50,265 bases of DNA from contig NZ_AOIL01000048.1 in NCBI RefSeq assembly GCF_000337595.1, positions 44,960-95,224 on the forward strand. Direction: 5' to 3'. Each line of letters starts with the position of its first letter. Within the stretch, counting starts at the first letter, position 1. Under the pieces are notes generated by a model. The model had not been told where the DNA came from. It ran no database searches and saw only the letters and a list, made by a program, of their open reading frames with translations. Positions 1-50,265 of this stretch are shown piece after piece. The DNA is from Natrialba taiwanensis DSM 12281. Lineage in GTDB: Archaea > Halobacteriota > Halobacteria > Halobacteriales > Natrialbaceae. A program made the position numbers and the translations under genes.

Positions 1-50
1 GCGTCACAACCGTGACAGGGTTGTATGATGGGCCACTACACCACCCGGGC
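1..50 (-). tRNA. tRNA-Asp(GTC), 5' part only (cut by window start)
   Basis: Read on the minus strand, position 50 starts a GCCCGGG acceptor strand, followed by a D arm (GGTGTAGTGGCCCATC) and a complete anticodon arm whose 7-base loop is CTGTCAC between ACAACC and GGTTGT. The anticodon is GTC, so it reads Asp codons. The T arm and 3' acceptor strand lie before position 1. A TATA-like tattaagg lies at about 78-85, correctly placed upstream for a transcript starting near position 50. Confidence 0.9.
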
Positions 51-356
51 TTGCAACTCTTGGTTTCCCGGTGAGAGTATTAAGGGTTTCCAATTGAACG
101 CGCCGTGGTACGGGAAATCGGGACACAACTACCCGTGACTTTCGATTATTGTGTGGGTTCTTCACATGACCCACAAGGAATTTAACTGAGAATCGGCTAT
201 TCACGAGTGTGATCGGTTACTCCGGTCAGGTCCGCCCGGTCGAACAGCGACGCTTCTGAATCAAGTTAGAAACCGTTAAATGCCTGCCGCCGCTACGTAG
301 CTGTAGTATCTCGTGACAGCCGCTTCTCTCCCAATAGCGCACACGCACATCAATAC
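51..356. other. Intergenic region with divergent promoters for tRNA-Asp and the rpo operon
   Basis: No coding region was seen here; the open frames are short and lack the GC3 bias of the real genes. It holds a TATA-like box for the tRNA on the minus strand (78-85) and a TTAAAT box at about 276-281 on the plus strand, which would start the RNA polymerase operon near 303 and give a leader of about 50 nt before rpoH. A short string near 109-119 (CGGGAAATCGG) resembles the core of the dispersed repeat found elsewhere in the window, but the flanks do not match. Confidence 0.6.
276..281 (+). promoter_or_regulatory. TATA-like box of the rpoH-B''-B'-A'-A''-nusA operon
   Basis: The string accgTTAAATg lies about 27 nt before a predicted transcription start near 303. 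It is the only good TATA-like sequence on the plus strand before rpoH, and the downstream polymerase genes are packed with gaps of a few bases or overlaps, so it probably drives the whole set. Confidence 0.5.
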
Positions 357-584
357 ATGGTAGACGTAAGCCAACACGAACTCGTGCCGGACCACTCCAT
401 CCTCGAGGAAGAGACGCTCGAGGAGGTCCTCTCCGAGTACGACATCGACCGCACAGATCTGCCGAAAATCAAACGGACCGATCCCGCAATTCCAGACGAG
501 GCGGAGCTCGGCGACGTCATCAAAATCGTCCGCGACTCGCGTACAACCGATCAGGCAGTCGTATACCGACTTGTGGTGGAATAA
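357..584 (+). CDS. rpoH: DNA-directed RNA polymerase subunit H (Rpo5)
   Basis: This 75-residue protein has the usual full length of the archaeal polymerase subunit H, equivalent to the C-terminal domain of eukaryotic Rpb5. It shows the conserved pattern [13 protein letters not shown] near the start and [11 protein letters not shown] in the middle, ending [11 protein letters not shown]. It is an assembly and downstream-DNA jaw subunit of the cytoplasmic RNA polymerase. It is the first gene of the polymerase operon, and its stop codon directly abuts the rpoB'' start at 585, so translation is probably coupled. Confidence 0.97.
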
Positions 585-2165
585 ATGGCAATGGAACTCA
601 ACCGCGAGAAACGACGGGACATCTCACGCGAATACTTCTCGAAGGAACGGCTCGCAGAACATCACTACCGCTCGTTCAACTCTTTCCTCAACCGGGGGAT
701 GCAGGAGGTCGTCGACGAGAAGGAAACCATCGATACGGACATCGGCGACAAGGAAGGCGAAGAACCGGTCCACGTCGAGCTTGGTGACGTGCGTGTCGTC
801 ACGCCCCGCGTTCGGGAGGCCGACGGCTCCGAAGAACTCCTCTACCCACAGGAGGCCCGCCTCCGAAACATCACGTACTCCGCACCGGTCTTCATGGAGA
901 TGTCGATCGTCAAGGGCGAGGAAGGCGACCAGCGAGTCGTCGACTCCACGGAGACGAAGATTGGCCGGATGCCGATCATGGTCGGCTCCGATAAGTGTAA
1001 CATCGCCGGCTTCTCGGACGAGGAACTGATCGAGATCGGCGAAGATCCGGCGGACCCCGGCGGATACTTCATCGTCAACGGCTCCGAGCGCGTGCTGATG
1101 ACCAGCGAGGACCTCGCGCCGAACAAGATCCTCGCCGAATACGACACCAAATACGGCGACGAGATCCAGGTCGCAAAGACCTTCTCCCAGCGCCGTGGCT
1201 ACCGAGCGCTCGTCCTCTGTGAACGAACTCGTGACGGCCTGCTCGAGGTGAGCTTCCCCTCCGTCTCCGGCTCTATCAACTTCGTGACGCTCGTGCGTGC
1301 CCTCGGCCTCGAATCGGACGAAGAGATCGTCCACAAGGTCTCGAACGACCCCGAGGTCGTCAAGTACATGCTCGAAAATCTGGAGGAGGCGGACGTCCAG
1401 ACCGAGGAGGGTGCCATCGAAGAACTCGGAAAACGCGTCGCCTCCGGCCAGGGCAAGAACTACCAGCTCAAACGAGCGAACTACGTTATCGACCGCTATC
1501 TCCTGCCGCATCTCCACGAGGACGGCGTCGAGGAAGAAGACGTCCGAATCAACAAAGCTCACTATCTCTGCCGGATGGCCGAGGCCTGCTTCGAGCTCGC
1601 GCTCAACCGTCGTGAGGCGGACGACAAGGACCACTACGCCAACAAGCGGCTGAAGGTCTCCGGCGACCTGATGAAAGACCTGTTCCGGACGGCGCTGAAC
1701 AAGCTCGCACGCGACGTGAAGTACCAGCTCGAGCGCGCCAACATGCGAAACCGAAACCTGTCGGTCTCGACGGTCGTCCGCTCAGACGTGCTCACCGAAC
1801 GTCTGGAGCACCCGATCGCGACGGGGAACTGGGTCGGCGGTCGCTCCGGCGTCTCCCAACTGGTGGATAGAACTGATTTCATGGGGGTTCTCTCACACCT
1901 TCGCCGCCTGCGCAGCCCGCTCTCGCGCAGTCAGCCACACTTCGAAGCGCGAGACCTCCACGCGACCCAGTGGGGTCGCATCTGTCCCTCCGAGACGCCG
2001 GAGGGACCGAACTGTGGGCTGGTCAAGAACTTCGCGCAGGCGATGGAACTCTCCCAGAACATCGAGGACGAGCAAGCGCTCAAACGTGAACTCGCCTCGA
2101 TGGGGGTCGAAGGGATTCCCGGTCTCGAAGGTATCGAACGAACGACATCACCGGCAGACGACTAA
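585..2165 (+). CDS. rpoB2: DNA-directed RNA polymerase subunit B'' (N-terminal part of the beta subunit)
   Basis: This 526-residue protein is the N-terminal half of the second-largest polymerase subunit, which is split in two in haloarchaea and many other euryarchaea. It contains the protrusion and lobe regions (for example GGYFIVNGSERVLM near residues 157-170) and ends in the fork region with SQPHFEARDLHATQWGRICP and ETPEGPNCGLVKN. The split follows shortly after this block. It lies 6 nt before rpoB', in the normal order. A start at the second Met (591) is also possible, but 585 directly follows the rpoH stop. Confidence 0.98.
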   Translation: MAMELNREKRRDISREYFSKERLAEHHYRSFNSFLNRGMQEVVDEKETIDTDIGDKEGEEPVHVELGDVRVVTPRVREADGSEELLYPQEARLRNITYSAPVFMEMSIVKGEEGDQRVVDSTETKIGRMPIMVGSDKCNIAGFSDEELIEIGEDPADPGGYFIVNGSERVLMTSEDLAPNKILAEYDTKYGDEIQVAKTFSQRRGYRALVLCERTRDGLLEVSFPSVSGSINFVTLVRALGLESDEEIVHKVSNDPEVVKYMLENLEEADVQTEEGAIEELGKRVASGQGKNYQLKRANYVIDRYLLPHLHEDGVEEEDVRINKAHYLCRMAEACFELALNRREADDKDHYANKRLKVSGDLMKDLFRTALNKLARDVKYQLERANMRNRNLSVSTVVRSDVLTERLEHPIATGNWVGGRSGVSQLVDRTDFMGVLSHLRRLRSPLSRSQPHFEARDLHATQWGRICPSETPEGPNCGLVKNFAQAMELSQNIEDEQALKRELASMGVEGIPGLEGIERTTSPADD

Positions 2166-2171
2166 TCAATC

Positions 2172-4001
2172 ATGAGCAGCCAACAACGAGACGCCAAGGT
2201 CTACGTCAACGGGTCGCTGGTGGGAACGCACCCGAACCCGCACGAGCTTGCAGCACAGATCCGCGAAGCACGACGAATCGGCGACGTCAGCGAGATGGTC
2301 AACGTCTCGGTCAAAGAACGCACCCGCGAAGTGATCGTCAACGCCGATGCGGGCCGCGCTCGCCGCCCGCTACTCGTCGTCGAAGACGGCGAACCACGCA
2401 TCTCTGACCAGGAGATCCAAGCCCTCCAGAACGACGAACTCGAGTTCGAGGATCTCGTCGATCACGGCTACATCGAGTTCATCGACGCCGAGGAGGAGGA
2501 GGACATCTACGTCGCCGTCGACGAGGACGATCTAAACGAGGATCACACCCACCTCGAAATCGACCCGCAGCTCATCTTCGGGATCGGTGCGGGGATGATT
2601 CCGTATCCGGAACACAACGCGTCGCCGCGGATTACGATGGGGGCGGGGATGGTCAAGCAGTCGCTGGGGCTGCCCTCGGCCAACTACCGAATTCGGCCGG
2701 ACACGCGCCAGCACCTGCTGCACTACCCGCAGCTCTCGATGGTCAAGACCCAGACGACCGAGCAGATCGGCTTCGACGACCGGCCCGCGGCCCAGAACTT
2801 CGTCGTCGCCGTGATGAGCTACGAGGGATTCAACATCGAGGACGCGCTCGTCATGAACAAGGCCTCGGTCGAGCGCGCGCTCGCCCGCTCGCACTTCTTC
2901 CGGACCTACGAGGGCGAGGAACGACGGTATCCGGGCGGTCAGGAGGACCGCTTCGAGGTCCCTTCCCAGGACGTCCGCGGCGCACGCGGTGAGGACGCCT
3001 ACGCGCACTTGGACGAAGACGGCCTCGTCAACCCCGAGACGGACGTCGACGAAAACAGCGTCCTGCTCGGCAAGACGAGTCCGCCGCGATTCTTAGAGGA
3101 GCCGGACGACATGGGCGGCCTCTCGCCACAGAAACGACGCGAGACCTCCGTTACCATGCGCTCGGGCGAGTCGGGTGTCGTCGACACCGTCACGCTGATG
3201 GAAGGCGAGGACGGCTCGAAACTCTCGAAGGTTTCCGTGCGCGACGAGCGCATTCCTGAACTCGGGGACAAGTTCGCATCCCGCCACGGACAGAAGGGCG
3301 TCGTCGGCCACCTCGCACCCCAGGAGGACATGCCCTTCACCGAGAACGGCGTCGTGCCGGACCTCATCGTCAACCCGCACGCGCTGCCGTCGCGGATGAC
3401 GGTCGGGCACATCCTCGAGATGATCGGCGGCAAGCTCGGCGCGATGGAAGGACGGCGCGTCGACGGGACGCCCTTCCTCGGCGAGGACGAGTCCGAACTC
3501 CGCGACGGGCTGGAGGATGCCGGATTTAACTCCGCCGGGAAGGAGACGATGTACTCCGGCGTGACGGGCGAAAAAATCGAAGCCGAGATCTTCGTCGGGA
3601 TCATCTTCTACCAGAAGCTCTACCACATGGTCTCGAACAAGCTGCACGCTCGTTCGCGCGGGCCGGTGCAGGTGCTGACCCGCCAGCCGACCGAAGGGCG
3701 GGCCCGCGAGGGCGGCCTCCGTATCGGGGAGATGGAACGCGACGTCTTCATCGGTCACGGTGCCGCGATGACGCTCAAGGAACGACTGCTTGACGAGTCC
3801 GACCGCGAGTTCATCAACATCTGTGGGCAGTGTGGGATGAGTGCGGTCGAAAACGTCGAGCAACGACGCGTCTACTGTCCGAACTGCGGCGAGGAGACGG
3901 ACATCCATGAAATCGAGATGAGTTACGCGTTCAAGCTCCTGTTGGACGAGATGAAGGCGCTTGGTATCGCACCGCGACTGGAACTGGCAGACGCTGTCTA
4001 A
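2172..4001 (+). CDS. rpoB1: DNA-directed RNA polymerase subunit B' (C-terminal part of the beta subunit)
   Basis: This 609-residue protein carries the catalytic hybrid-binding half of the split beta subunit. Signatures include [15 protein letters not shown] (around residues 216-230), [13 protein letters not shown] (about 366-378) and [16 protein letters not shown]. Near the C-terminus CGQCGMS and CPNCGEE supply the four cysteines of the Rpb2-type zinc site. The start ATG at 2172 is 6 nt after the rpoB'' stop, and rpoA' follows 4 nt downstream. Confidence 0.98.
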
Positions 4002-4005
4002 AACA

Positions 4006-6933
4006 ATGCGAAACAGTACACCAAAAGATATCGGATCGATCAACTTCGGGCTGATGGAGCCCGAGGAGTACCGGGAGATGAGCGCGACGAAGATCATCAC
4101 CGCCGACACCTACGACGACGACGGCTTCCCCATCGACATGGGGCTGATGGATCCACGGCTCGGCGTGATCGACCCCGGTCTGGAGTGCAAGACCTGCGGG
4201 AAGCACTCGGGGTCGTGTAACGGCCACTTCGGCCACATCGAACTCGCCGCGCCGGTTATCCACGTCGGCTTTACGAAGCTCATTCGCCGGCTCCTGCGTG
4301 GCACCTGTCGTGAGTGCTCGCGCCTGCTGCTGACCGAAGACGAACGCGGCGAGTTCCGCGACCAGATCGACGAATCGCGAAAGCTCGGCCGGGACTTGAA
4401 CGACGTGACGAAGGCCGCGATTCGGCAGGCTCGAAAGAAGGATCGCTGTCCGTTCTGCGGCGAGATCCAGTACGATATCGACCACGAGAAGCCGACCACC
4501 TACTACGAGGTCCAGCAGGTCCTCACCAGCGAGTACTCCCAGCGCATCGCCGGCGCGATGCAGGGCGACGAGGAGGAAGGCATCGAGCGTACCTCGCCTG
4601 ACGAACTCGCCGAGGAGACCGATATTGAACTCTCGCGGATCAACGAGATCCTCTCGGGATCGTTCCGCCCGCGCGAGAGTCAGCGCAAAGCGATCGAGAA
4701 GGCGCTGGATATCGACCTCACGGAGGAGGACACGAACAAGCTGATGCCAAGCGACATCCGGGACTGGTTCGAGGCCATTCCGGACGAGGACATCGAAGTG
4801 CTCGGCATCGATGCCGAGCGCTCGCGCCCGGAGTGGATGATCCTCACCGTCCTCCCCGTCCCGCCGGTGACGGCGCGACCGTCGATCACGCTCGACAACG
4901 GCCAGCGCAGCGAGGACGACCTCACGCACAAACTGGTTGACATCATCCGGATCAACCAGCGGTTCATGGAGAACCGCGAGGCCGGCGCGCCACAGCTGAT
5001 TATCGAGGACCTCTGGGAACTGCTGCAGTACCACGTCACCACCTTCATGGACAACGAGATTTCGGGGACGCCGCCGGCCCGCCACCGCTCGGGTCGGCCG
5101 CTCAAGACCCTCTCGCAGCGCCTGAAGGGGAAGGAGGGTCGATTCCGCGGCTCGCTGTCCGGGAAGCGTGTGAACTTCTCTGCACGGACCGTCATTTCGC
5201 CGGACCCGACCCTGAGCCTGAACGAGGTCGGCGTTCCGGACCGAGTCGCAAAGGAGATGACCCAGACGATGAACGTCACGGAGCGAAACTTAGAGGAGGC
5301 TCGTCGCTACGTCTCCAACGGGCCCGAGGCCCACCCCGGCGCGAACTACGTCCGCCGACCCGACGGTCGCCGACTGAAGGTCACCGAGAAGAACTGCGAG
5401 CAACTCGCGGAGAAGGTCCAGGCCAGCTGGGAGGTCAACCGTCACATGGTCGACGGTGACATCGTCATCTTCAACCGCCAGCCGTCGCTCCACCGGATGT
5501 CGATCATGGCCCACGAGGTCGTGGTCATGCCGTACAAGACGTTCCGGCTGAACACCGTCGTCTGCCCGCCGTACAACGCCGACTTCGACGGCGACGAGAT
5601 GAACATGCACGCGCTGCAAAACGAGGAAGCTCGTGCAGAGGCCCGCGTGCTCATGCGAGTTCAGGAGCAGATTCTCTCGCCGCGCTTCGGCGAGAACATT
5701 ATCGGGGCCATTCAGGACCACATCAGTGGGATGTACCTCCTGACTCACGACAATCCGCGGTTCAACGAGACGCAGGCGCTCGACCTGCTGCGTGCGACCC
5801 GGATCGACGAACTGCCCGAACCGAGCGGCATCGACGACGCTGGCGAGCCGTTTTGGACCGGCTACGATGTCTTCTCCGAACTCCTGCCGGACGACCTGAA
5901 CCTCGAGTTCATCGGCACGGTCGGCGACGAAGTCGTCATCGAGGACGGCCAGCTGATCGAGGGAACGATCGCCGAGGACGAGGTCGGCGAGTTCGGCGGC
6001 GAGATCGTCGACACCATTACGAAGGTCTACGGCAACACGCGCTCGCGGATCTTCATCAACGAGGTCTCGACGCTGGCGATGCGTGCGATCATGCACTTCG
6101 GGTTCTCGATCGGCATCGACGACGAGACGATCCCGGAGGCGGCACAGGAGCGCATCGACGAGACGATCGAGGACGCGAACGATCGCGTCGAGGAACTCAT
6201 CGAGGCCTACGAGCGCGGCGAACTCGAGTCGCTGCCGGGCCGGACGCTCGATGAAACCCTCGAGATGAAGATCATGCAGACGCTCTCGCGTGCCCGCGAC
6301 AACGCCGGGAACATCGCCGACGAGCACTTCTCCGACGAGAATCCGGCGGTCGTCATGGCGAACTCCGGTGCGCGTGGGTCGATGCTCAACCTGACCCAGA
6401 TGGCCGGTGCCGTCGGCCAGCAGGCGGTTCGCGGCGAGCGGATCAACCGGGGGTACGAGGATCGTACCCTCAGCCACTATCAGCCGAACGACCTCTCCGC
6501 GGAGGCACACGGCTTTGTCGAGAACTCCTACACCAGCGGTCTGACGCCGCGAGAGTTCTTCTTCCACGCGATGGGTGGCCGCGAGGGCCTGGTCGACACG
6601 GCAGTCCGAACCTCGAAGTCGGGCTATCTGCAGCGGCGGCTGATCAACGCGCTCTCCGAACTCGAAGCGCAGTACGACGGCACGGTTCGGGACACGAGCG
6701 ATACGATCATCCAGTTCGAGTTCGGCGAGGACGGCACCTCGCCGGTCAAGGTTTCCTCGGACGACGACAACGATATCGAGGTCGCCCAGATCGCGGATCG
6801 CGTCCTGGACTCGGAGTTCGCCTCCGAGGCCGAGAAAGAGGAGTTCCTCGGCATGAAACGCCAGCCGACGAACCTCTCCGAGCACGCGGATACTCGCTTT
6901 GCCGAGGAAACGGAGGTGCCCTCGGATGACTGA
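4006..6933 (+). CDS. rpoA1: DNA-directed RNA polymerase subunit A' (N-terminal part of the beta' subunit)
   Basis: This 975-residue protein is the larger part of the split largest subunit. It has an N-terminal zinc region ([20 protein letters not shown]), a second cysteine pair (CRECS, CPFCGE), the [23 protein letters not shown] block and the absolute active-site motif [10 protein letters not shown] that binds the catalytic magnesium. The frame stays open upstream to 3961, but the Met at 4006 follows the rpoB' stop by 4 nt and gives the family N-terminus. The end overlaps rpoA'' by 8 nt. Confidence 0.98.
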
Positions 6934-8125
6934 GGTCGACTACGCCGTCGACGACGACACGATCGCCGTCGTCGAGGACGCCGACCTTCCGCGGCGACTC
7001 AAGGACGAAGTCTACGAAACGCTGGAGGACCGCGGCGACGCGACCGTCGAAGACGCGGACGAACTCGCGAAGGCGGTCGAGGCACGCTACATCGACACCC
7101 GGGTCGAACCGCTCGAACCCGTCGGGACCGTCTCCGCACAGTCGATTGGGGAGCCGGGGACGCAGCTAACGATGAACACGTTCCACTACGCGGGGGTCGC
7201 AGAGATCGACGTGACCCAGGGGCTGCCGCGACTGATCGAACTCGTCGACGCCCGGAAGACGCCGGATACGCCGATGATGACGGTGTATCTCGAGGACGAG
7301 TACGCGACCGAGCGCGAGAAGGCCCACGAAGTCGTCTGGAATATCGAGGCGACGAAGATCCTCGCGCTGGGTGACGTGTCGACGAACGTTGCCGACATGC
7401 GCGTGCAGATTTCGCTCAACGAGGAGACGCTCGACGAGCGCCTGATCACGCCCGATGAGGTGGCTGAAATCATCGAGGACAACCTCGGCGTGAAGGCGAT
7501 TCAGAACGGTACCGAGATCGAGTTCGGTCCGGAGGAGCCGTCCTACCGTGACTTGCTCCAACTCGTCGAGGAACTGCGGGATATCACGTTCAAAGGGATC
7601 GAGGAGGTCTCCCGCGTTGTCATCCGCCGCGAGGAACTGGAGGAAGGCGACGAGCAGTTCGTCCTCTACACCGAGGGGTCTGCCTTCGGCGACGTGCTCG
7701 AGATCGAGGGCGTCGACGCCTCGCGGACGACGTGTAACAACATCCACGAGATCCACCGCAACCTCGGCATCGAGGCCGCTCGCGAGGCCATCATCGAGGA
7801 GACGAACAACACGCTCGCAGAGCAGGGGCTCGACGACGTGAACGTTCGTCACCTGATGCTCGTCGCGGACATCATGACCAATCGCGGCGAGATCGAGTCG
7901 ATCGGTCGCCACGGCATCTCTGGATCGAAAGACTCCGTCCTCGCACGGGCGGCGTTCGAGGTGACGGTTAATCACTTGCTGAACGCAGCGATCCACGGCG
8001 AGATCGATGAACTCGACGGTGTCGCGGAGAACGTCATCGTCGGCAAACCGATCAAACTCGGGACCGGCGACGTCGATCTGCGGATGGGATCGATCAATCC
8101 CGGACCCGGCGGCCAAGCAGACTGA
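6926..8125 (+). CDS. rpoA2: DNA-directed RNA polymerase subunit A'' (C-terminal part of the beta' subunit)
   Basis: This 399-residue protein is the C-terminal piece of the largest subunit. It carries the trigger-loop/bridge-proximal block [28 protein letters not shown] (about residues 63-90) and the late block [21 protein letters not shown]. The ATG at 6926 lies inside the end of rpoA' (ATGACTGA), the usual overlapping arrangement; an in-frame upstream Met at 6899 would add nine non-family residues. The NusA-like gene follows after 3 nt. Confidence 0.97.
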
Positions 8126-8128
8126 TCG

Positions 8129-8566
8129 ATGGCGGTAACCCTCGACGACGACGCCCGGCAGTATCTCGAGACGTTCGAGGAGGTGACGGGTGCAGACGGC
8201 ATCGACTGCATTATCGACACCGGGGCTGACGGCGCACGAGTTCAGTTGACGATCGTCGTCGCGAGCGGTCAGTTGGGCGAGGCGATCGGGCCCGACGGAC
8301 GGACGGTAACGCAGTTTCAGGAGCGTATCGGCCTGCCGGTTCGGCTCGTCGAAAACGCCGACGATCCTGAGGCATTCGTTACGAACGCGTTTGCACCCGC
8401 AACGGTGTACAACGTGACGATCAGCGAGAACAACGATACGGTCGCCTACGTCGAAGTCGCCGATTCCGACCGCGGCGTTGCGATCGGATCGAACGGTCGC
8501 ACGATCGAGACTGTTCGTCGACTCGCCGCTCGACACTGCGGGATCGACGACGTACAGCTTATTTGA
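8129..8566 (+). CDS. nusA: NusA-like transcription factor with two KH domains
   Basis: This 145-residue protein matches the short archaeal NusA, which has two KH RNA-binding domains but lacks the S1 and N-terminal domains of bacterial NusA. The KH GxxG loops are visible in GEAIGPDGRTV (about residues 50-60) and AIGSNGRTIE (about 119-128). It is the last gene of the polymerase set, 3 nt after rpoA''. In many archaea rpsL follows directly; here an accessory block of about 2.5 kb intervenes. Confidence 0.95.
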   Translation: MAVTLDDDARQYLETFEEVTGADGIDCIIDTGADGARVQLTIVVASGQLGEAIGPDGRTVTQFQERIGLPVRLVENADDPEAFVTNAFAPATVYNVTISENNDTVAYVEVADSDRGVAIGSNGRTIETVRRLAARHCGIDDVQLI

Positions 8567-8882
8567 GCGGTCCCGGTCGTCTCCCGGTTGTTTCGGTATC
8601 TGCCTTCTTCATTGAACTTCTCCTGTTGAAGCCTCTCTGTTGAACTCGCGGGTGACCCGTTCAGTGACAGTGAATGAAACGAGTGGCCGAGACACTCGGC
8701 ACAAGCGGCTGGGTTGACGCCGGTCTCTTCGGTTCTGATTCGGCTGTTTGGTCGACGATATCTAAGTAGGCGTATGTATCTAGTTCGGTGATAGTCATTA
8801 CTGTATAGTGTTGTACAAGTAGTTTTTGGCTACGAATATCATAACCAAAACAGTAAACAGCGTTCACTGAGACGGAGTTCGT
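8567..8882. other. AT-rich intergenic region between nusA and the aldehyde dehydrogenase gene
   Basis: No gene was seen. The region is clearly richer in A+T than its neighbours, especially 8740-8870. It contains a perfect small hairpin, GCCGAG-aca-CTCGGC (about 8683-8697), and pyrimidine runs just after the nusA stop that may end the polymerase transcript. An A-rich stretch (aaccaaaacagtaaac, about 8840-8855) sits at promoter distance from the aldehyde dehydrogenase start. Confidence 0.5.
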
Positions 8883-10394
8883 ATGCCGGGTACGAACGAT
8901 TCCCCTGCCGAAGAGCGTGCCGTAGATGAACTCGATATTGCGCCGGAGAACGGATGGAACGCGCTGTATCTCGACGGAGAGTGGGTTCCGGCCGGTGACC
9001 GAGACCCGATCGAAGTCGAAAATCCTGCGACGCGGACAACCCTGACGAGGGTCCCTTCGAGTACCGAGGACGATGTCGACGAGGCGTACGCGATCGCGGA
9101 CGAGGCCCAGGCAGCATGGGCGAATCGACCGCCGCAGGAACGTGCCAGGATCGTTGCGGATGCCTGTGCGTTGCTGGGTGAGTACGCTGCGGACCTTGCA
9201 ACACTGTTTGCAGTCGAGTGCGGGGGTGTCCAGCTGAAAGCTGACTTCGAGACGCAACTTGCCCAGGGGACGATGGAGGTCGGATCCGGACTGGCGATGC
9301 GCGACGGCGGCCGCCGCAAGGAGTCGGTGACGCCGGGCAAGGAGAATCTGCTCGTGCGCGAACCCGCCGGCGTCGTCGGCGTCATCACGCCGTGGAACTT
9401 CCCGCTGTATCTCTCCAGTCGGGTCGTCGCACCGGCTATCGCGCTGGGCAACAGCGTCGTGCTAAAGCCCGACGAGCACACCCCGCTGACGGGCGGTCTC
9501 GTACTTGCGAAGGTCTTCGAGGAGGCCGGACTGCCGGCGGGCGTCCTGAACGTCGTCCCTGGCTACGGCCACGAGATCGGCGACCACTTCTCGGGTCACC
9601 CAGTCCCATCAGTGATGGCGTTTACCGGGTCCTCGGAAGTCGGGCGAGGCGTCGGCCAGCGCGCCGTCGGCTCGTACACGGAACCGGCGCTGGAACTGGG
9701 CGGCAACAACGCACACATCGTGCTCGAAGACGCCGACGTAGAGCGTGCGATCGATGCTGGCGCGTTCGGCTCGTTCACTCATCAGGGTCAAGAGTGTATC
9801 TCGATCAACCGTCACCTGATCCACGAGTCGCTATACGACGAGTACGTCGCAGGGCTTGCCGACCGCGCCGAACAGCTTCCTATCGGCGATCCGCGCGAAG
9901 AGGGGACGCTCGTCGGGCCGGTCATCAACGAGAGCCAGCGCGACAAAATCGTCGGATTCCTCGCGGAGTCAATCGAGCGCGGCGCGACGGTCGAGGCCGG
10001 CGGTAACCACGACGGATTGTTCATCGAACCCACGGTGCTCTCGGATGTCACGGCCGATATGCCGGCCGCTTGCAACGAGCACTTCGGGCCAGTCGCCCCG
10101 GTTATCCCGTTCGAGACCGACGAGGAGGCGGTCCGAATCGCCAACGGCACCGACTACGGGCTGTCGGGATCGGTTCACTCAACCGATGTCTCCCGCGCGC
10201 GTGACGTGGCCGATGCGTTAGAGACTGGAATGGTCCACATCAACGATCAGCCGCTGAACGACGAACCCCACGTCGCCTTCGGCGGTGTCGGTGCCTCGGG
10301 CATGGGTCGGTACAACGACGAGTGGATCATGGACACCCTGACGACGCTGAAGTGGATCTCGATTCAGCGCGAGCCGCGCGAGTATCCGTACTGA
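8883..10394 (+). CDS. NAD(P)-dependent aldehyde dehydrogenase, vanillin/benzaldehyde type
   Basis: This 503-residue cytoplasmic enzyme has the full length of the ALDH superfamily and should oxidise an aldehyde to its acid. The catalytic asparagine sits in GVITPWNFP (N172), the general base in LELGGNN (E271) and the nucleophile in GQEC (C305). The FTGSSEVGR cofactor motif is also present. The LELGGNNA variant, with Asn where many ALDHs have GGKS, is typical of vanillin and benzaldehyde dehydrogenases as I know the family, so an aromatic substrate is a reasonable inference. The gene interrupts the usual nusA-rpsL neighbourhood and faces a V4R-like gene tail to tail. Confidence 0.85.
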   Translation: MPGTNDSPAEERAVDELDIAPENGWNALYLDGEWVPAGDRDPIEVENPATRTTLTRVPSSTEDDVDEAYAIADEAQAAWANRPPQERARIVADACALLGEYAADLATLFAVECGGVQLKADFETQLAQGTMEVGSGLAMRDGGRRKESVTPGKENLLVREPAGVVGVITPWNFPLYLSSRVVAPAIALGNSVVLKPDEHTPLTGGLVLAKVFEEAGLPAGVLNVVPGYGHEIGDHFSGHPVPSVMAFTGSSEVGRGVGQRAVGSYTEPALELGGNNAHIVLEDADVERAIDAGAFGSFTHQGQECISINRHLIHESLYDEYVAGLADRAEQLPIGDPREEGTLVGPVINESQRDKIVGFLAESIERGATVEAGGNHDGLFIEPTVLSDVTADMPAACNEHFGPVAPVIPFETDEEAVRIANGTDYGLSGSVHSTDVSRARDVADALETGMVHINDQPLNDEPHVAFGGVGASGMGRYNDEWIMDTLTTLKWISIQREPREYPY

Positions 10395-10436
10395 CTTCGA
10401 CTTCAAACCCGAATTAGAATTCGAACCCGTACTCGG

Positions 10437-11087
10437 CTATATCCACTCGACGCGATACTCACAGTGCTGGCCGCCCTCCGATCGACACTGATCGCCGACC
10501 TCCTCAACCGTGACGTGGCTGTCGGCAAATTTCTTCGCCACACCCTTGATAAGTCCCTTGTCGAACTCGCACGGATACGGGTTCTCACAGATCATCACTC
10601 CCTCGTTCGATCCCGCTTGCTTGAACTCGTAGGACCCGATGTCCGCACCGCGGTGGTTCTGGGTATACGCCTGATTGATCCCCGGTAGCGCGTTCTCGAC
10701 CTCGGACAGTTCTGGCGGAAATTCGACGTGCTCGGGGACGTTTCGACCCATATTCCGCATCCTGACATCGCCGTACTCATCGCGCATATCGTACAGTGCG
10801 GCGAGTGGGATTTTGAGTGAGTACCACTCCTCGCCCTCGATGTCCTCGAGGCCGTGCTGGGCGAGTTTGGTAGTCACCTGTTTGCCCACGAACGTCGAAA
10901 CCGATTCGCCGGCAGCGATATACGACTGCGGACTCCGTCCGATCACCTCCGCATCCTCGAGTGATCCCTCGTACCCGATCCGATCGTGCACCGTTGGCAG
11001 TTCATCATCTGATTGTGAGCTACTGTCACTAGAACCGAGAAGTCGGCTAATCCATGAATTGGCGAGAAGTACTGTATTGAGTGTCAT
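10437..11087 (-). CDS. V4R/heme-NO-binding-fold-like ligand-binding protein
   Basis: This 216-residue soluble protein has a short polar N-terminus followed by one globular domain. Its C-terminal part carries ENPYPCEFDKGLIKGVAKKF, EEVGDQCRSEGG and HCEYRVEW, with three spaced cysteines. This pattern resembles the V4R / heme-NO-binding fold, whose members bind small hydrophobic ligands or haem; I assign it by pattern and am not certain. It is convergent with the aldehyde dehydrogenase, 42 nt apart. No DNA-binding domain is visible, so it may act as a stand-alone sensor. A plausible TATA-like box on its strand lies near 11116. Confidence 0.55.
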   Translation of the reverse strand: MTLNTVLLANSWISRLLGSSDSSSQSDDELPTVHDRIGYEGSLEDAEVIGRSPQSYIAAGESVSTFVGKQVTTKLAQHGLEDIEGEEWYSLKIPLAALYDMRDEYGDVRMRNMGRNVPEHVEFPPELSEVENALPGINQAYTQNHRGADIGSYEFKQAGSNEGVMICENPYPCEFDKGLIKGVAKKFADSHVTVEEVGDQCRSEGGQHCEYRVEWI

Positions 11088-11408
11088 ACTGGTTGCAGAA
11101 TGTGACCCACCTAACTAATAGCTTCTCGTTACTCATACGATTTTGTTCATATCCGCGAAACTGTCACCAAACGAGAATTCACCGGAGCGACTGCCACTTC
11201 GTGTACGGCGGCTTCGATCTGGCACGGCGACTGGCGCCGTTCGGGAACCTCCAGTCTGCCGAGGCCCGCTAATCGACGCTCGAGCGCTAACTCGAGTTCA
11301 CGAAACACGCTCAGATCCGGCGAGCGGGGTACATCGAGCGCTCTCGTGGCGTAACGGCGGATCGAAACAGGGATGCTTAAGTGTCTTCGTCGGATAGCGA
11401 CGGACACT
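11088..11408. other. Divergent promoter region between the V4R-like gene and rpsL
   Basis: No protein gene was seen in this stretch. It contains a TATA-like cctaactaatag (about 11111-11122) for the minus-strand gene and gatgcTTAAgtgtc (about 11371-11384), which is placed to start the rpsL-rpsG transcript just before 11409. The separate promoter suggests that rpsL is not simply read through from the polymerase operon. Confidence 0.5.
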
Positions 11409-11837
11409 ATGGCAAACGGCAAGTACGCCGCGCGTAAGCTCAAGAAGGACCGCCAGAATCAGCGGTGGTCTGACTCTGACTACGCGCGCCGCGCTCGTGG
11501 ACTTCGCGAGAAGTCCGACCCTCTCGAGGGAGCGCCCCAGGCACGAGGTATCGTACTCGAAAAGGTCGGCATTGAAGCCAAGCAGCCCAACTCGGCGATC
11601 CGAAAGTGCGTCCGCGTGCAGCTGATCAAAAACGGCAAGCAGGTCACCGCGTTCTGTCCCGGTGACGGCGCAATTTCGTTCATCGACGAGCACGACGAAG
11701 TTACCATCGCCGGTATCGGTGGGGCGAAGGGTCGTGCAATGGGTGACCTCTCCGGCGTCAACTACAAGGTCGACAAGGTCAACGGCGTCGCGCTGAAAGA
11801 ACTCGTTCGCGGAAACGCGGAGAAACCGGTGCGATAA
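11409..11837 (+). CDS. rpsL: 30S ribosomal protein S12
   Basis: This 142-residue protein has the usual length for haloarchaeal S12. It includes [15 protein letters not shown] (about residues 57-71), the conserved decoding-site loop. The chosen start [11 protein letters not shown] at 11409 matches the archaeal N-terminus, and the 12 upstream in-frame residues are leader. S12 sits at the decoding centre of the small subunit. rpsG follows 2 nt downstream. Confidence 0.97.
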
Positions 11838-11839
11838 CC

Positions 11840-12448
11840 ATGGCGGCAGAAGATCAACCCGACCCGGACGCCCCGGCAGGCGGTACAGATGTCGGCGCAC
11901 AGCTCTTTGGCACGTGGGAAATCGACGAAATCGCCTACGAGGACCCCTCGACCGAGCGCTACATCACCGTAACGCCAGTCGCACACACCGCCGGTCGCCA
12001 CGCCAGCAAGCAGTTCCAGAAGTCCCAGATCTCCATCGTCGAGCGATTTATCAATCGTCTCATGCAGACCGAGGAGAACACGGGCAAGAAACAAAAGACG
12101 CTCAGCTACGTCCGCGAGGCGTTCGACCTCATCCACGAGCGCACCGAGGAGAGCCCGATCCAGATTCTCGTGACGGCCGTCGAGAACGCAGCGCCGCGCG
12201 AGGAGACCGTCCGCCTGAAATACGGTGGCATCTCGGTCCCCAAGGCCGTCGACGTCGCGCCCCAGCGCCGCGTCGATCAGGCGCTGAAGTTCCTCGCCGA
12301 AGGCGTCCACAACGCCTCGTTCAAGACGTCCACGTCGGTCCCTGAGGCCATCGCCTCTCAGCTCACCGGCGCAGCGAACTACGACGTCCAGACCTACGCG
12401 GTCAGCCAGAAAGAGGAAAAAGAGCGCGTCGCGGCGGCCGCTCGCTAA
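11840..12448 (+). CDS. rpsG: 30S ribosomal protein S7
   Basis: This 202-residue protein is S7, which organises the head of the 30S subunit. It has an acidic, haloarchaea-typical N-terminal extension (AAEDQPDPDAPAGG), then core blocks SIVERFINRLM, NPIQILV-like SPIQILVTAVENAAPREE and APQRRVDQALKFLAEG. It starts 2 nt after rpsL and is probably cotranscribed with it. Confidence 0.97.
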   Translation: MAAEDQPDPDAPAGGTDVGAQLFGTWEIDEIAYEDPSTERYITVTPVAHTAGRHASKQFQKSQISIVERFINRLMQTEENTGKKQKTLSYVREAFDLIHERTEESPIQILVTAVENAAPREETVRLKYGGISVPKAVDVAPQRRVDQALKFLAEGVHNASFKTSTSVPEAIASQLTGAANYDVQTYAVSQKEEKERVAAAAR

Positions 12449-12615
12449 CGCCGATCGAGCCGTTCTTCTCCGTCGATTTCGCTACCCCTCACAGTTACAT
12501 CTGAACTCGAGCAGCGCGACTCTCCTCTGAAGAACTCCGCGCGGAAAACATCCATTAACTTACAGAAACTGCGATCAGGGAACGACTAAACGGGACGCCA
12601 CGCGACGATAGAATA

Positions 12616-13965
12616 GTGCTGTCCCCCGTCGATCGGCTTCCGAACACGACGATTCTGACATACTACGGCTACAAGGCGACCGACTCGGTCGGCTTCATCT
12701 GGCCGGTCTTCACGCTTTTTTTGCTCTGGAACGACCTCTCGTTTACCCAGATCGGGCTATTGAGCGCCATTTCCGCCGTGCTCGTCGTCCTTCTCGAGGT
12801 CCCGACCGGCTACGCTGCTGACCGCATCGGTCGCCGGAACGCCCTCGCGCTCGGAATGATGTCGATGACCGCATCAGTCGCCGGATTCGTCGTCGCCGAT
12901 GCGTACTGGCAGTTCGTCGTCCTCTACTCGCTGTGGGCCGTTTCGATCGCGTTTCAATCGGGAACCGCTGACGCCTGGTTGTACGAGACGCTCGCGACGG
13001 ACCTGCGCAATGACGACAACGACGACAACAGCGGAAACGGCGACAACAACGAGTTCACTCGCGTGCGCGGTCGCGGCGGGGCGATCTACGAGTACACGTC
13101 GGCGATGACGATGATCGCCGGCGGACTGCTCTACGTCGCCCATCCGACGTATCCGTTCATTGCATCGGCGGCGTTGCACGCCTGCGGGATCGGTATCGTT
13201 CTTTCGTTCCCGCAGAACGCACACGGTGGTGAGACGATTGCGACGGACCGGGTCGGCGTTCGCGAGTCGCTGTCGATCATCCGGACGGACCTGCTTTCGG
13301 GGTCGTTGCGCCCGTTCGTCGCCTTCATCGCGCTGTTTTTCGCCGTCGTCAACGCGGCGGATTCCTTCATCCAGCCGATTGCGGAGACCGTACTCGGTCG
13401 GGTACTCGATTCGATGGCAGTGATGGGTGCGAGCGCGGGCGGCGGGACGGGTGCTGGCACAGCGATTGGGGTGACTGCTGGACTCCCAGAGCCCGCACTC
13501 CTGGGCGTGCTCTACGCCTGCTTTGCCGTCGTCAGCGCGATCGCGAGCGATAGCGCGGCCCGCGTTCGTGAACTCGCCGGGATTCGTGTAGTGCTTGTCT
13601 GGGTACCCGTCGCCGTCGCAGTGGCGCTTGTCGCGCCGGCGGTTCTCCCGCTGCTTGCAATTCCGGTGTTCGTCTTTCTGAAAGGGGCCGCTGCGCTATC
13701 GAAGCCGCTGGTCACCGCGTACGTCAACGATCGAATCGGGTCGACCGGACGCGCAACCGTCCTGAGTGCGATGTCGATGTGTTATGCGGTCGTCCGGGCC
13801 CCGTTGAAGCCAGTTGCGGGGTACGTCGCCGATCTCACCGGTCCGCTCGAAACCGTGGCGTTGCTCGGCGGATTCTTCCTGGTCGGGGGAGCGACGCTCT
13901 CGCTTGTCTCCGCTCGGCGCGTCGTATCCGCCGAGCGTCACACGACGCCGTCCGAACGCGCGTGA
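12616..13965 (+). CDS. MFS-type multidrug/solute transporter
   Basis: This 449-residue membrane protein has about twelve hydrophobic segments and the MFS loop 2-3 signature (EVPTGYAADRIGRRNALALG, about residues 56-75). The start is GTG at 12616, the first in-frame start after a TAG stop; a TATA-like actaaacg lies near 12585. A loop between helices contains an unusual Asp/Asn-rich insert (DDNDDNSGNGDNNE, about residues 133-146). The substrate cannot be told from sequence. It separates rpsG from EF-2. Confidence 0.8.
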   Translation: MLSPVDRLPNTTILTYYGYKATDSVGFIWPVFTLFLLWNDLSFTQIGLLSAISAVLVVLLEVPTGYAADRIGRRNALALGMMSMTASVAGFVVADAYWQFVVLYSLWAVSIAFQSGTADAWLYETLATDLRNDDNDDNSGNGDNNEFTRVRGRGGAIYEYTSAMTMIAGGLLYVAHPTYPFIASAALHACGIGIVLSFPQNAHGGETIATDRVGVRESLSIIRTDLLSGSLRPFVAFIALFFAVVNAADSFIQPIAETVLGRVLDSMAVMGASAGGGTGAGTAIGVTAGLPEPALLGVLYACFAVVSAIASDSAARVRELAGIRVVLVWVPVAVAVALVAPAVLPLLAIPVFVFLKGAAALSKPLVTAYVNDRIGSTGRATVLSAMSMCYAVVRAPLKPVAGYVADLTGPLETVALLGGFFLVGGATLSLVSARRVVSAERHTTPSERA

Positions 13966-14003
13966 TTGGCTCCGGCCGCCGTGAACCCACGGACGAGTGG
14001 CCA

Positions 14004-14765
14004 TCAGTCCGCTGCAGGGCCGCTCATCGAGACATACGAGCGCGTCGCGTCGACGAGCGCCTTCCGATACGTGCTCGAATCCGTCTCCCGCCCGAGTTCA
14101 CGAAAGCGTCGCCTGAAGCCGTCGAAGTCGACCTCGGGGGCGTCCATGGCGGCCGCGTGGGCGAGATCGTACAGTCGGTGCGTGTGCGCGTCGTCGACGA
14201 GGTCGTGGCGCTCCGCGAGTGCGAGTGCGAACGCCGCGTTGACGGCCGTGATCTCGGGATCGGCGCTCGGTGAGAGTCGTCGCAATCCCGGCCGCGACGG
14301 CGTGTCCGGGCGGTTCGCGACGGCCATTGCGAGACCGGACTCGAGAAAGGACAGAAGTTTCTCGCCGGGGCCGACCGAGAGCGTGATGTCGTCGGCGTAG
14401 ATGTCTTTCATGTGATTCGCGATCTGGTAGCAGTGAGAGAGTTTTCGCTGTTCGACACTCTTGCCGGCGAGTGCGAGATAGAGGACTTCTTCGGTCGATT
14501 GGGTGTGCGAGGGATGTTCCTGTTCGTGTCTGGCCATGTGGGCGAACTCGTGGAGGGCGAGTTCACGGGCCATCGCGCTGGAGGCGGCCTGTCGGGAGAT
14601 GTTGAGGACGTGGCGGTCCTCGTAGTGGCCGGCCCAGGTACGTTCGTCGGGGTCATCGCGCAAGCGCACGTAGACTGGTCGTGAGAGGTCGTGTTCGGTC
14701 TCGAAGAGATCTCGGGCGCTGAGAAAGGGAGAGGTCGGACCGGGACCCTGGATACGAATGTCCAT
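14004..14765 (-). CDS. Predicted zinc metallopeptidase-like protein (HExxH), haloarchaeal family
   Basis: This 253-residue soluble protein has an HEFAH motif (residues 72-76) in the context ELALHEFAHMARHEQEHPSH, so a zinc-binding peptidase fold is likely, though no third ligand is certain. I do not recognise a characterised relative; similar genes near EF-2 are known to me only as uncharacterised haloarchaeal families. The ATG at 14765 is chosen over a TTG at 14780. It is convergent with the MFS gene (38 nt) and divergent from EF-2. Confidence 0.65.
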   Translation of the reverse strand: MDIRIQGPGPTSPFLSARDLFETEHDLSRPVYVRLRDDPDERTWAGHYEDRHVLNISRQAASSAMARELALHEFAHMARHEQEHPSHTQSTEEVLYLALAGKSVEQRKLSHCYQIANHMKDIYADDITLSVGPGEKLLSFLESGLAMAVANRPDTPSRPGLRRLSPSADPEITAVNAAFALALAERHDLVDDAHTHRLYDLAHAAAMDAPEVDFDGFRRRFRELGRETDSSTYRKALVDATRSYVSMSGPAAD

Positions 14766-14981
14766 GTGCAAAGATAGCAAGGGATGGGCAGGTATGTCTC
14801 TTACGCCGGGTGGCAGTCAGTGGAACTCGAGTGCAGAGCGGGCCGCGACTGCCGGCCCTCTTAGTGCATGTTATTCACTCACGCAAAATGGATATTCAAC
14901 GGCACGAACGGGGATACGCGTCGGATTCTGCCGCCGACGAAACACTACCCTTTTGACCCCGCTACCGGTATTGGGGGGTAT

Positions 14982-17168
14982 ATGGGCCGACGTAAGAAAA
15001 TCGTTCAAGAGTGTGAACGGTTGATGGACGACCCGGAGAACATCCGGAACATCGCCATCGCCGCTCACGTCGACCACGGAAAAACGACGCTTACCGACAA
15101 CCTGCTGGCTGGTGCGGGCATGATCTCCGACGAGACTGCCGGCGAGCAGCTTGCGATGGACACCGAGGAAGACGAGCAGGAACGCGGAATCACCATCGAC
15201 GCGGCGAACGTTTCGATGACCCACGAGTACGAGGACACCAACCACCTCATCAACCTCATCGACACGCCCGGCCACGTCGACTTCGGTGGCGACGTGACTC
15301 GCGCGATGCGTGCGGTCGACGGTGCGCTCGTCGTCGTCGACGCCGTCGAAGGGGCCATGCCCCAGACCGAGACCGTCCTGCGACAGGCACTCCGCGAGGG
15401 CGTCAAGCCGACCCTGTTCATCAACAAGGTCGACCGCCTGATCTCCGAACTGCAGGAGGGTCCCGAGGAGATGCAACAGCGTCTGCTCTCGGTCATCAGC
15501 GACGTCAACGAACTCATCCGCGGCATGACCGAGGACATGGACGACGTCGACGACTGGACCGTCTCCGTCGAAGACGGCACTGTCGGCTTCGGATCCGCCC
15601 TGTACAAGTGGGGCGTCTCCATGCCGTCGATGCAGCGAACCGGCATGGACTTCGGCGAGATTATGGAACTCGAGCGCGCGGACAAGCGCCAGGAACTTCA
15701 CGAGCGAACGCCGCTGTCGGACGTCGTGCTCGACATGGTCTGTGAGCACTTCCCGAACCCCATCAACGCCCAGCCCCGTCGTATCCCGCGCATCTGGCGC
15801 GGCGACGCCGACTCGGATCTCGCTGAGGGCATGCGCCTCGTCGACGAAACGGGAGACGTCGTCCTGATGGTCACCGACATCGGGATCGACCCCCACGCCG
15901 GCGAGATTGCCGCGGGCCGCGTCTTCTCCGGCACGCTCGAGAAGGGTCAGGAGCTGTACGTCTCCGGTACCGCCGGAAAGAACCGCGTCCAGAGCGTCGG
16001 CATCTACATGGGTGGCGAGCGCGAGGAAGTCGACCGCGTCCCGGCGGGGAACATCGCCGCCGTCACCGGTCTCAAGGACGCCATCGCCGGTTCGACCGTC
16101 TCGAGCGTCGACATGACGCCGTTCGAATCGATCGAACACATCTCCGAGCCGGTCATTACGAAATCCGTCGAGGCCCAGAACATGGACGACCTGCCGAAGC
16201 TCATCGAGACGCTGCGACAGGTCTCCAAAGAGGACCCGACGATTCAGATCACCATCAACGAGGATACCGGCGAACACCTCATCTCCGGCCAGGGTGAACT
16301 CCACCTCGAAGTCATCACCCAGCGCATCGAGAAGAACCAGGGCATTCCCGTCAACACCGGCGAACCGATCGTCGTCTACCGCGAGCAGCCCCAGCAGGCA
16401 AGCGCCGAAGTCGAGGGCATCTCGCCGAACCGCCACAACCGCTTTTACATCTCTATCGAACCGATGACGAACGAACTCGTCGAGACGATCCAACTCGGCG
16501 AGGCTTCGATGGACATGCCCGAGCAGGAACGCCGCGAGGCCCTGCAGGACGCCGGCATGGACAAGGATACGTCCCAGAACGTCGAGCACATCCACGGGAC
16601 GAACATCCTCATCGACGACACGAAGGGTATCCAGCACTTGAACGAGACGATGGAACTCGTCATCGAAGGGCTCGAGGACGCACTCGATAACGGCCCGCTC
16701 GCCAACGAGCCGGTTCAGGGGACGCTGATCCGCCTGCACGACGCCCGACTCCACGAGGACACCATCCACCGCGGCCCGGCACAGGTTATCCCGGCAACCC
16801 GCGAGGCCGTCCACAAGTCGCTGATCGACGGGCAGATCAAGATGCTCGAACCGATGCAGGACGTTCGTATCGACGTGCCTAACGACCACATGGGTGCCGC
16901 CTCGGGCGAAATCCAGGGCCGTCGCGGCCGCGTCGACGACATGTACCAGGAAGGCGATCTGATGGTCGTCGAGGGTATCGCCCCCGTCGGCGAGATGATC
17001 GGCTTCGCCAGCGACATTCGCTCCGCAACCGAAGGCCGCGCCTCCTGGAACACGGAAAACGCCGGCTTCGAAGTCATGGCCGACTCGCTCCAGCGCGAGA
17101 AGATCATGGAGATCCGCGAGCGCAAGGGCATGAAGCTCGAACTCCCACCGGCCATCGACTACATCTAA
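14982..17168 (+). CDS. fusA: Translation elongation factor EF-2
   Basis: This 728-residue GTPase drives ribosomal translocation. The start [15 protein letters not shown] at 14982 matches the archaeal N-terminus; the frame is open further upstream but is non-coding there. G motifs are clear: AHVDHGKTT (G1), RGITID (G2), [11 protein letters not shown] (G3) and NKVDRL (G4). Domain IV has LHEDTIHRG, whose IHRG histidine is the one modified to diphthamide in archaea and eukaryotes. A TATA-like ccttttgacc lies about 27-30 nt upstream, suggesting a nearly leaderless mRNA. A strong hairpin terminator follows. Confidence 0.97.
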
Positions 17169-17182
17169 GCGCCTTTCTTTTC

Positions 17183-17205
17183 GACCGACGCCGTCGGTCT
17201 TTCTT
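17183..17205 (+). terminator. Hairpin plus T-rich terminator after EF-2
   Basis: A perfect 7-bp stem GACCGAC-gcc-GTCGGTC (17183-17199) is followed by TTTCTT, and the stem is preceded by another pyrimidine run (cctttctttt). It begins 15 nt after the EF-2 stop codon. Confidence 0.6.
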
Positions 17206-17383
17206 GCTGTCTTCTGTCTCCGAACGGTCGAGTCACACAGACACACAGCAACAGCGGAGCCGCCACACCATGTTCCGGTCGCCCGACCGGCGACCACTAT
17301 CTTCGCAACTCACGAGTTCCGCCGGGCTGGTCGACCACCGAAAACGAGAGACAATCGCCGAACGCAGAGCCGCGATAGCCCGG

Positions 17384-17725
17384 TTAGACGTCCGTGTCCT
17401 CGTTCGCTCCGTCTCCGTCTCCGTTTCCGTCTCTCACCCGCCGCACGTGAACCCCCTCGCGGGTCACCGTCACATCGCAACCGCTGTACGGAAACGAAAA
17501 CTCGGCCTCGACCGCCGCACTCGTCTTCTCGTACGTCTCGTCGATCTGCGTCGGGTCGATAACCGTATACAGCGGCTCGAGTTCAAGGACCGGCGTGTTC
17601 GTCAGTGCGGCGACGGCCCGAACGATCGTCTCGCTCGGGGGTTGGTCATCAGTGAACTCGTGGGTCGATTGAACGGTTGCTGGCGGCGGTTCGTCGTCAC
17701 CGCCGGATCGTGAAGTGTCGGTCAT
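17384..17725 (-). CDS. HalOD1-like output-domain protein
   Basis: This 113-residue acidic protein carries the short haloarchaeal output domain I know as HalOD1: SETIVRAVAAL, then LELEPLYTVIDPTQIDETY, a beta region FPYSGCDVTVTREGVHV, and a tail of Gly/Asp/Asn. The biochemical role is not established. Its ATG overlaps the stop of the upstream HTH gene by 4 nt (ATGA), so the two form an operon. A paralogue lies at 49189-49503. Confidence 0.75.
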   Translation of the reverse strand: MTDTSRSGGDDEPPPATVQSTHEFTDDQPPSETIVRAVAALTNTPVLELEPLYTVIDPTQIDETYEKTSAAVEAEFSFPYSGCDVTVTREGVHVRRVRDGNGDGDGANEDTDV

Positions 17726-18657
17726 GGTTCGAATGGAAGTTCGCCCGTGAAGTGGTCGCTCTGATAATCGAGGTGGTCGAGACGTGGTCCGAGCAGTTCC
17801 CGGACGAGGACGACGAGCGGATTGGTTGCCCCCTCGCCGATCATTGCGGTTTCGGTGGGTTTGATTCCCGTCTGGTCCCCGTTTTTCGTGTTGTGCGTGG
17901 TTGCAGTTTCGATTTCAGTCTTGGATCCGGTCTCCGTGTCAGTTGTCGCTGCGCCATCGGACGGTGGCTCTTCTTGCAGCGAGAGCAACACCTTCTCACG
18001 GTCTGCCACGATGAGACGATTGAGGCGTGGATACCGCGATAGCTTGTTCATCCAGTCTAGCTGTGGCTCCCAGATGGTCGTTTCCGGAACGTTATTCCGG
18101 AAGAACCGCCTGACATCGGGATTCTGCGACCGGGCATAAAAGTTCACCCCGCGCTCGATCGCCCGCGTCGTGTGCGGAAGACAGCCCTCATCGAGCAGGC
18201 CGGCGGACGTATAGATGATGAAGAGTTCATCGTCGGCTTTGTCCGCCAGTTCGCGGCTGTAGTCGTCGATCGCCGCCTGGGTCTCGAGTATGCCGATCGT
18301 GTCGGGGCCACGCTTGCCGCCGAATCGCGAGAGGAACTCGTCGAGGAGAGTGAACTCGAGCCATTCGGGGTCGATGATGGCGTGGTCTCGGGTGGTAACG
18401 ACGTTCGCCTCGGGGTCGTATGCGACGAGTTCAGCGTCGGCGAGGCGGGGTAAGCGGGCGTGGTGCAGGGAGAGGCGCGTGGAGTCGAGACGGCAGTCGT
18501 AGGTTGTTGCGTCGACGACGGCTGCGTCGCGAGAAACGAGTCGGTCGGCGAGCGATGCGACGGAGAGCGGTCGGGATGCGTCGTCGAGAATCGTCAGAAT
18601 CGCATGGTTGTCCGGGTTGGCGACCAGTCGGATGACTCGTTCCTCGTATGACGCCAT
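17722..18657 (-). CDS. Winged-helix regulator with C-terminal sensor-like domain
   Basis: This 311-residue protein has an N-terminal winged helix-turn-helix (EERVIRLVANPDNHAILTILDD, LSLHHARLPRLADAELVAYD) like haloarchaeal ArsR/DUF7344-type domains. A C-terminal part with ADDELFIIYTSAGLLDEGCLP and RGVNFYARSQ resembles the phospholipase-D-like sensor half of TrmB regulators. A Thr/Glu-rich linker precedes the last 40 residues. The Met at 18657 is preferred over 18663 because a TATA-like gtttaactg on the minus strand (about 18681-18689) lies 27 nt away. It overlaps the HalOD1-like gene. Confidence 0.7.
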   Translation of the reverse strand: MASYEERVIRLVANPDNHAILTILDDASRPLSVASLADRLVSRDAAVVDATTYDCRLDSTRLSLHHARLPRLADAELVAYDPEANVVTTRDHAIIDPEWLEFTLLDEFLSRFGGKRGPDTIGILETQAAIDDYSRELADKADDELFIIYTSAGLLDEGCLPHTTRAIERGVNFYARSQNPDVRRFFRNNVPETTIWEPQLDWMNKLSRYPRLNRLIVADREKVLLSLQEEPPSDGAATTDTETGSKTEIETATTHNTKNGDQTGIKPTETAMIGEGATNPLVVLVRELLGPRLDHLDYQSDHFTGELPFEP

Positions 18658-18802
18658 AGCCATGCGTTCGGTTGTCTCGCAGTTAAACGTGACCGGTCGT
18701 TCGATGTTGGAGTCAACGCTCCGATTGGTATTGGAAACTCGTTCAAGAGACGGTGGTGTTTTCCGCTGTTAGTTCGTTCCGGCGGTTCGTTTGGGTGTCG
18801 CG

Positions 18803-18859
18803 AGTGATGCTGTGGGTGTGGTTATGAGTGTGGTTGTGGGTGTGAGTGTGGGTGTGGAT
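18803..18859. repeat. Degenerate GT-rich simple repeat 3' of serS
   Basis: About 57 bp consist almost only of G and T on the plus strand, in irregular GTGTGG / GTGAGT units. It lies in the gap between the serS stop and the regulator promoter. In the serS transcript it would read as a C/A-rich, unstructured 3' tail. Confidence 0.7.
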
Positions 18860-18918
18860 ACGCGTTAGGAGTTCCAGCGGCATCGGTTCGAGCGGTTCCG
18901 ATCGCCGTCAGCGAGCCG

Positions 18919-20298
18919 TTACTCTCGCTCGCCGGCACCGAGTGCGCTCTCGCCGACTTTCTCGTGGCCTTCGATGCGTTCTTGGCCGCCCATGTAGGGA
19001 CGCAGCGCCTCGGGGACCGTGACGGTGCCGTCTTCGTTCTGGTAGTATTCGAGAATGGCCACCATCACGCGGGGAATAGCGACGCCGGAGGCGTTCAGGG
19101 TGTGGAGGTACTCGGCCGACTCGTGGCGCTCCGGGCGGTAGCGAAGGCCGGCGCGGCGGGCCTGGAAGTCCTCGAAGTTCGAGGCGGTTGAGACTTCGAG
19201 CCAGCGACCACCTTCGTCGGGGCCGTCGTCCATGTCGTCCGCGGGGGCCCAGACCTCGAGATCGATCTGCTTGGTCGCCTTGAACCCGAGGTCGCCGGTA
19301 CAGAGTTCGAGCACGCGGTAGGGGAGGTCGAGGCGTCGAAGGACTTCCTCGGCTTCGCCGAGGAGGGTTTCGAGCCGGTCGTAGCTCTCCGCGGGTTCGA
19401 CGAAGTTGACGAGTTCGACTTTGTTGAACTGGTGGACGCGGACGATACCGCGGGTTTCGGTGCCGTGTTCGCCGGCTTCGCGCCGGAAGTTCGGCGTGTA
19501 GGCCTGGTGTTTGAGCGGGAGGTCGTCCGTGAGGAGGATGTCGTCGGCGTACATGTTGGTGACGGGGACCTCGGCGGTGGGGCAGAGCCAGAGATCGTCG
19601 TCCTCGTAGGGTTCGTCGTTGCGGCCGCCGAGCCGGTAGGCGTCGTCGGCGAACTTGGGGAGTTGGCCGGTGCCGCGCATCGACTCGCTGGTGATCGGGA
19701 CCGGCGGGACGATGTCGACGTAGCCCTGTTCGCGGTGGACGTCGAGCATGAACTGGATAAGCGCGTGTTCCAACCGTGCGCCGTCGCCCTTGAGGAAGTA
19801 AAAGCCGGAGCCGGTGGTCTTCGCGCCGCGTTCCTCGTCGATGATGTCCATGTCCTCGCCGAGGTCGTAGTGGGGAACGACATCGCCGGGAACCGCACGG
19901 AGGTCGTCGAAGCCCCAGCGTCGGTCCTCGACGTTGTCCGACTCGTCGTCGCCGATCGGGACGCTCTCGTGGGGGAGCTGCGGGATTTCGAGCAATCGCT
20001 CGTCGAGTTCGTCGCGCAACTCTGTGGCTTCGGCCTCGACAGCCTCGATCTCGGCTTTGAGTTCCTTGGATTCCTCGATGGCGGCTTCTCGCTCCTCGTC
20101 TTTGCCGTCCGCGACGAGTTCGCCGATGCGGTCGGTGATTTCGTTGCGTTCGTGGCGGAGTTTGTCGCCGCGGGCTTTGAGTTCGCGCCACCGTTCGTCG
20201 AGGTCGATGAGGCTGTCGAGGTCGATGTCATCGCCTCGGTGGTCGAGCGCCTCGCGAACGGTCTCGGGCTGTTCGCGAAGAAGGGTTCGATCGATCAT
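18919..20298 (-). CDS. serS: Seryl-tRNA synthetase
   Basis: This 459-residue class II synthetase charges tRNA-Ser. It has the N-terminal coiled-coil tRNA-binding arm (about residues 30-100, rich in Glu/Lys/Leu), motif 2 (PNFRREAGEHGTETRGIVRVHQFNKVE) and motif 3 (LNASGVAIPRVMVAILEYYQ). It is the bacterial/standard type, not the rare methanogen type. The frame is open upstream to 20940 but the family N-terminus MIDRTLLREQPETVREAL begins at 20298. It is divergent from the PhoU/RCK_C gene. Confidence 0.96.
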   Translation of the reverse strand: MIDRTLLREQPETVREALDHRGDDIDLDSLIDLDERWRELKARGDKLRHERNEITDRIGELVADGKDEEREAAIEESKELKAEIEAVEAEATELRDELDERLLEIPQLPHESVPIGDDESDNVEDRRWGFDDLRAVPGDVVPHYDLGEDMDIIDEERGAKTTGSGFYFLKGDGARLEHALIQFMLDVHREQGYVDIVPPVPITSESMRGTGQLPKFADDAYRLGGRNDEPYEDDDLWLCPTAEVPVTNMYADDILLTDDLPLKHQAYTPNFRREAGEHGTETRGIVRVHQFNKVELVNFVEPAESYDRLETLLGEAEEVLRRLDLPYRVLELCTGDLGFKATKQIDLEVWAPADDMDDGPDEGGRWLEVSTASNFEDFQARRAGLRYRPERHESAEYLHTLNASGVAIPRVMVAILEYYQNEDGTVTVPEALRPYMGGQERIEGHEKVGESALGAGERE

Positions 20299-20416
20299 TG
20301 CCCGTGGCTTCTGTGTGGCCGTCCAAAACCGTATCGGAAGGCGGCGTGCGATTCCGTGATAGCTGTGACGGGACCGGCGGGAAACGTTTTTTTCGACGCG
20401 GCGGGTTTGTCGACGT

Positions 20417-21625
20417 ATGGACCCGTTCGAGGGGGAGACCGCGGCGGTGTCGGTCGAGTACGAGCCCCGTAGCGTCAAGGATATCCTGGTCGAGATGAAG
20501 GATACGGCGGAGCTGTTGATCGATCTCTCGTACTCGGCCGTCTTGCACCGCAATGACGACCTCGCGCGGGAAGTGCTGCGCTTAGAAGAGCGCATGGACG
20601 TCCTCGAACTGCAGGCGCGGATGAGCCTCATGATGGCGGTTCGAAATCCTGACGATGCGGAGCAACTGGCTCCCGTTCTGGGGATCGTCGCCGCGGCGGG
20701 CGACATCAGCGACGCCGCGGGTGACATCGCGAAGATCATCCTGGAGGAAGTCGGGTTGCCGGAAGCGATGCGGGCGGCACTTCCCGAAGCGACCGAGACG
20801 CTCGTTCGGGGCGTCGTCTCGCCGGACTCCGCGTTCGCCGACCGCACGCTGATGGACATCGATCTGGAGTCCGAGACCGGCGTCCGAGTGATCGCCCTTC
20901 GGCGCGGCAACGAGTGGTTGCTCAATCCCGGCCCGAACACGACGGTCGCGAGCGACGACGTTGCGCTCCTTCGCGGCCCGGATACGTCGATCGAATCGGT
21001 CTACGAGACGCTCACCGGCACGCCCTACGAATCCCCCGCAGTCGACGTTCCGGACATCGACGACCTCGAACGGGCGGTCGACACCATCGTCCACATGAAG
21101 AACCTCTCCGAACTCGCCGTCGATCTGGCTTACAGCAGCGTGCTGTTCGACAGCGAGGCCCTCGCCGAGGAGGTCCGCAATCTGGAGGTCGAAGTCGACG
21201 CGATGGAGTCTCGGTTCGAAGCCTGGACGCTTCGAGCGGCCGCCGACGCCGACGACCCGGTCGTCCTTCGAGGACTCATCCAACTCGGCAACAGCACGGA
21301 GGTAATCAGCGACGCTGCGGTCGACATTAGCGAGGGCGTCCTCCGCGATCTCGATGTTCACCCGGTCGTCCAGATGGCCGTCGAGGAGAGCGACGAGATC
21401 ATCACCCGCGTCCCGGTCGAGTCAGAGAGCACCCTCGACGGCGCGACCGTCGTCAGCGGCGTCCCCGACACCGATTCGACCATGTCGGTGATCGCAATCC
21501 GCCGCCCCGACGAGGGCTGGTTGCTCGTCGGCGACTCTGACGCGACGCTGCGGGCCGGCGACGTGTTGATTTCGAAGGGGACCCGAACGGCCGCGGCGGC
21601 GTTCGACGACCTGTCTCAGGCGTGA
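20417..21625 (+). CDS. Tandem PhoU / TrkA-C (RCK_C) domain protein
   Basis: This 402-residue soluble protein is an internal duplication: a PhoU-like helical bundle (about residues 14-115), an RCK_C/TrkA_C domain (VRVIALRRGNEWLLNPGPNT, about 155-195), then a second PhoU (about 213-320) and a second RCK_C (MSVIAIRRPDEGWLLVGDSDATLRAGD, about 353-395). RCK_C domains bind small ligands and gate ion channels or transporters; no membrane segment is present, so it probably regulates a separate transporter. In other haloarchaea such genes often lie near mgtE; here the mgtE genes are 10 kb away. A T-rich TATA-like box is near 20384-20394. Confidence 0.8.
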   Translation: MDPFEGETAAVSVEYEPRSVKDILVEMKDTAELLIDLSYSAVLHRNDDLAREVLRLEERMDVLELQARMSLMMAVRNPDDAEQLAPVLGIVAAAGDISDAAGDIAKIILEEVGLPEAMRAALPEATETLVRGVVSPDSAFADRTLMDIDLESETGVRVIALRRGNEWLLNPGPNTTVASDDVALLRGPDTSIESVYETLTGTPYESPAVDVPDIDDLERAVDTIVHMKNLSELAVDLAYSSVLFDSEALAEEVRNLEVEVDAMESRFEAWTLRAAADADDPVVLRGLIQLGNSTEVISDAAVDISEGVLRDLDVHPVVQMAVEESDEIITRVPVESESTLDGATVVSGVPDTDSTMSVIAIRRPDEGWLLVGDSDATLRAGDVLISKGTRTAAAAFDDLSQA

Positions 21626-21783
21626 GCCGATCGGGCGAGCTGATAGTTTCAGCCGTGTTGTAACGAACTTCCGGCAAGTCGAAACGACGATCGACGAGGC
21701 AAACGAGAACCAGTCGCGGCAGGTCGATGCAATCGGACTGGAAATTTCGACGCTTGCAGACTCGGAACGGCCGTAGACCACGG

Positions 21784-22248
21784 CTAAACGGGTCCCAGCG
21801 CGGTGACGAGCCACGCGAGACCGATTCCCGCGAGTGCGAGGCCGAGATTCGCACCGGCATTGCCGACCGCGAGCAGCCGATCGCCGCGTTCGTACAACTG
21901 TACCGTTTCGACCGAGAACGACGAAAAGGTCGTGAACGCCCCGCAGAGACCGGTTCCGAGTAACTGCAGGACCGACTCGGTCGCACCCGCAAACATCGCA
22001 AGCGCGAAGGCAAAACTGCCCACGACGTTCACCAGCAGCGTCGGCCAGGGGAATCGGTCGCTCGAGAGCCGTTGATACACGCCGTAGCGCAACACCGCAC
22101 CGATCGCACCGCCGGTTCCCACGATGTGTGCAGGTTCGGGATCGAACGCGACCGCTGCGATACTGACTTCCGGGACGGATACCGACGCGAACGGTCCGCC
22201 GATCGCCGTCCAGAGTTCAGCAAGTGACGCCACGGCGGTCGCGCTCAT
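21784..22248 (-). CDS. crcB: Fluoride ion channel CrcB/Fluc, first subunit
   Basis: This 154-residue membrane protein has four transmembrane helices and the Fluc signatures GGAIGAVLRY, TLLVNVVGSF and GAFTTFSSFSVE (the last contains the phenylalanine box and central sodium site region). Fluc channels export toxic fluoride as dual-topology or paired subunits. About 35 extra residues precede the first helix, which is longer than usual. Its ATG overlaps the stop of the second crcB gene by 4 nt, so it is the downstream gene of the pair. Confidence 0.93.
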   Translation of the reverse strand: MSATAVASLAELWTAIGGPFASVSVPEVSIAAVAFDPEPAHIVGTGGAIGAVLRYGVYQRLSSDRFPWPTLLVNVVGSFAFALAMFAGATESVLQLLGTGLCGAFTTFSSFSVETVQLYERGDRLLAVGNAGANLGLALAGIGLAWLVTALGPV

Positions 22249-22664
22249 ACCGTCTCACCGCCGGTTGTCGCGGCGGCCGGATCGCCGAGTCGGCGGGCGA
22301 GTTCACGGCCGGCGAGGACGCCGGTAAAGCCGAGGCCGTAGTTGCCCAGGACGATGGCGACGAGCAGGAGGGGGGTGGACGCGAGTGCGGACTGGATGGC
22401 GAACGTGCTGTAGGTTGTCAGCGAAGAAAGGAAGCCGGTCGTGAAGACGACTCTCGATTTGCGTGCGACGAGGCCGGTGTATTGGGCTTCGTAGACGAGA
22501 AATCCGAGCACGAAACTGCCGATGACGTTGACGAGCAGGACAGACTGGACGTCGGAGAGCAGGCCCATCGCGAAGTACCGGAGATTCGCGCCGGCGAAGC
22601 CGCCGACGGTGATCAGTGCGAGCGTTTCGAGTCGAACGAGGGGGTGGGGCTGGGATGCTGCCAT
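22245..22664 (-). CDS. crcB: Fluoride ion channel CrcB/Fluc, second subunit
   Basis: This 139-residue four-helix protein has GGFAGANLRY, SVLLVNVIGSFVLGF and GFLSSLTTYSTFAIQ, the Fluc motifs. With its neighbour it probably forms a heterodimeric channel, as tandem crcB pairs do. The ATG at 22664 is chosen because the upstream in-frame extension (to 22730) is occupied by a fluoride-riboswitch fold. It is the first gene of the operon. Confidence 0.93.
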   Translation of the reverse strand: MAASQPHPLVRLETLALITVGGFAGANLRYFAMGLLSDVQSVLLVNVIGSFVLGFLVYEAQYTGLVARKSRVVFTTGFLSSLTTYSTFAIQSALASTPLLLVAIVLGNYGLGFTGVLAGRELARRLGDPAAATTGGETV

Positions 22665-22675
22665 GGCTGCGTAGT

Positions 22676-22735
22676 GGCAGGGACCGTCAGCCGGCGATCG
22701 GTGCCAGCGGTTGGGTCGGGCGGGCCCCATCGCCC
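22676..22735 (-). ncRNA. Fluoride riboswitch (crcB motif) in the crcB leader
   Basis: On the minus strand the RNA begins GGGCGAUGGGGCCCGCCC, nearly identical to the remembered Thermotoga petrophila aptamer start. Helix P1 pairs GGGCG (22731-22735) with CGCCC (22718-22722). The P1 loop GGGGCC (22723-22728) can pair as a pseudoknot with GGUCCC (22680-22685). Helix P3 pairs GCUGGC (22703-22708) with GCCGGC (22690-22695), followed by the conserved CUGA. In the Thermotoga RNA the pseudoknot strands are GAGGCC and GGCCUC, so one position covaries. It lies 12 nt before the crcB start, directly at the predicted transcription start. Confidence 0.88.
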
Positions 22736-22753
22736 GAAGGGGACGGTTACCGC

Positions 22754-22761
22754 GTTTAAAC
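22754..22761 (-). promoter_or_regulatory. TATA-like box for the riboswitch-crcB transcript
   Basis: GTTTAAAC, symmetric on both strands, is centred at 22757-22758. A start 22-27 nt downstream on the minus strand falls at about 22731-22735, exactly where the riboswitch fold begins. Confidence 0.65.
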
Positions 22762-22877
22762 CGTGTCGTGATTCGAACCGTCGTTGCTAGGCGGTCGTTT
22801 GCACAGATTGATGAGCGTTATGACCTGCGAACGTGTCGTCACATCCTGACGGGGGCGGTCGGAAGGAAAAGACCCAA

Positions 22878-22897
22878 GGTTAGACTGGCTCTAAACC
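22878..22897. promoter_or_regulatory. Imperfect inverted repeat before the CDF transporter (candidate operator)
   Basis: GGTTAGA-ctggc-TCTAAACC is an inverted repeat with one bulged base, ending 4 nt before the ATG at 22902. Its look (GGTTAG/CTAAACC) resembles DtxR/SirR-type metal-regulator boxes, which would suit a metal exporter, but the match is only by eye. Confidence 0.4.
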
Positions 22898-22901
22898 AAC
22901 C

Positions 22902-23813
22902 ATGGACAGTGTCGAGGACGAGCGACGCGGGTTCCGACGGGCATCGTGGGTCAACGTCCTCGGCAACGTCGCGAAAATCGCAGTCGAAGGGGCTGCGGGA
23001 CTCGTCTTCGGGAGCGTCGCCCTGCTCGCCGACGCGGCACACTCGATCGCGGATCTCATCGCCAGCGTCGTCGTCTACATCTGGGGACAGAGTTCGTACG
23101 ACGAACCCGACGACACCCACCCCCACGGACACGACCGGATCGAACCGCTGACGGCGCTGTTCGTCGGTGCCGTCATCGCACTCCTCGGATTGAACCTGCT
23201 CTATCGTTCCGTCGAGGGACTGCTCACCGAGGTCGACGTCACCTTCAGCCCGCTGTTGCTCGGCTCGCTCGGCTTCGCGATCGTCGATATGTACCTCGTC
23301 TACCGGTACACGGTCGCGGTCAACGCAGAACTCGACTCGCCCGCCCTCTCGGCGCTGGCGGCGGACTGTCTCAACGACATCTACACGTCGCTGGCCGCCG
23401 TCGTCGGCATCATCGGCGTCGCGTTCGGCCAGCCCCAACTCGACCCCATCGCAGGCGGACTCGTCAGCCTGCTGGTCGTCTACCAGGGCGTCGAAATCGG
23501 TCGCGAAAACGTCGACTACCTCGTCGGTGCCGCCCCGACGCCCGAGAAGCGAACGGCCGTGCTCGACGTGCTCCGATCCCACCCCGACGTGCAGGGCATC
23601 CACGATCTGACCGTCTTCTACGACGGTCCCGTCCTCGAAGTCGAAGTCCACGTCGAGGTCGACGGCGAACTCCCCTTCCGGCGCGCCCACGACATCGAAT
23701 CTGAACTCGTCGATCAGCTCCGCGGACTCGAGGATGTCGGCGACGCGCACGTCCACCTCGACCCGTCCGGCATCGGCGAGTGGAAGGACCAGCCGGACGA
23801 ACTCGAACGGTAA
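22902..23813 (+). CDS. Cation diffusion facilitator (CDF) family metal exporter
   Basis: This 303-residue protein has about six transmembrane helices and a C-terminal cytoplasmic domain (VQGIHDLTVFYDGPVLEVEVHVEVD). Metal ligands are visible as HxxxD in helix 2 (H47, D51 in LADAAHSIAD) and DxxxD in helix 5 (D155, D159 in AADCLNDIY). A His-rich loop segment (DDTHPHGHDR) follows helix 2. CDF proteins export divalent metals by proton antiport; the mixed H/D site does not settle the metal. A candidate metal-operator sits just before the start. Confidence 0.9.
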   Translation: MDSVEDERRGFRRASWVNVLGNVAKIAVEGAAGLVFGSVALLADAAHSIADLIASVVVYIWGQSSYDEPDDTHPHGHDRIEPLTALFVGAVIALLGLNLLYRSVEGLLTEVDVTFSPLLLGSLGFAIVDMYLVYRYTVAVNAELDSPALSALAADCLNDIYTSLAAVVGIIGVAFGQPQLDPIAGGLVSLLVVYQGVEIGRENVDYLVGAAPTPEKRTAVLDVLRSHPDVQGIHDLTVFYDGPVLEVEVHVEVDGELPFRRAHDIESELVDQLRGLEDVGDAHVHLDPSGIGEWKDQPDELER

Positions 23814-23866
23814 TGCCGGAGTGCTGGGACACGAGCTTTTATCCCGTCCGCCGACGGGCTTCCGGT

Positions 23867-24787
23867 ATGGACATCGGTGACGTTCGCGAGGTGACCGCCG
23901 GCGACTGTTCGGACCTGTACTACCTCGATACCGGCATGTACGAGACGGGCGGCTACGGAGCCGTCTATATTCTAAACGATGATCGGCCGGCCATCATCGA
24001 AACCGGCATCGGCACCAACCACGACCTGATCCTCGACGCGCTCGCCGAACTCGACATCGATCCCGCCGATGTCGAGGTCGTCACGATGACGCACATCCAC
24101 CTCGATCACGCAGGCGGCGCTGGCTTTCTCGCGGAGGCCTGCCCGAACGCCGACATCTGTATCCCCGCCGCCGGCGCGAGCCTGCTCGCCGACCCCGGCA
24201 AACTGGTCGCCGGCACGAAAAACGCCGTCGGCGACCAGTGGCAGTTCTACGTCGAGCCGAAACCCATTCCGGAGGACCGAATCGTCGACCTCGAGGACGG
24301 CGACGCGATCGACCTCGGCGACCACGAACTCCGCGTTCACGCCGCGCCCGGCCACGCGTTCCACCAGGTGGTCTTCGAAGACCCCGCGAACGACGCCGTC
24401 TTCACCGGCGACGCCGCCGGCATCTGGATTCCCGATCGCGAGGAAATCGTCGAAACCTCCCCGCCCTCCGATTTCGACCTCGAGCAGTGTCTCGAAGACG
24501 TTGAACTGCTCGCCGAGATCGACCCCGACGTCCTCCTCTATACGCACTTCGGCCCCCGATACGTCGGCGACGACGCCGAACGCGCACTCGAAAACTATGC
24601 GACCGTCCTCACCGAGTGGGTCTCCGCAGTCGAGGCCGCGCGCGCTGAACTCGACGCCGACGAGGACGTGATGGCCCACTTCGCGTCCGCGACCGAGAAG
24701 GGCGAGGCCTGGAACGAGCAGAAAGCAAGCGCCGAGGCGGCGATGAACGTCCGCGGCGTTATCGGCTATCTCGACAACCGAGAGTGA
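23867..24787 (+). CDS. MBL-fold metallo-hydrolase
   Basis: This 306-residue protein has the metallo-beta-lactamase fold motif THIHLDHAGG (HxHxDH) near residue 77, then GHAFHQVV, FTGDAAG and YTHFGP, the remaining metal ligands. The substrate is unknown; the layout is of the glyoxalase II/hydrolase branch. The start MDIGDVREV at 23867 is supported by a TATA-like cttttatcc about 27 nt upstream (23835-23843), suggesting a leaderless mRNA. The stop codon merges with the left end of an inverted-repeat element. Confidence 0.85.
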   Translation: MDIGDVREVTAGDCSDLYYLDTGMYETGGYGAVYILNDDRPAIIETGIGTNHDLILDALAELDIDPADVEVVTMTHIHLDHAGGAGFLAEACPNADICIPAAGASLLADPGKLVAGTKNAVGDQWQFYVEPKPIPEDRIVDLEDGDAIDLGDHELRVHAAPGHAFHQVVFEDPANDAVFTGDAAGIWIPDREEIVETSPPSDFDLEQCLEDVELLAEIDPDVLLYTHFGPRYVGDDAERALENYATVLTEWVSAVEAARAELDADEDVMAHFASATEKGEAWNEQKASAEAAMNVRGVIGYLDNRE

Positions 24788-24896
24788 TACTGCCGGACAG
24801 AACGACATGAAGATCGGTCGCTCCGCTGCGGTCGTCTCTACCGGTGACGGCCGCGAATTCGCAACTGACTTCGCAGTGACTTCTGTCCGACAGTAT
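24787..24896. mobile_element. MITE-like element with 16-bp terminal inverted repeats
   Basis: The left end ATACTGCCGGACAGAA (24787-24802) and the reverse complement of the right end, ATACTGTCGGACAGAA (24881-24896), differ at one base. The 110-bp element has no open frame of note. Its first base is the last base of the upstream gene's TGA stop. Internally there is a perfect palindrome GCGAATTCGC. I see only one copy in this window. Confidence 0.6.
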
Positions 24897-24999
24897 AAAC
24901 ACCCGGCTGCGCGACGGTTCCATCGCTTCGAGTTCAGTTCCCGAATCCGCTCGTTTCCGGGACGGTCGACGCTCGCACCTGAATAAACGAATCGTCGAG

Positions 25000-25013
25000 T
25001 GAAACCAGTTTCA
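25000..25013. promoter_or_regulatory. Palindrome upstream of the first acyl-CoA ligase (candidate operator)
   Basis: TGAAAC-ca-GTTTCA is a perfect 6+6 palindrome. It lies just before a TATA-like cgttttatcgc (25017-25027), which in turn is about 27 nt from the ATG at 25050, so a bound regulator would touch the basal promoter. Confidence 0.4.
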
Positions 25014-25049
25014 TCACGTTTTATCGCACAGGAACGACTCTGAACGGAT

Positions 25050-27092
25050 ATGAACTGGCGGGACACCGAACGCGAGTACGACGACGAGGTGATCGGGACC
25101 ACGACGCTCGGTCGGCTGTTCGAGAACTCGGCAGAACGGAACAGAGACCGGCCTGCCCAGCGATACAAGGGTGGCATCTACGGTCGTTCGCTCACCGGCA
25201 CCGACTCGGACGCCGTGCTTCCGCCGGCCGAACCCGATGCCTTCCGGGCGATTTCCTACGCCGAGATGCGTGACATCGTTCGGAATCTCGCCGCCGGCTT
25301 TCGCGATCTCGGCGTCGAATCCGGCGACCGGGTCGGTATCTTCAGCAACACTCGCATGGAGTGGGCCCAGACCGATTTCGCGCTGCTCGGGGCCGGCGCG
25401 GTCGTCACCACCGTCTACACGAGTTCGTCTCCCGAGCAGGTGTCGTACTTGCTCGACGATCCCGACGCGGACGGCGTCGTCGTCGAGAACCAAGAACTGC
25501 TAGAGCGGGTGCTCGCCGTCGAGGACGAACTCGAACTCGAGTTCATCGTGTCGATCGACGAGTTGCCGGGGGCGGCGTACGACGACCGGGACGACGTGCT
25601 GACGCTCGCGGAGCTTCACGATCGCGGTGCCGCGGTGTTCGACGCCGAGACCTACCGGGAGTGGGTCGACGAACCCGCGATGGACGATCTGGCGAGTCTG
25701 ATCTACACGAGCGGGACGACCGGGCAGCCGAAGGGCGTCCGGCTTACCCACGGCAACTTTCGGGCGAACGTCAATCAGATCCGCAAGCGCTTCGCGCCGC
25801 GGCCGGACAGAGACGCGGACGTGCCGGTTATCGACGCCGAGAGCCAGGCGATGTCGTATCTGCCGCTGGCGCACGTCTTCGAGCGGACGGCGGGGCACTT
25901 CCTGTTGTTCGCAAGCGGTGCCTGTGTCGCCTACGCGGAGAATCCGGATACGCTCCAGGAGGACTTCAGTATCGTTCAGCCGAACACGGCGACCAGCGTC
26001 CCGCGGGTCTACGAGAAGATTTACGATACGATCCGCGAACAGGCGAGCGAGTCGCCGGTCAAAAAGCGTCTCTTCGAGTGGGCGACCGATGTCGGCGTCG
26101 CGTACCAGCGTGCCGACTCGCCCGGCCCCGTGCTCGCGGCAAAGCAGGCCCTTGCGGACAAACTGGTCTTCTCGACGGTTCGCGAGGCACTGGGCGGCGA
26201 AATCGAGAGCCTGATCAGCGGCGGCGGCAGTCTCTCACCCGAACTCTGTCGGCTCTATCACGCGATGGGGCTCCCGATCTTCGAGGGCTACGGCTTGACC
26301 GAAACCTCGCCGGTCATCGCAGTCAATCCGCCGGACGACCCGCGGATCGGGACGATCGGTCCGACGCTGACCGACGTCGACATCTCGATCGACGAGAGCG
26401 TCGTCGACCAGGACGCCTTCGACGATCCGGGGGCAGTCGGCGAACTCCTCGTCCGCGGACCGAACGTCACCGAAGGCTACTGGAATATGCCCGCAGCGAC
26501 CGACCGGGCGTTCACCGAGGCTGTGGCCGATGACGCCGCTGAGACTCTATCTCAGCCCGACGGCGGCGCTATACTCGATACTACGGATGACTCGACCGCC
26601 GAGCAGTGGTTTCGCACCGGCGATGTCGTCCACTTGCGTGGGGACAACTATATCGAGTTCCGCGACCGCGTGAAACAACTGCTCGTCCTCTCGACCGGCA
26701 AGAACGTCGCTCCCGGTCCGCTCGAGGACGCCTTCGCCGCCAGCGAGGTTATTGAGCAGTGCATGGTCGTCGGCGACGGCGAGAAGTTCATCGGCGCGTT
26801 ACTCGTCCCCAACATCGAGCACATCCGGACGTGGGCGGACGAACAGGGCATCGACCTGCCCGACGATACCGACGCGCTCTGCGATGACGAGCGCGTTCAC
26901 GAGTACGTCCAACGGGAGGTCGACCGGGCGAACGACGGCTTCGAAAAACACGAGACGATCAAGCAATTTGAACTCGTTCCGGTCGAGTTCACCGAGGAGA
27001 ACGAGATGTTGACGCCGACGATGAAGAAGAAGCGCCGCGTCATTCTGGACCGCTTCGGGGACCGAGTGGACCGGATCTACGAGGACGCGTGA
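25050..27092 (+). CDS. AMP-forming long-chain acyl-CoA ligase, copy 1
   Basis: This 680-residue enzyme activates a fatty acid with ATP and CoA through an acyl-AMP. It has the AMP-binding signature LIYTSGTTGQPKGV (about residues 217-230), YGLTETSP (about 414-421), RTGDVVHL (about 520) and the C-terminal segment MLTPTMKKKRR holding the adenylation-state lysine region, the pattern of FadD/long-chain ligases. The start MNWRDTEREY is conserved in copy 2. A TATA-like box is 27 nt upstream. It shares long identical DNA blocks with the paralogue at 28392. Confidence 0.9.
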   Translation: MNWRDTEREYDDEVIGTTTLGRLFENSAERNRDRPAQRYKGGIYGRSLTGTDSDAVLPPAEPDAFRAISYAEMRDIVRNLAAGFRDLGVESGDRVGIFSNTRMEWAQTDFALLGAGAVVTTVYTSSSPEQVSYLLDDPDADGVVVENQELLERVLAVEDELELEFIVSIDELPGAAYDDRDDVLTLAELHDRGAAVFDAETYREWVDEPAMDDLASLIYTSGTTGQPKGVRLTHGNFRANVNQIRKRFAPRPDRDADVPVIDAESQAMSYLPLAHVFERTAGHFLLFASGACVAYAENPDTLQEDFSIVQPNTATSVPRVYEKIYDTIREQASESPVKKRLFEWATDVGVAYQRADSPGPVLAAKQALADKLVFSTVREALGGEIESLISGGGSLSPELCRLYHAMGLPIFEGYGLTETSPVIAVNPPDDPRIGTIGPTLTDVDISIDESVVDQDAFDDPGAVGELLVRGPNVTEGYWNMPAATDRAFTEAVADDAAETLSQPDGGAILDTTDDSTAEQWFRTGDVVHLRGDNYIEFRDRVKQLLVLSTGKNVAPGPLEDAFAASEVIEQCMVVGDGEKFIGALLVPNIEHIRTWADEQGIDLPDDTDALCDDERVHEYVQREVDRANDGFEKHETIKQFELVPVEFTEENEMLTPTMKKKRRVILDRFGDRVDRIYEDA

Positions 27093-27149
27093 ATCGGCGG
27101 TTACGACCGTTCGAGTGCCCGTGTCCGTGCCCGTTCCGGCGTCGTGTTA

Positions 27150-28232
27150 TCAGCTAATACGGTCCCGTACGTCCGCCCTGATTCGGTCCATCACCGCCGT
27201 TTCGGTTCCGTCGGGGAACGCCAGATGATGGAAGTCGTTCATGATCCGGATCATCGCTAACGTCTCGTAGAGCGGTTCGGGCGCTGAAACGTTTTCAGCA
27301 CGGGTGGGCGTGGTCGACCGATACCCGGACAGCATTGCATTGCGGACGAGGGTCCGCCGGTCAGAGACATCGGGCAGTCCTGCGAGAAAGGCCCCGCTGT
27401 AGAGGTACGCGGCGAATTCGAAATCGAAGGCCGGCGGTACGGCGAGCGTGTACCCCCAGTCGAGCATCGCGGTAATCTCGCCCGTTTCGGGATCGATGAG
27501 GAGGTTGTGGAGTCCGTGATCGTTTCGCCCCAGGACGGGTTCGAACGGCCCGTCGAGTTCATCGATGCCCGTTTCGACCCACCGGCGGAGTTCGGGTGTG
27601 AGATCCGAAAACCGGGAGTCTGCGTGCCGGTCGAGTTCACGATCGGCGTAGTTGCGCAGTGCGGTTGGCCACGCTTCTCGCGGGGTACCGATGGTCAGGG
27701 TCGCCGGATCTCCGGCAGGCTGGCCGCCGTCGAGTTCGGGGCCGTCGTGGCGGACGTGTCCGAACCGATCGACCGCCGAAACCGCGTGCAGTTCGGCCAG
27801 ATACTCGCCGGTTTCTCGAGCGAGTCGCCGGAGCGAGGCGTCTTCGAATCGGCACACGCGCTCGTAGGCGACTTCCTCGCCGGGCAGTGCGTGCATGAGA
27901 TAAAACGGCGACGGCAGGGTGTCGTGATCGTCGACGACGCCGCAGACCGGCGGAACCGGGATCGACGTGTGAGCGTTGAGAACCGCCTGAATCCGAGACT
28001 CGGTTGGAATCCCCCACGTCTGCCCGTCGGGAGTGGCTTTCAGGTATCCCTCTCGCGTCGCGTTCCCGTCGGTACCTTCTCCGCCGGAGCCGATGATGCG
28101 GTACACGGAACAAAAGCCGCGGTCGACCGCTGTTGCCCGCACGAGTTCTGGTTCCGGCTCCCGTTCGATGGATCGAAGCATCTCTTCGATGGTCGATTCC
28201 GACAACTCTTGCGCCGCTGGACCGTCGCCCAT
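27150..28232 (-). CDS. APH-family (aminoglycoside phosphotransferase-like) kinase
   Basis: This 360-residue protein has the APH/choline-kinase fold: substrate-side hinge FYLMHALPGEE (about 110-120), catalytic segment GRNDHGLHNLLID with Asp238 and Asn243 (usual form HxDxxxxN, here Asn replaces the His), and metal-binding Asp258 in AMLDWGY. It phosphorylates an unknown small molecule; relatives in fatty-acid gene clusters are often annotated as acyl-CoA-dehydrogenase-linked kinases. It is convergent with ligase copy 1 and divergent from copy 2. Confidence 0.75.
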   Translation of the reverse strand: MGDGPAAQELSESTIEEMLRSIEREPEPELVRATAVDRGFCSVYRIIGSGGEGTDGNATREGYLKATPDGQTWGIPTESRIQAVLNAHTSIPVPPVCGVVDDHDTLPSPFYLMHALPGEEVAYERVCRFEDASLRRLARETGEYLAELHAVSAVDRFGHVRHDGPELDGGQPAGDPATLTIGTPREAWPTALRNYADRELDRHADSRFSDLTPELRRWVETGIDELDGPFEPVLGRNDHGLHNLLIDPETGEITAMLDWGYTLAVPPAFDFEFAAYLYSGAFLAGLPDVSDRRTLVRNAMLSGYRSTTPTRAENVSAPEPLYETLAMIRIMNDFHHLAFPDGTETAVMDRIRADVRDRIS

Positions 28233-28378
28233 ACGCGGGATTCCCGAGCTCCCGATAGAACTGTTTCGGTGGTGTGGGTTGATCTCTCACACCACGACTA
28301 TCGTCCGCCGCTTCCACAATAATGTCATAATAAACTGTCCTGGATCCCCTGTACTTTCAAGAGTTCGCCGCCCCACTT

Positions 28379-28391
28379 GGTATAATATACC
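28379..28391. promoter_or_regulatory. Perfect palindrome abutting the start of the second acyl-CoA ligase
   Basis: GGTATA-a-TATACC ends at the base before the ATG at 28392. It is too close to the start codon to serve as the usual TATA box for this gene, so it is more likely a repressor site over the transcription start. No second copy was noticed in the window. Confidence 0.4.
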
Positions 28392-30434
28392 ATGGATTGG
28401 CAGACTGCGGAACGCGAGTTCACGAGTCCGGTGCTGGGAATGGAGCCGCTGGGAGGGATGTTCGAGGCGTCGGTCGAGCGCCATCCGAACGCGATCGCCC
28501 AGCAGTACCAGGGCGGCATCTACGATCGCAGTCTCGCCGGGACGGCGGTCGACCCCGCCCCACACGGCGACTACGAGAGCCTGACCTACGCGGAGATGGC
28601 CGAGGTCGTCCGCGCGCTGGCCACCGGCTTCCGCGAACTCGGCGTCGAGGCTGGCGACCGGGTCGGTATCTTCGCCCAGACGCGCATGGAGTGGGCCCAG
28701 ACCGATTTCGCACTGCTCGCCGCGGGCGCGGTCGTGACCACCGTCTACAAGAACTCTTCGCCCGAGAAGGCACACTATCTGCTCGACGATCCCGGTGCCA
28801 GCGGCGTCGTCGTCGAGAACGCGGCCGTGCTAGAGCGGGTGCTCGCCGTCGAGGACGAACTCGAACTCGAGTTCATCGTGTCGATGGACGAGCTCGGCGG
28901 TGCGGGCGAGGACGCGGTAACGGACTGCTACACGCTCGCCGAGGTCTACGAACTTGGAGACGAGCAGTACGATCCGGATGCGTACGAGGAGTGGCTCGCA
29001 GCACGCGACCCGGACGACCTGGCGAGCATCATCTACACGAGCGGAACGACGGGGAAGCCGAAAGGTGTCATGCTCACCCACCGGAACTTCCGGACGAACG
29101 TCAATCAGGTCTACCGGCGCTACGGCCCGCGGCCGGACAAGGACGCGGAGACGCCGGTCATCGACGAGAACAGTACGCTCGTCTCGTACCTGCCGCTGGC
29201 GCACGTCTTCGAGCGGACGGCGGGGCACTTCCTGTTGGTCGCCGCGGGGGCGACCATCGCCTACGCCGAGAGTTCGGACACGCTAAAGGAGGACTTTCGC
29301 ACGGTCCAGCCGACCGGGGCGACGAGCGTCCCGCGGGTCTACGAGAAGATTTACGACGCGATTCGGGAGGAAGCCACGGAGTCCCCGATCAAGGAGCGCA
29401 TTTTCGACTGGGCGACGGACGTGAGTCGAGCCTACTATCGGGCGGACGATCCCGGACCGATCCTCGAGTTCAAGCTCTCGGTCGCGGACAAACTGGTGTT
29501 CAGCAAGGTCAAGGAAGCCCTCGGCGGGAACGTCGAGATGCTGGTCAGCGGCGGCGGGTCGCTCTCCGAGGATCTCTGTACGCTCTATCACGGCATGGGA
29601 CTGCCGATTTTGGAGGGATACGGGCTCACCGAAACCTCGCCCGTCGTCACGACGAACCCGCCGGAGGAACCGAAAATCGGCACTGTCGGACCGGCGGTCA
29701 TCGACTGCGACGTGACCGTCGACGAGTCGATCGTGCCGGACGGCGACGCCGCCAGCACGCCCGGCGAAACGGGCGAACTCCTCGTCCGCGGACCGAACGT
29801 CACCGAGGGCTACTGGAACAAGCCGGCGGCGACCGATCGGGCGTTCACGGCGGACGCGCCGGGGGAGGGTGCGAGCGACGCCGACCGAGACGGGAGCGCG
29901 TCCGAGACCGACGCGGACGACGAGTGGTTCCGCACCGGCGACATCGTCACCGTCCGCCCCGACGGCTACATCGAGTTCCACGAGCGAACGAAGCAACTCA
30001 TCGTCCTCTCGACCGGCAAGAACGTCGCGCCCGCGCCGATCGAGGACACCTTCGCCGCGAACGAACTCGTCGAGCAATGCCTGGTCGTCGGCGACGGCGA
30101 GAAGTTCGTCGGCGCGCTCATCGTGCCGAACATCGACGCCCTCGAGCGGCGTGCCGAGACCGAGGACGTTGCGCTGCCGGACGATCCGGCAGCCATCTGC
30201 GATCACGAGTGGGTCCGCGAGCGGATCGACCGGGAGATCGAGGTCGTCAACGAGGACTTCGAGGCCCACGAGACGATCAAGGAGTTCCGACTCGTACCGA
30301 TCGAGTTCACCGAGGAAAACGAGATGCTGACGCCGACGATGAAGAAGAAACGCCGGGAAATCCTGGACGCGTTCGCCGACGAGGTGAACTCGATCTACGC
30401 CGAGGAATCGACGGAGCAGGCTCCGGAGGCCTGA
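28392..30434 (+). CDS. AMP-forming long-chain acyl-CoA ligase, copy 2
   Basis: This protein is also 680 residues and colinear with copy 1. It has IIYTSGTTGKPKGV (about 216-229), YGLTETSP, RTGDIVTV and MLTPTMKKKRR. It differs in an acidic Asp/Ser/Glu-rich loop (about residues 493-516) and a longer acidic tail. The stop codon TGA is the first three bases of a dispersed repeat. A thiolase and a thioesterase elsewhere in the window suggest a wider acyl-CoA metabolism. Confidence 0.9.
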   Translation: MDWQTAEREFTSPVLGMEPLGGMFEASVERHPNAIAQQYQGGIYDRSLAGTAVDPAPHGDYESLTYAEMAEVVRALATGFRELGVEAGDRVGIFAQTRMEWAQTDFALLAAGAVVTTVYKNSSPEKAHYLLDDPGASGVVVENAAVLERVLAVEDELELEFIVSMDELGGAGEDAVTDCYTLAEVYELGDEQYDPDAYEEWLAARDPDDLASIIYTSGTTGKPKGVMLTHRNFRTNVNQVYRRYGPRPDKDAETPVIDENSTLVSYLPLAHVFERTAGHFLLVAAGATIAYAESSDTLKEDFRTVQPTGATSVPRVYEKIYDAIREEATESPIKERIFDWATDVSRAYYRADDPGPILEFKLSVADKLVFSKVKEALGGNVEMLVSGGGSLSEDLCTLYHGMGLPILEGYGLTETSPVVTTNPPEEPKIGTVGPAVIDCDVTVDESIVPDGDAASTPGETGELLVRGPNVTEGYWNKPAATDRAFTADAPGEGASDADRDGSASETDADDEWFRTGDIVTVRPDGYIEFHERTKQLIVLSTGKNVAPAPIEDTFAANELVEQCLVVGDGEKFVGALIVPNIDALERRAETEDVALPDDPAAICDHEWVRERIDREIEVVNEDFEAHETIKEFRLVPIEFTEENEMLTPTMKKKRREILDAFADEVNSIYAEESTEQAPEA

Positions 30435-30527
30435 GACGGACTGCTGTCAGTCAGTTCCGGCGCACCCGCGAACTCCTGCGAGTGCACCGGGAAATTCGCC
30501 TGAAGATCGGTACCGCGGACCGTCTGA
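30432..30527 (+). repeat. Dispersed hairpin repeat, copy A
   Basis: This 96-bp unit starts TGAGACGGACTGC and ends ACCGTCTGA; its ends form imperfect terminal inverted repeats. It contains GGCGCACCCGC, the core CACCGGGAAAT and ATCGGTAC, with about 10 extra bases in the core compared with copies B and C. It begins exactly at the ligase stop codon. Confidence 0.8.
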
Positions 30528-30597
30528 AACGCGACCGCTGTTCCGTTTCGCGGATGGCGGTAACCACACGCCTCGTGGCGGCGCAATCCAGTGCTCG

Positions 30598-31176
30598 TTA
30601 TGCGTCCGCCGAGATCGGTTCTTCGACGGTCTTCTTGTTCTCCAGGTAATCGACAATCGTGAACTCGACGGATTCGGGGGTCTCCTCCCCGACTGACACG
30701 CGAACGAGAGCGGCTGGAAAGGCCAGTGTGTCATCGCCTTCGGTCGGATCGTCACCGATCGCTGTTGCGGTTCCGGTGAGTGTGTCGGACGTTCTGTCGA
30801 GTTCACGGACGCGGATTCCGAGGAAGTCCCGTTTCGGCCAGACCGACGTCACGTGGACGAGAAGTTCGGTGTCGAAGTTCGTTTCGTCGACGAACGCGCG
30901 ACTTGCAGGCGTCTCGCCGTCGTAATCGGCAACCGAAAGCGTTCGATGGACGGCCGCGCTCGAGTCGAATACGTCGAGTTGTCCCGTGGTTGCGCTGTCG
31001 AATTGCAGCGATGACCCGTGTCGAACCCCCAACTGCTGGATGTCGTACTGGACGGTCGTTTCGGCGGCTACCGGAGGTGGGTCTTCGCCGCCGGTAGTCG
31101 GCAGCGACGACTGGAGACAGCCGCCGGTGATGGAGAGCCCGATGCCGGCAGCAGCGAGGAAATGACGGCGGTGCAT
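30598..31176 (-). CDS. Predicted Tat-exported lipoprotein of unknown function
   Basis: This 192-residue protein begins MHRRHFLAAAGIGLSITGGC, a twin-arginine signal (RRHFL) with a lipobox (ITGGC, Cys20), so it should be exported folded and lipid-anchored on the outer face of the membrane. The mature part is acidic and likely beta-rich; I recognise no domain. A TATA-like ttgtttatc on the minus strand lies about 26 nt upstream (near 31200), suggesting a leaderless transcript. It lies downstream of the mgtE pair on the same strand. Confidence 0.7.
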   Translation of the reverse strand: MHRRHFLAAAGIGLSITGGCLQSSLPTTGGEDPPPVAAETTVQYDIQQLGVRHGSSLQFDSATTGQLDVFDSSAAVHRTLSVADYDGETPASRAFVDETNFDTELLVHVTSVWPKRDFLGIRVRELDRTSDTLTGTATAIGDDPTEGDDTLAFPAALVRVSVGEETPESVEFTIVDYLENKKTVEEPISADA

Positions 31177-31242
31177 ACTCGAATCTCACCGCGTGCGATA
31201 AACAATGCTGGGATAGGTCAAACGGGTATTGTACCATCCTGT

Positions 31243-31310
31243 CGCCTCAGAGACCGATCGAAACCACCACAAAGACCGCCTCAGAGAACGACTGAAACCA
31301 CCGCAAAGAG
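31243..31310. repeat. 34-bp tandem duplication of the mgtE 3' end
   Basis: Two adjacent 34-bp units (31243-31276 and 31277-31310) share cgcctcagaga, cga, gaaaccacc and caaaga with about five differences. The second unit contains the last codons and stop of the mgtE gene; the first is a decayed copy just past the stop. Confidence 0.7.
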
Positions 31311-31880
31311 GATGAGCACCCCGGTGATATCACAGACGTTCGTGACGACGGGAATCGTCGTGTCGTCAGGGTCGTAGCCGAGCCGGTAGGAAGCGTAGAC
31401 TGCGGTCGTACTGACGATGATGACCCAGACGGCAAGAAGCATCCCGCTGGTGACCGTGATCACCAGCAGCGGGGCCAGCCCGAGCTCGCCACCCAGAAGG
31501 TGTCCGATAGCCCAGGAGGCGATACCGAGCAGGACGAATACCGTCCCCGCGAGACCGACGATCGCCCCGACGGTCGCTCGCAGATCCGGATTGGTCGGCG
31601 AGAACTCGAACGTCCCCAGGTGCAACTGTGTCGAGAGGCGGGCACACATGATCGAGCCCAGGTTTCCGGCGGTCCCGATCATCACCGGGACCAACACGAG
31701 CAACGCGGGGTTCGTCAGCAACGCCTCTTCGAAGGTCTCGAGGACGGTTCCCGACACCATCTGCAACACCGACAGGACGGCCAGGAGCGGGACGAGCGTC
31801 GTGACGATATTCCGGATCGTCCAGTCGCCGATGTGATCTCGCCCGAGTTCATCGCCGGCGTGGGCTTCGTCGGCGCTCAC
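31281..31880 (-). CDS. MgtE-type magnesium transporter half, second gene
   Basis: This 199-residue membrane protein has about five transmembrane segments and matches a single MgtE membrane domain (VPVMIGTAGNLGSIMCARLSTQLHLG near residues 65-90, PVVTNVCDITGV near the end). Archaeal half-size MgtE proteins are thought to pair, like SLC41 carriers, to move magnesium or other divalent ions. The start is GTG at 31880, overlapping the preceding stop by 4 nt. It lacks the cytosolic N and CBS domains of bacterial MgtE. Confidence 0.85.
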   Translation of the reverse strand: MSADEAHAGDELGRDHIGDWTIRNIVTTLVPLLAVLSVLQMVSGTVLETFEEALLTNPALLVLVPVMIGTAGNLGSIMCARLSTQLHLGTFEFSPTNPDLRATVGAIVGLAGTVFVLLGIASWAIGHLLGGELGLAPLLVITVTSGMLLAVWVIIVSTTAVYASYRLGYDPDDTTIPVVTNVCDITGVLILFAVVSVVL

Positions 31881-32449
31881 AGTAGTGCCTCCGTCACGGC
31901 GATCCCGACCAGCAGGAAGAAGACGCCGAACACGTCACCGACGGTCGTCACGACGGGGCCGATGACGTTGTCGGGGTCGAGGCCGCGGCGATAGCCCTTG
32001 AAGATCACGGGAAGCAAGACGCCGAGCATCGCGACGGCACTCAAAAGAGCGGCGACGAAAAGGATGATTACGAGTTCGAGCAATGCAGCCTCCCGTCCCA
32101 GGGCCAGCATTACGGCCCAGGTGAGCACGGCGATAAACAGCGAGACGATCATGCCGTTCAGGAAGGATGCGATGATGGCGTTTCTGAGCCGCCCGCTCCA
32201 CTCGAAATGTGGGTCGAGCAGTCCCTGGTGGAGCCCGCTCGAGAGTCGCGCCCCGAGCGAGCCATAAACCCCGCCGCGGGTGGCGAGAAAGGCCGGTAAC
32301 AGCAACAGCAACCCGGGAACGCGGCTGATTCCCTCACGCATCGTTTCGCTGCCGAGCAGCGTGCCGGCAAACAGGCCCGCGACGAGACTGACGAGGATCA
32401 CTGGTAACGCCTGCCGATAGATGTCGACGGCGGAGTCGTGGCCGGTCAT
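31877..32449 (-). CDS. MgtE-type magnesium transporter half, first gene
   Basis: This 190-residue five-helix protein has LLPAFLATRGGVYGSLGARLSSGLHQG (about residues 47-73) and GPVVTTVGDVFGVFF, the same domain as its neighbour. The Met at 32449 is chosen over a longer open frame because a TATA-like tgcttaatg on the minus strand (about 32474-32482) lies about 27 nt away, and the extension is not membrane-like. The two genes probably encode a heterodimeric carrier. Confidence 0.85.
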   Translation of the reverse strand: MTGHDSAVDIYRQALPVILVSLVAGLFAGTLLGSETMREGISRVPGLLLLLPAFLATRGGVYGSLGARLSSGLHQGLLDPHFEWSGRLRNAIIASFLNGMIVSLFIAVLTWAVMLALGREAALLELVIILFVAALLSAVAMLGVLLPVIFKGYRRGLDPDNVIGPVVTTVGDVFGVFFLLVGIAVTEALL

Positions 32450-32586
32450 TATCGAATTCGTCCAGTGCCGATACATTAAGCATTGGCTGATTCGACGGAC
32501 TCGCCGTTCCAACGGTGATACCTGTGTCTTCCCCACTGACAACGTACCGGTACCGTTTTGCCACCGCACGTCCCACGGTATCGAGT

Positions 32587-34278
32587 ATGAAGCACGTCCG
32601 GGGGCCACTGTGTACGATCGATGTCGGGGAACAGACGAGCGAAACCGAACAGATCGATGACCTCCTCGAGTCGGCAATCGGCGGCCGCGCGCTCGGGACG
32701 AAACTCGCTCACGCTCGCATCCCGTTCGACGCCGACCCGCTCGGGGCGGACAACAACCTGTACTTCGCGACCGGCCCGCTCCAGCACGCGACCATGAGCT
32801 TTACCGGCCGCATGTCCGCAACCGGCGTCTCGCCGCTGACCGACGGCCTGCTCTCCTCGAACGCCGGCGGCTTCCTCTCGCGTAACTTCACCGCGACCGG
32901 CTACAGTGCCGTCGAGATCACCGGCGAAAGCGACGACCTCGTCATCGTCCACGTCACCGACGACGGCGTCTCGTTCGAAGCCGTCCCCGAACTCGAAGAA
33001 GCGACCGTCCCCGAAACCTGCGCCTACATCGACGACGAACACGAACTCGGTTCGGAGCACACCGTCGTCGTCGGTCCCGGCGGCGAGAACGAAGTCCGCT
33101 TCGCCTCGATCATGACCTCCAAGGAGCGCGCGTTCGGCCGAGGCGGCCTCGGCGCGGTGCTCGGCGCGAAGAACGTCAAGGCGATCACCTTCGACGGCGA
33201 CTCCACCCGGGAGGTCGACCTCCCGGCACTCCAGATGGAGATCCACGGCGAGGCTGCCCAGTCCGACAGCCCGATGCGCGACCAGGGAACGACCTCCGTC
33301 GCAACGTACGCAAACATGGTCGAGGCCCTGCCAACGCGGTACTTCTCCGAACTCTCCTACGAACACATCGACGACATCAGCGGCGACCGCGTCGAGGAGA
33401 AAAAGTACAAGAAAGGCACCTGCTCGGCCTGCGCGTTCGCCTGCAAGCTCCCCACGAAAGACGAGGAGACCGGCCTCGAGACCGAAGGCCCCGAATACGA
33501 GACCCTGATGGCCTTCGGATCGAACTCCGGCGTCGACGACATCGTCGACGTGATGAAATCGAACAAGCTCTGCGACGAACTCGGCCTCGACACGATCTCG
33601 GCCGGCGACGTCGTCGCCGCCTATCTCGCCAGCGAAGACGAGTTCGGTGACGCCGACCTCATTCACGAAACCGTCGAGAAGATCGCCTACCGCGAGGGAA
33701 TCGGCGACACACTCGCTGAGGGCGTCGCCCGCTGTCACGACGAACTCGGCGTCGACAACTGGTCGGTCAAGGGCATGGAGTTCGCCGCCCACGACGGCCG
33801 CACCCTCAACGGCCAGGGCCTCGCCTTCGCGACCTCGAACCGCGGTGCCGACCACATGTACGCCGAGTTCTACCCCTACGAGTACCCGCTGGTCGACGCC
33901 GACGACGCCTTCGACAAGGCGGGTCTCGAGAACAAGCCGCCGAAGCTCGTCGAACTCGAGAACATCAACGCGATCAAGGACAGCGCCGTCCTCTGTAAGT
34001 TCTCCCGGGACTTCATGACGACCGAGCGGTTCGAGACGCTACTCGACGCCGACTACGAGGAACTGCTCGCGATCGGCAGTGAAGTCGTCGCCCTCGAACG
34101 CCACTTCAACAACCAGCGCGGCTTCGACCGGGCGGACGACACGCTGCCGTACGACATTCCCGACTTCGAGCAGGGACTCGACGAGTACTACGACGAACGC
34201 GACTGGAACGACGACGGGACGGTTCCCGCGAGCGAACTCGAGACGGTCACGACGGGAACGGCGACCGCTGACGACTGA
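32587..34278 (+). CDS. Aldehyde ferredoxin oxidoreductase family protein
   Basis: This 563-residue protein is a tungsten/molybdenum bis-pterin enzyme that oxidises aldehydes with ferredoxin as acceptor. The N-terminal cofactor domain has AHARIPFDADPLGADNNLYFATGP and NAGGFLSRNF. The iron-sulfur cluster ligands are C279, C282 and C286 (CSACAFAC) and a distal C470 (LCKFSRD), as in the AOR family. Length is slightly below the usual 600. The substrate is not predictable. The start at 32587 is supported by a TATA-like cgttttgcc 27 nt upstream; no pterin-synthesis gene is adjacent. Confidence 0.9.
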   Translation: MKHVRGPLCTIDVGEQTSETEQIDDLLESAIGGRALGTKLAHARIPFDADPLGADNNLYFATGPLQHATMSFTGRMSATGVSPLTDGLLSSNAGGFLSRNFTATGYSAVEITGESDDLVIVHVTDDGVSFEAVPELEEATVPETCAYIDDEHELGSEHTVVVGPGGENEVRFASIMTSKERAFGRGGLGAVLGAKNVKAITFDGDSTREVDLPALQMEIHGEAAQSDSPMRDQGTTSVATYANMVEALPTRYFSELSYEHIDDISGDRVEEKKYKKGTCSACAFACKLPTKDEETGLETEGPEYETLMAFGSNSGVDDIVDVMKSNKLCDELGLDTISAGDVVAAYLASEDEFGDADLIHETVEKIAYREGIGDTLAEGVARCHDELGVDNWSVKGMEFAAHDGRTLNGQGLAFATSNRGADHMYAEFYPYEYPLVDADDAFDKAGLENKPPKLVELENINAIKDSAVLCKFSRDFMTTERFETLLDADYEELLAIGSEVVALERHFNNQRGFDRADDTLPYDIPDFEQGLDEYYDERDWNDDGTVPASELETVTTGTATADD

Positions 34279-34315
34279 GCCGCCGCGACGCCGTTACTCC
34301 GCCGCCGCTATGGCG

Positions 34316-34678
34316 CTACTTCGGACCTGAACTCGATCGGTCGTTTTCATCGGCGTCCTCGTCGGTCCACTCGCCGACTTCGCCATCCGGCGTGAGTCGG
34401 TCATCCCCGCGGGACCGAAGCGGCGTGTCGTCGGCCCGAGAGGAATGGATATTGAAGTTGTTTCCCCGGTAGGGATCCGTTTCTGGATCGTAGTCGAGTT
34501 CACTGCGCTCGAAGAGGTAGATGAAAAAGCCAAAGAGCGGGAGCACGGCGGTGATCGCCGCCCACTTCGCGGGGGGCTCCAGCCCAACCTTCCCGGCGTC
34601 GTAGTAGGTGAACACGATCAGCCCGACGTGCCAGGCGAGGGGAATGCCGACGACGATGGCCAGGAGCAGCGGGTCCAT
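34316..34678 (-). CDS. Small two-helix membrane protein, PLD-N-terminal-like
   Basis: This 120-residue protein has two transmembrane helices (LLLAIVVGIPLAWHVGLIVF and WAAITAVLPLFGFFIYLF) and then a soluble acidic tail. The layout, with a Trp/Pro-Gly second helix ending YLFER, resembles the short hydrophobic domain found at the N-terminus of phospholipase-D-like proteins. No catalytic motif is present. It is convergent with the aldehyde ferredoxin oxidoreductase gene. Confidence 0.6.
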   Translation of the reverse strand: MDPLLLAIVVGIPLAWHVGLIVFTYYDAGKVGLEPPAKWAAITAVLPLFGFFIYLFERSELDYDPETDPYRGNNFNIHSSRADDTPLRSRGDDRLTPDGEVGEWTDEDADENDRSSSGPK

Positions 34679-34774
34679 GGGATGGCCGATGTACGTGCCC
34701 GAGGGTTGTAAATCGACTGTCGGTGCTCGCGACCGCGTTGCGTTGCTCTGTTCGATTTCGGTTTGGTCTCGATC

Positions 34775-35779
34775 TCAATCCTGGTCTTCTCTGTCTCGTA
34801 CCGATTCCAGCGCCCGTTCACGTTCGAGCGACCGAAGCGTCTCGAGTCGGTCCTCGGTCGGCGGGTGGGTCGTAAAGAGTCGCCACTTCAGCCGGTCGAA
34901 CCACTGGTACGACGGCTCGATGTCGCCCTCCGGGCCGAGACGAATATCTCGACTCCCCGGATCGGCTTCCAGCGGCAGAATCGAGAGCGACGAAACGCTT
35001 TCGACCGCTCTGAGGTCCCGGGTCGGCGTCGCTTGGATTCGATTATCGAGGGTGGCCAGGGCGGTTGCGAGAACCGCGGGCGACCCCGTCACTTCGGCGG
35101 CCGCGCGGTCGGCGGCGCGCTCGCGAACGCGAGCGAGAACGGCCGTGATCGTTCGTCCAGCGATCCAGACGACGTTCGAAATGAACAGCAACGGAACGAT
35201 GACGATCGACGCTGCTCCCTTGCCTGCCGGTTCGGGAAGGCGCGTTCGCAATCCCGCCGCGAGCACCACCGGAACCGAAAGCGCCGTCATCACCATCGCA
35301 TCCCTATTTTTCACGTGGGCGAGTTCGTGTGCGATCACCGCCTCGAGTTCATCCGCATCGAGCGCATCGATCGTGCCCGCGGAGAGTACAAGGTGAATCG
35401 CGTCCGGCCGGTAGCCGACGACCATCGCTTCGGGTGCGTGACTGTCAGAAATCGCGATCGTCGGTACGGGCACGTCGAGCATCGTTGCGACCGTCGTCGC
35501 CGTCCGGTACAGTTCCGGTTCCGTGTCGCTGTCGACCGGCGCGGCTCCCGCGAATCGTTCGACCGTCGAAACTTGGGTGAACTCGAGGGCGGCGATACAC
35601 GCCAGTAGACAGACGCTGATCACCGACGCCGTCGTCACCGGTTTCTCGACGCCGACGATTGACAGGATCCCGTAGAATACGCCCCAGATGCCGGCGATGA
35701 AGCCGATCAGGACGAATCCGAGCAGCGCAAGCGAGACGACCATCCGCAACTGGAGCAGTCGGCGGTTGGATGTCGTCAT
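34775..35779 (-). CDS. htpX: M48 family membrane metallopeptidase (HtpX-like)
   Basis: This 334-residue membrane protease degrades misfolded or damaged membrane proteins. It has two N-terminal helices (about 12-40 and 48-66), the zinc motif HELAH (residues 151-155, in IAHELAHVKNRD), a third helix pair and the downstream glutamate region (RAADRAAAE). The C-terminal FTTHPPTEDRLETLRSLE is typical of HtpX. The ATG at 35779 is preferred to an upstream TTG. It probably forms its own transcription unit. Confidence 0.88.
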   Translation of the reverse strand: MTTSNRRLLQLRMVVSLALLGFVLIGFIAGIWGVFYGILSIVGVEKPVTTASVISVCLLACIAALEFTQVSTVERFAGAAPVDSDTEPELYRTATTVATMLDVPVPTIAISDSHAPEAMVVGYRPDAIHLVLSAGTIDALDADELEAVIAHELAHVKNRDAMVMTALSVPVVLAAGLRTRLPEPAGKGAASIVIVPLLFISNVVWIAGRTITAVLARVRERAADRAAAEVTGSPAVLATALATLDNRIQATPTRDLRAVESVSSLSILPLEADPGSRDIRLGPEGDIEPSYQWFDRLKWRLFTTHPPTEDRLETLRSLERERALESVRDREDQD

Positions 35780-35953
35780 CGTCGGTCGAGGTCCCAATGT
35801 ACAGTAGCCGGGCGGTGTCGATGGGAGAACCGATCCAGTGTATCCATATCCGAACGGAACCTGTCCGCAACAAAACGTGTGTCGGTCCGGCGCGATACTC
35901 GGCCGGCAGACGAACCGGTGGTCCTGGACAACACCCGAACGAGTTCACCCGGC

Positions 35954-37090
35954 TTAGTTCACGTCGAACTCGATCGCTGCACCCTGGCCGAAGCCGACAC
36001 ACAGCGTCGCCAGTCCGAGGCCGCCGCCGCGCTTCTGGAGTTCGTTGATCAGCGTCACTGGCAGGCGCGCACCGGAGGCACCGAGCGGGTGGCCGATGGC
36101 GATTGCGCCGCCGTTGACGTTGAAAATCTCGGGGTCGATGCCGAGTTCGTCGCGGGAGTAGATCGACTGGCTGGCAAAGGCCTCGTTGAGTTCGACGAGG
36201 TCGTACTCGTCGATGTCGCGGCCGTTGCGCTCGAGCAGGCCCCGCGTTGCGGGGACCGGGCCGATGCCCATGACGGTCGGATCGACGCCGGCGACGTTGT
36301 TCATGCCGATTTCGGCCATGATCTCGAGGTCGTGGTCCTCGGCGAATTCCTCGCTCGTGACCAGCAGGGCGGACGCGCCGTCAGAGATCTGGGAGGCGTT
36401 GCCGGGCGTGACGGAGCCCTCAGACTTGAAGACGGTCGGCAGTTCTGCGAGTTTCTCGGCGGTCGTGCCGGGACGCAGGCCCTCGTCTTCCTCGACGGTG
36501 CCGTCTTCGGTTTCGATTGGGACGATTTCGTCGTCGAAGCGGCCTTCCTCGGTAGCCTCGACGGCGCGCTGCTGGCTGCGGGCGGCGTACTCGTCCTGCT
36601 CCTCGCGACTGACGCCGTACTCTTTGGCGACCTTCTCGGCGGTCATCCCCATCTGGAGTTCACCCATGTTGTACAGTTCGGCCATCTTCGGGTGGACGTT
36701 CGGGGTGTTTTCGCCCATCGGGACGCGGCTCATGCTCTCGACGCCACCGGCGATGACAGCGTCGCGGTTGCCGGCGGCGATGGCGTCCGAGGCGGAGATG
36801 ACGGCCTGCATCGAGGAGGCACACCAGCGGTTGATCGTCGTCGCCGGGACGCTCTCGCCGAGTTCAGAGAGCAGGGCAATGACACGGGCCAGATTGTTGC
36901 CCTGCTCGCCGCGCTGTTGGGCGCAGCCCCACATCAGGTCGTCGACGTCCTCGCCGGAGAGGCCGGTTTCGGCCAGGATGTCGTCGATGAGCGGGACCGA
37001 GAGGTCTTCGCTGCGAAGATCGGCGTACACGCCATCCTCTTTGCCCTGTGGTGTCCGCACGGCCTTGACTACGACTGGCGTCTGTGGCAT
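35954..37090 (-). CDS. Thiolase (acetyl-CoA C-acyltransferase)
   Basis: This 378-residue enzyme cleaves or condenses 3-ketoacyl-CoA. It shows the nucleophilic Cys90 in NRWCASSM, GGVESMSRVPMG, NEAFASQ, the active-site His in NGGAIAIGHPLGASGAR and the second Cys in LCVGFGQG. The frame is open far upstream (to 37639), but the Met at 37090 (MPQTPVVVKAVRTP) is the family start and is preceded on its strand by a TATA-like ggatttaag (about 37107-37115). With the ligases it could serve beta-oxidation, or polyester/mevalonate precursors. Confidence 0.92.
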   Translation of the reverse strand: MPQTPVVVKAVRTPQGKEDGVYADLRSEDLSVPLIDDILAETGLSGEDVDDLMWGCAQQRGEQGNNLARVIALLSELGESVPATTINRWCASSMQAVISASDAIAAGNRDAVIAGGVESMSRVPMGENTPNVHPKMAELYNMGELQMGMTAEKVAKEYGVSREEQDEYAARSQQRAVEATEEGRFDDEIVPIETEDGTVEEDEGLRPGTTAEKLAELPTVFKSEGSVTPGNASQISDGASALLVTSEEFAEDHDLEIMAEIGMNNVAGVDPTVMGIGPVPATRGLLERNGRDIDEYDLVELNEAFASQSIYSRDELGIDPEIFNVNGGAIAIGHPLGASGARLPVTLINELQKRGGGLGLATLCVGFGQGAAIEFDVN

Positions 37091-37241
37091 ACAGTACCGA
37101 AGATCCTTAACGGACTTAAATCCGGTCGAACTCCGAAGGATGCGGACGGAGTTTATCCGGACGGCACCGACTGACCGCCTTCTACCGGCGGTGTCGCCGT
37201 CGAGAACAACCCTTATCTCGCGCGTCTCGGAATACACGGCT

Positions 37242-38063
37242 ATGGACGAGGACGCACCGAACGAGCGACGAGAACTCGATCGATCGACCGCGGCTGATGA
37301 GTCCGCCACCACCGCCGTGACAGCCGACGACGCAGCCGGGTCCGCATCCCGCTCCGAAACGGAAACAGAAATGGAAACGGAAACGGAATCGGAATCCGCC
37401 GGAACCGAATCGAACTCCGCCGGAACCGAATCGAACTCCGCCGGAACCGAATCGAACTCCGCCGGAACCGAACCCGCTGCAACCGACTCCTCCGAACCCA
37501 ACTCGAATCCTGACGACACGTCAGCCGGCTCCATGCCGGGCGTTCCGGACACCGAACCCGAAGAATCCGACATCCCTGATGATGTCCAGAAATACGCCCG
37601 CTTCAAGAAAATGGACGGCGCACAGTACGACCGCGTCAACGAGTTCCTGCGCGACCGGACCTACATCACCGCCCGCGAGTGGGCCATCGCCCGCCTCTGT
37701 GCCGACTTCCGGACCGAAACCGGCGTCGAGATGACCAAGATCGGCGAGAACCTGCCCGAACTCGTCCCGTTCATGACCGACACCTACACGCCCCAGGCGG
37801 TCAACCAGGCCCGCTCGTCCTTCGAGGATAAGGTCCGCACCGCCGGAGCCACCTTCCTCTATGGCGCGATGTGTGACTTTTTCACCGCCGAGGAACTCGA
37901 CGACGTGATGTACGAATCCACGGAAGTCGCGAAATTCCTGCTCGAGGTCGAGGGCGTCGACCTCTCCGTCGAAGACGAACTCGAGGCCGAAGAGCGTATC
38001 TCGAGCGTAATGCGGGAGGTTCGAGCGGCGAGTGAGGAACTGCGAGCGGAAGACGACTCGTAA
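37242..38063 (+). CDS. Acidic haloarchaeal protein with N-terminal repeat region, unknown function
   Basis: This 273-residue protein has a disordered acidic first 110 residues and a conserved-looking globular C-terminal half (DDVQKYARFKKMDGAQYDRVNEFLR, YITAREWAIARLCADFRTETG, FLYGAMCDFF). I do not recognise a characterised family; it looks like a haloarchaea-only DUF. The N-terminal part contains SAGTESN repeated three and a half times. The start at 37242 has a TATA-like ccttatctc 27 nt upstream, again leaderless. It is divergent from the thiolase. Confidence 0.7.
   Translation: MDEDAPNERRELDRSTAADESATTAVTADDAAGSASRSETETEMETETESESAGTESNSAGTESNSAGTESNSAGTEPAATDSSEPNSNPDDTSAGSMPGVPDTEPEESDIPDDVQKYARFKKMDGAQYDRVNEFLRDRTYITAREWAIARLCADFRTETGVEMTKIGENLPELVPFMTDTYTPQAVNQARSSFEDKVRTAGATFLYGAMCDFFTAEELDDVMYESTEVAKFLLEVEGVDLSVEDELEAEERISSVMREVRAASEELRAEDDS
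37395..37471 (+). repeat. In-frame 21-bp tandem repeat (3.7 copies)
   Basis: The unit tccgccggaaccgaatcgaac occurs identically at 37395, 37416 and 37437, with a 14-base partial unit at 37458. It encodes SAGTESN. Simple GGAAAC/GAAACG hexamers precede it, so the area looks prone to replication slippage. Confidence 0.9.
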
Positions 38064-38263
38064 ACCACCGCCAAACGGTGAAAGCGATCGAGTTCACTCG
38101 GCCGACCGGTGGTGCGGTCGGAACGAGCCGGGATGTCGTGACTGTTGTGGCAACAGGAACTATCCGGCCCTGATGGTAATCACCGTGGAATACTGTTTTT
38201 GCTATTGGAACAGTCAGGTAGCAAATTCGATACTATCCACCGGCGTCTGAGAGTGGGACGTGC

Positions 38264-39238
38264 ATGGCTGAATATCCCGCTGGCGGTGATGGGCACGCGC
38301 CAGCACGGCATTCCGAGGCGGAATCGACCGATCGTTCTTCGACCGGATCAACTGACGCTGGCGTCACGCGTCGACAAACATTACGCGCGGGCGGTGTGCT
38401 CGGTGCAGGGGGTCTCCTCGGCGTTCTCGGCGTTGGCACCGACCGCGCGGCAGCGGCGTGTGACCGGCCGGACGACGTGATTCACCTCGACTACGACGAC
38501 TACGATAGCTGGGACGACATCTACCGGTTGTCGAACGGTGACAGCGAGACGCTCGACCTCGTCACCGATCCGGTCTACTCCGAGAACACCGCATTGCAAC
38601 TGCAGGTTCGTGAGGGTAACCACTGGGGCGCGAGCATGCACTACGACTTCGAGGACGGCCTGTTCGAACTCACCGGCCGCGTTCGGTTCGGGCTCGACAC
38701 TGGATGGGGAATGGCCGGCCGCTACCCGGCGAACTGCCGGCTCTGGAACTGTGCGATGGCACTCGGCGGAGGCAGCGCTGGCGGCGGTATGCCCACCGGT
38801 TCCAACGGCTGGAGTAACCGGATGTACATCACCAATCGGGATTCCGATCCCGAGGGCCCGTTTTACCTCCTCTCGCACACGTACCACCTCGATCAGAACC
38901 AGGACCACGACTTCATCATGGATGGCGAGGAGTACGCCTACGGGCAACCAGAAATCGTCCCCGGAAACTGGTACGAGTTCAAGTATTACGTCTGCGTGAA
39001 CACGATCACGAACGGCGTGGCGAATCCGGACGGCATCGTCCGCTACTGGCTCGATGACGAACTCGTCTACGAGCGAACGAACTTCCGGTTCACGGAGGAC
39101 CACGACGACAACATCATTGACTCGAACGGGCCGGCCGGACACTACGGCGGCCGATACGAGGCACCACAGAACCTCTATGCGTACTACGACGATCACTCGA
39201 TGGCGCTGAACGGTCGACTCGATTCCGGTCCCTGCTGA
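38264..39238 (+). CDS. Tat-exported polysaccharide-lyase-like (jelly-roll) protein
   Basis: This 324-residue protein has a twin-arginine signal (TRRQTLRAGG followed by a Gly/Leu-rich stretch, cleavage near AAAAC about residue 65). The mature part looks like an all-beta concanavalin-type fold: LQLQVREGNHWGASMHYDFE, MAGRYPANCRLWN, GMPTGSNGWSNRMYI, GNWYEFKYYVCVN and YWLDDELVYERT. The GG...P.GSNGWS.RM pattern recalls alginate/glucuronan lyases (PL14/PL20), so it may cut or bind uronic-acid polymers outside the cell. The stop codon is the first three bases of repeat copy B. Confidence 0.65.
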   Translation: MAEYPAGGDGHAPARHSEAESTDRSSTGSTDAGVTRRQTLRAGGVLGAGGLLGVLGVGTDRAAAACDRPDDVIHLDYDDYDSWDDIYRLSNGDSETLDLVTDPVYSENTALQLQVREGNHWGASMHYDFEDGLFELTGRVRFGLDTGWGMAGRYPANCRLWNCAMALGGGSAGGGMPTGSNGWSNRMYITNRDSDPEGPFYLLSHTYHLDQNQDHDFIMDGEEYAYGQPEIVPGNWYEFKYYVCVNTITNGVANPDGIVRYWLDDELVYERTNFRFTEDHDDNIIDSNGPAGHYGGRYEAPQNLYAYYDDHSMALNGRLDSGPC

Positions 39239-39321
39239 GACGGACTGCTGTCGGTCGGTTGTGGCGCACCCGCGCCTCGCGCTGCGGTTGCGCCGGGAAA
39301 TCGGTACGGCAGACCGTCTGA
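39236..39321 (+). repeat. Dispersed hairpin repeat, copy B
   Basis: This 86-bp unit starts TGAGACGGACTGCTGTC and ends GCAGACCGTCTGA. Inner arms GGCGCACCCGC and GCGGTTGCGCC pair almost perfectly, and the outer arms pair too, giving a two-part hairpin around the conserved CGGGAAATCGGTAC. The unit starts at the stop codon of the exported protein, as in copy A. Confidence 0.85.
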
Positions 39322-39437
39322 GTCTGATTCGCGGCCGGTGTCCGCTGAGTCGGTTGCCCCGAGTCGCACGGCGACGCGCGGACGACGTTTACAGTGACGG
39401 GTGTCGCGAGAGACGGGGCAGTCCTGATCGGGTCACG

Positions 39438-40352
39438 TCATTCGGCCGTGTTCGGTTGCATCTCGGCCGGCGACACCGACGAAACGTGCTCGTTCGAGAC
39501 GGCGTCGCCGATGGGGGCACGAATCTGTGCGTCGTCGATGGCCTCTTCCAGCGTGTAGACGGTAGTCGTTGGAACGTTACCGAACGAGCCGATCGGCTGT
39601 GTGTGCGTTTCTATTGTCACGTCGGTGAACGCGATATGGAAGTCGAGTGCGATGTGTTCGACGGACCACTCGCGGCGGATCTGTTCCATTACTTCGGAGA
39701 AGGACGATTCGTGGGGTCGCGTTTCGGGCGTCCCCGCGAACGAGATATCCGCTTCGAATTGGGTCGGTAAACTGTTCGGTTCGATTCCGTCGTGTGGACC
39801 GGGATTCTGGGTACCGCGGTCGCCCTCCAGTTGCGGGGCAGACGCCTTCCAGAGGTGAGTCCAGGTCGGATCCGCAACGGAGTCGGTACGCCGTGGAGTA
39901 TCACGCAATTCGGTCGGCCCGTTCGTCGTCTCCCCGTTCTGTTTGTAAACGACACACTGCAATTGAAGGTTCCGTGCGGGACCGTTCCCTCGATTCTGGA
40001 GTGTTACGTGGAGTGTATTTTGCTCGGCACCGACCGCTTCGAGGTCGATAATCGGCCGGTGGTTCGCCTTCAGAAAGGCCGTTTGTTGTTCCATTAGCTC
40101 CGCCTGCGTCTGCTGGATCGACGCCATGAGATCCTGTATCTGGTACGTCCGCCAGAACAGGAACACGAGTATGACGACGAAGACGATCGTGAGAATATCG
40201 GCAACGTCGATGAGAAAAAACCCGTCAGGGAGTGCTTGTGCGGGGCTCATTCTCGTTGCGAGTTCGGCCGCCCCCTCGAGGCGTCCCATCGCTCGATTCG
40301 TCTCGATTGCCCCATCCCCCCAGGTCCGTGTCAGTGTCATGCGTCGGATCAT
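39438..40352 (-). CDS. Membrane-anchored protein of unknown function
   Basis: This 304-residue protein has one clear transmembrane helix (ADILTIVFVVILVFLFW, about residues 51-67), then a short amphipathic helix (DLMASIQQTQAELMEQQTAF) and a mostly beta domain beginning NHRPIIDLEAVG with LQNRGNGPARNLQLQC. That layout resembles single-pass proteins with an immunoglobulin-like outer or inner domain; no family is recognised. The start is uncertain: Mets at 40340, 40289 and 40250 are also possible. Confidence 0.5.
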   Translation of the reverse strand: MIRRMTLTRTWGDGAIETNRAMGRLEGAAELATRMSPAQALPDGFFLIDVADILTIVFVVILVFLFWRTYQIQDLMASIQQTQAELMEQQTAFLKANHRPIIDLEAVGAEQNTLHVTLQNRGNGPARNLQLQCVVYKQNGETTNGPTELRDTPRRTDSVADPTWTHLWKASAPQLEGDRGTQNPGPHDGIEPNSLPTQFEADISFAGTPETRPHESSFSEVMEQIRREWSVEHIALDFHIAFTDVTIETHTQPIGSFGNVPTTTVYTLEEAIDDAQIRAPIGDAVSNEHVSSVSPAEMQPNTAE

Positions 40353-40665
40353 GATCCTCCGGATGCGATTCGGTACTGTCCGGTCGCCGTGCGTTTCTGT
40401 GTGGTCGTTGGCAACGATCCCCGTTCGCTGCCGCCGAAAGCGCGATTATCGACTATCGACCGTTGTATCCGCTCCCGCGTGCGAGTCAGGTCCGAACCGA
40501 TCGCTGATCGCGTTTTTTACCCATCTAATTGTAAATGTAGCGGCCAATTGTCTGGAAATACATACTTTGAGATCCTGGATGTCTGATCGAGATTCGTCCG
40601 GCGATCCCCGTCCCTCGCTTTCGTTTCCAGGCCTCGTTTTCCGTCAATTTCGCTATTTCGACCGC
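40353..40665. other. Intergenic region with no recognised feature
   Basis: This 313-bp stretch lies between the start of the membrane-anchored protein gene and the 3' end of the lipoate-ligase-like gene. Its second half (40500-40600) is locally A+T-rich. I see no tRNA, no repeat copy and no open frame with GC3 bias; it may hold the promoter of the membrane protein gene. Confidence 0.4.
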
Positions 40666-41370
40666 CTACGTCACCGCACTGACCGTCACGTTTGCCGAGT
40701 CTTCTTCACCGATAAGCGCATCCTCGAACCGCGCTCGGACGACGCCGGAATCGACCTGGCCGTCTGCGGCCGCGACCGTTCCGACTGACTCGGGATCGAA
40801 CGCCACGTCGAGTTCGTCATAGACCGCAGCGAGAACGGCTGCGAGTTCATCGCGGTTGTCGACGAGGACGATGCCGGCAGTGACCGCCGCGTCCTGCCGG
40901 ACGCGTTGGGCGAGCCCGACGAGCTTTTGTAGTGAGCCGCCCGCCGCTCGCGTCGAAATCGAGTGCGAGCCGGGACAGAACGAGTTCGACGGTTCGCCGC
41001 GGACTGTCTCGCAGTCCAGTTCCGAGAGCGCGCGCTCGACGGCCGCGGTGAGCCGTTCGTAGCGCTCGTCGGTCCCCTGCCGGAAGTCCGCAACGGGGTC
41101 GGCGCGAGCGAAGGCGAGCGTCGTCTCGCCGTCGTAGGCGACCGCACGGCCCCCGACGTCCCGTTCGACCGATGGAAAGCCGCGTTCGTCCGCGAGTTCG
41201 CGACCGCGGTCGTATCCCTCCAGCCGGCGATCCCGGCGGCCGAAGGCGACCTGCCGGTGGGGCGTCCAGACACGAACCGCGGACTCGCCGTCGGCCGCGA
41301 TCTCGAGCAGGCGTGTGGTCACCCGCCGATCCGCGTCGATCGTCTCGGCACGACCACGGAGCACTCGCAT
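40666..41370 (-). CDS. Lipoate-protein ligase A / biotin-ligase-fold family protein
   Basis: This 234-residue protein has the LplA/LipB fold: VWTPHRQVAFGRRD, the substrate loop SVERDVGGRAVAYDGETTLAF (about residues 67-87, a variant of RRxSGGGxVxH) and KLVGLAQRVRQDAAVTAGIVLVD with the catalytic-type Lys149. It attaches or transfers lipoyl/octanoyl groups to acyltransferase subunits, or has another acyl role. The Met at 41370 is supported by a TATA-like ctgtttagg 27 nt upstream on its strand (about 41393-41402). Confidence 0.75.
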   Translation of the reverse strand: MRVLRGRAETIDADRRVTTRLLEIAADGESAVRVWTPHRQVAFGRRDRRLEGYDRGRELADERGFPSVERDVGGRAVAYDGETTLAFARADPVADFRQGTDERYERLTAAVERALSELDCETVRGEPSNSFCPGSHSISTRAAGGSLQKLVGLAQRVRQDAAVTAGIVLVDNRDELAAVLAAVYDELDVAFDPESVGTVAAADGQVDSGVVRARFEDALIGEEDSANVTVSAVT

Positions 41371-41443
41371 ACACAGCCCGTTCGTGTCGACGCACCTAAA
41401 CAGTCCCGCTGCACAGAGGAACATGACCAGGTGAACTCGGCCG

Positions 41444-42427
41444 ATGGCCGCCACAGCTTCCGTTACACTCCCCGAATCGGTACTCGCCCAGTACGCCCGC
41501 TTCTCGCTCTATAACTCGCCGTATCCCGCACACGACGCCGGCTGTGCGATCGACCTCTACCCCGAGCCACCCCGCGATGGCCGGACAACCATCGCGCCGA
41601 GTCCTGTCTCCGGGACCGTCCGCGAGACGCGAACCGTCCGCGCACCGCAGCAACCCTATGCCGTCGAGCACGACCACCTCGTCCTGATCGACTGTGACGG
41701 CCCCGACGATTGCGCCGGATTGACCGCTCGGCTCCTCCACGTCGACCCAACGGTCGCGGCCGGCGACCGCGTCGACCGCGGCGACTCGCTCGGCGAACTC
41801 GTCCGCGCCGGGTTCTTCGCCCCGTGGGTCGATAACCACCTCCACGTCGGCTTTCGCGCCCCCGAACAGAACCCCTATCGCGCATCGGGGTCGCTGCCGC
41901 TCGAACTCGGCGTCGATCCGCAACCGCTCGACTGGGACGGCACGGGGATGGTCGTCGCAACCGGCGAAACCTACGCTATCCTCAACGAGCCGGCACACCC
42001 GAACCCGGGTGCCGAGTTCGTCGGCGTCCGCGCTGACACCGGTGGGCCGACCAGCTTGAGCCGGTCCTCGTCAGAGTATCACTCCAACGGCGGCGTTCTC
42101 GACGGTGGCCTACCGCACTACGACGGCGGCGGACTCCTCGCGAGTTCGGCATCAGATGTCGGTGCAGAGACAGGTGTGAGTGTAGGTGCAGATTCAGCCG
42201 CAGCTGAACTCGTCTCGCTAAACGAGGACCGGCTCGGCGTCCGCTCTGCTGACGATGGACGATCAATCGCGTGGGACGACGTGGCCGTCACGGCGAACGG
42301 GGAGCCGATAACGGGACTGTCGCTGTTCTGTGCGCGCGATTCGGAGTTCGGTGTGAAACTCATTTGTCCGGAACAAGCGTTCGAGATCGGCGACGCAGTG
42401 CAGGTTCGCGTTCGACCGGAACGGTAA
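41444..42427 (+). CDS. Predicted M23-like (LytM-fold) protein of unknown function
   Basis: This 327-residue protein has the pattern of the LytM/M23 zinc fold: H30 and D37 in AHDAGCAIDLYP, then TIAPSPVSGTV, VAAGDRVDRGDSLGELV and HLHVGF (H132, H134), followed by an NPYR segment as in peptidase M23 proteins. The spacing H-x6-D is longer than the usual HxxxD. No signal peptide is seen, so it seems cytoplasmic, which is odd for a peptidoglycan-hydrolase fold in an archaeon. The last third is a separate small beta region. It is divergent from the lipoate-ligase-like gene (73 nt). Confidence 0.55.
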   Translation: MAATASVTLPESVLAQYARFSLYNSPYPAHDAGCAIDLYPEPPRDGRTTIAPSPVSGTVRETRTVRAPQQPYAVEHDHLVLIDCDGPDDCAGLTARLLHVDPTVAAGDRVDRGDSLGELVRAGFFAPWVDNHLHVGFRAPEQNPYRASGSLPLELGVDPQPLDWDGTGMVVATGETYAILNEPAHPNPGAEFVGVRADTGGPTSLSRSSSEYHSNGGVLDGGLPHYDGGGLLASSASDVGAETGVSVGADSAAAELVSLNEDRLGVRSADDGRSIAWDDVAVTANGEPITGLSLFCARDSEFGVKLICPEQAFEIGDAVQVRVRPER

Positions 42428-42542
42428 GCGACGGATCGCTCGTTTCCCGCGGAAGCGGTTCGCCGCCGAGCGATCGAAATATTCGCCACGAGAGAAACAC
42501 CAAAGCGCAGTCATCAAGACAGTTGGTGACAGAGCACAGGGC

Positions 42543-43040
42543 ATGACCGACGACACCGCAGGCGCGACGAGCGACTACGACGCGATCGCACAGTTCCTCC
42601 AGCAGTACATCGACGACCACCAGGACTTCCTCTCGTGGATCGGCACGTCCGTCGACAGCGTCGGTCCGGGCTCGATGACCATCTCCATTCCCTACGACCA
42701 AAAACTGACGAACGTCCGCCCGGCACCCGCAACCGATTCCGACCAGCGCCCCGATATCCACGGCGGCATCGCCGCCACGCTCATCGATACTGCCGGCGGC
42801 CTCGCGCTCCGAACTGAACTCGAGCAACCCGTCGAATCCTCGATCGCGACGATCAACCTCAACGTGAACTACCTCCGGCCGGCAACGGGCGATCTGACGG
42901 CGACGGCAAACGTGGTTCGTGTCGGCGGTACCGTCGGCGTCAGCGAAGTGACCGTCGAGAGTACGACGCCCGATGGCGAAACCAGGGAGGTCGCGACGGG
43001 CCAGGGTTCCTATCGCGTGTTCCGTCAGGGATCGGACTGA
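42543..43040 (+). CDS. PaaI-type hotdog-fold thioesterase
   Basis: This 165-residue protein has the hotdog domain with the signature DIHGGIAATLIDTAGGLALRTEL (about residues 74-96) and INLNVNYLRPATGDLTATANVVRVG. PaaI-type enzymes hydrolyse acyl- or aromatic-acyl-CoA thioesters in the cytoplasm as tetramers; the HGG..A..D pattern carries the usual active-site Asp. It could act on products of the acyl-CoA ligases in this window, but that is only inference. Confidence 0.88.
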   Translation: MTDDTAGATSDYDAIAQFLQQYIDDHQDFLSWIGTSVDSVGPGSMTISIPYDQKLTNVRPAPATDSDQRPDIHGGIAATLIDTAGGLALRTELEQPVESSIATINLNVNYLRPATGDLTATANVVRVGGTVGVSEVTVESTTPDGETREVATGQGSYRVFRQGSD

Positions 43041-43138
43041 GTCTGCCGGTCGCGCTCACGAGTTGTCTCTCGCGAGTGCAGCCAGACCCGACCGTAGCGA
43101 TACCGACCGAGTGTGGCTCGTTGTGGCTCCTGGTTGCG

Positions 43139-43300
43139 TTACGCTACCATCCACAGTCGAAGCCCCAGATAACACATGATGAGCCCGAACGTGCCGGCGT
43201 AGAGGAGTTCACCGCTCGTCGCCGAGGCCACCAGCGCGACTGCGTTGAGGAGTATCCCGAGGACGTACATCGACTGCAGGCGACGCGAATTCAGTTCCAT
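43139..43300 (-). CDS. Small membrane protein (53 residues), unknown
   Basis: The minus strand reads MELNSRRLQSMYVLGILLNA and onward to a TAA at 43139-43141. Two hydrophobic helices (about residues 12-26 and 33-47) are joined by a short polar turn (SATSGE). GC3 bias and the clean topology support it as a real gene despite its size. It follows the pncA-like gene on the same strand with a 126-nt gap. Confidence 0.55.
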   Translation of the reverse strand: MELNSRRLQSMYVLGILLNAVALVASATSGELLYAGTFGLIMCYLGLRLWMVA

Positions 43301-43324
43301 GCGGAGGGATTCGAAGGGGGGAGT

Positions 43325-43390
43325 AAAACGCTCGTTGCTCTTGTTCGTGTTCTCGTTCTCGTTCTTGCTTTTTCCCTTGGCCCTTGCCCT
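43325..43390. repeat. Pyrimidine-rich hexamer tract
   Basis: The plus strand reads as irregular TTCTCG/CTTGCT/CTTGTT units with a run of T and C (cttgctttttcccttggccc). On the minus strand this is a purine-rich GAACGA-type tract between the pncA-like stop and the small membrane protein start. An open frame across it (poly-Gln/Glu/Lys) lacks any domain and is not believed. Confidence 0.5.
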
Positions 43391-43426
43391 GGTCGCGCAG
43401 GCCGGTGGTCGAACCTTCGCGCCGCG

Positions 43427-44011
43427 TCACGCCGCGTCGAACGTCACGTCCTCCCGGGTGAGGACTTCTCCGAACAGCCAGTCGGCGTGCTCTAAGGCGT
43501 ACTCGCGGTGGTCGTCCTCGATCGCACCGATGCAGTCTTCGATCATGAGCGGGCGGAAGTCGCGCAGGCCGGCGCTGCCGCCGGTGTGGAGCACGCAGAC
43601 GTTCGCGAGCGTGCCACAGATGACCAAGTCGTCGATGCCGCGGGCGTTCAGCCAGCCCTCGAGTTCGGTGTTGTAGAAGGCGTCGTAGGTGTGTTTTTCG
43701 ACGACGTGGTCGTCGGGACTGACGGTGAGCCCGTCCACGATCTCGGCCTCCCAGGAGTCCTCAAGGACGTGCTCGCCCCACTGGGCGAACTCGTCGTAGT
43801 AGTGTGTGTCCTCGAACTGTTCGGGCGGGTGCACGTCCCGAGTGTAGACGATCCGCGCGCCGGCGTCGCGGGCGCGGGCGACGAGTTCGGCGATGGGGTC
43901 GATGACGCTCTCGCTACCTGGTGCGTACAGCGTGCCGTCGGGATGGCAGAACCCGTTTTGCATGTCGACGACGACGATCGCCGTGCGCGTCGGATCGAGG
44001 TCGAGGGTCAT
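43427..44011 (-). CDS. pncA: Nicotinamidase-like cysteine hydrolase (isochorismatase fold)
   Basis: This 194-residue hydrolase has the catalytic triad Asp16 (VVVDMQNGF), Lys106 (VVEKHTYDAF) and Cys139 (GTLANVCVLHT). Asp59 and His61 (TRDVHPPEQF) fit the metal site of nicotinamidases. It would convert nicotinamide to nicotinate in the cytoplasm, and a nicotinate phosphoribosyltransferase gene lies 2 kb away. The Met at 44011 is supported by a TATA-like cgtttttgc on its strand, 26 nt upstream. Another amide substrate remains possible. Confidence 0.82.
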   Translation of the reverse strand: MTLDLDPTRTAIVVVDMQNGFCHPDGTLYAPGSESVIDPIAELVARARDAGARIVYTRDVHPPEQFEDTHYYDEFAQWGEHVLEDSWEAEIVDGLTVSPDDHVVEKHTYDAFYNTELEGWLNARGIDDLVICGTLANVCVLHTGGSAGLRDFRPLMIEDCIGAIEDDHREYALEHADWLFGEVLTREDVTFDAA

Positions 44012-44159
44012 GGGTGTCCCTACGAACGCGCTCGCAAAAACGTTCGCGACGGTTGTCCGTGATCGACGCCGGATGAGTGTGATCTTCCGATGAAACGGGT
44101 CGACCACCGACCGTCGTCCTTTTGCCGGTTGCTTTCGTACGACTGACTATCCTATCCCG

Positions 44160-45989
44160 ATGAACTCGACGCGCACACGGCTTCTGGGCGGTCTGGCTGT
44201 TTTCGCACTTCTCGTCCTCGTGGTTGCCGGTGCCGGCGGCTTCCTGCCGTTCGCCGTCGGTCCCCCTTCCGACTCGGATGAGAACGGGCAACCGAACTCC
44301 CCGGCGACGGACGACCGGCCGGCCGATCCATCGACTAACGACACGATCGGCTACGTCGACGGCTACTGGTACGACGACGAACTCCCCGTCGACGACCGCG
44401 ACAACCAGACGCTCGCCGAGGGTGAACTCGACGCCGTCATCTCGCGATCGATGGCCCGTGTCGAGGTCATTCGAAACCTGACTTTCGAAGAGGACGTCTC
44501 GGTCGATGTCGTCTCCCGCGAGGAATACCGGAACGAACAGACCGAAAACGGCAGCGTCTTCGCGAACGCCACCGGTGCCATGCGACTGCAACAGAACGTC
44601 AACTACGAGGCGCTGTTTATGGTGGATCGGAACACCGATGCCACGGATGCCGCCGAATCGCTATACGGCGGGTCCGTCAACGGCTACTACGACCCCGAAA
44701 CCGAACAGATCGTCATCGTCTCCGAGAGTTCGGGAACGCCGACGCCTAACGAACCCGTGCTCGGCCACGAACTCGTCCACGCGCTGCAGGACCAGCAGTT
44801 CGGACTGAGCGGCTACGAGCGCGAGACGATCGATCAGGACAACGCCGTGAACGGACTTATCGAGGGCGACGCCTCTTGGGTCGACAGCGAGTACGAACGC
44901 CGCTGCGGCGAGGCGTGGGCCTGTCTCCAGCCCGAACGCGGCACGCCCGGCCAATCCGACCTCAACTGGGGACTCTACCTGACGATCTATCAGCCCTACG
45001 ACGACGGCCCGGATTACGTCGAGTTCTTGCTGGAGCAGGCCACGGACGAGGCGGCGTGGGAGGCGGGCGAGTACGACTGGGAGGCCGTCAACGCGGCCTA
45101 CGACGATCCGCCGGCGAGTTCGGCGGAGACGATTCGGCCGAGCGAGGAACGCGACCCCGCCTCCGTCGAGGTCGCGGACCGATCGTCCGAGGGGTGGCAG
45201 CAACTCGAGGTCGACGGCGCGGTCGCCAACGAGACCGTCGGCGAAGCCGGCATGGTCTCGATGTTCACCGCCGACGCGTTCGAGTGGGGCCGCCAGCCCG
45301 TGATCGAGCAGTCCGACTTCCTCGAGTCCAGCATGGGCTATGACTTCGACCAGCCCGAGACCGACGGGTGGGCCGGCGACGAACTCGTGACGTACGTGAC
45401 CGACGACGCCGCCGATGCCGCCGCCGGCGGTTCGAACGAGACGGTCGACGACGCGGTCACCGAAACGGGATACGTCTGGCGGACCGAGTGGACGACGACC
45501 GACGACGCCGAGGCGTTCGCCGGTGCCTACCTCGAACTGCTTGCCAACCACAATGCCGAACCGGTCGACGACCGCCAGAACACCTACGAGATCGAATCGG
45601 ACTACCCGGGAGCGTACTATCTCGACGTGAGCGGCGAGACGGTGTCGATCGTGCGCGCGCCGTCGGTCGCTGAACTCGACGCCGTCGAGGACGGGGCCGC
45701 ACCCGCTGGCGATGATACGATCACAGCTAGCACCGGTGGTACCGGGGATGACGATTCCTCCGCTTCGGACGACGACCAGTCGCTCATCGGCGCGCTGATC
45801 CCGGATAGCGGAGTCGGTATCGGAGCCGTCGCCCTCGGGTCGGTTCTCGTCCTCGCGACTGGCGGCTGGGTCGTTCTACGTCGAACGCGTGTCGTTTCCG
45901 TTACCGCGTTCTCGCTCCTGCTTTCGCTTCCGTTCGGGCTCTCGCTTCCGATCGAGCCGTCGATTCAGCGTCCCGCCTCGCCGCCGTGA
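44160..45989 (+). CDS. Hvo_1808-family surface protein with HExxH motif
   Basis: This 609-residue protein has an N-terminal hydrophobic segment (LLGGLAVFALLVLVVAGAGG), a large acidic extracellular part and a C-terminal transmembrane helix (VGIGAVALGSVLVLATGGWVVL) followed by basic residues, then a second hydrophobic stretch. HELVH (residues 203-207, in LGHELVHALQDQQFG) suggests a zinc metalloprotease, followed by the aspartate/glutamate context of that fold. The family is known from haloarchaeal surface proteomes. The C-terminal extension after the first helix looks unusual and may reflect read-through of low-complexity sequence. Confidence 0.82.
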   Translation: MNSTRTRLLGGLAVFALLVLVVAGAGGFLPFAVGPPSDSDENGQPNSPATDDRPADPSTNDTIGYVDGYWYDDELPVDDRDNQTLAEGELDAVISRSMARVEVIRNLTFEEDVSVDVVSREEYRNEQTENGSVFANATGAMRLQQNVNYEALFMVDRNTDATDAAESLYGGSVNGYYDPETEQIVIVSESSGTPTPNEPVLGHELVHALQDQQFGLSGYERETIDQDNAVNGLIEGDASWVDSEYERRCGEAWACLQPERGTPGQSDLNWGLYLTIYQPYDDGPDYVEFLLEQATDEAAWEAGEYDWEAVNAAYDDPPASSAETIRPSEERDPASVEVADRSSEGWQQLEVDGAVANETVGEAGMVSMFTADAFEWGRQPVIEQSDFLESSMGYDFDQPETDGWAGDELVTYVTDDAADAAAGGSNETVDDAVTETGYVWRTEWTTTDDAEAFAGAYLELLANHNAEPVDDRQNTYEIESDYPGAYYLDVSGETVSIVRAPSVAELDAVEDGAAPAGDDTITASTGGTGDDDSSASDDDQSLIGALIPDSGVGIGAVALGSVLVLATGGWVVLRRTRVVSVTAFSLLLSLPFGLSLPIEPSIQRPASPP

Positions 45990-46036
45990 GCGCCGGAGAC
46001 GGGTAGCTTTTTTGCTCCCCGGAGGAAATCGACGCT

Positions 46037-47197
46037 ATGTCAAACCCGTTCGGAACCATTCCCCCTGCTGCGATTCTCGAGGGGACCGCGACGGACGCCT
46101 ACTTCGAGCGAACCCACACGACTCTCGAGCACGCGGGCAAGAACCCGCACGTCGTCGCCGAAGTGACCGCAGACCAGTTCCCGACCGGCGAGTTCGACGT
46201 CTTCACCGGCATCAAAGACGTTGCAACGCTCTTTGAGGGTTGTGCCGTCGATGTCGACGCTCTTCTTGACGGGCAACTGTTCGATGGCGGCCCCGTTCTC
46301 CGCATCGAGGGTCCGTACCGCGAGTTCGCCGCACTCGAGACCTCGCTGCTCGGCTTTCTGTCGCAACCGAGCGGCTTCGCAACGGCCGCACTCGAAGCGC
46401 GACTGGCCGCGCCGGAGTCGTCCGTCCTCTCTTTCGGCGCTCGCCACGTCCACCCCTCGATAGCATCGACGGTCGAACGCGCGGCGCTGCTCGCCGGTCT
46501 CGACGGGTTCTCACACGTTGCGGCGGGAGACATCCTCGATCGCGAGGCGAGTGGCACGATGCCCCACGCGCTCATGTTCTGCTTCGGCGAGGGCAACCAG
46601 GCCGCGGCCTGGGAGGCCTTCGATGAAGCCGTCCCCGAGGACGTGCCCCGAATCGCGCTGGTCGATACGTTCTGGGACGAAACGAGCGAGAGCCTGCTGG
46701 CCGCCGAGACGCTCGGCGACGACTTAGACGGCGTACGCATCGACACCACGGGTTCGCGCCGCGGCGACTTTCGGCACATCGTCCGCGAGGTGCGCTGGGA
46801 ACTCGACGCCCGCGGCTACGAGGACGTCGACATCTTCTGTAGCGGCGGGCTCGGACCGAACTCGATCCGCGAGTTGCGAGACGTTGCGGACGGCTTCGGC
46901 GTCGGGAGTCACATCACGGAGGCAGCGTCGCTGGACTTCAGCCTCGATATCGTTGAGCTTGAGGGCGACCCCATCTCCAAGCGGGGCAAACTCTCGGGCG
47001 TAAAGGCGGTCTACCGGACCGCCGACGGCGGTCATCACGTCGCGCTCGCTGATAGCGACGCGCCAGACGACGCCGACCCGCTGCTCGAACCGCTCGTCCG
47101 CGACGGCGAGATCGTTCGCGAGTTCGATCTCGACGAGGCGAGCGAGCGCTGTCTGGCGGACGCGGACGCGGTCGGATTCGAAGAATCGGAAGCGTAA
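46037..47197 (+). CDS. pncB: Nicotinate phosphoribosyltransferase
   Basis: This 386-residue enzyme makes nicotinate mononucleotide from nicotinate and PRPP in NAD salvage. It has ATDAYFERTHTTLEHAGKNPHV at the start, FGARHVHPSIAS, GTMPHALMFCFGEGNQA, ALVDTFWDE, FCSGGLGP and GVGSHITEA, the type II quinolinate/nicotinate PRTase barrel with its phosphate loop. A TATA-like gcttttttgc (46006-46015) lies about 27 nt before the ATG, suggesting a leaderless start. Its pairing with the pncA-like amidase supports the assignment. Confidence 0.9.
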   Translation: MSNPFGTIPPAAILEGTATDAYFERTHTTLEHAGKNPHVVAEVTADQFPTGEFDVFTGIKDVATLFEGCAVDVDALLDGQLFDGGPVLRIEGPYREFAALETSLLGFLSQPSGFATAALEARLAAPESSVLSFGARHVHPSIASTVERAALLAGLDGFSHVAAGDILDREASGTMPHALMFCFGEGNQAAAWEAFDEAVPEDVPRIALVDTFWDETSESLLAAETLGDDLDGVRIDTTGSRRGDFRHIVREVRWELDARGYEDVDIFCSGGLGPNSIRELRDVADGFGVGSHITEAASLDFSLDIVELEGDPISKRGKLSGVKAVYRTADGGHHVALADSDAPDDADPLLEPLVRDGEIVREFDLDEASERCLADADAVGFEESEA

Positions 47198-47226
47198 TCA
47201 CGCGCTCTCGGAAATCGGTTAGTAGA

Positions 47227-47502
47227 ATGACTGAACAGTCCTCCCCGCCGCACATCGAAATCACGAACAAACTCTTCTTCAAACTCGTCGTCATCGGTTT
47301 CGGTGCCGCCTTTTTCAACGGATTCGTCCTGCTTTTTGCCGGACTGATCGGCCCGTTCGGCCCGCTCGCTTTCATTTTCCTCTTGCTCGTGAACATCCCC
47401 GTCCTCTGGCTCGTATTACACGCGTTCTTCGCGGCGATCGACGAACTGCTCAAGGCGAACCGTCACTCTCCGGCGCGATCATCCGCGGAGCACGGCGAGT
47501 AG
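47227..47502 (+). CDS. Small two-helix membrane protein, unknown
   Basis: This 91-residue protein has two transmembrane helices (LVVIGFGAAFFNGFVLLFAGL and FIFLLLVNIPVLWLVLHAFFA) flanked by short polar ends. No family is recognised. It follows pncB by 29 nt on the same strand and may be cotranscribed. Confidence 0.6.
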   Translation: MTEQSSPPHIEITNKLFFKLVVIGFGAAFFNGFVLLFAGLIGPFGPLAFIFLLLVNIPVLWLVLHAFFAAIDELLKANRHSPARSSAEHGE

Positions 47503-47758
47503 CCCGCGAAGCGTCCTCGGCGGGACGGTTTCGTTCGAACTCGACGCCGATTTCAAAACTGAACTCGCAGCGGCCGCGCTCATCGTCTCGGCGGCTTCGA
47601 TGAACTGAACTCTCGTCGGTGCCATTGCACGACGGACTGCCGTGGCCGTTCGAGACCGTCGATATGATCGTCGGTACAGCGGTGACAATCTCTGCACGAG
47701 AAGCGTTCGCGACGCGTCGCTGTTCGGATGCGGTTTCTTCCGTGAAGACGACGCCTGC

Positions 47759-48358
47759 TCAGAGTTCTTCGATGCTGCCGTCGGCCTCGCGCTCGCGGAA
47801 GACCTGGCCCTCGAAGAGGGTGACGACGACGTCGTCGTCCTGCCAGGAGTTGGGGGCGAGCTTGGCCTTTCGACAGGTCCGGTCGAGATATTCGCGTGCG
47901 CTCCAGCCGTGTTCGACCGGCACCGTCGGGTAGAGCCAGCCGCCTTCGCCGCCGTCGATGGCGACTCCGTGCGTGCCGAGTTCGAGATCGGCGATCGGAT
48001 CGTCAGTGAGGATGACGTTTCTCACCGCACAGACCGAGACGGTGAGGTTCGGCAGTTCCGAGGGGCTAATCTCGGAGCCACACGAATCTTCGCTGGCTGC
48101 TTCGATGGCCGCGTCGACAATGACGTGGCCGAGCTGTTCGCCCGAACGGTAGCCACCGGCACAGCCACGCAGGCTTCCGCGGCCTCGCGTGGACTCGAGT
48201 CGAACGAACGCACCAGTTCGCTCGTAGAAGCTTTCTCGCATACTGCCCGGTTGTTCTCGTTGCCCGTGTTCGACGTAGGATTCGACGGATTCACGCGCGA
48301 GTTCAACTGCACGTGCACCGTCTTCGTAGGAGAGGTTGACGCCCTGTCCCTGGGACAT
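47759..48358 (-). CDS. AMMECR1 domain protein
   Basis: This 199-residue soluble protein contains the AMMECR1 domain with the diagnostic LRGCAGG motif (residues 63-69) and VHHNVI-like conserved helices (HVIVDAAIEAASEDS). Archaeal AMMECR1 proteins are of unsettled function; some are linked to MEMO and radical-SAM partners, none of which is nearby. The Met at 48358 is chosen over 48370 and longer forms because a TATA-like gcgttttagg (about 48384-48393) is correctly placed. Confidence 0.85.
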   Translation of the reverse strand: MSQGQGVNLSYEDGARAVELARESVESYVEHGQREQPGSMRESFYERTGAFVRLESTRGRGSLRGCAGGYRSGEQLGHVIVDAAIEAASEDSCGSEISPSELPNLTVSVCAVRNVILTDDPIADLELGTHGVAIDGGEGGWLYPTVPVEHGWSAREYLDRTCRKAKLAPNSWQDDDVVVTLFEGQVFREREADGSIEEL

Positions 48359-48480
48359 ACAGATGTACATAGGGATAGTCGTCCTAAAACGCTTCCATTC
48401 CGTTTCGAGAGGCAGACCAGTGCTGTGACCCGCGAGAACGGCGTCGTATCGGCGGGAATCGGGACGATTCCAACCGAGGG

Positions 48481-48489
48481 ACTTATTCA
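48481..48489 (+). promoter_or_regulatory. TATA-like box of the RNase P RNA gene
   Basis: acTTATTca lies about 25 nt before the G at 48508 where the P1 helix of the RNase P RNA begins, matching archaeal promoter spacing. Confidence 0.55.
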
Positions 48490-48507
48490 CCAGCGGGACC
48501 TACAATC

Positions 48508-49045
48508 GGTGGAGAGAGAGCCTGGCTGCCGCGGCGGGTGAGTCGGTAACGACTCGCCAGTTGACTGCGGGCACCGATCGGTGACCCGCGACGAACGTGA
48601 CTCCTCCTGTCGGGAGGGGCCACGCCCGCGAGGAAAGTCCCCCCACCTGTTCGGGCAGGTGACTGGACGCAAGTCCAGAGCGGGAGACCGCTGGCTCTGG
48701 AACAGAAACGACACGTCTCGGTCCGACCGATGATGCGTGCGACCCCGACCGCGAGGAAGGGCAGTTGACCCGCAGAGGGTGTGCAGTCTGGCCGTGGTTC
48801 GAACCCACGGGTCGCGACGGTTCGTGGTGTCCCATTGGGAGATCACACGGCAGACGGCTCGTGCCGTCGACCGCAAACGACGCGACCGGCTGCGCTCAGA
48901 CGACCGAGGACCGATGGAACGGCGAATCCTCACCGGTGCAAGTCCGTGCCGTGGTAGCCCGAACAACGCGGCCGCGCCGCAACGGCACGGATGCTCAGCC
49001 GAATGCCGGGACGAACAGAAGGGGGCTTACTCCTCTCACCGCTTT
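48508..49045 (+). ncRNA. rnpB: RNase P RNA
   Basis: The catalytic RNA that trims tRNA 5' ends is identified by its universal CR-I GAGGAAAGTCC (48630-48640) and the matching CR-V/P4 strand ACAGAAGGGGGCTTAC (49015-49030). The ends can pair as P1: GGUGGAGAG (48508-48516, one bulge) with CUCUCACC (49033-49040), and T residues follow (gctttt). Several hairpins between 48530 and 48630 indicate an enlarged P3 region. End points are inferred from the P1 pairing and promoter and may be off by some bases. Confidence 0.88.
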
Positions 49046-49188
49046 TCACCGCACAGCACCGCCTGTCTTGGGTGAGAGTCTACAGCAGCCATCGCAACGG
49101 CGATGTCATGCCTCTATTACGCGTCAGATTCCAGATACCAGAGCCAAGGCTCGCGGTTTCGCGTTTCGCGGTTCTGACAGTATCCGTC

Positions 49189-49503
49189 TCACTCCGTCTG
49201 GTGGTTCGCTTTTACTGTCAACTTCTGCCCGTGACGAGTAATGATCACAGTAAAGCCCTCGTATCCGAACGAAACCCGCGTCTCCGGATCCGCTAGGTCG
49301 CTCTGTGAACCAAAGAGCGCATCGAGTGCGTCAGGATCGATCACCTCGTAGAGCGGCACGAGTTCGGTTGGGTCACAGTCGGCAGCCGTCGACACGGTCT
49401 CGATGGCGGCAAGCGATGCGGACCGTGAGAGTTCGAACTCGCGGCGGACGGTGGTCGACGATGCGGTACGTGCATTTTTCTGCTGTCCCAGTTCCGAGTC
49501 CAT
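49189..49503 (-). CDS. HalOD1-like output-domain protein, second copy
   Basis: This 104-residue protein has the same domain as the gene at 17384: LSRSASLAAIETVSTAA, ELVPLYEVIDPDALDALFG and VSFGYEGFTVIITRHGQKLTV. The ATG at 49503 is preferred over an upstream GTG because a clear TATA box (ttttataag on the minus strand, 49533-49541) lies 27-31 nt away. No partner gene adjoins it. Its role is unknown. Confidence 0.75.
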   Translation of the reverse strand: MDSELGQQKNARTASSTTVRREFELSRSASLAAIETVSTAADCDPTELVPLYEVIDPDALDALFGSQSDLADPETRVSFGYEGFTVIITRHGQKLTVKANHQTE

Positions 49504-49958
49504 CCCACTTCTTGGAAGAACGGCCACACCATCTTATAAAAGTCTGTCTAAATCCCGTCCGGTTTCTCTCCGTTCTACTAATCACCATTGGGGATTACCT
49601 AATCAAACGACATATCTCTTCTCTTCAATGGTAACCTGAAATCGGTGCTATCGGCTCCGAAAACTGCTCCATCGGTATCGGGTGAACGTGATGAAAGACG
49701 GATATGTCGGGTAACACAGGGCTGCGTCCCGGTGTGGTGGAATTGCAGACTGCCTACTGTACCGATTTCCCGGCGCAGCCGTGCCCCCGGCGGTTGCGCC
49801 GAAACTGACTGCCATCAGTCCCTATCGGAGCCGTTCCGACCACTCGCGTCGTTCGTTTCCGGATTCGAACGTGGCTACTGATCTCCGCGTACCGATTCTG
49901 CGTATCGATTTTCGCCACGTGCTGCCCGCTACGCTCGCGATATTGTACTGAAGAGAAG
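49504..49958. other. Intergenic region with HalOD1-like promoter and repeat copy C
   Basis: This 455-bp gap holds the TATA box for the HalOD1-like gene (49533-49541) and the third copy of the dispersed repeat (49745-49825). The remainder is moderately A+T-rich; no protein gene with haloarchaeal codon bias was found. Confidence 0.55.
49745..49825 (-). repeat. Dispersed hairpin repeat, copy C
   Basis: On the minus strand this 81-bp unit reads GACTGATGGCAGTCAGTTTC, GGCGCAACCGCC, then GCGCCGGGAAATCGGTAC and AGTAGGCAGTCTGC. The core GCGCCGGGAAATCGGTAC is identical to copy B. Unlike A and B it does not abut a stop codon; it lies downstream of tRNA-Arg in transcription direction. Confidence 0.8.
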
Positions 49959-50031
49959 CGTCCTGACGGAGATTTGAACTCCGGTCCCTGGCTCCGCAAG
50001 CCAAGAGGATAGTCCACTACCCTATCAGGAC
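49959..50031 (-). tRNA. tRNA-Arg(GCG)
   Basis: The minus strand starts GTCCTGA (from 50031) and ends TCAGGAC plus discriminator G (49959), a full 7-bp acceptor stem. The anticodon loop TTGCGGA lies between CTTGGC and GCCAGG, giving anticodon GCG for CGC codons. The T arm is CGGAG-TTCAAAT-CTCCG. No intron and no encoded CCA. A TATA-like ctttaat on the minus strand (about 50056-50062) is 25-30 nt upstream. Confidence 0.92.
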
Positions 50032-50241
50032 TCATCTCTTCGTAACCCGGTGATCATTAAAGCCCTTTCGAAAGTGACCGGGAAACGGGCCTGGTTCGGT
50101 CGATTATGCCTGGTTCACTCACTCATGATTCGGGGCGGGTAGCTTCGAGTTCACGTTCTAGACCGCGCTCAGTACCACCAAGGAGTGGTAGAGGCCGGAC
50201 CGCGAGTTCAAGTACGGAGACGAGTCCAGAGAGGGGTACAG

Positions 50242-50265
50242 ATGGAGATCGTCACAGTCCGGGGG
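50242..50265 (+). CDS. Possible start of a gene cut by the window end
   Basis: An ATG at 50242 opens a frame MEIVTVRG with GC-rich third positions and a purine run (gagagggg) just before it. Only eight codons are visible, so this is no more than a possibility. Another open frame from 50106 also reaches the end, but its third positions are A/T-rich and Ser/Arg-heavy. Confidence 0.2.

Follow-up and report, generated by a model that had tools for sequence, protein, structure and literature searches.

Fluoride riboswitches form an established family, and their occurrence in Archaea is already known (PMC2864571). Those of Pseudomonas syringae and Burkholderia, which are named as translational (PMC13273304), have no terminator, and the ligand should turn translation on. 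In Archaea, a fluoride-responsive riboswitch that is presumed to act on translation has been described for Thermococcus kodakarensis, and as of 2021 it was the only natural archaeal riboswitch that had been tested (PMC8241225). T. kodakarensis belongs to a euryarchaeal lineage distant from the haloarchaea, and its aptamer precedes TK0513 and not directly a crcB gene (PMC4247193). Furthermore, synthetic theophylline riboswitches, in which a ligand-opened structure masks the AUG region, activate expression in Haloferax volcanii; in these constructs the Shine-Dalgarno (SD) sequence is masked as well (PMC8241225). Structured leaders have been deemed atypical for haloarchaea (PMC4983044), and within a partial coverage of the literature no pertinent publications on haloarchaeal fluoride riboswitches were found.

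The window analyzed here is a stretch of 50,265 nt from Natrialba taiwanensis DSM 12281. Between its positions 22000 and 23500, the fluoride riboswitch (RF01734) was the sole match to any Rfam family. The aptamer is located on the minus strand (22671..22743) and covers positions 1-64 of the 64 model positions with 30.8 bits and an E-value of 3.2e-6; the covariance-model search named in the initial annotation as a check therefore gave a significant match. As the gathering score of RF01734 is 34, the aptamer lies just below it and is missed by default Rfam annotation. A standard Rfam scan of the window returned an archaeal RNase P RNA (RF00373, 123.5 bits, 48612-49037, plus strand) and a tRNA, and no more. 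In the whole genome, eight weak matches to RF01734 were obtained, of which the aptamer in the window alone is credible, the runner-up scoring 13.1 bits. The riboswitch had initially been placed at 22676-22761; it is indeed found there, but these bounds are shifted upstream by about 5-18 bases relative to the aptamer (22743-22671).

In the covariance-model alignment, the P1 stem-loop GGGCG-AUGGGGCC-CGCCC (22718..22735, minus strand) is formed by pairing of 22735-22731 with 22722-22718. Its loop carries the 5′ pseudoknot strand GGGGCC (22728-22723), which pairs with the 3′ strand GGUCCC (22680..22685, minus strand). The P3 stem-loop (GCUGGC/GCCGGC; 22690..22708, minus strand) is formed by pairing of 22708-22703 with 22695-22690. 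The conserved AACC (22712-22709) and UGA (22689-22687), both on the minus strand, occupy their expected places, and the conserved AACCG and GCUGA are present together with P1 and P3. This agrees with the fold first proposed for the leader, consisting of P1, P3 and a pseudoknot with conserved unpaired bases. The element has P1, P3, the pseudoknot, the AACCG and GCUGA core and the position before crcB in common with the RF01734 crcB RNA motif. The leader extends to 22665 and the AUG is located at 22664; the distance to the start codon is 25 nt from the end of P3 and 15 nt from the end of the pseudoknot, as had been calculated before.

Downstream of the leader, two crcB genes are encoded on the minus strand, as had been suggested from the sequence and is borne out by Pfam (PF02537, cut-off 32.9 bits). 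The first one, crcB-1 (22245..22664, 139 amino acids, 53.5 bits), encodes a fluoride exporter subunit, and the second one, crcB-2 (21784..22248, 154 amino acids, 85.6 bits), starts within the stop of crcB-1, the two overlapping as ATGA when read directly from the sequence. The element is therefore located in the 5′ leader of fluoride resistance genes, which begin 15 nt past the pseudoknot. These are the sole crcB genes in the genome, and two crcB genes per genome are nearly universal across the family. Among named relatives, Natrialba asiatica and Natrialba aegyptia are the closest, and the CrcB-1 orthologue of N. asiatica is 97% identical. Adjacent crcB pairs usually encode heterodimeric Fluc channels, of which both subunits are required (PMC11139923), and CrcB-1 and CrcB-2 are probably the two subunits of such a channel. 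With one leader ahead of both genes, a riboswitch would govern both subunits, and translational coupling of crcB-2 to crcB-1 via the ATGA overlap can be assumed. Upstream of the operon, a divergent gene encoding a cation diffusion facilitator (CDF) transporter is located (22902-23813, plus strand). Taken together, the RNA that precedes the two genes of the crcB operon in the 5′ leader is confirmed by the covariance model as a fluoride riboswitch, for which binding of fluoride is predicted.

The transcription start is less clear. The sequence GTTTAAAC (22754..22761, minus strand) is kept in two close relatives and contains TTTAAA (22760-22755) 20-25 nt ahead of P1. Transcription beginning about 27 nt from the centre of TTTAAA would initiate around 22730 and thereby truncate the aptamer within P1. 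GTTTAAAC is thus too close to P1 to serve as TATA box if the transcript is to contain the whole aptamer, and the start that had been predicted from it is unsupported. In most leaders, an AT-rich element is found about 31-39 nt before P1, which places the start a few nucleotides before P1. The clade of the window has either an unusual spacing between box and start or a different promoter.

The conservation of the element was analyzed in genomes of the class and the order (292 and 392, respectively), with inspection of about 100 leaders from crcB genes that carry the aptamer. The same aptamer core was found in about 100 haloarchaeal crcB leaders, and RF01734 matched above the strict cut-off of Rfam in 43 of the 392 genomes. 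Within the family of the window, the core GGGCGAUGGGGCCCGCC - AACC/U - P3 - GCUGACGGUCCCU is almost invariant, whereas the P3 loop is hypervariable with inserts of 7 to >150 nt. P3 was therefore cut by hand to its six basal pairs ahead of the alignment. In 55 distinct trimmed leaders, 93.2% of the cells of P1, P3 and the pseudoknot hold standard pairs (P1 98.5%, P3 82.7%, pseudoknot 99.1%), compared to 87.5% for shuffles and 27-53% for slid partners. The pairing is hence kept in orthologous crcB leaders. Double changes occur in five of the six P3 pairs, and two pairs of the pseudoknot show massive compensatory change across Halobacteria, with column 10-42 being GC in 27, AU in 20 and CG in 3 leaders and column 12-40 being CG in 29 and UA in 25. 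The covariation claimed earlier for the pseudoknot is thus real at the level of the aligned leaders. Elsewhere in Halobacteria, the pseudoknot is formed by GGAGUC/GACUCC, GGCGUC/GACGCC or GGGGCU/GGCUCC.

In the haloarchaeal family, unlike in RF01734, the pseudoknot (GGGGCC/GGUCCC) is rich in GC and contains a conserved G-U pair, GCUGACGG replaces GCUGAUGA, and P3 spans 7 to >150 nt. The gathering cut-off is not reached by most leaders in this family, only four of the window's own type exceeding it in the two genome searches; presumably, the high GC content and the G-U pair of the pseudoknot as well as the long, hypervariable P3 are responsible. Surveys relying on this cut-off miss most members of the family and therefore undercount them.

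The family also contains deviating leaders. In four of them from the genus of the window (L081-L084 in genomes G032, G163, G262 and G315), P3 is expanded by about 85 to >150 nt and contains repetitive GGTCGGCCGATCGGCC-like sequence, with the aptamer core being kept (GGCUAACGG in L081); the P3 of the window has 17 nt ahead of GCUGA. In seven crcB leaders of the same family (L118, L122, L123, L126, L127, L137 and L138), the aptamer is decayed or lost. Furthermore, a strong fluoride riboswitch of a type foreign to its family (L012, 53.9 bits) was identified before a crcB-like reading frame on contig C2 of genome G254; the examined crcB leaders in that genus are without aptamer, and a horizontal transfer is possible. 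Two other good riboswitch matches (L016 and L167) have no intact crcB frame directly downstream in the stretch examined, and the frames there are possibly pseudogenes.

In nearly all leaders, pseudoknot and AUG are separated by a linker of 10-20 nt that usually ends in (G/A)(U)CAGCC or CAGCU, abutting the AUG. The sequence (U)CAGCC is complementary to GGCUGA of the aptamer, which consists of the 3′ strand of P3 and the UGA junction. In the window, an alternative hairpin immediately ahead of the AUG, GGCUG(a)CG/CGCAGCC (22665..22692, minus strand), is the candidate expression platform; it was predicted with -10.3 kcal/mol for the isolated segment and is mutually exclusive with the base of P3 and the pseudoknot. 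Among 67 unique aptamer linkers, 34 have CAGCC directly before the AUG; this is the case in one of 21 aptamer-less crcB genes, in two of 3963 AUGs taken anywhere, and in none of 205 other gene starts, the latter being a rough set from the same genome (400 kb plus the window) chosen by codon composition and first AUG, which includes leaderless genes. With a looser complement to GGCUG at the same place, in which G-U pairs are allowed, 73% of the aptamer leaders, 1.5% of the background genes, 1.2% of any AUGs and 10% of the aptamer-less crcB genes are matched; about one quarter of the aptamer leaders is without a start-adjacent complement.

The longest of these hairpins have 8-9 bp and are formed by GGCUGAUG/CAUCAGCC in leaders with GCUGAUG (L009 and L163-L165) and by GGCUGACGG/UCGUCAGCC in L044, whose leader contains GCUGACGG. 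When the linkers were shuffled at the same composition, the hairpins became weaker, with 29 of 53 CAGCC-motif linkers being significant at p<0.05. Linkers without CAGCC also beat their shuffles, more weakly, with a combined p of 8e-6 in which kinship is ignored. In two leaders (L033 and L140), the linkers have lengths of 62 and 95 nt due to inserts of about 50-80 nt; the insert of L140, and less cleanly that of L033, folds on itself and leaves CAGCC close to its partner.

Evidence from two-sided covariation of this hairpin is only suggestive, as its aptamer half is almost invariant and the covariation is therefore thin. At position 6, the sole variable aptamer position, C-G was found six times, U-A twice and the mismatch C/A twice (Fisher p 0.13). 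In one genus (g32), GAUGAC is combined with GUCAUC before the AUG (L020 and L021) and GACGAC with GUCGUC (L042), which is one compensated change in a related hairpin. On the crcB tree, the aptamer state changes about nine times; in independent pairs the hairpin follows the aptamer in 2.4 of 5 and takes the opposite course in 0.2, which is not significant with so few pairs. When linkers were swapped between pseudoknot types, the native linker was strongly favoured for the type of the window and no preference was seen for the others (interaction p 1e-4), which is weak evidence as it contrasts two lineages.

Folding predictions were made with parameters for 37 °C and 1 M NaCl, which are poor for molar KCl. 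With the pseudoknot strands held, the predicted access of positions -7 to -1 rises family-wide by 0.36 (shuffled linkers 0.09), and by 0.14 (shuffled 0.04) when 18 nt of coding sequence are added. At the family level, an alternative structure that would pair the initiation region and exclude the aptamer is accordingly present in sequence and prediction. For the leader of the window itself, folding is ambiguous: with the coding sequence included, the minimum-energy fold differs from that of the isolated segment, as a UGCCA/UGGCA stem masks the AUG and GGCUG pairs with an in-gene CAGCC. In the free proxy as in the bound one, the AUG remains within the UGCCA/UGGCA stem, and the bound proxy does not release it.

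The comparison of leaders establishes the aptamer including P1, P3 and pseudoknot, the location of the aptamer ahead of crcB, and the presence beside the AUG of a linker that complements the 3′ part of the aptamer. From this arrangement, a function as translational ON switch is proposed. Without fluoride, the pseudoknot would be undocked and GGCUGA(CG) would pair with the (..CG/GU)CAGCC of the linker, so that a closed hairpin against the start codon would block a leadered mRNA that is free of an SD sequence. Fluoride together with Mg2+ would lock the pseudoknot as well as the base of P3, which would free the start region for translation of crcB-1, and translation of crcB-2 would follow via the ATGA overlap. 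This reading as a whole, a fluoride riboswitch acting on the crcB pair as a translational ON switch by exchange of a start-adjacent hairpin, is considered likely. Somewhat more cautiously, the balance also leans towards the general statement that a natural riboswitch with an SD-free platform is widespread in haloarchaea, in which the leader consists of the aptamer plus a linker of 10-20 nt, the 3′ strand GGCUGA of the aptamer pairs with the CAGCC abutting the AUG, and fluoride gates the access to the start codon.

SD-like tetramers were found in only 4 of 103 linkers, and SD sequestration was therefore rejected as a general rule and is limited to one genus. In this genus (g43; L017, L023, L024 and L170), a GGAG of the linker can pair with the CUCC of the 3′ pseudoknot strand, which gives a platform that looks classical and comes close to the usual logic. 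In contrast to the Pseudomonas syringae and Burkholderia riboswitches, 99 of the 103 haloarchaeal linkers are without SD-like sequence, and it is the stretch directly before the AUG that would be sealed.

Alternatively, CAGCC could enhance translation or provide some other context for initiation on leadered haloarchaeal mRNAs instead of being a switch strand, with the docked pseudoknot itself altering the access of the ribosome. This would explain why CAGCC remains at the AUG despite the linkers of 62-95 nt and why the motif is found in two leaders with a lost or decayed aptamer (CAGCC in L118, CAGCU in L126). However, it is unlikely given the absence of CAGCC from the 205 background genes and its rarity in aptamer-less crcB genes; furthermore, leaders without CAGCC complement the GGCUGA strand of the aptamer by different sequences, and the long linkers fold on themselves.

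A true riboswitch that acts on transcription, with fluoride keeping the polymerase from terminating early or pausing within the leader, seems rather improbable. The best known bacterial fluoride riboswitches do overlap intrinsic terminators (PMC2864571; PMC13273304), and terminators of this kind recruit the same aptamer strand as the alternative hairpin does. Between P1 and the AUG, however, no run of more than 4 uridines was found in 70 leaders, most of them having runs of 1-2, so that the terminator hairpin with U-run expected for a transcription-terminating riboswitch was not seen in these leaders; the short distance between pseudoknot and AUG and the complement abutting the AUG also speak against it. 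The initial annotation had allowed for control at translation initiation or by early termination, of which the former is favoured and the latter disfavoured by these data.

That the aptamer of the window is a weak, non-functional relic, as its score under the Rfam cut-off and the lost or decayed aptamers of other family members (L118, L122, L126 and L127) might suggest, is very improbable, since its core is the invariant core of the family and is kept by the closest relatives. Finally, a coding stretch with crcB-1 starting at the AUG at 22730 in the P1 loop, an in-frame AUG with an open frame in the window, is scarcely credible and was rejected, as of 76 leaders only 24 have the loop AUG in frame and only 5 have it open, and the sequence changes follow the RNA pairing.

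The preferred reading, control of translation by a start-adjacent hairpin exchange, thus concerns a known riboswitch family in a new lineage variant. The spread of the aptamer in Halobacteria, the hypervariability of P3 and the proposed hairpin at the start site, which is free of an SD sequence, were not found described in the partially covered literature and appear to be new. If the proposed switch is true, it would show, in a group that includes genetically tractable model species, how leadered mRNAs without an SD sequence can be controlled through strand exchange at the start codon, and it would provide a natural inducible element for halophiles.
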